Below, piece by piece: positions 1 to 64,000 of a stretch of DNA of 64,000 nucleotides. Source of the stretch: Brachyhypopomus gauderio (taxonomy: Eukaryota > Chordata > Actinopteri > Gymnotiformes > Hypopomidae). Both the position numbers and the translations under genes were made by a program. Under the pieces are notes generated by a model. That model searched no databases, was not told where the DNA came from, and saw nothing but the letters and a program-made list of their open reading frames with translations. Every line of letters starts with the position of its first letter. The stretch's first letter is position 1. The stretch is taken from assembly GCF_052324685.1 (NCBI RefSeq), contig NW_027506898.1:338501-402500 (forward strand), read 5' to 3'.

Positions 1-480
1 GCTGTAGGAAGTTATTTGAGGTCCATTCTCTGATTGATTGAAGACAATCTAATAGCCTAGACAAACTATGAACCTCACTTGGTTTAAAAGAGAAATAAAG
101 CTGAATATCATCAGCAAATAAATGATAGGAAATATTAAAACTATTTAAAATCTGCCCCAAAGGTAACATGTACAAAGAAAACAACAAAGGCCCTAAAAAT
201 GAACCCTGTGGAACCCCACAGGTTAATGGGGTTGCCTCAGACGTGTAATCTCCCATCGTAACTGAGAAACTTCTCCCAGTGAGATAAGAAATAAACCAAT
301 CAAGTGCTGTTCCAGATATGCCCACCCAGTCACGTAACCTATTTATCAGTATTTCATGATCAATGGTATCAAACGCAGAACTGAGATCCAGCAGCACCAA
401 CACAGAGCAGTCACCGACATCAGCAGACATTAAAAGATCATTTGAGACCCTCAGGAGAGCAGTCTCTGTAGAATGCCTGT
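1..480 (-). mobile_element. LINE reverse-transcriptase fragment (CR1/L2/Rex1-like)
   Basis: Read on the minus strand, this stretch encodes part of a non-LTR reverse transcriptase. It shows a '[13 protein letters not shown]' palm motif, a '[13 protein letters not shown]' motif and the catalytic 'FADDIQLY' box near positions 100-125. The order and wording fit the jockey/CR1/L2/Rex1 group of fish LINEs. The copy is cut by the left window edge and fades out near 480, so its full extent is unknown. It is presumably a dead fragment. Confidence 0.8.
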
Positions 481-719
481 AAAGAGTCGTAGCAATTGTG
501 ATTTTCTAAAACTGTAATCAGTTTATAAAAACTGTAAATAGTTTATAATAGTTTGTACAGTTTATAAAACTGTAATCAGTTTATCTATATGTACATATAG
601 ATAAGAAATATTTGGCTAATATTATACAGTAATCATAGAAACAACCATTCCTAAATTGTGCATGCATATACACAGTCACACAGGATCCGAATCTTTACAC
701 ATATATAGATATTCTTCTT

Positions 720-842
720 TATTATTTATCATATTTATCATATTGACCTACGTTGTATTTATTTCTTATGTTACTGCTGCTCTGTGTGCCCCTCAATTGC
801 CCCCCGGGGATGAATAAAGTTTTCTGAATCTGAATCTGAATC
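720..842 (+). repeat. Retrotransposon 3' end with hexamer tail
   Basis: A short AATAAAG-bearing 3' end is followed by three copies of TCTGAA/TGAATC. Such hexamer tails are typical of fish non-LTR elements; the LINE at 30138-33491 has a closely similar TTCTGA-type tail on the other strand. It lies immediately upstream of the first recognisable exon of the B30.2 gene. Confidence 0.55.
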
Positions 843-861
843 CTGTTCCCTATGCCTGCAG

Positions 862-1852
862 ACCTTCCCCTCTGTAGCATGTCCTCCTCGTACTAAGGAC
901 TGGTCCCAGACCAGCGTCAAGAGTGATGAGTGTGTGGGCACAGTGAGGAGAGCCATAGCCAATCTGGAGGAGCTCCTGCATAGCCAGCAGCGCACCCTGT
1001 GTGAGGCTGGTGAGATTGCCAGTTGGGTCTGTGGCTTTATGTGTATATATTTGTGTGTGTTTCTGCATTTACATTCAACTGTTTCCCTTACGCTTTTTTT
1101 GTAGAGTTGCGGCAGATCCAGCAATACGCAGGTGAGCATCTGAGTGTTGTTTATCTGTGTGTGAAAAAATAATTCTACTTGGGCCCTAACTTGTTTCTCC
1201 ATCTTACCATTTCTGTACATCAGTGGATGTAACCTTTGACCCCAAGACAGCTGCCCCCTGGCTCGTCCTCTCATCCGACCTCAAGCAAGCCAGTCTGGGC
1301 TACCAGCCCTCGTCTGATCTCGTCCCGCCCAGTCCCCTGCGGTTCGACTCCTGCGTGTGTGTTCTGGGTCAGCCAGGCATCTCCACCGGGAGACACTACT
1401 GGGTGGTCCAGGTTGGAGGCAAGACGGACTGGGATCTCGGCGTAGCCCAAGAGTCCATTAACAGGAAGGGTGCCATAACTGTTCGGCCTGATCAAGGGTT
1501 CTGGGCCGTGTGCCGTCGGAATGGGGGTCACTTGAGTGCTTGCGCTGGACCGTCTGTCTCGCTTGTCTCCTTCGCTGAAAGACCCCAGAAGGTGGGGGTG
1601 TTTGTGGACTATGAAGAGGGCCTTGTCTCCTTCTATGACGCAGAGGCCCGGTTTCACATTTATTCCTACACCGGGTGCACCTTCACCCAGACTTTATATC
1701 CATACTTCAACCCCTGTCTACACGGAGACGGAAAGAACACTGCCCCTCTGGTCATCTGTCCCATCGGGGGAGAAGTCGTGACATCTGAGGCAAACAGCAG
1801 GTTGCAGAGGTCATCTGTGTTTGGAAGCCACAGGGCTCTGAGCATGTTCTAG
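862..1852 (+). CDS. TRIM/butyrophilin-type B30.2 (PRY-SPRY) protein, 3' exons
   Basis: Three exons join in frame: 862-1009, 1105-1131 (27 nt) and 1224-1852, each with AG acceptors and GT donors. The first encodes a helical, probably coiled-coil piece (ANLEELLHSQQRTL). The second is a very short exon of the kind that precedes B30.2 exons in TRIM genes. The third encodes a full PRY-SPRY domain: PRY with 'VTFDPKTAAPWLVLSSD', then GRHYWVVQVGG, WDLGVAQESI, GFWAVCRR, KVGVFVDYEEGLVSFYD and LYPYFNPC. It ends at TAG 1852. The family normally has N-terminal RING and B-box modules, acts as E3 ubiquitin ligase or cell-surface receptor, and uses B30.2 for ligand binding. No RING or B-box is seen here; those exons lie beyond the left edge or are lost, since a retrotransposon tail abuts the first exon. 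The TRIM or butyrophilin member cannot be named. Function is inferred from the domain only. Confidence 0.82.
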
Positions 1853-1955
1853 GGTCAGTGATGAGCAGCACTTAGGAATTATCCTAATTTTATATACTTA
1901 TTTTATGAATAATTATGAAATATTATAGAATTTCATAATTCTATAATTTCCTAAT

Positions 1956-1969
1956 AATAAATTAATAAA
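1956..1969 (+). terminator. Polyadenylation signals of the B30.2 gene
   Basis: Two overlapping AATAAA hexamers (1956-1961 and 1964-1969) lie about 105 bp after the stop codon at 1852. That is a sensible distance for a short 3' UTR. Confidence 0.5.
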
Positions 1970-5643
<3,674 letters not shown>

Positions 5644-5714
5644 AAGCTACAAGCTTGGGGGTATTCAACTATAGGATCAAGCAACCAAAAAACAAACAAA
5701 AACACATACAAAAT

Positions 5715-5720
5715 AATAAA
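5715..5720 (+). terminator. Candidate cerebellin polyadenylation signal
   Basis: AATAAA lies 72 bp after the cerebellin stop codon. Further signals downstream cannot be excluded. Confidence 0.35.
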
Positions 5721-8392
5721 ATGAAAAGAGAGAATGGGAAAATGAAGTACTAAGTTATGTCATACACCAACATTTCTAAACTCAGTATAAATTTTACTAT
5801 TCAAATTGCAACTCTCAGAGTTATGATACTACAGATTGTCCATTATTTACACATCGAGTATGACAAACGTCGCCAGTCAGTTACATTAACTGTTTGTTTG
5901 AAGTACCTGATTACAAAGTCTGGGACTAGAAACTGCATTAAATGTCCAGTGTTGAATGCCTCTGCATTTCAGGAAGACAGAGGTGAGACAGAGATATAAT
6001 TGAATTTAAATGAGTTTTACTGGGACACTATAAAAGGTGAACATGTACTTGAATCGGCACGTGGGCATCCACAATAGATTCATGGGTTCTAAAGGAATTT
6101 AAAGGGTTCTAAAGAACTGATAATACTATATTCACTTTTTTTCTCTTCTATGTCTTGTGCTGGTGATTTTAGTAGCTATTTGTCATTATTACATTCATAA
6201 TTCATAATTTGCATGGCATCGTCAAACGGTGTCATCTGGGACAAAACCTGTGACATAATCCAATGTCTGATGTGGCCCTTTTATCAAGATCAAAGTGCAA
6301 ATGGACACAGGTGGATACATGGCCATGGACTCGTTTCTATTTATTACTGCCCACGCCATCTGTTCATCTGGCAAACCAGCTCCATACAGAGCCAAACAGA
6401 TTACTGTGATCACATTGCCAATGTGAATCTTGGCTATAGTCATTCACGCTAAAGGTATATGTGTTTTGGCATAGGTTTCTTGTGCTGTGCCCTGTGTAGA
6501 CAGTAGGGGGTAATTAAACATGACCACACACTGCAGTGTATAAGGGACGTAGTATACCGAGGTGTGTACCATCCTCCAGAACCCTGGAACGTCCTCTTGG
6601 AGCATCCTGTGCTTTAATTAAACTGCTCTCCTGAACATTTTCATTTTGCACAGTGTCCTCAGTTCGGCGTGCTTTTGCTTCCAGCTGTTACTTCCTGCAA
6701 TCAGGAACACACCTCCCTACAGCCCCCACGTTTGTTGAGGACATTGGGACACCGGCCCCCGTGCAGGCTGGCTACTGATCGTGCGCTTGCATGTCCACGA
6801 AATTCCGGTGGCAGATGGGGGGATGGCGGACAGCGGATGGGGAATGACGGGATCCTGCTGGCGAAGCCACGTGTGCTGTCACTGATCGTTAGCATCAAGA
6901 GGTCTACATAGCTACAGGAGGCTGGCACAGAACACGATTTGCTTGCACTTTCGAAACATTCACGTTATCTGGATCTGGGGGTCCAGCCCAAAGACACTTA
7001 GAGGCAGATGCTTACAAAAGTATCTTTTAATCAACATTGTTTGTTTCTTTGTACAAAAGCAGCATCAGATTTCAGTTATTCAATACCCGAGTTGTTCAAA
7101 AACCAAGCAGGTTTGTACTCTGGAAAAAAGTCTATATGCCATAAAAGTGAAATTAGAAAAGAGGAAGTAGCAATTAGTGATATTATCTGAGACAACATAA
7201 AAATATAGCCACAAGCGGTGATTGCGAGTTCACACACAGGCATTTTGGCCTCAATAACAAGAGATCCAAAACGTCCTTTAGAGACCTACAAAAGAAGTGA
7301 AGCTATTTCAGTGGAAAAACTTGTATTAGCAAAATATCGTAGAACTAAATCACATGCTGAGATTAGCTTTCTGTGTATGTTTGTGTGGTGTTTCATTCAA
7401 ACAATACTTTTCAGTCAGTTCCAGTATTTGGCCAAAGTACTACCATACTGATATTACAGTGATGAAATAAGACATTTTAGTGAATTAAAAGGTTAATTTC
7501 TGGTCAGGCAGTGTACATTTTGTTATAAGATGTAATTGCAAACCTATTTGTCTCATAGATCTGAATCATACAATATATAGTGCTTGTCTGTCCACATAAC
7601 TGAATTGCAGAGTGGGTTTTGATGATTTAGAGGTTTTTGTGTACTGTAGCTCCTCCGACAGGTCGATTTGGACCAAACTTGGCATATCTCACATGAATTT
7701 CAATCTATAAAATGTAAAATCCAACATTGTTTGGATATTTATTTGCCTGCAGAGGTTAAAGATTGTGGCTTTTCAAATTCCTATGAAAAGAGCTATTTTT
7801 ATTAAACTGATGCTGGTGACAAAACTATGCATTTTAATAGCACTTGTAATTACAAAGTTGTCATGTGTACTGCAAAGGAATCCAGTTTTATGTTCATAAG
7901 TGAAAATATGAAGTTATGCATGATTTTCACAAATAGCACCACCTAGTGGCCAAAAAGATTTTAAACTGTTCGGAGTCCTGATATATGCATAGTGGTCAGG
8001 TTTCATGTTGGTTGGCCAATGGTAAGCCTGTGAAATGGTCAAAGCCAATTAATTGGCTCATGATGGCCATGGCTTTTGAGTGAAGATGTCATCACTAAGT
8101 ATCCTGATACCACTTGACTCCATGATGCTGCATATAGTTTTTTTTTTTGCTTCTATGACTTACGGTGTGGAAGATAGGGGCCAAAGTGTAAAATGCATCA
8201 CTATAGCGTCATCCGAAGGCCAATGTGGGTCACTGCACATTTTGGCAAAGTTGGGTGGTACTAGGCATTACGGTGTGGCCTGCACAATGCCTTTTATATC
8301 CAAAAATGAGAAAAGGGAACCATTCTAATTACAATAACATTCCCACACTATGTGTGTGAGCCCTAATAAAAATAACAAAAAAAGAAACAACC
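5721..8392. other. Intergenic DNA between cerebellin and ripk3
   Basis: No exon could be supported. A GC-richer patch at 6660-6910 stands out from AT-rich surroundings and has short ORFs on both strands, but I recognise none. The convergent 3' ends of cerebellin (+) and ripk3 (-) both face this interval. Confidence 0.45.
7640..8290. repeat. Probable interspersed repeat, class unknown
   Basis: Phrases such as 'ttggaccaaacttggcatat', 'agcaccacctagtggcc' and 'caggtttcatgttggttggc' resemble a repeat dispersed in fish genomes. No terminal repeats or coding capacity were found, and the borders are approximate. Confidence 0.3.
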
Positions 8393-11300
8393 TTAAAGAG
8401 GTTGTTGTGGTTTGATCTGGTCAGGGTTCTGTTCACGTCTGAGAGGTTGATCAGACTTGGGGACATAGACACTAGAGGGCGCTGTTGGATGTCTATGGCG
8501 ACGTCGCTCAATAGGGCCGTTTATGTTCATGTAGTTGTTGTTTCCAATCTGTATGCCTGTGACGTGGGATAAGACGATGCTTGTATTGCCTAGCAGGAAG
8601 AAGAAGAGAGAGGAAGTGTGCAAATTTCCTAGTTACTAGTTTCAGTTCCTGTCAAGATAGAATACATTTACATTTATGGCATTTAGCAGACACTCTTATC
8701 CAGAGCAAAAAAGACCTTTGCATCTGTCTTTTGATCAGAATAAAAAGACAATTATTTGCTGAAATCTCAATAACCTCACACAGAGTGGGAGGGACCATTA
8801 CTTACTTGGTGTAGAGAACTGACGCTAGAAGGGGACCAAAACAAAACTGAGTTGAACATCAAGTTCCAAATTGTATTTATACACTAAGTAAAATTTAAGA
8901 AAAAAAATCATGGTGCCACGAATAAAATTATTTCCAGACCTGTGCTAAAAGCCTTGGATTGACATGTGGTTGTATGATATCTGGATTGTGACTGGTGCGC
9001 GGTCCATTGCCAGCTGGTTTGTGACTGATTCTTGATACTGGTGGAGGACGTGGATGAGCAAATAAAACTGATGGGTAATGATGAGTAACACAAACACTAT
9101 GTAATGAACAATCTCAATAATATAGAGTCTCATTTATAATACACGATACTAAGATCAGTGGACTGGCTAATATTACCTGTTCCCTTGGATGGAGAGACTG
9201 CAATGTCACCTTTTTCCTAAAAAAGTGAGCACACCTTTTTTATTAAGCTCATCCAATTATAGCAAAGATGGTGTTTACAGATATTGCCTTCTTAGCATCC
9301 CCCTCAACATTAGCAGCTCAAAAGATTACTTTCAAGTAATCAAGTAACCTGTTCAAGTTGTCAAGTGAATTTATATAGCAATTTGTGACACAACACATGC
9401 CACATAGCAGCCTATTGAGCAAGCCAGTTGTTTAGAATACCTGTGTGGGAGTGAATCCAGTCCTCACAGAATGTTGAGACTTTTCTTTTAATGCCATGGC
9501 TAAGAAACAGACAACAATACATTATTAGATCTCAATGACTGGCCAAGTATTCATTTAAATGGACAGATGAAGATGGCAAACTTTCTGTTCTGAAATATCC
9601 TGTTTATATTGGCTTCCCCTGGCAGGCCATCAAGCAAAAAGGAAAAACGGGCAATCAGATGTGCGTCACATATACATGATGTTATTTAATTGAAAGGCTA
9701 AAGTAAATGTGAAATTAGGGATGCATGTAAGAAATCTTAGGATTACCAGATAAACGTAGGTCTCACTAAACTAAATGTGACTACAATGCAGAGCTACATG
9801 ACTGAACACTGCATGACTGAACTCTGCATGCACTACATCATACCTGGAAGCTGCTCTGCTTGGGTTATTGAACTGATTTTGATTATTAACTCTGGTGTTA
9901 TTTTCAAATTGCAAGCAAATAAAAATAGGAAAATAGGAATTCAATTAATTAATTAAATGTTTAGCACAAACAGTCAAGACAGGTCATGGGAAGCATACAA
10001 TGGAAAGTACCTTTGCTTGTTTTAGGGGTGGTCCTAAGTGATTTAAATCTGGAACTGATTTTGTCACTACTGTCCTACAGAGAAGTGAAAGAGTGCTGTG
10101 TGTTAAAAAGTGAATCAAGTATTATCTACTGAATACCATTCACACCATGTAAAATACAAATCATACATGTCAATTCAATAAAGAATGAACAGTAAGAAAA
10201 GTTTGTTGCAACAGTAAATCTATGAGAACAATAACTTATTAATTTTATTTAAAATCATAAATGAAGAAGTTACTTAATTTCAGGTTGAATTACCATATTG
10301 TTCAACAACTCTAAAGTGCCTTAAACAGACAGAGGACTACCGTGAAACAAAGAATATTTGTTGTTTTTTTACCACAATTTGTAGCGTGTCACTGACAGCA
10401 GCATGCACTTTATGTTTGTGGACATCATACACCATCTCAGTGACGTTAACACACTCTGACACGAACACAGAAAAACAGAGACAAAATAAGTGTCATCTAC
10501 AGAATTAAGACGTAATTATGCGTATGCTTAATTAGATATAACAATCTATGAATTAAAGTCAGAAACCAAGCCCATGAGTGTATTACATATATAATAAACA
10601 GTGGATAATCTAGTGTGCATCATGTAGTTTGCATAATATAGTTATACAGATCTGCAATCTACAATTTTAGAACTAAGAAAGTAAACTGCCAATACAGCCA
10701 ACTTTTAAGACATGAGACTGTCCAGACCAAAGATAACCCTACCACTAGAAAAGATTTTAAACATAAATAGTAAGTAATGTAAACGTGTCATTAATGGCCA
10801 GTTGAGGGATAATTTGACTTCAGAATAAACTTGACCACACTTACACATCTAACATTTATTTTTCATCAGCCGTGTCCTGCTAGATCAGATGCCCACTTAC
10901 TTATGAAGGTGGGCCTCTTGCTGGGGTCAGAATCCCAGCAGCATTTCATTAGATCAGTGAGGACACTGAGGCCATGTTCCTGGCTGATGTCCACTGATCC
11001 CAGATCAGGCCTGTCACCTTCTGAGACACGATACCGCACCAGACTGGTCAACGAAGCTGAGGAAGAGAGGAGATGTATGAGACAGTGAGACAGAATGAGG
11101 CAGGGTTGACATAAGAGGAAAAGCTGTCACCTATATTAAAGTGTGTGTGTGTGTGTGTGTGTGTGACTGACTCCCACTTAAAAAGTGTTGTGGATACTCA
11201 CTTGGGTAAGGCTCCTTTCCAGTCATAACTGACCACAACAGTATACCATAGCTAAAAGAAAAGAGAAGTTTCGATAAATATTCATACTATCAACTCAAGC

Positions 11301-12399
11301 AAAACCACAGATGTTTCCATTAACATCAATTTCTCTCTTTGTAGCTCACCTGTAAACATCAGAGGAAAACGTGGCAGCGTAAGATGGTTGAAAAGCTTCT
11401 GGAGGCATGTAGCTAATGGTTCCACCTACTTCCTCATTTTGCCCGGTGTCCACATTTGAATGGCTTCGGACCAGTTTGGCCAGACCAAAATCAGTGAGCT
11501 ACAGATAGAGATAGAAACACTGTTCACAGATGATAACATGCGTTAAGTTCGCTGACCACTGCAATACCACTGATAAAGATTTTCCAATTAATTGTATAAA
11601 CCAGTTGTCCGAAGAACCATTATTTCTGAGGCCTAGTTGTGGTCAGAAGCCTGAGCCTCACTTTGGCATTGAGGGAGTCGTCTAGCAGCACATTGCTGGG
11701 CTTCAGGTCCAAATGCAGCATGGGCGGGGACAGCTGGTGAAGGAAGTTCATGCCCAGGGCAATCTGGTGCATGATGCGGTAGGCGAGGGCCCAGGGAGGT
11801 GGTTGTTCAAGAGCTTGTTGGAGGTCCGCCACAGACCCTCTCTCCATGTACTCCATGACTAAACCCAACTGGTTGGGACGTGGCTGTCCAGCAGGGCAAC
11901 CTACATACACTCCAAAGATTCTCAGCACATTGGGGTTCCCACCATGGCGCATCAAATCTGCTTCGTGGAGTAGAGAGGAATCAGATCTATTAACCAAGGA
12001 AAAGTGTTCCAGAGAAGAAATGAGATCAGGATGATGACAAACTACAGTACACCTTTCAGTAGCAGATTGTTTTGCCAATAGCACAGTACATTCATAATAC
12101 ATTTTGATATTACCATTGTTAGATTTACTTTTGTCAAACAATTATTTTTACATTTTTTTCATTTATTTCATGTGATATATGAGAAGGTCCACAAATCCTG
12201 AAAAGCTCATCTAAAGTCATAAGCATGAGGCACATATTTACCCATCATTATAACGTAATATCTTTATAGCGACCTTCAACCGCCATTTTGTATGTTTTGC
12301 CACATAAATGTCTCCAAATCCACCACCGTCAATAAACTGCCAGGACTCCAGACTTTCATCATTAATCGAAGCAGGCACAGAGCAGCTGGACAATTCCAT
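8393..12399 (-). CDS. ripk3: Receptor-interacting serine/threonine kinase 3 (RIPK3)
   Basis: Twelve coding exons join in frame on the minus strand: 12399-12242, 11986-11662, 11498-11350, 11251-11202, 11056-10901, 10455-10373, 10074-10011, 9499-9441, 9216-9177, 9067-8940, 8824-8806 and 8589-8393. They give 475 residues. Residues 1 to about 300 are a kinase domain: glycine loop GGGFGD (25-30), VAIK lysine 46, catalytic HLDLKPSN with Asp146, DFG 164-166, and a C-lobe ending around CCWDSDPSKRPTF. A proline/serine-rich linker leads to the RHIM motif VTGIQIGNNNYMNI near residues 420-434. The known protein assembles RHIM amyloid with RIPK1, TRIF or ZBP1 and phosphorylates MLKL to drive necroptosis in the cytosol. 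All catalytic residues are present, so an active kinase is expected. The start ATG is the first in the exon after a TTTTACACAG acceptor. Phases agree at every junction, including the 19-nt exon. The linker exons are the least certain. Confidence 0.95.
8661..8708 (-). mobile_element. SINE 3'-tail fragment in the last ripk3 intron
   Basis: The words 'tttatggcatttagcagac' and 'cttatccagagc' are the reverse complement of the 3' tail of the tRNA-derived SINE at 48665-48848. Only the tail region remains. It lies between the 19-nt exon and the RHIM exon. Confidence 0.65.
11142..11165 (+). repeat. (GT)n microsatellite in a ripk3 intron
   Basis: About twelve GT units lie between ripk3 exons 4 and 5. 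Confidence 0.8.
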
Positions 12400-12444
12400 T
12401 CTTCACTGTGTAAAAGGGAAAGTCGTTATGATTCAAATTCATTA

Positions 12445-12554
12445 CTAGAAAGGGCGACTCCAGCAATTATATTAACGTCTTAATAAAATTCGTTTCAGTT
12501 TAAAAAATTTACTCGTAGACACACACAGCCTAAATGGTTGAACGGTTACTTACC
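12445..12554 (-). other. Possible non-coding first exon of ripk3
   Basis: On the minus strand a strong donor (GTGTGGG followed by GTAAGTAAC) ends at 12554, upstream of the acceptor that opens the ATG exon near 12416. A 5' UTR exon lying upstream of this donor is inferred; the interval given marks the donor and the adjoining intron sequence. The transcription start cannot be placed. Confidence 0.35.
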
Positions 12555-12727
12555 CCACACATAATCCGTGTGTAAAGAATGATCCCTCAACCGATGTTCG
12601 AACACAAACTTAAAACAAAAACTTAAAATAACCCCATTGCGGACTGCATCGTGAAATACGTATTATGGTTTTGGCGTTTCTATGCACAAAAGGCGATGAA
12701 CAGACAGCAGCTCTTGAAACGTATTTG

Positions 12728-12737
12728 TTTCACTTCC
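12728..12737 (-). promoter_or_regulatory. Candidate ETS-IRF composite element upstream of ripk3
   Basis: On the minus strand the word is GGAAGTGAAA. It matches the known ETS/IRF composite consensus GGAANNGAAA and lies about 175 bp upstream of the putative first-exon donor. Such sites drive myeloid or interferon-linked expression. Binding is only inferred from the word. Confidence 0.35.
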
Positions 12738-13105
12738 TCATATGATGAAAAAAGTGTAGAATATGACGTAGGCTACGTCGACAATATATATGCTCACCAT
12801 CCTCTATAAACGGATAACTTTAAGGCTCATATCAAAAGAGTAAAAATAAAAAAAAAACAGTCCTGTAGCTTATTCTTATTACATTTTAAAACCTAAAGAC
12901 TTATTTTTAGTTATGCAATGTTTAACATTGTCGCATATTTACATTATGATATGCTAAATTAAGATCCATTTTGATGTTATTAATTATGATCAATCATAAT
13001 CTAATCTTTATTTATTTTACTTTAATGCGCCATGTTTAAACCGCACTTGATTTCATTGGTACCAACCATCTATATTACCCAAACGGAAATACCGCATTTA
13101 ATTTT

Positions 13106-13113
13106 TGACGTCA
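13106..13113. promoter_or_regulatory. CRE-like palindrome TGACGTCA
   Basis: A perfect 8-bp CREB/ATF consensus lies in the ripk3-khnyn intergenic region, 2 bp from the kappa-B-like word. Function is inferred from sequence only. Confidence 0.4.
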
Positions 13114-13115
13114 GT

Positions 13116-13125
13116 GGAATTTCCC
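13116..13125. promoter_or_regulatory. Kappa-B-like site GGAATTTCCC
   Basis: The ten bases fit the NF-kB consensus GGRNNYYCC and sit beside a CRE between two immune-related genes. One such site by chance is not rare, so confidence is modest. Confidence 0.4.
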
Positions 13126-13960
13126 GTATTATGTCACTAACATCTGCTACAACTTTGGCTTAGGTTTTAGGATTCCATAAAATGCATCACCCCAAAACGA
13201 TTTCTTTCATACAACGCAGGGTGTTATAATTATTCTGGATTAGTTTATTTATTTGTCATGAATAATATTTACTATTTCTTGGTCAAGTTTTAGAGCCTTA
13301 GAGTAGATTAATTCAAAATCTACGAAGAACTTCGAAGGCGGCTTTTCTTCACACTTTGGGTGTTGCATTATATGCGTTTATTACGGTAGAGAACACGCCC
13401 ACTGCGAGTTTCCCTAAGTTTCATTTTATCAACAATAATAATACATGACCATCGTGAGGACGATGTGTTTTTATAACTAAGACAACCAAGAAGCTGCGCA
13501 AACTATTTAGAATCACATTAGTACGAATCTATAACATATACATTTTACAAGTACAGTCGAACTGCGAATTAGAGAGCGCTGAACTTTAGACCAAAATATC
13601 CCTATAACTGCGGAAGACAGGAACGGGATATGCAATCGAAACTTCACTTGTAAGGTAAAAAGTGTGGTTTAAAATGCTGAGGTAATCAAATTAATATTTC
13701 TAAAGCTTCATAATTTCGAACAAAAAAAATCGAGAGCAGTTTTTATTGCTCTGCTAGTCTCAAACAATGGCGAATTTATGTGTTTATCTCTTGCTAACTA
13801 AACAACTTATCCGTTTCAGTTTTACGTCGTCATTTTGGATCCATTCTCAATATATTTTTGAGGATATTGTAAAGCAAGCTTACGTTAGACTGATACATGT
13901 GTTTTCCTCTTCTTATGTTTTCTCACAGTAACAGTTGACCATCGTCAATGATATTCAGTC

Positions 13961-23956
<9,996 letters not shown>

Positions 23957-24973
23957 GTGTAGAGTCATTAGAGAGTGGACAAGCACACTCAAGGTATTTT
24001 GAAACTATGTAATGAGATAATAAGAATAAAAAATCAAGACAGGAAGTTCAGAAAGTTTTCATTCAAAATTAGGTTTCTGACGGCTGATATGTCAGGACAC
24101 CTCCTGAACCTGAACCTCCCCTTCACCCACACACATATTATGGAGGTTGATAATTCTCCACAAGGGGGCACTAACAGAGGTGTAACAGAGGTGCTTTGAA
24201 TCAATGACACTGTCTCCACGCTAAAGAATTTGCTATTTATTTTATTGCATACTGATGCAAACTGAGCAATGTTCCATGCTTTTCTGCTGCAAATGTTTCT
24301 TTCAAATTATGCTTTCAAAGTGTTGAACTGTTCAATGGAATAGCCATTTTATAATATTCATTAAAATGTTCTGATTTTGAAAAGAACAATTTACCTCTTA
24401 CAAATAACATAATTACAGTTTAATTTCATGGCTATAATAATAACACTAAGCAAAGGAGAAATATAGATTAGCAATATGATATATAAATAATCAATCAATC
24501 AATCAATCAACAACCCCTGATTGATTGATAAATAATGCTCATTATTATGACTTTTTAATTACTATATACAGCTTATTATAAAATAATGTTTAAAGGTTTG
24601 CTTGTTTTGGTGTTGTTTTGCTCCAGATAAGTAAGGGTGATGCAGAGTTGACAGAATTTAATAAAGTCTAGCACTGAATTGTAGACATAGAGTTGTAATA
24701 GTCCAAAAGTCCTAACTTGAGTGGGAAGGGCTACTTTGACATCTGTTTTGACATAAGGCATTAATTTGCAGATTGCTGTGAAATATGCAACTTTGTAGCA
24801 ATCGCCTATCCTGTGGAATTTTATTTGATTTTATTGCATACTTGTCTTCTAAGATGGTATTTGATATTCAAGTCATTATAAGAAATAAAGTCTTATTTAA
24901 CAAAGATGCACATTTTATATTGATGCTTTATTGGTGAATAAGTGGTTTAATGGGCCCATATTCTACACTAAAC
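23957..24973. other. khnyn 3' flank
   Basis: An AATAAA at 24025-24030 is a likely early poly(A) signal, and another lies near 24884. A four-fold ATCA run at 24490-24510 faces a TTGATTGATT run at 24520-24530, forming a small hairpin. Nothing else is recognised. Confidence 0.4.
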
Positions 24974-26440
24974 TGTGACGGGCAGGGTGAGCAACTAAAA
25001 AGGAAACAATCACGCCAAGTCTCAGGGAAAGAGGATGGTTTAATAGAAAATGTGCAAACCAAAAACCCGTGCATGGTTCCAAATGAAGGAAATAATAACC
25101 AGCAGTCAACTGGTACAAAGACAAGACATATATAGACGAACAAACGACCCTCAGGTGAGACGGATCACGGGTCCCGCCCACCTGAGGGACGAACATCACG
25201 TGACCCAAAACAGGACCGCTGCCGCTGTAAACGGGGGCGACCGGCAGGGAGCCCCCCCACAACGTGACAGACCCCCCCACCAAAGCCGCACTCCCCTCCG
25301 GACGTGCGGCTTACAGCGGCAGCACAAAACACAACAAAGGGGCGGGAGGGCGGGTACAAGACAGGGACCCGTTCCCTGCTGTCCTAGAGCTAAAACACAA
25401 AACACATATAAGCTCCTCGTCACAGGACGCAGACAAGGCAGGGACCCGTTCCCTGCATTCCTGGAGCTGAAACATAAAAACACACAGGTTAGCTCGCCTC
25501 CTGGGCAGGACCCTGGACCGACTGGGCCGTCAACAAGATGAAAACCACGCCCCAGTTGGTCACAGGGCCCTCGCGCCCTAACCGGCCTTAGGCTGCTTAA
25601 GCCCCACCGCTGTGAGCGGACCGGGAGCACATGGCCCAACACACGTCACAGGTGTGGATGTGTGCAGGCCGCCACACTGGGGTGCGACCACGGCTTCCAC
25701 CGACCACCTCCCGAACCTACCTCTTCGCTCGGAGCTGACCCCTGCCCCTTTCGCTAGGGGTCACCCCAGACTCCTGGGGAGTGAACCCCTCCCGTGGCCC
25801 CTCATCTCAAGGTGGACTCCTCCACCCAACCCAAGAGCGCCAGAGACCAGGGCCCTGGCAATGCGCATCAGGGACACGCTGGTCACCCCGAGCTCGAAGG
25901 GGAGGGTCTCCACCTGGAGACCCCACTAGGTCCGGGAGTGCTGCAGTTCACCACCAGGAGCGACCTGCAACACATCACACACACACGCACACAGACAACA
26001 TACAACACATAACACGCACCTACACTGACCATTGACCCCCCTTTGCCCAGGGGGGAGGGGACCCCTTCTTGGCATGAGGAGACACCCTGTCCGTACACCC
26101 CAGGCATCCTCTGCCTACTTAAAGGGTACAAGGGCTCCTCCTTGCTCAGGGGTCCCTCCCAACCGGTCAGGTCTCCTGATGGAGTCGCGCCTTTTGAGCC
26201 ACATGCCGTGGCTCAGGAACCCCATAGCTCCCCCCCAAAAACATATTTAGGGGGGGCCCCTCCGGGGAATCACAAAACAAAAACACAAACACAACATATA
26301 ACATATACGCACCTAAGATGCCCTCCGTGGACCTCAAATGGGCCCCTCCCCACACACAGTGAAGAGGGGTACAAGAGAGGAATTACATAAAACAAATCAC
26401 GCTACACGCTAGGACAAAACGAACACGCAAAGACCCAAAT
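24974..26440 (-). mobile_element. Family A LTR retrotransposon copy 3, truncated
   Basis: The LTR at 24974-25269 (296 bp) is clearly related to those of copies 1 and 2 but more diverged. It is followed by interior sequence similar to 16806-17780 of copy 1, with the 'cacgctaggacaaaac' phrase at 26399. The element stops where the RTE LINE begins. The second LTR and the primer region are missing, so this is an older, broken copy. Confidence 0.8.
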
Positions 26441-26441
26441 C

Positions 26442-28410
26442 ATTCTTCTTCTTCTTCTTCTTTCGGCAATTCCCATTTAGGGGTCACCACAGCGCATCAA
26501 ACTCCTCCATCTGGCCCTGTCCTGAGTGTCCTCCACTGACACACCAGCCACTCTCATATCCTCTACCACTGCATCCATAAACCTCCTCTTAGGTCAACCT
26601 CTCCTCCTCTTGCCTGGATGTTCCATCCTCAAGACCCTCCTACCAATATACCTCTCCTCCCTCCTCTGTATATGTCCAAACCATCTCAATCTCGCTTCTC
26701 TAACTTTATCTCCAAATCATGCTACATGTGCTGATCCTCTAATAAACTAATTTCTGATCATATCCTTCCTCATCACTCCAAATGAGAATCTCAACATCTT
26801 CATCTCAGACAGCTCCATCTCCCTCTCTTTGCCAGTGCCACTGTCTCCAGTCCATACAACATAGCAGGTCTCACTACTGTCCTATAGATCTTTCCTTTCA
26901 TTCTAGCCGACACCCTTCTATTACAGATCACCCCAGACACTTTCTGCCATCCACACCACCCTGCCTGCACTCTCTTCTTTACCTCTCTTTCACGTTCTCC
27001 ATTACTCTGTACCCTCGACCCTAAGTAGGTAAACTCGTCAACCTTCACCAAATCAACTCCTTGTAACTGGACCTGTCCACCATCTGCCCTCACACACATG
27101 TACTCTGTTTTACTCCTGTTCACTTTCATTCCCCTGCTCTCCAAAGCATATCTCCATCTTTCCAAGCTCACCTCCACCTGCTCCCTACTCTCACTACAGA
27201 TCACAATGACATCAGCAAACATCATAGTCCAAGGGGAATCCTGCCTAACCTTGTCTGTCAGTCTGTCCATGACAATTGCGAACAGGAAGGGACTCAGGGT
27301 TGATTGCTGATGTAGTCCTACCCCCACTTTAAACCCGTCTGTCATTCCTACCGCACATCTCACTGCTGTCACACTGTTCTCATACATATCCTGCACTATC
27401 CTTACAAACTTCTCTGCTACTCCTGACGTCCTCATACAATGCCACAGCTCCTGTCTTGGTACTCTATCATAAGCTTTCTCTAAGTCAACAAACACACAAT
27501 GTAACTCCTTCTGTCTTTCCCTATACTACTCCATTAACACTCTCAAAGCAAACATAGCATCTGAAGGTGCACTTAGCTGGCATGAAACCATATTGCTGCT
27601 CACAGATCTCTACCTCTCCTCTAAGCCTAGCTTCCACTACTCTTTCTCAGATTTTCAGGCTGTGACTGATCAACTTTATTCCCCTGTAATTATTACAGCT
27701 CGGAACGTTGCCCTTATTCTTGAAAATCGGCACCATTATGCTTCGTCTCCACTCCTCAGGCATCTTCTGACCTTCCAAGATTCTGTTAAATAACACACTC
27801 AAGAACTCCACTGCTGTCTCTCCCAAACATTTCCATGCCTCCACTGGAATATCATCCGGTCCGACTGCCTTACCACACTTCATTCTCTGAATTGCAGCCC
27901 TTACTTCCTCCTTGCTCACCTGAGGCACTTCCTGATTCACAACCTCTACCTCTTCTAACCTTCTTTTCCTTTCATTCTTCTAACCTTCTTTTCTCTTGAT
28001 TCATCAGTTCCTCAAAATACTCCTTCCACCTTCCCAAGACACTCTCCTGACCAGACAACACATTTCCATCTTTATCCTTTATCATCCAAACCTGCTGCAC
28101 ATCCTGCCCATCCCGGTTTCTCTGTCTGGCCAATCTGTACAGATCCTTTTCCCCTTCCTTAGTGTCCAACTTCTCATACAGCTTGCTATATGCCTTCACT
28201 TTAGCTTCTGCCACTGCTCTCTTTGCCTTACGACACATCTCCTTGTACCTCTGTCTACTTGCTTCATCTCGCTGAAAATCCCAATTCTTTTTAGCCAACA
28301 GCTTTCCTCTCAAACTTTCCTGAAGTTCCTCATTCCACCACCATGACTCCTTGTCTATATTTCTGTCCTGAGGTCACACCAAGTACCTTCCTAGCCACAT
28401 CCCTCACTGC
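26442..28410 (-). mobile_element. RTE-type LINE, 5'-truncated and frame-broken
   Basis: Minus-strand reading frames encode an RTE-type reverse transcriptase in pieces: upstream region 28313-27972, finger part 27940-27647 (GKAVGPDDIPVEAWK, YRGIKL), and palm 27495-26800 (DLEKAYDRVPRQELW). At the catalytic box the sequence reads MMFADVIVIC, with V where the second catalytic aspartate is expected. At least two frame changes separate the pieces, so this copy is dead. The 3' end has the RTE signature TGGTGACCCC followed by an (AAG)n tail at 26442-26462. Confidence 0.88.
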
Positions 28411-28850
28411 ACACTGTAAAAAAAATGTAAAAAAAATGGTAAACAACTGGCAGCAGCGGCTGCCAAACAAAAACTTTAATTTTAAAGTTAAAAACCCTGA
28501 TTTAAATTAAGTGGAAAAACAATAAATTTACAGAAAAAATCATTAAACATTCTGCAGAGAAATACCGTTATTTTACAGATTTTTTCTGGATTATTATGAT
28601 TTAGCACTTTTAATAAAGTAACAGCACTAATATTTTTGCAGAGAAATATCGTTATTTTACAACTTTTCCCTGAATTATTATAATTAAGCACTTTCAATAA
28701 AGTGACAGTACTAAAAGTTTTGCAGAGAAATACCTTTATTTTACAACTTTTCCCTGAATTGTTACAATTAAGCACTTTCAATAAAGTGACAGCACAAAAA
28801 GTTCTGCAGAGAAGTACCGTAATTTTACAGATTTTTCCTGTCCATATTCA
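28411..28850 (+). repeat. AT-rich minisatellite, ~81-84-bp unit
   Basis: The word TGCAGAGAAATAC/T recurs at about 28554, 28638, 28719 and 28803, each followed by the same TTTTACA...TTAAGCACTTT...AAAGT framework. This makes over three tandem units. The left border has an ACTGTAAAAAAAATG phrase also seen at 36535. Confidence 0.75.
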
Positions 28851-28888
28851 TCATAACTTCCAGAACAGACTCAAATGTGGAATGCAAA

Positions 28889-29284
28889 TGTAACGTATTG
28901 AACAGGCAGAGAGGGATCCAAATGCGGAAGAACACCGCTTTTATTGAAATGAAACGCTGGTACAAACTCAGGCAGGTGTATCACGAGCACTATGACTAGT
29001 AACAACTGCGTTGTCTTGGCGTGGTCAGGACGGTCCAGGGTCATACCGGGGGAGCCGAAGTCAGGAGGTACAGAGGGACTAGGCAGGAGACAAGGTCGGG
29101 GACGTAAGCGAGGGTCGGAACACAGGAAAGCAGACAGGTAATAGAAAGGCTTGGTACGCGGCATGAGTCGGCAATACTTCGCGACTAGGAAGTGGAATGT
29201 GGGCGTTAAAGTAGAGATACAGGGGGTGTGGTGATGAGCGTCAGGTGAGGCTGGTTAGGTGGAGATCAGGTGGCATTCCTTACA
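28889..29284 (-). mobile_element. Solo LTR (396 bp)
   Basis: The stretch begins TGTAACG, ends CCTTACA, and is flanked by identical GCAAA target duplications (28884-28888 and 29285-29289). An internal TTTATT gives an AATAAA-type poly(A) word on the minus strand. No interior or second LTR is present, so recombination between LTRs has left a solo LTR. Confidence 0.85.
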
Positions 29285-30137
29285 GCAAACTGCAAAGTTA
29301 TTTTATACAAATTAAAAAGTATATTATACCAATGTTGAGCACCTCAATGTGCTCTATCATCACTTTTAATCATTTAAATCCCCAGGACTGTACTCAGTGT
29401 CTTTCTCTATCACCAATATCAGTAGCCTGAACACAACTACAAACACATAACACTTATGTGACATGAAAGATACACTCCTTCTCATTTACATGTAGGGCAT
29501 TTAGCAGACACTCTTATCCAGAGCACCTTACTAAGTGCTTTGCCATCTGTTCACAGAATTAATTCTAAATAGTACATAGATAGGTCAGAATTCAAGATAC
29601 CCTCGAACCAGAATACTACTAAACTACAGAAATCAAGGCAAATACCTAGAAGTACACAAAAACATAGGCTGAATATTGCTAAACTACAGAAATTAAAATG
29701 GATAACTACAAGAAATGCAAATTCACATAGGTACTATATCATACAACGGAAACAACTATGACAAGTGCTAGAGATTTAGTCTGTTCTACAGATGAGTCTT
29801 CAGTCTACATTTGAAGACTGCTAAGGACTCTGCAGTCTGGACAGTCAATGGAAGCTCATTCCACTATTTCGGAGCCAGGACAGGTCTTGAAGTTTGTTTT
29901 CCGTGAGACTTTAAGCATGGCGTTTTAAGCCAAGCCATACTTGAGGTTCAAAGGTTTGGATGGGGCTTTGACCATGGCCATCATGTAGGGAGGGGTTGGT
30001 CCATTTTTGGCTTTGCAAGCAAGCATCGAGGTTTTAGATCTGATGTATGCAGCTACTGGAAGGCAGTAAAGAGAATGCAGCACTGGAGTGACATGTGAAC
30101 TTGGGGAGATTGAAGACCAGTCGTGCTGCTGCATTCT

Positions 30138-33100
30138 CAGAATCAGAATCAGAATCTGATTTATTGGCCAAGTGTGTTCGCACACACAAGGAATTTGTTT
30201 CCGGCTGTTCGTGTCTCCCGTGTGCTAACAGTTCACAGATATTTTACATATAATTTACAATACACAATAAACAAGAGTATACATGGTATACGTAGTCTAA
30301 GGACATAACATAACAGTGTGCTTTAAAGTGGTCACATAACAATGTAAAAACAGTATATATAATAACTAATGTAACAAGCAGTGCAAACATGAATGATCAT
30401 GAATGATCATGGATAAGGTGCAATAGTGCAGTGGTTTTAGAATAAGAGTGCTAATGGTAGTTTATGGTGTATATCAGGGGTGGCCAACCCGTCATAGACC
30501 AAGAGCCACTTATCTTACTGTGTTACGGCAAAGAGCCACATCATACATGGGCGAGTGTAGATTGTTAATCGGTGGGGAGTGTAAATCATTAGCTGTGAAG
30601 ACAGTCAAATGCGTGTTTTCCACTACTCCGGTTTTAAAAGTATTAGCGGCTCGCTAGGCTTGTAAACAAACCGCGCACCACGAACATGTAGCGGTGTGTC
30701 ACCCCGTTTGTGCAGGTGAGCCCGCGGACCGGCTGGGGAGCCGCATGAAACCAGGCAAAGAGCCGCATGCGGCTCGCGAGCCGCGGGTTGGCCACCCCTG
30801 GTGTATATGGTCTTGGTGATGGGTGTCTGGTGATCAGTTGTTGATGAAGGTGATGGCCTGTGGGTAGAAGCTGTTCTTGTGTCTGACAGTCTTAGTGGAC
30901 AGCGTTCTGTAGCGTCTGCCAGATCGGAGGAGCTGAAACATGTGGTGACCTGGATGTGAGGAGTCTGTGATGATTTTCTCTGCCCGTTTCCTGGTTCTTG
31001 AGCAGTACAAGTCCTGGATGGAGGGCAGAGAAGCACCAATGACCTTCTCAGCAGTCCGCACTGTTCTCTGCAGTCTGTTCCTATCCTGCTTTGTGGCTGC
31101 TCCAAAACACACTTTGATGGACGTGCACAGGATGGACTCAATGACTGCAGTGTAGAACTGGATCAGCAGCTCCTGAGGCAGATCTAACTTCCTCAGCTGG
31201 CGTAGGAAGTACATCCTCTGCTGGGCCTTTTTAAGGATGGAGGTGATGTTGGGCTCCCACTTCAGGTCATGTGAGATGGTGGTGCCCAGGAACCTGAAGG
31301 TCTCTACAGTAGACACGGGGATGTTGAAGATTGTGAGGGGCAGCAGTGCTGGGGGGTGTCTCCTGAAGTCCACTCTCATCTCTACAGTCTTGAGCGTGTT
31401 CAGCTCCAGGTTGTTCTGACTGCACCAGTACATCAGTCGTTCGACTTCCTGTCTGTATGCAGACTCGTCGTTGTCCTGAATGAGTCCGATGACTAGTGTC
31501 GTCAGCAAACTTCAGAAGTTTAACAGACGGGTCGTTAGATGTGCAGTCATTGGTGTAGAGAGAGAAGAGAAGTGGGGAGAGCACACATCCCTGAGGAGCA
31601 CCAGTGCTGGTAGTCTGTGTGGAGGACATGACTTTTCCCAGCTGCACCTGCTGTTTCCTGTCTGTCAGGAAGCTGGTGATCCACTGACACATGGCAGGAG
31701 AGACATTGAGCTGGGAGAGCTTGGTGGACAGAATGCCTGGGATGATGGTGTTGAACGCCGAGCTGAAATCAAGAAACAGAATTCTTGCGTATGCCCCTGA
31801 GCAGTCCAGGTGTTGCAGGATGAAATGCAGACCCATGTTAATTGCATCATCCACTGACCTGTTTGCCCGGTAGGCAAACTGCAGGGGGTCCAGCAGGTGT
31901 CCTGTGACATCTTTCAGGTGGGCCAACACCAGTCGTTCAAAGGACTTCATGACCACAGACGTAAGAGCAACGGGCCTGTAGTCATTCAGTCCTGTGATGG
32001 AGGGTTTCTTGGGGACTGGGATGATGGTGGAGCGTTTGAAGCAGGAGGGAACTTCACACAGCTCCAACGATCTATTGAATATCATTGTGAAGATTGGAGC
32101 CAATTGTTCAGCACAGATCTTAAGGCAGGAAGGTGAGACACCATCTGGGCCAGGTGCCTTCCTGGTCTTTTGTTTCTGAAACAGTCGGCTCACGTCAGCC
32201 TCACATATTGTGAGTACAGCTTGAGTGGTGGTGGGGGGGAGAGATGGAGTAGGTATTGCAGGTGGTGGGGTGAATTTAGATGGTGCTGTAGGGGTGTGAA
32301 GAGGTGTGGATATGTCCTGCTCAAACCTGCCATAGAAACTGTTAAGGTCGTCAGCCAGGCCTTTGTTTGCGTCTGCAGGGGGGGATGGTCTTCTGTAGTT
32401 GGTAATGTGTTGAAGGCCTCTCCACACTGATCCTGGGTCGTTGGCTGAAAGCTGTTTTCTCAGCTTTCCAGAATAGCATTTTTTGGCCACTCTGATCTCC
32501 CTGGTCAGTATGTTTCTTGCCTTCTTGTACAGAGCTCTGTCCCCACTTCTGTAAGCCTCTGCCTCTGCATGGGGCACGGAGCGATAGGCATTTTTCAGAA
32601 CAGTGTAGCAGTGATCCAGTGTGTTATTATCCCTGGTGGGGTAATTAACATGTTGTTTGTATTTTGGGAGTTCGTGGTTAAGTTTTGCTCTGTTAAAGTC
32701 TCCAAGTATGATGAACAATGAATCTGGGTGATTTAATTCCAATCCATTTATTTGCCCTGCCAGGTTTTGCAGTGCGTCGCTCACGCTTGCTTGGGGAGGA
32801 ATGTAAACGCCGACGAGAATGAATGAAGAAAACTCCCGCGGTGAATAAAAAGGTTTGCAGTTAATAAACAGAGTCTCTAAGTTGGAGCTGCAGTGTATGT
32901 TCAGCACAGAGACATCTGAACACCATCTGTCGTTGATATAGAAACATATTCCGCCCCCTCTCGTTTTCCCTGTCAGCTCCGTTATGCGGTCTGCGCGGTG
33001 AAGATGAAAGCCGGGCAGATGTAGCGCGCTATCCGGGACGGACTCGATGAGCCAGGTCTCAGTGAAGCAGAGAGCAGCCGAGTGGGTGAAACATTTGTAG

Positions 33101-33491
33101 GTCTTGTTGAGGAGAAGCAGTTCGTCCATTTTGTTGGCCAGAGAGCGGAGATTCGCTAGATGAATGGCAGGGAGAGCAGTTCTGAATCCCCGCTGACGGA
33201 GCTTCACGTCCGCGCCGGCTCGCGTCCCCCGCCTGCGTCTCCGACGCGCTCTCCACAGCGCTGCCGCTCCTCTGACTATTAACTCCAGAAAACTTTCCGA
33301 GTTATCGAGAACTGGTGAAAAATTTCCAGAAGTGGATTGTCCAATGCTCAGCAGTTGATCTCTGGTGTAGACAAGTGGGTTTGGGCTGCATAAAACACAC
33401 AAAACAGACAAAAACACACACAAAACAGACAAAAACACACACAAAACTAGAGTGCTGTGCCGAGGCAGCCACCCGCGGCACCATCTTGAGA
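30138..33491 (-). mobile_element. CR1/L2-like (jockey-group) LINE, nearly full length, defective
   Basis: A 725-codon minus-strand frame (33444-31267) encodes an endonuclease N-half (LILGDFNRAKL region) and a reverse transcriptase (YRPVALTSVVMKSFE, LDFSSAFNTI, GAPQGCVLSPLLFSLYTND, KFADDT). The frame breaks right after FADDT near 31495, and the rest of the protein (YRQEVERLMYWCSQNNLEL onward) continues in another frame to 30834. The distal endonuclease part with its SDH motif is absent: LDHCYTVLKNAYRSVP jumps to the post-endonuclease region. The 5' end carries CAAGATGGTGCCG; the 3' end is an (ATTCTG)n tail. A CATTCT duplication (30132-30137 and 33492-33497) flanks the element. Confidence 0.88.
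30475..30800. mobile_element. hAT-type MITE inside the LINE
   Basis: The 326-bp element has inverted ends CAGGGGTGGCCAACCCG and CGGGTTGGCCACCCCTG. It is flanked by perfect 8-bp duplications GTGTATAT (30467-30474 and 30801-30808) and has no ORF. It is nested in the LINE 3' region and so is younger than the LINE. Confidence 0.93.
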
Positions 33492-33725
33492 CATTCTGGA
33501 TCAGTTTGTAGCAGTCTGATGACCCATAGAGAAAGATCCGTAAGTAAGCAGTTGCAGTAGTCCAGCTTTGAGATGATGAGATACTGTAAAAGCACCTGGG
33601 TAGCTTCCTGTGAAAGAAAGGGTTGTATTCTCCGTATGTTGCAGAGAAGAAATCTGCAGGATCTGGTCATTGGCCTCTCAGAAGTGAAAAGCAGAAGTCT
33701 GCCTGTTAAAAAGTTGCAGACAAAA

Positions 33726-35079
33726 TCCAAAGTTAGCTGCTGTTAATTTTGTGCCAATAACATTACAAATATTATAGTTCTTATGAGCTGAAATATTTAC
33801 CATGATTTGGTATAAATGATAAGTCTTTGAATCATCATTTACTTGGTTAGATTCTGAATCTTTGCAGGTAGAAAATTTATTGATATTGAAATTACTACTC
33901 AAAGTTCATCCTTGGAAAACAATTGATGTCTAGGGGTACAAGTGTGCAGGTTAACAAAGCTCTTTTTTAAAGAGACAAAAATGTGATACGTTCACCTTAT
34001 CGGAGTCCCTTTGAAAACCTACAGAGCTTTGTTAAGCTTATACATCTGGACTTCAGTTTTCATCCAAGAATGAAAACTGCAAAGCCATTTCAAAAAGGGA
34101 TCAGACTTCTCTGTTATGTTGAATCATGACAATGATATCTGTGAATTAGCACTTAATCTTGGAAAACACATAAACAGTGAAGAGGGATTCAGGAGGTGGC
34201 AGATCCTGAAGATCCAGTGTAGTGGTGCAGCAGGGAGAGTCACTCACCTCAACATAATGGCCAGATTGATTTGTACTGTGAGCTAGTGCTCCTGATCTGG
34301 GCTGTGATGCTCCTGCTCTGGGCTGTGTTGCACTCCTGCTCTGGGCTGTGTTGCACTCCTGCTCTGGGCTGTGTTGCACTCCTGCTCTGGGCTGTGTTGC
34401 ACTCCTGCTCTGGGCTGTGTTGCGCTCCTGCTCCTACACAAACCATACCTGGTCTCCTTCACCCTTTCTTTCTTCAATGCAGATCTGCATTAGCTTAACT
34501 GAGAAGTGGTCCAGCTGCAACATGAATTTTATTTGCATAGGATTTTCTCCGTTAATCTGGAAAGGTTTTGACAAAAAAATGCTGCAGTTTTAAGTCTATT
34601 CATATTCATTACTTATTGTAACGGTGTCGAGTCAGAAGGACCAGAATGAGTCATGACACCAATGTTAGCGAACTGTTATTTTATAAGCAACACGCTAAGA
34701 GCATAAACAAGTGCCAAATACACTGATTCTAAGGGGAAAAGGGAGGGGGAACACTAACACACACTAACACACAACACACATCCAGGGAAACAGGGAACTC
34801 ACCGTGGGGCCTGCTGGGAGGCCTGTAGACTCCACCTCTCTACAGACATCAGTGGCATATGGAGAAAGCTGAACTGTTAAGCACATTGATTTGTACATCA
34901 TTTAATGTGACTATTAATCATTAGCGATAGAATAGTCGGCGACGTTCCTAGCAAATTAGACTTAACGTTACCTCAGAAAAATGCTCAACTATTTCAAGGT
35001 TCACCTCACATTAAAACCAATTCAAAATAAGACCGAGACCGAATTTGAGTAACTAGCTATGTCGCTAGATTTAGTTATG
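33726..35079. other. Repeat-poor stretch with one short tandem array
   Basis: Apart from the 24-bp array at 34300-34432, I see no gene or recognisable element. The phrase at 34620-34860 has some LTR-end character but no matching ends were found. Confidence 0.35.
34300..34432 (+). repeat. 24-bp tandem repeat, ~5.5 units
   Basis: The unit GCTGTGTTGCACTCCTGCTCTGGG repeats almost perfectly. Because 24 is a multiple of three it keeps reading frames open on both strands, but nothing suggests a real protein. Confidence 0.85.
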
Positions 35080-35308
35080 TTCAATGAATCTTATAACAAA
35101 GACTTGATTACCGCATGTGGCGAACGTGAACGTAAGTTGTTGGGGGGGGGGGGGGGGGGGGGGGGGGGCAAACGTAACACTCGTGACAGAGTGTTTATTC
35201 AATAGCCCTGAAATAAATGCTACGATTTTGTTTTGGTCCGTATCCAGTTAATCAGGAATGAGATTGGGTCCGGACAGTGGACCGCGGTCCGCCAGTTGAG
35301 TACCCCTG
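35080..35308. mobile_element. hAT-like element end with a run of 27 G
   Basis: The right end GAGTACCCCTG resembles the ends of other hAT-type MITEs here. Reversed, the GTGGCGAACGTGAACGTAAG phrase before the G run resembles 18669-18680 beside the poly-C run. The opposite end was not found. The G run is at 35142-35168. Confidence 0.45.
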
Positions 35309-35845
35309 GCATAGAGCATTATTTAACCCATTATGTATTTAACAGGGACCGAATTAAAGTATTTTAAAGCATTGGAAAATATTAGATATTAATATTTTAT
35401 TGTTTACATCTTTATCAAATGAAACATTCAAGTGAAATTTGTTTTTAGACTGGGCTAACTAGCTAGTTAACTAGCTAACGTTGGCTTACATAAAGTAAGG
35501 ACGTTTTCTTACCTGATGTCACCAATAATGCTTCACTTAAATTTTCTTCCTCTGTCACCGTTTCCATCTTATTTTGTAGAATAATCCAACGATAATCCGC
35601 TCAAAATAATAATTTGGCAGGCAGATGTAAAATAATCCAGGTAGCTAGCTAGCCACCACAGCTCGTAGGCTGACCACCATAATGTCCACCGTCAGCACAC
35701 TCGCTGAAATTTTCAAACATGACCTGAGAGACGCGAACAGTTGTCATTGGCCAGTTTCCTGAATGACAGTCAGATTAACCAATTATGGTTAAAAGCAACA
35801 CGTTGAGCTCAAATCACGTTTATGCCCCTAGCCTAGAGATAACAT

Positions 35846-36076
35846 TTATATTTAACCCATCTGTGCAGTTAACACACACACACTAGTGATTACTAGGGGG
35901 CTGTGGTGTACACGTGCCCAGAGCGGTGGGCAGACCTAGCCTGGCGCCCGGGGAGCAGTTGGGGTTAGGTGCCTTGCTCAAGGGCACCTCAGTCATGGTC
36001 TCAGGTCTGGGAATCGAACCCACGACCCTCCAGTCACAAGACCAGTTTCCTACCACCAGACCATGACTGCCCCTCA
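35846..36076 (-). mobile_element. tRNA-derived SINE, 3'-truncated
   Basis: Read on the minus strand it starts GGGGCAGTCATGG, with a pol III A-box-like GGTCTGGTGGTAGG and a B-box GGTTCGATTCC. It continues into the body shared with 62345-62661 (ACTAGGGGGCTGTGG on the plus strand). The body ends at the AACCCATCTGTGCAG phrase and lacks the far tail. Confidence 0.82.
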
Positions 36077-36359
36077 CTTAGCCACACGTGTTCTGAAGTA
36101 TCTCTAGAACAGTGAGGTCCGGCGGATGAAACACGAGCGGAGTCAGAGATACGTGGAAAGGTTGAGTGCCAGGGAACCATGTGTGACTTTCATTAAATGG
36201 AGCACAAACATCTGAAGACTCAAGACTTTAGAGAATCATCTACACACATGCACATCCACACAGGGATGTTCACATTTTCATAAATTTTTTTGTTGCACAT
36301 GATTTGTTAAGTGATTGCAAGGTGTTACCAGGGGAGAGTGTAGCTAAACAGCATAGGAT

Positions 36360-36530
36360 GGTGATATGTATGATGGTTTTGGAGGTGAAGAAAAGGAAGA
36401 GAGTGAGAGCGGAACCTAAGATCAGGTGGTGGATGTTAAAGGATGAGGACTGGTGTAAAATTCAGGGATGAGGTGAGGCAGGTACTGGGTAATGGTGGTG
36501 GTGTTCTGGATACCTGGGATGAGACTTCAA
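36360..36530 (+). mobile_element. RTE LINE fragment
   Basis: The phrases 'agatcaggtggtggatgtta' and 'gatgaggtgaggcaggtact', with GATACCTGGGATGAGACT, match the conserved RTE segment between endonuclease and reverse transcriptase. It is short and dead. Confidence 0.55.
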
Positions 36531-37286
36531 ATGCACTGTAAAAAAAAAATCCTAATTTTATGGAAAATAACTGTAAATATTTACATACTTTTCTCGTTTT
36601 TTTACGGAAATAATACAGTATTATTTATACGGTATTTTTCTGCTTTCTTAAATTATATACAGATTCATGTATAATTACAGCAATTATCTGCAATTAAACA
36701 TTCGGTTGATTATATAAAGGTTTATGTCTGTAAGAACTAAAAAGTTTTTTTCTCTGTCATTTTAATCAAAATCTTATGTCTTTTGGCACTGCTGTTTTAA
36801 ACATGATTTTCAATGTCAGAAATGAATGGGGTTTTCATAGTATTAGCTTACATGTAGCAATACTCGTATTTTGATTGTTAGGCATCCTCGTAATTCAGAG
36901 GATCCATTGATGTTCAGGAGAAAAATGTACAAATATACAAAATATATAGGTTCGGACATATTAATTTGCCACAGAACGTGATGCTAATTGATTTGACGAA
37001 AAAGACAATAATTTCTGCAATTGAAAATGCTCATTTTTATGATGCCTACAGAATGAAGAGTGAGTTCCTAATGTCAGTTCAGACATTAGATTTTTACATC
37101 TAAAGTATGTAGGAGATTTCTGTTGATTGTTCCATCTCTATTGATGTCTGTTCTCATTTTAGTTCTTGTGCAGTCAATGGCAATAGAAAATGGCAGTTTG
37201 TTTGGGTGCTTTTAAAAGAAACATTTCTAAACACTGGGTCTATACTTGAACATAACCAAGGAAATAACCTGTAACACACTGAGAGA
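36531..37286. other. AT-rich DNA with an ACTGTAAAAAA-type repeat
   Basis: The first ~150 bp, beginning CACTGTAAAAAAAAAATCC and followed by TTTTACGG/TACGGTATTTTTC words, resemble a family of AT-rich repeats also seen at 28411. The remainder shows nothing recognisable. Confidence 0.35.
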
Positions 37287-37291
37287 CAGAT

Positions 37292-38262
37292 TGTCACGGT
37301 GAGGCGGCCCCCTACCGGCCGCCTCTGTCCACAGCGGCTGTTGTTGTTGTTGTTTGGTGATGTCATGTGCGTCCCTCAGGTGGGCAGAGCCCGTGATCTG
37401 TCTCACCTGAGGGTCGTTTGTTTGCCTATATATGTCTTGTCTTTGTACCAGTTGACCGCTGGTCAGTATATCCTTAATTTGGATCTTTTGCACGGGTTTT
37501 GGTTTGCACACTTTCTATTAAACCATCCTTTTTCCCTGAGACTTGGCGTGATCACTTCCTTTTAGTTGCTCACCCCTGCCCGTCACAGAATGACCAGCCA
37601 CCCTTCGGAAGCCGTAGAGTCTCTTTTTCTTTCTCCTTTGTTCGTGGTCATGTCTCGTGGTAAGTGTTTGTCTGCGTGGTGTTTTGTTTGAAGAGCTCCG
37701 CCGTGCTTTTGTGTTTTGTGTTTTGTGTGTGTGTGTGTAGCACGGCGAAGACCAAGGCAGTCTGCCCTGAGAAGGCTCTTCGTGTTCGGTGTTTGTTGTG
37801 AGAGTTCCGCCGTGCGTTTGTTTATGTTTGGCACGGCGAGGACCAGGGTGTCTGCCTGGGGAAACTCTCTTGAGTGTGTACGGGTGAACGAGTGGAGGAT
37901 CTGTGTGCGTGCTCGCCTGTTCCGTGTGTGTGACGCGATCACCGCTCGTCACTGTCGCCTCGCTCCCCGTGTGTCTTGTGTTTAATGTGGGGAGCGACTG
38001 CGACTCTGAGCGGCACGTCACTATTATGTGTATGTCGAGCGCGCATGTGTTTGTCCCGCTCGTTTACTGTCTGAGCACTATTTTGTTTGTCTAGTCTTTG
38101 CGTGTTCGTTGTGTCCTAGCGTGCTTGTGAAATGTTATTGTTGCTCATAATTCCACGCATGCTCCTCCCCTTAAATGTGTGTTTGGGGGGGGAACGGCTG
38201 TGGTCCCATGCCATGGGGTATGGCACGGAGGGCGTCTGAGGCGCGTTTGTGTTTTGTGTTTG

Positions 38263-38305
<43 letters not shown>

Positions 38306-39286
38306 TGCAGGTGCTTCTCCTTGGCAGTGTTCCTGGACCTTGTGGGGATCTCTACCTGGCAGGAGCCCCCTTGTGTTGTGGGGTGACCGGAGCCCGGTCA
38401 TGAAGAGCCCCTCCCTAGAGGGCTGGGGCCCCCGGATGTTAGGGGACCATGGGGCTCCGGTCTGAAAAGCTCCTGCTGAGGAGGGAGATCCTCCCTCCTG
38501 CCCGGGGTGACCAGGAGGCCCTTGGGGCTGCTCCCTAGCCCGCGTCGGGGGTGCTCTGGGCCTCGGTCTCTGGCGCTCCTGGGTTGGGTGGAGGAGTCCA
38601 CCTTGCGATGAGAGGCCCCGGGAGGGGTTGGCTCCCCAGGAGGCTGAGGTGACCCCTAGCAGAAGGCAGAGGTCAGCTCTGGGAGGAGGTAGGTCCAGGA
38701 GGTGAAGTAGCCACGCCTTGGAGAGGTAGCCTGCACGCACACACATGCACTAGGGACGAGAGAGGAGCCGTAGCTCCTCGTCCTCACACCGGTGGGGCTC
38801 ACCGGCTGAAGGCCGGTTAGGGCGTGAGGGCCCTGTGACTGACTGGGGCGTGGTTTTGTGTTGTTAACGGCCCGGTCGGTCCAGGGTCTCGCCCGGGGAG
38901 GTGAGCTGTTTAATGTTGTGTGTTTTATGTTCCAGCTCCCGGACGGCAGGAGGTGTGTTCCTGCCTGTCTCTGCCTTCCTGCCCCTTCGTGTTTTGTGTG
39001 CAACCGCTGTGTGCCACACACCCAGTGGAGGGGAGTGCGGCTTGGTGGGGGGGTCTGTCACGGTGAGGCGGCCCCCTACCGGCCGCCTCTTTCCACAGTG
39101 GCTGTTGTTGTTGTTGTTGTTGTTTGGTGACGTCATGTGCGTCCCTCAGATGGGCGGAGCCCGTGATCCGTCTCACCTATATATGTCTTGTCTTTGTACC
39201 AGTTGACCGCTGGTCAGTATATCCTTAATTTTCCCTGAGACTTGGCGTGATCGCTTCCTTTTAGTTGCTCACCCCTGCCCGTCACA
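37292..39286 (+). mobile_element. Non-autonomous LTR retrotransposon, family A copy 2
   Basis: The 5' LTR is 37292-37587 (296 bp) and the 3' LTR 39056-39286 (231 bp), flanked by CAGAT target duplications (37287-37291 and 39287-39291). Sense is plus: TATATAT at 37427-37433, an ATTAAA signal, and a polypurine tract GGTGGGGGGG before 39056. The 3' LTR lacks about 19 bp and about 50 bp relative to the 5' LTR; the larger gap removes the ATTAAA region. The 1.47-kb interior has no gag or pol. The bases after the 5' LTR, GAATGACCAGC (37588-37598), pair at 9 of 11 positions with 37458-37468, starting 31 nt from TATA. Confidence 0.9.
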
Positions 39287-39291
39287 CAGAT

Positions 39292-39783
39292 GAACTGATA
39301 TACTGGTAGATGTACATTGTAATGGAACAGGCTTTTAAACTTAAAAATGTGTGTGCCTATAGTTACACACTGGAATAAAAACACAACTTGAACAACCACT
39401 TAAAAGCGGAGGACAAATTTCGATTGTGGTGTAAAAAAATCACAATTGACAAAATATGACACTTTTTTTTAAGTGCCTAAACAAGCAGAACTATCCACTT
39501 AGCTTCACAGGTCATATGCTGCTGAAACTCATCAGATGGAACAGAATTAGAGGGCTCAATTAACACACCCTTAGATGCTTTGTTGGCTGTCAGCAGTTAT
39601 CAAAATTTACTGGAATTACTGTATGAATTATGTGCCAAATTATAACCTACAAAACTCTGCTGATGTTCTAGTGTTTTTATAGTGTCTTTAAAATTATTTA
39701 TTTGTTTTTGTAGCAATATTGATTAATTTTGAATTATTATAAGGGGCACCACCCTGATTTCCAGGGAAATTATGTGCAGTAAC
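39292..39783. other. Short gap with a SINE-tail fragment
   Basis: Positions 39400-39460 contain 'agcggaggacaaatttcgat' and 'tcacaattgacaaaatatg', the reverse complement of the SINE tail at 62385-62440. This is a plus-strand fragment. Nothing else is seen. Confidence 0.5.
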
Positions 39784-40118
39784 TGTAATGCTGGGTGCGG
39801 GCGGAAGGACGAAGCACGAAGTCCAGCTCTACACAGCAACGTCACTTTATTGTGATACACAAAATAGCGCAGACAGCGCACATATAATATATACACACTC
39901 ACGTGTGAGACTCAGACAAAGACGAGCACGGGACACTGCGCACATTAAATAAACAAACCACATAAACCCAGAGTGATGACGAGAGACGAGCCACAGGTGA
40001 GACTGATGATCACACTCGGACACAACCATACCCACGAATATACACAGACGCAGACGACTAGACGTAGACAACATAAACACACGCCTAAAGGGGAGGGGCC
40101 AGGAGCTGTACCGTGACA
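39784..40118 (-). mobile_element. Solo LTR, family C copy 1
   Basis: The stretch starts TGTAATGC and ends CCGTGACA, with near-matching flanks GTAAC (39779-39783) and GAAAC (40119-40123). The interior matches, in opposite orientation, the solo LTR at 53962-54277, for example in the GACGAGCACGGGAC and CACATTAA phrases. Confidence 0.7.
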
Positions 40119-41183
40119 GAAACATAATAACTTTGGATTTGGCACAGTGATTAGTGAACAAATGCAAATTTCACTGATTAATGGATAACAACAATTTAAC
40201 GTTATAATGCATAGAACAAGTAAAGGTTGAAGACTTGGTTTAGGTTCAGAGAGCCTGTTAACAAATTATTAACCAAGTCAGAGAAAGAAACAAACCAACT
40301 AAAGATAACTATGAAACAGAAAACTCCACAGACAGTTTGCAATTAATGTTTTCATGGTTTGTGTTGTATTTGCGTTATGCTTATGAGTTCTGTGTAAGTT
40401 TGTTACTTTTGTTAAACTTACTAACACCTGCACTTGCATCCAGCCTTGAACTACAAATTGTTACAGCACCAAGCTAAACAAGAAAAGGCATAAAAAATGA
40501 ATTATCTGTCCTAGTGGAAGCCATAATTCTTCATACTAATGCCCTTGTGAATTTGATAAGGGTCAGAGACACCTACACACATTAGCACACGCCCTCTGCC
40601 CACACACCCTCCTGTGTCTCTCCTCCTGACACGCCCTCTCCACCTGCACCTCATCTTTCACTTAATTTCCCTGCCTATTTAAACACACAGGTTCTGACCG
40701 CCCGGTGCTGCACATTGAAGCCATTCCTGAGTGAAGTTGGACAGACTTCACATTTATTCAAGGAGAGAGAGATTGTGCAAGTGTAATGCCTTAATGCCTT
40801 GCCTTGAACTGAACGCCTTGTGCTATTGTTTATTTGAATGCCGGAGACTATTATTTCAGTGTGCGAGTCTGTTGCTGTATAATCTTGAAGTATGGACAGT
40901 AAAGACATACCTCTGCCATCCTCACCCACTGGTCCTTCTTTCCATGACGCCCCAAGCATTACACTTTCTCGTGGAAGGCTTGTCTTTTTGTCTGCTACCT
41001 GAAGTGTAATGGTCACTTCACACAGAAAATGAAGGGAAGATTTCAGGAGGCATCACCACCCCGGAACTGCTGAGCATTACTGTACACTGGTAACTGTACA
41101 GTACAACTGCTATATCAAATTAAAATAATTACTTAATTAGTCATTTCACAGAATTCCTAATAAAACATTACGATACTTTTAGG
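40119..41183. other. Unassigned DNA, possible LTR at 40560-40970
   Basis: A pyrimidine-rich block, a CTATTTAAACACA TATA-like word near 40674 and an AGTAAAGACAT word near 40900, ending CAAGCATTACA at 40970, look like a promoter-to-poly(A) LTR layout. No target duplication was found, so this is only a suspicion. Confidence 0.3.
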
Positions 41184-42230
41184 TTTTTGGGTGGGTTTTT
41201 TGGATGCAGAGTAGATTTCTTGCACTTTCAATTTGGGTAAAGAAGCACAATTTAATGGTCATATTAAACTAGGGTGGACTGAACTTACACTTCTTTTGCA
41301 TCACTGTAGCCTATATCTTGTGGAAGACTTTTCCATGTAGTTGTCGTCTCCATTTCGGTGTGATGTTGGTTGCCATGCCCTGAATCTTCAATTTCTCCTG
41401 AATCTAAAAAATGTACACTGCTCAAAAAAATAAAAGGAACACTTAAACAACACAATGTAACTCCAAGTCATCCACACTTTGTGGAAATTAGCAAGAAAAA
41501 ACAACTTCTCTACCTATCAATTCATCCAATAATAACTCAGCTGCCCTGTTCAGAAGTATAGATCAGCTAGTAAACCCTACCTCCTGTGTCTTCCCTGAAA
41601 CTGTTTCAGTTGAAAAATTTAATGAGTTTGCAATATTTTTCAGGGACAAGATTACTAGTATAAGGCAGAACATAGCAACAAGCACTAACAGACTATCAAC
41701 CCTTATATCAGTTACTTAATACTTTAATCTTATTTCCAAGAAGTTGCGTCCCCCAAGGATCAATTCTTTTTGGGTGGGTTTTTTGGATGCAGAGTAGATT
41801 TCTTGCACTTTCAACTTGGGTAAAGAACACCGACGGGCAGGGATCTTGGCATTTCTTCAAGAGAGCTCCTTGAGCACTCTGAGAATGCAAGAAAATTGAG
41901 TCAAGTTTGTGACATAATCTGAAAATTATTCTCAGATCAGCTGTCATTCTCTGATCACAAACCTGACTGTCATGCATGTTTAATATTTTCAACATTCAAC
42001 TGATTTTTTGCTCTCTCTTGTCAATTCCAGGCTTGAATACTGCAACTTAGTCAACTTTTTCCCTGGAAGGTCTTCCTATGTGTACCATTAGTCTTGAAAC
42101 ATTCTGATCATTGCAACACTCCAACATGTTTTGTATTGTCATACCATTACACCATTCACTGCAGTGGCTGACTGTAGTTGGTTATATGCCAAAAAATCTA
42201 AAAACATTTAAAACCAAATTTTTTCATGGA
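41184..42230 (+). mobile_element. Decayed L2/Rex1-type LINE with internal 61-bp direct repeat
   Basis: Between 41560 and 41770 the plus strand reads as a pre-RT and RT scrap ending in a CVPQGSI-like box. Between 42000 and 42100 it reads RLEYCNL, a C-terminal LINE motif. A 61-bp segment (41184-41244) recurs at 41767-41827 with about one mismatch. A separate phrase 'actgctcaaaaaaataaaag' at 41418 resembles a fish DNA-transposon end. Confidence 0.55.
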
Positions 42231-42290
42231 AGACGAGCATCAAAACTTTTCTAAAAACTGTCCTAGTACCCGGTTCGTAAAAAGAACTAA

Positions 42291-43817
42291 TGGCGCATTT
42301 CCACTAGGGCCTGCTTGGCGCGGTACGGTTCGATACGGGTCGATTCGCAACGGAACGGTACGGTCGCGTTGTGTTTCCATTACAATGGTGAACCACCCCA
42401 ATGTGGGTGGAGTCGCTGTTGGCGCGCGGTTGTAGTGTCGTGACATCATTTGTATGCGACCACAACACCGGTCGATGCCCCTTAACACATAGCATTATTG
42501 TATCTTATTTATCTTTATCTTCATTATTGTATGTGGTTGCTCTAATTATTGATAATAATTTGGTATTACTCAAACAGGCTGAACACACCCTGCATAAAAA
42601 GCATCAGTCATACAATCAAATGAAATCAAACTTTATTATGAAATATAGATATTTAAAGTACAACATATGTAAATAATATAGTTATAGTTTAAAAAAAGTG
42701 CAAAAAGCAAATATATACGTATAGCTTTATATGGAATAAATATTTATAGTACTACAAGCAACATTTTGTGTGCTTTTACTGGTGTCTGTCTCGCATGGTG
42801 TTCACAAGTTCGCCAAGCACCCCGAGGAAAGCCCGGTTGAAGGAAACATTTTCTGCCAACTCCGCTCGCCTCGTCAGTGGAAGGGGAATCTTGAACGTAA
42901 AAAATAACAAATATTAAACACAAGCATTCCCGTGAAAGCAACAACAATATAGCGTAACTGCACAAAATGTGTAGCACGTCATCGCTACTCATGCTGTGTT
43001 TATGGCTACAGCTAACTAGCAACTAGCAAGGCTAAGAGCTAGCTATTGTACAGTAGTGACTGTGGTGGTAACATTAACTACAAACACAGCTCTAAATTCC
43101 TGCGTTTACAATAGATGCGTTCATATTACGTTCATATTACATCTTTTACGAGCCTAGTAGTAAAACTGTGAAATCACAATACACTCACCATTCTCCGTGG
43201 CCTCCAGCACCAACATTGTCCAGCATGTTTTCTCTTCCGTTACTGGCTGGCCGGTGACCGTATATGACATCCATTTGCTGGAACCATTTCCAGTCTTTGC
43301 GGTTTGCTCCGCTGCGTCCGTTATGGTCCTTCACCGCCCGGTAATCGCGTTAAGCTTTTTTAGCTTGGACCGACCGGCACTGCTGAATGGACCGCTGGTA
43401 GCCATGAGTGGCCATTAGCGCGGAAACCTTGCTAAAAAAAATTTCTAGTGGCCCCGTCCAGTTTGCCCTGGATTTTTTGATTGCTGATTATTAACAGAAA
43501 GGTTTGTACCTCGGCGTTTGACCAGGGAACAGACTTTGCTCCTTGGGTTTTAAAAATGGCTGAGGAGTCCATAGCATAGCGGAGGAGTCGCTCTCCTGAC
43601 GCAACCTGTGACGACACTCCCTGGCCAATCAGTGTCATGCTGTTCCTCCATGTCACAGAACTGTACCGCTTCGGAATGGTTAGAACCTCGAGCGAGCAGG
43701 TACGAAAATAGTAACCGAAAGTACCGGCTAACCGGGACCTGGTACTAATGGAAACACTCACAAACCATCGAGAATCGAACCGTACCGCGCCAAGCAGGCC
43801 CTAGTGGAAATGCGCCA
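42291..43817. mobile_element. PIF/Harbinger-type element, transposase missing
   Basis: The ends are long, nearly perfect inverted repeats: TGGCGCATTTCCACTAGGGC on the left and its complement on the right, pairing for about 50 bp. The 3-bp target duplication is TAA (42288-42290 and 43818-43820), the Harbinger hallmark. The 1.5-kb interior carries only decayed Myb/SANT accessory sequence, not a DDE transposase. Confidence 0.87.
42780..43560 (-). pseudogene. Decayed Harbinger Myb/SANT-like accessory gene
   Basis: On the minus strand, VPWSNAEVQTFLLI...LDGATRN at about 43540-43440 and KLKKLN...TDAAEQTAKTGNG at about 43370-43300 match the Myb/SANT-like domain of Harbinger second proteins. An in-frame stop follows KLKKLNAITGR. 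A donor-like GTGAGTG near 43190 and an acceptor near 42892 suggest a second exon, ending NRAFLGVLGELVNTMRDRHQ before a stop near 42780. In intact elements this protein helps transposase bind DNA and enter the nucleus. Here the frame is broken. Confidence 0.6.
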
Positions 43818-43820
43818 TAA

Positions 43821-46635
43821 GGGGCAGTATGGCTGCTGGGGTGATCAGGGGACATGAACCCTGAAAGGCTGTCCCCCTAGGAGCTGCTCACCAGAAGGGA
43901 AAACCTCCTAACAGGACTCAAATACTGATCAGATGGAACAAGGAAAGGGGAGTATAAGAAAAGGGAACTCCAAGCTGGGAGAGAACCGCTGAACCAGGGT
44001 TTGAAACAGGGAAGAAGGGGAACATGGCAGGTGGGCTCACAAAGCCTTGAGTCACATCCACAAGAAATAAAGGGGTCTAACTAAAAGGGACCAGTTTGCC
44101 TAGCCAGATCTGGGACTCGAACACGGATCTGTACGAAACCCGGATAGGAACCACTAAGCTAACAGAGAGGTGGGAGTGGTTGATTGGAGAAGCCAGACAG
44201 ACAAACTATTAAGTTTCAATTATTATATATGTATATCAATATTCATAAATTAATTATGTACCCATGTACTAATTTGCATAAGTTATTATATGGGTACACA
44301 TCCTGACAGAACAGAGAAATAGACTCAGGAACTAAGAATAGTATTTACCAGCAAGCTTGGGCACATGTAGCACATGTAAAGAAATGTAAAGGCCTTCTTA
44401 TATAAGGTGAAGCGACCTGAGTGGGATCAAGCTAACGAGCCTTGATTCATTCCTGCCTTGTTACCTCCCTTTGGTGGCTGCCTGCTGGCACTATGAGCCA
44501 CCCATTACAGAAATTCCGCTGGCTCTGGAGAGCACTCCGTCACTGTCTCCAAATCATGACTGAAGTCTCATCTCTTTAAATAGCACTTAAATTAAAACCA
44601 GTCCTGCACTTTTAAAAAGATCTCATATTTGTACTTAACCTGTCTTGTTTAGTAATAGTTCTTAAATTATATGTTATTGTGTTTTATAGTTTATAGCATC
44701 TATGGCACTCAAAATTGATTCTGGCAGTGTCTCAGTTAAGAGTATTTTTGGACCTATTTCTGCTAACCAAATATGCTTTCTGAGTAAACAATTAAAACAT
44801 TTAATTTGTTTCTATGGGTAAGAACATGTCATAAATAGAAATGTAAATCAATGGATATTTCATATCACTAGAAATGTGGTAATTTAACATACCTGGATGT
44901 CATTTGTAAGATCTGAATATTTTTAAAAGACACTGAATACACCATATTCATGTTTAAATGGTGTAACCAAGACAACCAAAAGGAGCACATCAAGCCTCAT
45001 GATAATGGAATATGAAAAAAATTACAGATGAACATAATAATGGACAGTTTATCTAACAAGATATTATAACCTTGAAACTTTTCAACCAAACATACCCCAC
45101 CCCCCCTCCACCCAAACGTCAAAGGGAAACTTTAGCTTTAGCAAACATTTCACCAGCAGGATCCCTAGAATTTCAACTATTAAGCTCTGGCAGTTACTCA
45201 AATAGCATAGCAGTTTTATATCTGCATATCTTGAACTTTAGTCTGATTTTGTATTCATGTGGTTTGTAATTTTGAAGTCTTCTTCATGTCATCACTGTAT
45301 GGTCGTGTAGTCTACCTACTGTCTAATTATTAGGTTTCCAAGACTATTTCAAATGTTAGAATGCTTAAAATCCTACTAGAGAGCCCAGTGACTCCACCTC
45401 TTGCCTCAAGAGGTTGCTGTCCATCTCCTGAGAATCAGCAGGCTGAAAACTCATACTTTATTTGACTATGATCAATCTGAAGAACACCTCTTTGATGATT
45501 ATCTCTATTTACCTCTGCTGCACCTTCTAAAGAATAATCCAGACTCATTAAATCCACCACCGTATGTTCACTCTCTTATTTATCTTATGACTATGTGAAA
45601 AAAGACACGCAACTGATAGCAACCCCTGTTTCAAATGTCAACCATTGGCTTTAAGAAGAACCAGATACATTATGTCTTTCTTCATACTGCTAGTCTTTTA
45701 TTGAGTGGGTCACTAGTTTTAGGTACATGGGGACTTTCTGAGGACCTCACCAGTCTTCTCAAGGAAACCTCTAAAAGCATCCCTGCCTTGTATTGTTCCA
45801 AAGGTTGTGCCAAAGATCAAAGAAACAATATTTCTCATAATGAAAGATCTACTATTATTTGCAAACAGTTCCTATAGCAGTATACAAACGATCAAAATTA
45901 TTCTACAATTCTACAATAAATAAATAAATACCTTTTCTGGGATCCCTATGATTTGATTCAGACTCTGATCCTTCTTATGTAAGCAAGCTAGGCAAGGTGG
46001 CTCCCTTAGGTGCTATTATGCAAATGATGGTGCAGTTTATTTTGATTAATTCATATTGTTGTTCAAGCATGTAGTTTTTGTCAATAAAGATCAGATAATC
46101 CATATTTGGCTCTTTTAATTAAATTAAGTAAAGAAGAATGTCAAGAAGGAGATATAACACATTGTTAAACTCTTAGTCCTGTGTTAATTATACTTTACTT
46201 TTCCTTACGAAAAAACTTAAATTTTATATTTTAAAAATAAATCTTCATTTTATAATAAGTAGTTTGCATTTGACTGTTTTCTTTAATGTTTTATTTAATG
46301 TTTATTTTATATAATTAATATAGAAGAAAAATGCATCTTTAGACTATGAAAGCTATTTTTCTTTTTGTACAGATAGCCGTCAAGAAAAGAGGACCTTTAT
46401 TGAAGTTCTTACAAAATTATATCTTAAAAAAGATATTTTAAGAATCACTTGCATGTCAGTAACATGTCTAATGGTTTCCCGCAGTGGGTTTAAAAAATGT
46501 CCTGTTGACGTGTTTTAGCTGTAGTTTTGCATAACAAGCAGCAAAACTCAAGGTTTGCATACCAAGCAACATAGCTAGCAGTTTGGTTTGCAAAAATCAA
46601 TTAATATATAACTAAAAATTAACATACATACAGTA

Positions 46636-46638
<3 letters not shown>
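43821..46638. other. AT-rich intergenic DNA, no gene recognised
   Basis: A LINE C-terminal-like scrap (GACTGAAGTCTCATCTCTTT) lies near 44560. ORFs at 45401-45598 and 45635-45877 are short and resemble nothing I know. The rest is unassigned. Confidence 0.35.
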
Positions 46639-46682
<44 letters not shown>

Positions 46683-47299
46683 TACACAGTCACATATTTA
46701 CCAATTTCAATTTCAAGTATTTTAATCATGATAGTTTATATTAAAAATTTTCATTGAAGCACCTTTGTTGTTTGAATTTTATCTTTTGTCCCATCTCCTC
46801 AGATACATATTTCTATGTTGCATGTTTCTAAGATTCACAACACTGTTCCACACAGTCAATAGTTCTCTTAGGTCAGGGTTTTTCAGCTCCAGTACCAGAG
46901 CACATCTGAAGTTCAGGAGCTCCCATGGACGTAATTTTGATTTCAAAAGTGGGGGGGACATCGATTCGTCGCTATTTAAATATTTGGTTTTAACCGTAAA
47001 AACTGGGGGGGACCAAAGCCGGCTTTTGAAAAAGTGGGGGGGACATGTCCCCCCCGTCCCCCCCCAAAATTACGTCCGTGGGAGCTCCCAATTATTAACA
47101 AGCCTTGCCAAATTCCTAATCTCTACCTAATTATCCCAACATCCTGCATCCTACATGCTGTCTATCTAATCATTCCTTCCTCTAGATCATAATATTTGAA
47201 AAAACCTTTTGTAAATCGAGGTCTCCTTTCCCATTACTTCTCTAGTGTTCGCTTTGAAAAATATTCCAACGTCAAAATATTATTACCTGGTTGGGCAAG

Positions 47300-47379
<80 letters not shown>

Positions 47380-47853
47380 TACACAGTCACATATTTACCA
47401 ATTTCAAGTTTACCAAGTATTTTAATCATGATTAGTTTATAAATTTTCATTGAAGCACCTTTGTGGTTTGCATTTTATCTTTTGTCCCCACTCCTCAGAT
47501 ACATATTTCTATTTTGCATATTTCTAAGATTCACTACACTGTTCCACACAGTCAATAGTTCTCTTAGGTCAGGGTTTTTCAGCTCCAGTACAAGAGCACA
47601 TCTGAAGTTCAGGAGCTCCCCATTATTAACAAGCCTTGCCAAATTCCTAATCTCTACCTAATTATCCCAACATCCTGCATCCTACATGCTGTCTATCTAA
47701 TCATTCCTTCCTCTCTAGATCATAATATTTTACGTACCTTTAAAGCACCTTTAAAACCTTTTGTAAATCGAGGTCTCCTTTCCCATTACTTCTCTAGTGT
47801 TCGCTTTGAAAAATATTCCAACGTCAAAATATTATTACCTGGTTGGGCAAGAG
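46639..47853 (+). repeat. Tandem segmental duplication, two units
   Basis: Unit 1 (about 46639-47302) and unit 2 (about 47303-47853) both run from a GT/GA microsatellite through 'gatacacagtcacatattta' and 'cctcagatacatatttctat' to 'attacctggttgggcaagag'. They are highly similar. Unit 1 carries an extra MITE; unit 2 has a small extra stretch near 47730. The junction lies in the (GT)n(GA)n tract at 47303-47370. Confidence 0.88.
46925..47080. mobile_element. 156-bp MITE with empty-site control in the window
   Basis: The ends TGGACGTAATTTTG and CAAAATTACGTCCG are inverted, and several G7 / C7 runs lie inside. It is flanked by GGAGCTCCC (46916-46924 and 47081-47089). The second unit of the tandem duplication has the site once, uninterrupted, near 47610. 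Confidence 0.9.
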
Positions 47854-48664
47854 GTTCCCCAGGGGCCACATCACACACTTTAAGAAACAGTAGTTGTGCC
47901 CTAATCCCATTTTGCAAGTGCAAACGACACCTTAAACAGGGTTTGGCAATGAAAGATTGTAGCAGGGTGGAGAACACTGACAAATAATGGGTGAGCATTC
48001 TGGATGAATCCCCAAAAGCCAGAAGTTCTGGGGCATGTTTTGGTGGGCTGGTGGGCTTTTCTGAAGCATTATGTTTGGGTCCTGATGCTTTTGTGGTATA
48101 CATGAGAGGAGCAGAATCTGAAAAGTTAGATGATGTCAGGGCTGGCTCGGATACCACACCTTCTAACACCACAAGAGGCACCTGAGTCATTCCTAGACTT
48201 AATGGACGCAATCAGCGGTGATCTGTCTCAGCTGTTGGTATGGCTTCTTAAGGAAGCCTGTGGAGACGGATCACTGCTGATTCGTTTTGGTCTCATGTCG
48301 TTTCACTCTCAGTCTTCTCTCTGCTTTACTAGCCCCGGAGTTGCATCCCTGTGTGAAGGTGTCTCGCCACCCCTCCCTCTCTCTCTCTCTCACTCTCACT
48401 CTCACTCTCACTCTCTCCTCTACCTTTTACATTTACTTATTCGAGTGTCTACCTCCTGCACCACTTCTGGCCCATCTCAAGTTTGCCTCAATCAGATCCA
48501 GTGTTTTTACACTGTGCCGAAGCACACCAGTGACGGAGAAGAGGCAGAAATGGCGAGTCAGGAGCAAGCCAAAGAAAAGTTAGTTTTCAAGTTGGCGATA
48601 TAAACATTATTTAAGAAAATACTTCCTGAATGTCTACCAGACTGGGTATTTGATTTGTTGACTG
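47854..48664. other. Unassigned DNA with unrecognised ORFs
   Basis: A 141-codon minus-strand ORF (48211-47786) and a 157-codon plus-strand ORF (48130-48603) overlap. Neither shows a domain I recognise, and the second runs through a (CTCTCA)n tract. No splice-supported gene model could be made. Confidence 0.3.
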
Positions 48665-48848
48665 GGGGCAGTCATGGCCTGGTGGTTAGGGAACTGGTCT
48701 TGTGACCGGAGGGTCGTGGGTTCGATCCCCAGGCCTGATGCTATGACTGAGGTGCCCCTGAGCAAGGCCCTTAACCCTCAATTGCTCACTTGTATAAAAA
48801 TGTAAGTCACTCTGGATAAGGGCGTCTGCCAAATGCCATAAATGTAAT
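48665..48848 (+). mobile_element. tRNA-derived SINE, complete-looking
   Basis: It starts GGGGCAGTCATGGCCTGGTGG, with an A-box-like word at 48675-48685 and a B-box GGTTCGATCC at 48719-48728. It ends in the tail 'gtaagtcactctggataagg' followed by 'gccaaatgccataaatg'. That tail is shared with many fish SINEs and probably with the partner LINE. It is a retroposon, not a tRNA gene. Confidence 0.85.
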
Positions 48849-49762
48849 TAAGAATAGAGGTTTTATTGTTAAGTTTTCTTCTGTTGTGAACAAACCAGTT
48901 GTCTCAGGTTGAGGGAATTCAATTTAATTTGATTTGGGATTTTAAAGGATTTTATCCTGCACTGGTCTGTTGATGTGCAATAAATATCAAAAGTTAAACA
49001 CCTTTCTGACCTACTCATTTCAACTGACTGTGAAAACTGCTTTTTCAAAAAATCCTTATTCATTGGCATATAAATTTTTTTAACTGTAATGCCAATAGTT
49101 ACTTTCCCTTGTAACGAGTTACTTTTATTATAGAGTAATTCAGTCTACTAACTCTTACTAACACTGGTGTTTATGTGTATGCAGATTGGTTTCTCTGTTT
49201 CAGTATCTGCTTGCTCGTGTGAGTGTTTGTTGTGCTCACACCGGTCTGTACACCCAGCGTTACAGATGATATGATCCAGTCACAAGGATCTGTTAAACAC
49301 AGCTCCACATTGTGAAGGTTTTTAACTTACGTAAGTGTAATACGATTTTTATTTTTAAGGTGATAAAGTGGCAAACTACAAGGTAACAAAGGTGAAAGTA
49401 TACACACACGCAAACAGAGTTACTTGGTTAGCTAGTTAGGTAGTTAGTTATTTAATGTGTTGGTACATAGCCAGGATGCTTTACATCTAAAAAGCAGACT
49501 AAAATACAGTGGGCATGCAAAACAGGTAGCAGGTTGGTCTGGGCGAAGCAGTTACATTTGTCCATGTCTTGTGTCTCATTTTCATTTACCCCAAACATAT
49601 TCAAAATACCTCCCTAAATCTACCCCTCCAGGGTTATTCAAAGCAGAGCTAATGATGGTCCAATGCCACAATATGCCTTTCTGGTGCTCAGAGGTGTCAT
49701 ATTCATAAAACACGAGGGCATATTTTCTTTTTTAATGTGTTTTTAATTAATTTGCTTATATC
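48849..49762. other. Unassigned AT-rich DNA
   Basis: No gene or element recognised. Short GTTAGTTA-type repeats occur near 49425-49450. Confidence 0.35.
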
Positions 49763-50359
49763 TGTCATGGCTGGCTCCACCTTTGTCCTCTTAGTCTGGT
49801 TTCAGTGTTTTTCAGTTCCCTCCTCCTTGTTTGTAACCCCGCCCCTCATTAGTAATCCCAGGTGTTTGTACATAGTTTTCCTTGGTTTTTTCTGTATATA
49901 AACCCTGGATTCTGTGTAGTCTGTTTTGTGCTTCAATCCTACGGTTTGTGTATGTAAGTCTGCGTCTGTTGTTTGGTTTAGTCCTTTGCAAGTTTTTATT
50001 AAATATGAATAACTCACTTACGGATTTGATCCTTGCCTGTTTATAGGGCTGGGTATCGATTCAAATTCCAAGAATCGATCCGATTCTGAAGATTAAGAAT
50101 CGATTTATTTCGATTTAATCCGATTTAATCGATTCGATCCGATTTGATCCAATTTGGGTTTTAGTGTTATTAAAAATGTATTTGAGCTGTTTCCTGACTA
50201 TGTACAGAAGCAACATGTTAAAACTGGTTGTCACGTCTAGCCCCTCCCTCCTCCCTGGTCCCGCCTAGCCCCGCTCCCATTCGTCCATCCGTCTGTCTGT
50301 CACGCCCTCGTCGTCAGTCTCACACACCTGACTCTCGTTTCACCGTCTTGTTTTCAGTG

Positions 50360-50367
50360 TATAAAAA
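50360..50367 (+). promoter_or_regulatory. TATA box in the 5' LTR
   Basis: TATAAAAA lies 30 bp upstream of the predicted RNA start at 50390. The identical word is at 53040-53047 in the 3' LTR. Confidence 0.75.
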
Positions 50368-50389
50368 CCCCCTAGTGTTTTACCCCCGT

Positions 50390-50400
50390 GTCGGTCATTC
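50390..50400 (+). promoter_or_regulatory. Predicted RNA 5' end (self-primer)
   Basis: GTCGGTCATTC starts 30 nt downstream of TATA, where transcription should begin. It is perfectly complementary to 50945-50955 just after the LTR. In Tf1-type elements the first 11 nt of the RNA fold back to prime reverse transcription. Confidence 0.65.
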
Positions 50401-50944
50401 CCTGTACGTGAGTCCCTGGTTGCTTCTCTGTTCTGCTTCCTCCCGTTCGTTCTTGTGTCCTCACTTTTAGTCTAGTTCCCTGTATTTTGTATTGGATTTC
50501 CTTTGTATGTTTGGTTATACTGTTGTGCCTTGTGCTCCTGTTCCCTGTTGCCCTGGTTCCATTGCTACTCATGTGTTTATAGTTGTTGTTGTTATGTTCA
50601 TTTCGTTAGCGTCCCCCAGTTGTTTAGCTGATCCGTATGTTTAAGACTTTTTCTTATGTGTAGTATAGCTCCCTTAGTATACTTACCGTGTTGCTTGTTC
50701 ACCCTCCTATGTTCCCTGTTTTAGTTCTCGTACCCCTTAATATCTTGTAGTTTCTTCGTTCGTATATTTGTCCCCATTATTCTGTTTCCCCCTCAGTAGT
50801 TGTACCCTGTTGTAGCCTTTGTCTTTTGCCCCTAGTAATATAGTTATTCCCTGTGCTGTCTTGTCTGGTTCTGTTGTTTCTATTAAATCCTTCTTTATTG
50901 CATTTGCGTCACTCCTGCTATCTCCCGCCCCGTGAAACGTTACA

Positions 50945-50955
50945 GAATGACCGAC
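50945..50955 (+). promoter_or_regulatory. Putative self-complementary primer-binding site
   Basis: GAATGACCGAC directly abuts the 5' LTR. It lacks the TGG start of tRNA-primed sites and is the exact 11-nt reverse complement of the predicted RNA 5' end. It overlaps the gag-like start codon (ATG 50947-50949). Confidence 0.65.
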
Positions 50956-52920
50956 CTAAGTGTGACGCAGCAAGAGTCTTTTACCTCAGGTAGTCCCTTA
51001 GTTCCTGAGAAAAAGGACTATTTTTTGTCCAACCTGGATGCCCTACAGGCATTACTGGTTAGGGACTCGAGGGGAAACTACGTCACCCTACCGTCGCTAG
51101 CTCATTGCCCGGAGGAATACGATGGGGAGACCGGACCTGCTGACAGCTACATCATGCAGTGTACATTGTATATCAGGTTACTAACATGCCCCAAACCTCC
51201 AGATGACGTCTTGGTTCTGTTTATGCGCTCTCTGCTGAAAGCCAAGGCACTGGAATGGGCGAACTTGGTGCTGTCAAAGCGTATGACTGAAGCACTGACC
51301 GTAGAAGGTTTCTGCAGGTATATGCGCTCCAGGTTCGCTGGTGTCACTGTTCAGCCCCCCTCCCATTTGATTGGGGGTCGTGCAACAGGGGTACCCCCCA
51401 AGGAATTTCTTGTGGGTGGCTGTATCCACATCCAAGGATCCAAGCCGGCCGACCCCGTCGGTCATGTGAAGGGATTCATGGACCACCCCGATGACTGCAT
51501 CCTGGAAGCCACTCCCCAAAGGCCCCCCAAGAATTTTTTGGGGGGACGCAGTGGCCACTCGCCCCAGGAGTGGCCAGCTCGGGCCCGTGATGACGTCGGC
51601 CCGGAGGTTCCGCCCCCTGATGTTGTCGGCCCGGAGGTTCCGCCCCCTGATGTTGTCGGCCCGGAGGTTCCGCCCCCTGATGACGTCGGCCCGGAGGTTC
51701 CGCCCCCTGATGACGTCGGCCCGGAGGTTCCGCCCCCTGATGACGTCGGCCCGGAGGCTCCGCCCCCTGATGACGTCAGCCCGGAGGCTCCGCCCCCTGA
51801 TGACGTCGGCCCGGAGGTTCCGCCCCCTGATGACGTCGGCCCGGAGGTTCCACCCTCCGATGACGTCGGCTCGGCGACCACGCCCTCCGATGACGTCAGT
51901 TCGGCGACCACGCCCTCCGATGACGTCAGCTCGGCGACCACGCCCTCCGATGACGTCAGCTCGGCGACCACGCCCCCCGATGACGTCAGCTCGGCGACCA
52001 CGCCCCCCGATGGCGTCTGCATGGTGAACTCGCCCCCCGATGACGTCTGCACGGCGACGCCGCCGGTTCCCGCTGCTCGCCAGCGGCCCCCGCCTGTTCC
52101 CGCTGCCCGCCAGCGGCCCCCGCCTGTTCCCGCTGCCCGCCAGCGGGCCCCGCCTGTTCCCGCTCCCCGCCAGCGGGCCCCGCCTGTTCCCGCTGCACGC
52201 CAGCGGGCCCCGCCTGTTCCCGCTGCACGCCAGCGGACCCTGCCTGTCTCAGCTGCACGCCCGGCTCCCCAGGACACTCCTCAGCTTACGCCAGCCCCCC
52301 CAGTGACTGCCTTGCCCGCCTGTGGGCCTGGAGCTGGTTTTTTGCTGAACTGTCCGGACACTGTCCCTCCTGTTAACCCTGTTTTACACTCACCTGTGTT
52401 CCCTTTTTTGCCCTGTCCCCTCCCTGGCTTCCTGTTGGTCCCCGTTCCTGTGTGCGTGTCTGTCCGCGTCCGCGTGCCTGTCCCTGTGTCCGTCCTTGGT
52501 GGTGTCCTCCATGTCCCTGTGCCAGTCTCTGTTCCCCAGGTAGTCACCCACTTTGTTCCCGTCCCTGTCTCCGTCGTCCTCCGTCTGTTTGCCTCTGTGT
52601 CCCAGCCTTCCCGAGAGTCCAGTCCTGTTCCCTTGACCCAGTTTTTGTCCAGCCCCTTAGCTCCGCCCCCTGTGCCCGCTCCCCGTTCTGTCTCGTCTGG
52701 CCCCGTTCCCTCGTCGCCACCCGTTCCTTGTCCTGGTCCTCCCCTGCGTCCGGTGTCCGGGCCATTGTGTCCGTCCTGCCCCGTGTCTGTTGTCCCTGCC
52801 CCGGCCTCGCCCACTCGTTTCCCTCTGTTATGGTGTCTCTGTCCCCAGCGTCTGTCCGGCCCTCCCTGGTTGGCGTGCCCCGGAGTTGCACGCCTTGAGG
52901 GGGGGTTATGTCACGTCTAG
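50947..52920 (+). CDS. Gag-like protein with proline-rich repeat extension
   Basis: From the ATG two bases after the LTR, an uninterrupted 657-residue frame runs into the 3' LTR and stops at 52920. Residues about 20-140 resemble a Ty3/gypsy capsid (HCPEEYDGETGPADSYIMQC, then LFMRSLLKAKALEWANLVL). At about 145-205 two PPKEFLVGG / PPKNFLGG motifs flank a short unique stretch. About 16 ten-residue units follow (DDVGPEVPPP, then DDVSSATTPS), then about seven RQR.PPVPAA units. The last ~200 residues are low-complexity, rich in proline, valine and serine, with no zinc knuckle seen. Gag would form particles that package the element RNA. Whether the repeat tail is translated is inference; the open frame through 30-bp repeats partly follows from the repeat length. 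Confidence 0.72.
   Translation: MTDLSVTQQESFTSGSPLVPEKKDYFLSNLDALQALLVRDSRGNYVTLPSLAHCPEEYDGETGPADSYIMQCTLYIRLLTCPKPPDDVLVLFMRSLLKAKALEWANLVLSKRMTEALTVEGFCRYMRSRFAGVTVQPPSHLIGGRATGVPPKEFLVGGCIHIQGSKPADPVGHVKGFMDHPDDCILEATPQRPPKNFLGGRSGHSPQEWPARARDDVGPEVPPPDVVGPEVPPPDVVGPEVPPPDDVGPEVPPPDDVGPEVPPPDDVGPEAPPPDDVSPEAPPPDDVGPEVPPPDDVGPEVPPSDDVGSATTPSDDVSSATTPSDDVSSATTPSDDVSSATTPPDDVSSATTPPDGVCMVNSPPDDVCTATPPVPAARQRPPPVPAARQRPPPVPAARQRAPPVPAPRQRAPPVPAARQRAPPVPAARQRTLPVSAARPAPQDTPQLTPAPPVTALPACGPGAGFLLNCPDTVPPVNPVLHSPVFPFLPCPLPGFLLVPVPVCVSVRVRVPVPVSVLGGVLHVPVPVSVPQVVTHFVPVPVSVVLRLFASVSQPSRESSPVPLTQFLSSPLAPPPVPAPRSVSSGPVPSSPPVPCPGPPLRPVSGPLCPSCPVSVVPAPASPTRFPLLWCLCPQRLSGPPWLACPGVARLEGGLCHV
51588..52260 (+). 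repeat. Three successive arrays with a common 30-bp period
   Basis: The unit GATGACGTCGGCCCGGAGGT plus ten bases repeats about nine times. A variant ending in an ACCACGCCCTCC-type block repeats about five more times. After a short transition, a different unit (CGCCAGCGGCCCCCGCCTGT plus ten bases) repeats about seven times from 52080. All three have a 30-bp period in the same frame. Confidence 0.92.
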
Positions 52921-53961
52921 CCCCTCCCTCCTCCCTGGTCCCGCCTAGCCCCGCTCCCATTCGTCCATCCGTCTGTCTGTCACGCCCTCGTCGTCAGTCT
53001 CACACACCTGACTCTCGTTTCACCGTCTTGTTTTCAGTGTATAAAAACCCCCTAGTGTTTTACCCCCGTGTCGGTCATTCCCTGTACGTGAGTCCCTGGT
53101 TGCTTCTCTGTTCTGCTTCCTCCCGTTCGTTCTTGTGTCCTCACTTTTAGTCTAGTTCCCTGTATTTTGTATTGGATTTCCTTTGTATGTTTGGTTATAC
53201 TGTTGTGCCTTGTGCTCCTGTTCCCTGTTGCCCTGGTTCCATTGCTACTCATGTGTTTATAGTTGTTGTTGTTATGTTCATTTCGTTAGCGTCCCCCAGT
53301 TGTTTAGCTGATCCGTATGTTTAAGACTTTTTCTTATGTGTAGTATAGCTCCCTTAGTATACTTACCGTGTTGCTTGTTCACCCTCCTATGTTCCCTGTT
53401 TTAGTTCTCGTACCCCTTAATATCTTGTAGTTTCTTCGTTCGTATATTTGTCCCCATTATTCTGTTTCCCCCTCAGTAGTTGTACCCTGTTGTAGCCTTT
53501 GTCTTTTGCCCCTAGTAATATAGTTATTCCCTGTGCTGTCTTGTCTGGTTCTGTTGTTTCTATTAAATCCTTCTTTATTGCATTTGCGTCACTCCTGCTA
53601 TCTCCCGCCCCGTGAAACGTTACACTGGTATTATATCGATATTAATCAGCAAATAGTTACTGGTAGTTGGTAGTTACTGATGGCTGGAAGACTGGTGAAA
53701 AGGGTAATCATAAATCTACCTTCAAGAAAGGTAATCCAGGACAATAAACAGAGGACATCTTTGAGGTGTCTATCTGCAACAGTGGATGCCTACTAGGACA
53801 CTAACCACTGCATTATTATTATGATTGAAATAATTAAGAATTCACCCAAAACCTGTTGCTACCAAATGCATTTTTATTTTAAAAGTGCTCACACTTAATA
53901 AACTAAAAGTATAAAATGTAAACGTGTATTTTTCTTTCAAGTGCGAATATAAGAACAGAAC

Positions 53962-54277
53962 TGTCACGTTACGGTCCCCGACCCCTCCCTGTTGGGCGTG
54001 TGTTAACGTTGTCTGCATCTACTCGTCTGCGTCTGTGTATCTCCGTGGGTTCGGGTGCGTCTTGTATAATCCGTCTCACCTGTGGCCCGTCTCGTCATCA
54101 CGTGGAGTTTATGTGGTTTGTCTACTTAATGTGCGTTCGCGTAGCGTCCCGTGCTCGTCGTTGTTTGAGTCACACATGTTCTATGTAAACGTATTTTATG
54201 TGCGCTGTCTGCGCTTCGGTAAATGTAATAAACGTAACGATTTGGAAAGTGCAAAGGATTCTGTCTCGTTCATCGCA
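53962..54277 (+). mobile_element. Solo LTR, family C copy 2, inside the hAT-type element
   Basis: The 316-bp stretch runs from TGTCACGTTACGG to TTCATCGCA, with perfect AGAAC duplications (53957-53961 and 54278-54282). It matches the inverted copy at 39784-40118. Confidence 0.85.
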
Positions 54278-54926
54278 AGAACATTTTTAACTTTTTTAAA
54301 CTGTAAAAACACTGGGTAAACTGTCAGTGACATGGACTAACTGTAAATAGTCACTGACACTGGATAAACTGTCCTCCTGTTTTTAGATTGCCGATTTGAC
54401 TATCGTCGTTACCGGCACTGTCCGACGCCATGTTGTTTTACAGTTCGTTAGACTGAGCACGCCTGCGTGAATTCAGTGACGAGGCGGGGGTAAAAGTCCA
54501 CTAAAAAATCGATCTTTGGACGTACGAATCGATTATCAGATTATCATATGCGAATCGATTCTGAATCGGAAAATCGATTTTTTCAACACAGGCCTACCTG
54601 TTTATATGACCCTGACTTTGGATGTGTCCTTCACAACACCCGCGTCCACCTCATCACTCCCAGACACCACGGGCGTTACAGTATCACATTGCTGTGTTGC
54701 AAATGCAGCACAGTTTGTTTTGATGTCATTTCTTAAACACATTGAAAAGGCTGAAAAAAGCCACCCAGTAATGACATGATGGCAAATTATGAATAACATC
54801 TTCAATGGGACATTATTTGTAATTGTTGTGACAAGAAAAGAGAAAGCTTGTAAGGGTTAAAACAGTTCTAGAGTGTGCTCACCTCACTCCACTGGTGGAA
54901 GGAATAGGATAAGGTCTAGTGTTACC

Positions 54927-55080
54927 CAGAGCCGAGTGGCTAATCGGGAGATTCGGGAGGATTCCCGATGGGCCAGCTCATGTCAATCTCTAGTTTGGGC
55001 TGATTGGGATGGAAAAATCATTTTGGGCCGGATTTGGGCATGAAACTTCCGGGCTGAAAAAATGGCCCACTCCGGCCCTG
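54927..55080. mobile_element. 154-bp hAT-type MITE
   Basis: The ends are CAGAGCCGAGTGGCTAATC and GGCCCACTCCGGCCCTG, imperfectly inverted. Perfect 8-bp duplications GTGTTACC flank it (54919-54926 and 55081-55088). It has no ORF. Confidence 0.9.
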
Positions 55081-55088
55081 GTGTTACC

Positions 55089-58838
<3,750 letters not shown>

Positions 58839-60475
58839 ATGCAGGATGATTCACATGACTCTCTGGAAATGGGAGGGGTTTCAAAGAGAGCTGGGCCAAC
58901 AGAACCTCTCAATGGATGCCATGGAAACAGGAACTCCTTGAATAAAGTAAGCACACTGCTGGATTTGACGAATGCAAAAGACCTAGACAACCCCTCACAA
59001 CAAAAAGAGGATGGAAATAAAATAAATGACAACAACCATGAAAAAACACACAAAGACAATAATTATGCCAGAAACAAGGGTAAACAAATGGCGGGTGACA
59101 CCTGTGTTATGGACCATGACAGCCAAAATACTCACAATGACGATTATCTAAGCAACTCTGGAGTCACGCTACCTGGCACTTGCACAGCTACATTCCCTAA
59201 TAGCGACTTTTTTGTTGGCAAGACCACACAGGGCATTAAGCATTACAATGTTGAGCTTGGGGTCGCCAGGACAGAGAGCATCCCGAAGCCTCTGAAGGTA
59301 TGTTCGACCTCCAGGGACACCACAAACACTGTGACGGGTCAAACCGCCAAACCTCATGGTGTCAAAAACAGGAATCTGAACCACCATGGCACCAATCACG
59401 TGCCACTTCCTGAATCCATCATTATTGTCAGCGGCAGAGGGGAAACCTCAGAAGATTCCAGGGCTGTCAGTGCAAATGCTGGTGAGATAGGAGAGTCAGA
59501 AGACATGTTGGAATCTGGGGGTCAGAGCAGAAGAGCAGGTGTTGCCAAAGGCCTGTTGGGCTGTTACCGGGCGGTGCGGTTGGCGTTTCTACGGTGCCTG
59601 GAGGAGACGTCCATAGTGGTGCCAGGCCTGGTGTTGACCATCATGTTCTGTGTTACAATCATCATCATAATCCCCACCACCAGAAAAGTAAGTCTGGGAA
59701 TGAAAGAATGAATTAATGAATCCATTCACCCAAACATGTTAATGTCCTTATAATATGTTTGTCTGCTGACCATAATTACCTGCCGACCATAATAAACCTC
59801 CGTCCATCTAAACTTAAAATGTATCGTTCTTTCTTTTTCTCTTTATTCCCTTCTCTTCTCTTTTCTTCTCTTCTCTTCTCTCTCCCTCTCTGTGTCTAAG
59901 ACATACATCAGTGGGCATGTAGGAGAACTGTCCGTGGTGTGTGTCGTGCTCTGTTTGTGTGTGCCCCTGCTGGTGTTTTTGCCATGTCTGCCTACCCTAC
60001 GTCGGTGCGAGCAAATGCTGGCCCTCTTCATCTGGTCCACACTCTTCATCACTGCCATCGTCTTCATCTTCACTGGCGGAGTCATCACCACATGGGAGCA
60101 AGTCAGTCTCATTTTGGCAGTGCCTCAAATATCTCTAACCCCACTTGGATTTGAGTTTTTGAGTTCTTGTTATTGTTAACTGAAATCCCACGTTTTCTTT
60201 ATTTCTAAAGTCATAGCTGTGGAACATAAATGTAAATACAGCATACATATAAAACACTCAATAACATTACTTAACTCTCTCTTTCTTTTTATATTTCTCT
60301 TAGGTTGCATTTTTTCTCTTTCTCTCTCTGTCAGTATATACGATTCTGCCCCTGACTCTCTCCTGGGCTCTCATCTTCGGCATCGGAGCAAGTCTGTGCC
60401 ACATCATCATCATCAGTGTCTATGTGCCCGTCACCAGACCGGACACACGTGACCTTGCAGTGCAGGTTTGGCAAA

Positions 60476-60572
<97 letters not shown>

Positions 60573-61445
60573 TGGTAATCAGTGATGGCTTAGTTACCTT
60601 GAAAAAGTAATCCGATTACTGATTACTCCTTTTAAAAGTAACTTAGTTACGTTACTGATTACTTGATTTTAAAAGTAACTACGTTAGATTACAATTTACT
60701 TTAGTAGTTACATTCAGCAGCAAAATGAAATTTTCCAATACTCACTTTATTGGAAGTGCATTTTTAACAGTAACAATGTATTGAAGCAGGTTCGGTAACC
60801 GAGTCAGAAACTGCTTAATCCAAAAATCCCGAGGAGGGAAACTATTGATAACGCAACCCTGGCGCGCGCAGGCTCTCACAGGGTCGCGCGCAGCGTGCGG
60901 AGTCGAGCGCTACGGTCAGACGCAAAAGTAGAACTGAGCCAAGAAGTAAGCAAAAATATATATTTTTACTAGGGAAAATAAAAATAGTAACGCACAGTTA
61001 CTTGGATAAGTAACTTTAATCTGATTACTGGACTGGAAATAGTAGCGCGTTATATTACTCGTTACCGAAAAAAGTGGTAAGATTAGAGTAACGCGTTACT
61101 GACATCACTGCTTGTAATGGTTAAAATGTTAAGGTATATCAAATGAAAATGTATTCAAATGGGCAACAGCTAGATATCTGTCTAGATAACACAAAAATAA
61201 TACATTAACGGAGACACAGATCACAACAGACACACAAATAAGCACACATATACAAACAAGCAAACAAACTTGCACACACACTCGCCTGCTTAAAACCTTT
61301 GTAGCTGGTGAGCTGTCAGACACACATGCTTGCATCTGCAGCCTCTCTCATGTCCCCCTTCCCTGACTTATTCAAAGTGCTTTCCTAATGCATAAAACAT
61401 GCAAATGCATTCAAAACAATCATGTGCCAAAATTCATGCTTCATG

Positions 61446-61536
<91 letters not shown>

Positions 61537-61691
61537 TGGTAGCGAATGCTGTGCTCTTTGCGTGTGTGAACTGTGTTGGTTTCTTCCACCTCTGGCTCAG
61601 TGAACACGCGCGCAGGACGTCTACCAAGAACCGAGAGACGTTCAGCAGCACACGCTTCAAACGGGCCAGACAGCAGCGTGACCAGGTACAC

Positions 61692-61771
<80 letters not shown>

Positions 61772-62847
61772 ACACACGCACACACACACACACTTTCACA
61801 CACGCACGCACACACACTCACACACACTCTCACACATGCACACACACACACTCTCACACATGCATGCACACACACACACTCACACGCACACACAAAAACA
61901 CTCACACACACACTCTCACACACACTCTCACACATACACATGCACGCACGCACACACTCTCACAAACACACTCTCACACACACATGCACACACACACACA
62001 CTCACCCACACACACACACTCACACATGCACGCACACACACACTCACACACACTCTCACACATATTCATACACACACACACTCGCACACGCGTGCACACA
62101 CATGGATGCACACACACACACACACACCCGCACACTCGCACACACACACTCTCACACATATTCATACACACACACACTCGCACACGCGTGCACACACATG
62201 GATGCACACACACACACACACACTCTCACACACACACTGTCACACACACACTCACACAAACCTATGTGCACACACTTACTGCCTCCCAAACACATAGACA
62301 TGCTGGAATGTTGTACGGCTTGACCAACTTCCAAAATGCCTAGACCAATGGAAATGAAATGAAATGAAATGAAATGAAATGTGCCATATTTTGTCAATTG
62401 TGATTTTTACACCCCAATCGAAATTTGTCCTCCGCTTTTAACCCATCTGTGCAGTCAGAACACACACACACACTAGTGATTACTAGGGGGCTGTGGATCA
62501 CACGTGCCCAGAGCGGTGGGCAGCCCTAGCCCGGCGCCCGGGGAGCAGTTGGGGTTAGGTGCCTTGCTCAAGGACACCTCAGTCATGGCCTGTCTGGGAA
62601 TCGAACCCACGACCCTCCTGTCACAAGTCCAGTTCCCTAACCGCCAAGCCATGACTGCAATGGAATGATGTTTTCAACTTTTGCCCCACCCCTTCCTCCA
62701 GGAGCACCTCCTTCTCTCTGTGTTGCCACTGTACATCGCTAAGGAGCTGAAAGAGGAGATTGTCAAGAAATTATCAGACAAATGTACTGGAGCTGACAAC
62801 CAACCAAACTTCCACAGTTTATACATCAAGCAGCACAAAGATGTCAG
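58839..62847 (+). CDS. Membrane adenylyl cyclase, N-terminal half of cassette 1 (ADCY4-like, partial)
   Basis: Five exons join in phase: 58839-59687, 59901-60101, 60304-60465, 61536-61685 and 62702-62847. They give 502 codons plus two bases; the gene continues past the window. Residues 1-255 are a long polar, cytosolic N-terminus. Six membrane helices follow: about 258-278, 293-311, 322-345, 351-372, 373-396 and 405-424. The linker then reads [20 protein letters not shown] and [13 protein letters not shown], the characteristic lead-in to the first catalytic domain (C1a), which should come next. Such enzymes turn ATP into cAMP at the plasma membrane under G-protein control. The [10 protein letters not shown] wording fits the ADCY2/4/7 group, and synteny with ripk3 points to adcy4. 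The N-terminus is far longer than usual for that group, so the isoform stays open and the start ATG is provisional. Confidence 0.85.
60478..60570 (+). repeat. (CA)n microsatellite, cyclase intron 3
   Basis: About 46 CA units begin 12 bp after the exon 3 donor at 60466. Confidence 0.97.
60580..61110. mobile_element. hAT-type MITE in cyclase intron 3
   Basis: It starts CAGTGATGGCTTAGTTAC and ends GTAACGCGTTACTGACATCACTG, ends that pair as inverted repeats. Flanks CTGGTAAT and CTTGTAAT agree at seven of eight bases. The interior is full of AGTAAC/GTTACT words and has no ORF. Confidence 0.8.
61447..61533 (+). repeat. (CT)n tract forming the exon 4 polypyrimidine tract
   Basis: About 43 CT units run directly into the CAG acceptor of cyclase exon 4 (exon starts 61536). 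On the opposite strand it is (GA)n. Confidence 0.95.
61686..62280 (+). repeat. CA-rich complex satellite, cyclase intron 4
   Basis: (CA)n from 61690 grades into CACTCTCACACA variants. It includes a roughly 97-bp duplication (ATATTCATACAC...CGCGTGCACACACATGGATG) at about 62060 and 62157. Long HTHT-type ORFs here are repeat artefacts. Confidence 0.9.
62345..62661 (-). mobile_element. tRNA-derived SINE, full length, with (ATTTC)n tail
   Basis: On the minus strand it starts TGCAGTCATGGC near 62660, with the B-box GGTTCGATTCC. It runs through the body shared with 35846-36076 and ends in about six ATTTC units (GAAAT on the plus strand, 62350-62380). It sits 40 bp upstream of cyclase exon 5. Confidence 0.85.
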
Positions 62848-63425
62848 GTGACAGCGCAGAGAGTCATGCATGCACACACGCAGTCTAAAGGTTAAGAAGT
62901 GTATATGTGTTACATATATTGTACATTCAAGGGAGGTGGTCATTGCTGAGTGAATGATTGTATTTCACAATGCTAGCTGTCAAGGACTCTGGAATCTCAG
63001 GAAGAAAACAACAGAACAGTTTACATGACATGACAAACTGCCTTGATTGTTCTACTGTCCTGGGTACAGTATGACACACTGGTTAGATGTTTAGCTCAAG
63101 GCACTCCCATTAACACGCTGCTGTTCTTTTGACAATCTAAGGGAAATACTATGAACTAAAATAAGCAAAAGTCTCTCTAACAAGGAAGATAAAAGGAATG
63201 AATTGCCTAAATATCTGAGACAATCCAAGGCCTCAATTACCTGACATTTCAGTGTGTGATTCCTTCACAGCTCCTATGAGTAGACACACACGCACATTCC
63301 ATAGACCAGACGTCATGCATCAATCTAGTAACCAAATAACTTTCACATTAATTTTGTTAACTTACAATATTGCTAACATGCTAACACATTAATGATGAAA
63401 CAATAAGATGGGACTGTAAAGGCCT
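62848..63425. other. Start of cyclase intron 5
   Basis: Unique-looking intronic DNA; no exon recognised. The next coding exon should begin with one base to complete the codon split at 62847. Confidence 0.45.
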
Positions 63426-63429
63426 ATAT

Positions 63430-64000
63430 GTGTATTCCCTGTGTGTGTATTCCCTGCAGTATTCCCAGTGTGTGTTTATTCCCTTCAGTATTCCCTGTGT
63501 GTGTGTTCCCTGCAGTATTCCCTGTGTGTGTATTTCATACAGTATTCCCTGTGTGTGTATTTCCTGCAGTATTCCCTGTGTGTATTCCCTGCAGTATTCC
63601 CAGTGTGTGTGTATTCCCTGCAGTATTCTCTGTGTGTGTATTTCCTGCAGTATTCCCTGTGTGTGTATTTACTGCAGTATTCCCTGTGTGTGTATTTCCT
63701 GTAGTATTCCCTGTGTGTGTATTCCCTGCAGTATTCCCTGTGTGTGTATTCCCTGCAGTATTCCCTGTGTGTGTATTTCATACAGTATTCCCTGTGTGTG
63801 TATTCCCTGCAGTATTCCCTGTGTGTGTATTCCCTGCAGTATTCCCTGTGTGTGTATTTCATACAGTATTCCCTGTGTGTGTATTCCCTGCAGTATTCCC
63901 TGTGTGTGTATTCCCTGCAGTATTCCCTGTGTGTGTATTTCATACAGTATTCCCTGTGTGTGTATTCCCTGCAGTATTCCCTGTATGTGTATTTACTGCA
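63430..64000 (+). repeat. 27-bp minisatellite with 81-bp higher-order pattern
   Basis: The unit TATTCCCTGTGTGTGTATTCCCTGCAG repeats to the window edge, about 20 times. A TTTCATACAG variant recurs at about 63776, 63857 and 63938, exactly 81 bp (three units) apart, showing higher-order amplification. Period 27 keeps a nine-residue ORF open on both strands, an artefact. Confidence 0.93.

What the first reader, a model, noticed from the sequence alone, without database searches (positions are those of the whole stretch)
50229..53624. LTR element whose primer site is an exact 11-nt complement of its own predicted RNA 5' end
Seen: TATAAAAA at 50360; GTCGGTCATTC at 50390-50400, 30 nt later; GAATGACCGAC at 50945-50955 directly after the 5' LTR. 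The two 11-mers are perfect reverse complements and the match ends at the 12th base. There is no TGG tRNA-type primer site. Known: Tf1 of fission yeast, and by relation sushi-type elements, prime with the first 11 nt of their own RNA. Inference: this fish element self-primes.
Basis: partly seen in the sequence, partly recalled or inferred. Interest (0 to 1): 0.85.

Follow-up and report, generated by a model that had tools for sequence, protein, structure and literature searches.

The report
Retrotransposon that primes on itself
A small mobile element in this genome carries a copying start site that pairs with the predicted front end of its own RNA, as do many of its relatives in the same genome, which fits a known but rarely documented way for such elements to start copying themselves without a cellular tRNA.

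Summary
The element at 50229-53624 has identical 716-bp LTRs, a 5-bp target duplication, and an 11-mer right after the 5' LTR (50945-50955) that is the exact reverse complement of the 11-mer 30 nt after the TATA box (50390-50400). Of 50 Gag loci found by Gag homology, 44 have an ACA[G/T]AAT junction before gag; of these 44, 40 have a self-complement of at least 9/11 within 420 nt and 36 of at least 10/11 (decoys: 14 and 0 of 352). Across nine distinct primer/PBS pairs, six of eleven base pairs change on both sides. A second element in the window (16509-18612, minus strand) has the same design. Two corrections: position 11 pairs in only 11 of 40 loci, so the conserved primer is about 9-10 nt; and the element has no Pol, so enzymes must come from elsewhere. 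Pol ends of two relatives carry chromodomains, as in Tf1/sushi chromoviruses, where self-priming is published. It is a new member of a known kind. The Gag start codon inside the primer-binding site is the most novel detail.

The parts
50224..50228 (.). Target site duplication CTGGT, left (right copy 53625-53629)
50229..50944 (+). 5' LTR, 716 bp, TGTCACG...CGTTACA
   Evidence: identical to 52909-53624
50360..50367 (+). TATA box TATAAAAA
50390..50400 (+). Self-primer GTCGGTCATTC, predicted RNA 5' end (repeated at 53070-53080 in the 3' LTR)
   Evidence: same sequence in 15 of 15 clade junctions examined
50882..50887 (+). Poly(A) signal-like ATTAAA near the LTR end
   Evidence: read from the sequence
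50904..50912 (+). U5 arm TTGCGTCAC of the helix that flanks the PBS
   Evidence: 9 bp with one G-U; P 0.04-0.05
50945..50955 (+). Primer-binding site GAATGACCGAC
   Evidence: pairing probability with the primer 0.95-0.97 for nt 1-9
50962..50970 (+). Downstream arm GTGACGCAG, partner of 50904-50912
50947..52920 (+). Open reading frame, Gag-like N-terminus; its ATG lies inside the PBS; no Pol domain found
   Evidence: DUF4939, 18.4 bits for the N-terminal piece and 15.5 for the whole frame, both below the 29-bit cut-off; tblastn to other Gag loci
51489..52299 (+). Tandem repeats with a 30-nt unit inside the frame
52897..52905 (+). Polypurine tract GAGGGGGGG (followed by TTA and the 3' LTR)
   Evidence: same tract before the LTR in L030, L032, L033, L038, L042, L044, L046, L049, L051
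52909..53624 (+). 3' LTR
16509..18612 (-). Second element of this design (E2): LTRs 18316-18612 and 16509-16805, 297 bp, 0 differences, TSD ACGGT
18436..18446 (-). E2 self-primer GCTGGTCATTA (10 of 11 pair)
18305..18315 (-). E2 primer-binding site GAATGACCAGC
37292..39286 (+). Diverged copy of E2 (C3): primer GCTGGTCAGTA in both LTRs, PBS GAATGACCAGC at 37588

Best explanation
The element is a recently inserted, non-autonomous LTR retrotransposon related to the Tf1/sushi self-priming group. Its RNA is predicted to start at 50390. The first ~10 nt fold back onto the site just after the 5' LTR; a partner-encoded RT/RNase H would cut the RNA behind that duplex and extend the freed 5' fragment into U5. 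A second helix between U5 and the sequence after the PBS, crossing the primer helix as in a pseudoknot, would hold the complex. Shown here: the sequences, the copies, the covariation, the complementarity of the flanking arms. Inferred: RNA start, folding, cleavage, priming, and supply of enzymes in trans.
For: Exact 11-bp complement at the TATA-predicted start. Gag homology search without reference to primer or PBS, 50 of 150 loci fetched: 40 of 44 junctions carry a self-complement of 9/11 or more, 36 of 10/11 or more; decoys 14 and 0 of 352. Nine distinct primer/PBS rows: 93.9% of cells paired against 75.4% in shuffles, covariation score 0.604 against 0.204 (0/500 shuffles reach it) and at most 0.101 when slid by 1-3 columns; six of eleven pairs change on both sides. 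In 40 of 40 loci the primer lies 26-30 nt after a TATA-like or A+T-rich motif, from a loose list made after seeing the sequences. Second family in the same window. U5 helix across the PBS with P<0.05 in 9 of 12 representatives, several with unrelated arms. Integrase with chromodomain in one relative's Pol end, chromodomain in another's. Published precedent (passages).
Against: No RNA 5' end was measured. Position 11 pairs in only 11 of 40 loci. Ten of the 50 Gag loci do not show the arrangement: 6 without the junction motif, 4 without a good primer within 420 nt; truncation is possible but was not shown. C3 has a primer mismatch at nt 9 in both LTRs with an unchanged PBS, and its U5 helix is not better than chance (P 0.35). 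In E2 the predicted primer:PBS pairing probability is only about 0.07. In E1 the nested fold gives probability 0 for the U5 helix, which it cannot show together with the primer helix. The third 'pretzel' duplex is not better than chance in E1 (P 0.53) and only suggestive in E2 (P 0.02). Two of five covariation measures do not beat the shuffles. No Pol domain was found in E1.
Confidence: 0.88

Rival explanations
1. A tRNA or tRNA fragment primes, and the complementarity is incidental.
For: Most LTR elements are tRNA-primed (recalled; for plants, passages). An internal tRNA segment was not excluded, because no tRNA set of this genome was compared and ARAGORN found no tRNA gene in the window.
Against: No TGG in the 31 bases shown after the LTR in E1 or in E2. 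A tRNA does not explain why the PBS changes in step with the element's own LTR sequence.
Confidence: 0.04
2. The 5' end and the region after the LTR pair for another purpose, such as translation control, dimerisation or packaging, and not for priming.
For: The PBS contains the Gag ATG in E1; in several relatives the Gag frame appears to start in the LTR and reads through the PBS. Folding predicts strong pairing in E1.
Against: The site sits exactly at the LTR edge, where a primer must sit, and no tRNA-type site is seen there. Both roles may coexist.
Confidence: 0.06
3. The complement is a chance or inherited feature of one family without function.
For: Within the E1 clade both 11-mers are nearly invariant, so that clade alone gives no covariation.
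Against: Covariation across families and decoys 0 of 352 at 10/11.
Confidence: 0.02

Closest known systems
Tf1/sushi group chromoviruses (Tf1, Tf2, Tj1, sushi-ichi; vertebrate members of Butler et al. 2001, a paper I could not read)
   Same: Primer-binding site complementary to the RNA 5' end, at the LTR edge; a helix beside the PBS; LTR termini fit the Sushi motifs TGTYANR and CNTNACA (passages). One relative in this genome has integrase plus chromodomain, another a chromodomain.
   Different: This copy has only a Gag-like frame with tandem repeats and no Pol domain found; the Gag ATG is inside the PBS; pairing at nt 11 is mostly absent in the loci sampled.
TRIM/LARD-type non-autonomous LTR elements
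   Same: Intact LTRs, PBS and PPT, no Pol domain; several short copies (LTR spacing 2,560-3,129 bp).
   Different: Keeps a long open frame with a Gag-like N-terminus; a self-complement in place of a tRNA site. The bivalve TRIM paper found no canonical PBS, mentions self-priming of other elements, and proposes no clear mechanism (passages).
rGmr1-type fish Ty3/gypsy elements
   Same: LTR termini also fit TGTNANR / CGTNACA; mean training LTR length 695.
   Different: rGmr1 is non-chromoviral with integrase before RT; the two relatives sampled here carry a chromodomain.

Membership tests
Tf1/sushi self-priming group | PBS complementary to the predicted RNA 5' end | tested here: met
Tf1/sushi self-priming group | RNA demonstrably starts at the primer and is cut to release it | not testable with these tools
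   needs RACE and cDNA end mapping
Tf1/sushi self-priming group | Integrase with C-terminal chromodomain | tested here: inconclusive
   no Pol domain in this element; present in L123 (rve, SH3_Tf2-1, Chromo) and, as a chromodomain piece, in L122. These lie, by position, downstream of the Gag loci L075 and L072, which this element's Gag matches
Tf1/sushi self-priming group | Helix between U5 and the sequence after the PBS | tested here: met
   as complementarity only: E1 P 0.04-0.05, E2 P 0.0005; 9 of 12 representatives below 0.05; not in C3 (P 0.35)
Tf1/sushi self-priming group | Third 'pretzel' duplex upstream of the PBS | tested here: inconclusive
   E1 P 0.53, E2 P 0.02
Tf1/sushi self-priming group | Gag related to the Gag of chromodomain elements (DUF4939) | tested here: met
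   tblastn to L082 45% over 51 aa, E 1e-9, and to L075; DUF4939 itself 18.4 bits, below its cut-off of 29
TRIM/LARD-type non-autonomous LTR element | LTRs, PBS and PPT without Pol, multiple copies | tested here: met
rGmr1-type element | Integrase upstream of RT, no chromodomain | tested here: inconclusive
   no Pol domain in this element; two relatives have a chromodomain; their RT order was not examined

The most novel reading that the evidence does not exclude
The priming fold doubles as a switch between translation and reverse transcription. In the E1 clade the Gag start codon is part of the primer-binding site; in other families the Gag frame appears to start in the LTR and read through the PBS, or starts within a few codons after it. 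An RNA whose 5' end is annealed to the PBS could then hardly be translated, so each RNA would be committed either to protein or to copying. The conserved primer would be 9-10 nt, with the first base after the LTR as a spacer.
Probability: 0.2. Interest if true: 0.6.

Novelty: new member of a known kind. Interest (0 to 1): 0.42.

Why it matters
Self-priming was demonstrated for fission yeast Tf1 and has been implicated in vertebrate elements (passages). This genome supplies compensatory-change evidence, several families in one host, and copies with identical LTRs, so the mechanism could be tested in an animal. It also suggests that pairing at nt 11 is dispensable, and that gag start and primer site overlap, which the passages I read do not mention (I could not read the original papers).

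Tried and rejected
Gag homologues in IMG/VR and in the 5.8-billion protein set gave none. PDB sequence search gave none. Pattern scans of viral contigs and genome contigs gave 4, 0, 6 and 7 hits (L001-L017); I took them for chance matches because the patterns are short and the genome contigs titles are bacterial, and did not inspect the sequences. Some minus-strand Gag loci were first read in the wrong orientation; this was redone, and one search uses the corrected orientation. The idea that the PBS ATG is always the Gag start was rejected: in L066, L070, L076, L119, L121, L093, L078 and L090 it is out of the Gag frame. I looked for the original papers on self-priming (PMC1369541, PMC109269, PMC230564, PMC1563812, doi 10.1007/s002390010154): none is held, so what they show is taken from later papers. 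Papers: PMC10085805, PMC6317226, PMC4600332, PMC6934838 passages only; PMC3601003 passages and its Sushi section; others search listings only. A search for self-primer + primer binding site + retrotransposon + start codon found 0 papers; self-priming + primer binding site + LTR retrotransposon + zebrafish found 0; the library says that most subscription papers are missing.
Full report
WHAT IS THERE. The finding is accurate in its coordinates. Two identical 716-bp LTRs (50229-50944, 52909-53624) begin TGTCACG, end CGTTACA and are flanked by the 5-bp duplication CTGGT. TATAAAAA is at 50360; 30 nt later comes GTCGGTCATTC (50390-50400); directly after the 5' LTR comes GAATGACCGAC (50945-50955), its exact reverse complement, ending at the 12th base. 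A polypurine tract GAGGGGGGG (52897-52905) precedes the 3' LTR. The frame 50947-52920 is open, begins with a Gag-like N-terminus and runs through 30-nt repeats. Pfam finds only a weak DUF4939 match (18.4 bits for the N-terminal piece, 15.5 for the whole frame, cut-off 29), a weaker Ty3_capsid match (10.8 bits), and no Pol domain. I therefore call it non-autonomous.

CHANCE. No other site in the LTR matches better than 8 of 11. In 2000 dinucleotide shuffles of the LTR, none reached 11/11 and 18 reached 10/11 anywhere in the LTR. A window-wide scan with TATA spacing and the CA rule gave one 11/11 pair, this one, and five sites (six rows) at 10/11 or better; eight block-shuffled controls gave 0 to 8 rows each and one 11/11 in total. 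So the single-copy evidence is good but not crushing; relatives decide.

A SECOND ELEMENT IN THE WINDOW. One of the 10/11 sites lies, on the minus strand, in an element with 297-bp LTRs (18316-18612, 16509-16805; 0 differences; TSD ACGGT), PBS GAATGACCAGC and, 29-31 nt after TATATA, GCTGGTCATTA. For this LTR, 12 of 5000 shuffles reach 10/11 anywhere. Compared with the first element, PBS bases 9-10 changed from GA to AG and primer bases 2-3 from TC to CT. A diverged copy (37292-39286) has GCTGGTCAGTA in both LTRs and the same PBS, so a mismatch at nt 9 probably existed when it inserted.

THE ELEMENT'S OWN CLADE. A genome search with the LTR listed 44 matches (1079 candidates, 40 scored). In 15 junctions of a 5' LTR with the internal part, the window's included, the primer is GTCGGTCATTC in 15 of 15; the PBS is GAATGACCGAC in 10 and TAATGACCGAC in 5 (L039, L043, L050, L052, L063), where position 11 cannot pair. 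One further LTR, L055, has a changed primer (GTTGGTCATT) and no junction in view. Both 11-mers are kept while Gag has drifted to 51-59% identity in L039, L043, L050, L052 and L060. This clade shows constraint but no covariation, apart from the loss of pair 11.

COVARIATION TEST. To sample without looking at primer or PBS, I searched the genome with DUF4939 (150 matches listed, 1339 candidates) and examined upstream DNA for 50 of the 150 (L066-L115), later 6 more chosen for other scores or frame lengths (L116-L121). Of the 50, 44 have ACA[G/T]AAT at 100-260 nt before the Gag match and 6 have not (L079, L086, L091, L096, L097, L101). Of the 44, 40 have a complement of at least 9/11 starting within 420 nt upstream (36 at 10/11 or more, one of them 11/11); L069, L077, L088 and L095 have not. 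Decoy 11-mers taken after the PBS in the same loci gave 14 of 352 at 9/11 or more and 0 of 352 at 10/11 or more. Paired counts by primer position, of 40: 40, 39, 40, 39, 38, 40, 40, 40, 40, 30, 11. Many of these loci are close copies of one another, so they are not 40 independent events. Of the six extra loci, five have 10/11 or 11/11 and one (L120) 8/11. The sequences fall into clearly different types: GTCGGTCATTC/GAATGACCGAC, GCTGGTCATTA/GAATGACCAGC, GCTGCACATTG or ...TTC/GAATGTGCAGC, GCTGCGCATAC or ...TTT/GAATGCGCAGC, GCGAAGTATTG/GAATACTTCGC or AAATACTTCGC. On nine distinct rows, 93.9% of cells pair (75.4% in shuffles), 20 cells change on both sides (6.3 in shuffles), covariation is 0.604 (0.204; 0/500) and at most 0.101 when the partner is slid; the two measures that count pairs and types do not beat the shuffles (63/500 and 398/500). 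Those rows were picked as distinct types, and the primer in each was found by best match, so the decoy test is the fairer control against search bias.

FOLD. RNA folding of 50390-51050 pairs primer nt 1-9 with the PBS at probability 0.95-0.97, nt 10 at 0.86 and nt 11 at 0.58. A second possible helix joins U5 (50904-50912) with 50962-50970; it crosses the primer helix, so a nested folding program cannot show both, and gives it probability 0. Its counterpart in E2 is GAGACTTGGCG:CGCCGAGTCTC, and other families have other arms at about the same place. Best-helix P is below 0.05 in 9 of 12 representatives and not in L070, L090 and L075 (500 mononucleotide shuffles each; the representatives are not independent, L093, L118 and L066 having nearly the same arms); in the diverged copy C3 it is 0.35. 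This resembles the published description of duplexes beside the PBS in Tf1-like RNAs (passages). The third published duplex is not supported in E1 (P 0.53) and weakly in E2 (P 0.02). In E2 the primer:PBS pairing probability is only about 0.07, because other folds compete; in C3 it is 0.55-0.68 for nt 1-8.

RELATIVES. The Gag of this element matches other DUF4939 loci (L082: 45% over 51 aa, E 1e-9). A Pol end fetched beyond L075 (L123) has integrase, a Tf2-1-like SH3 domain and a chromodomain; one beyond L072 (L122) has a chromodomain, in another frame than its integrase-like stretch. That these Pol ends belong to those Gag loci rests on position and frame length. They are of chromovirus type, the kind in which self-priming is published, vertebrates included (passages). 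An autonomous partner with this element's own primer type was not found in the loci examined.

GAG START AND PRIMER SITE. In this clade the first Gag codon is inside the PBS (GA-ATG-ACC-GAC), and protein similarity between copies begins at that residue. In L066, L070, L076, L119, L121, L093 and L078 the Gag frame has an M-D/E-N-K start candidate in the LTR and reads through the PBS, its PBS ATG being out of frame; in L116 and L117 the first ATG in the Gag frame shown follows the PBS. In L066, L070, L119 and L121 the D/E-N-K codons lie on the AATAAA signal (sequences). Thus Gag initiation and priming would compete for one stretch of RNA. That this is a switch is inference.

VERDICT. It is a new non-autonomous member of a known kind.

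Noticed in passing
L066, L070, L119, L121 (LTR just before the PBS); frame also in L076, L078, L093: The Gag frame appears to begin inside the LTR with M-D/E-N-K and to read through the primer-binding site; in the first four its codons overlap the AATAAA poly(A) signal.
   Followed up: partly
window 50945; L039, L043, L050, L052, L063, L117: The first base after the LTR (G, T or A) mostly does not pair with primer nt 11, as if it were a spacer between LTR end and primer site.
   Followed up: partly
window 50390-50946: Six ATGs lie in the predicted leader before the Gag ATG at 50947, which ordinary scanning would have to pass.
   Followed up: no
window 18200-18315 (minus strand): E2 has a 33-codon frame from the PBS ATG, of the same length in the diverged copy at 37588, that contains a GTGGTAAGT sequence resembling a splice donor (the resemblance is recalled).
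   Followed up: no
window 51489-52299: 30-nt tandem repeats inside the Gag-like frame; copies differ in size (LTR spacing 2,560-3,129 bp), perhaps through repeat number.
   Followed up: no
L056-L062 against window 50229-50440: LTR variants match in the first 190-212 bp (95-99%) but were not matched over the rest of the LTR, which suggests exchange of U3 between families.
   Followed up: no
window 63388-63981 and several blocks in 55969-62270: 27-nt tandem repeats at the window's end and arrays of 8-14-nt spaced repeats.
   Followed up: no
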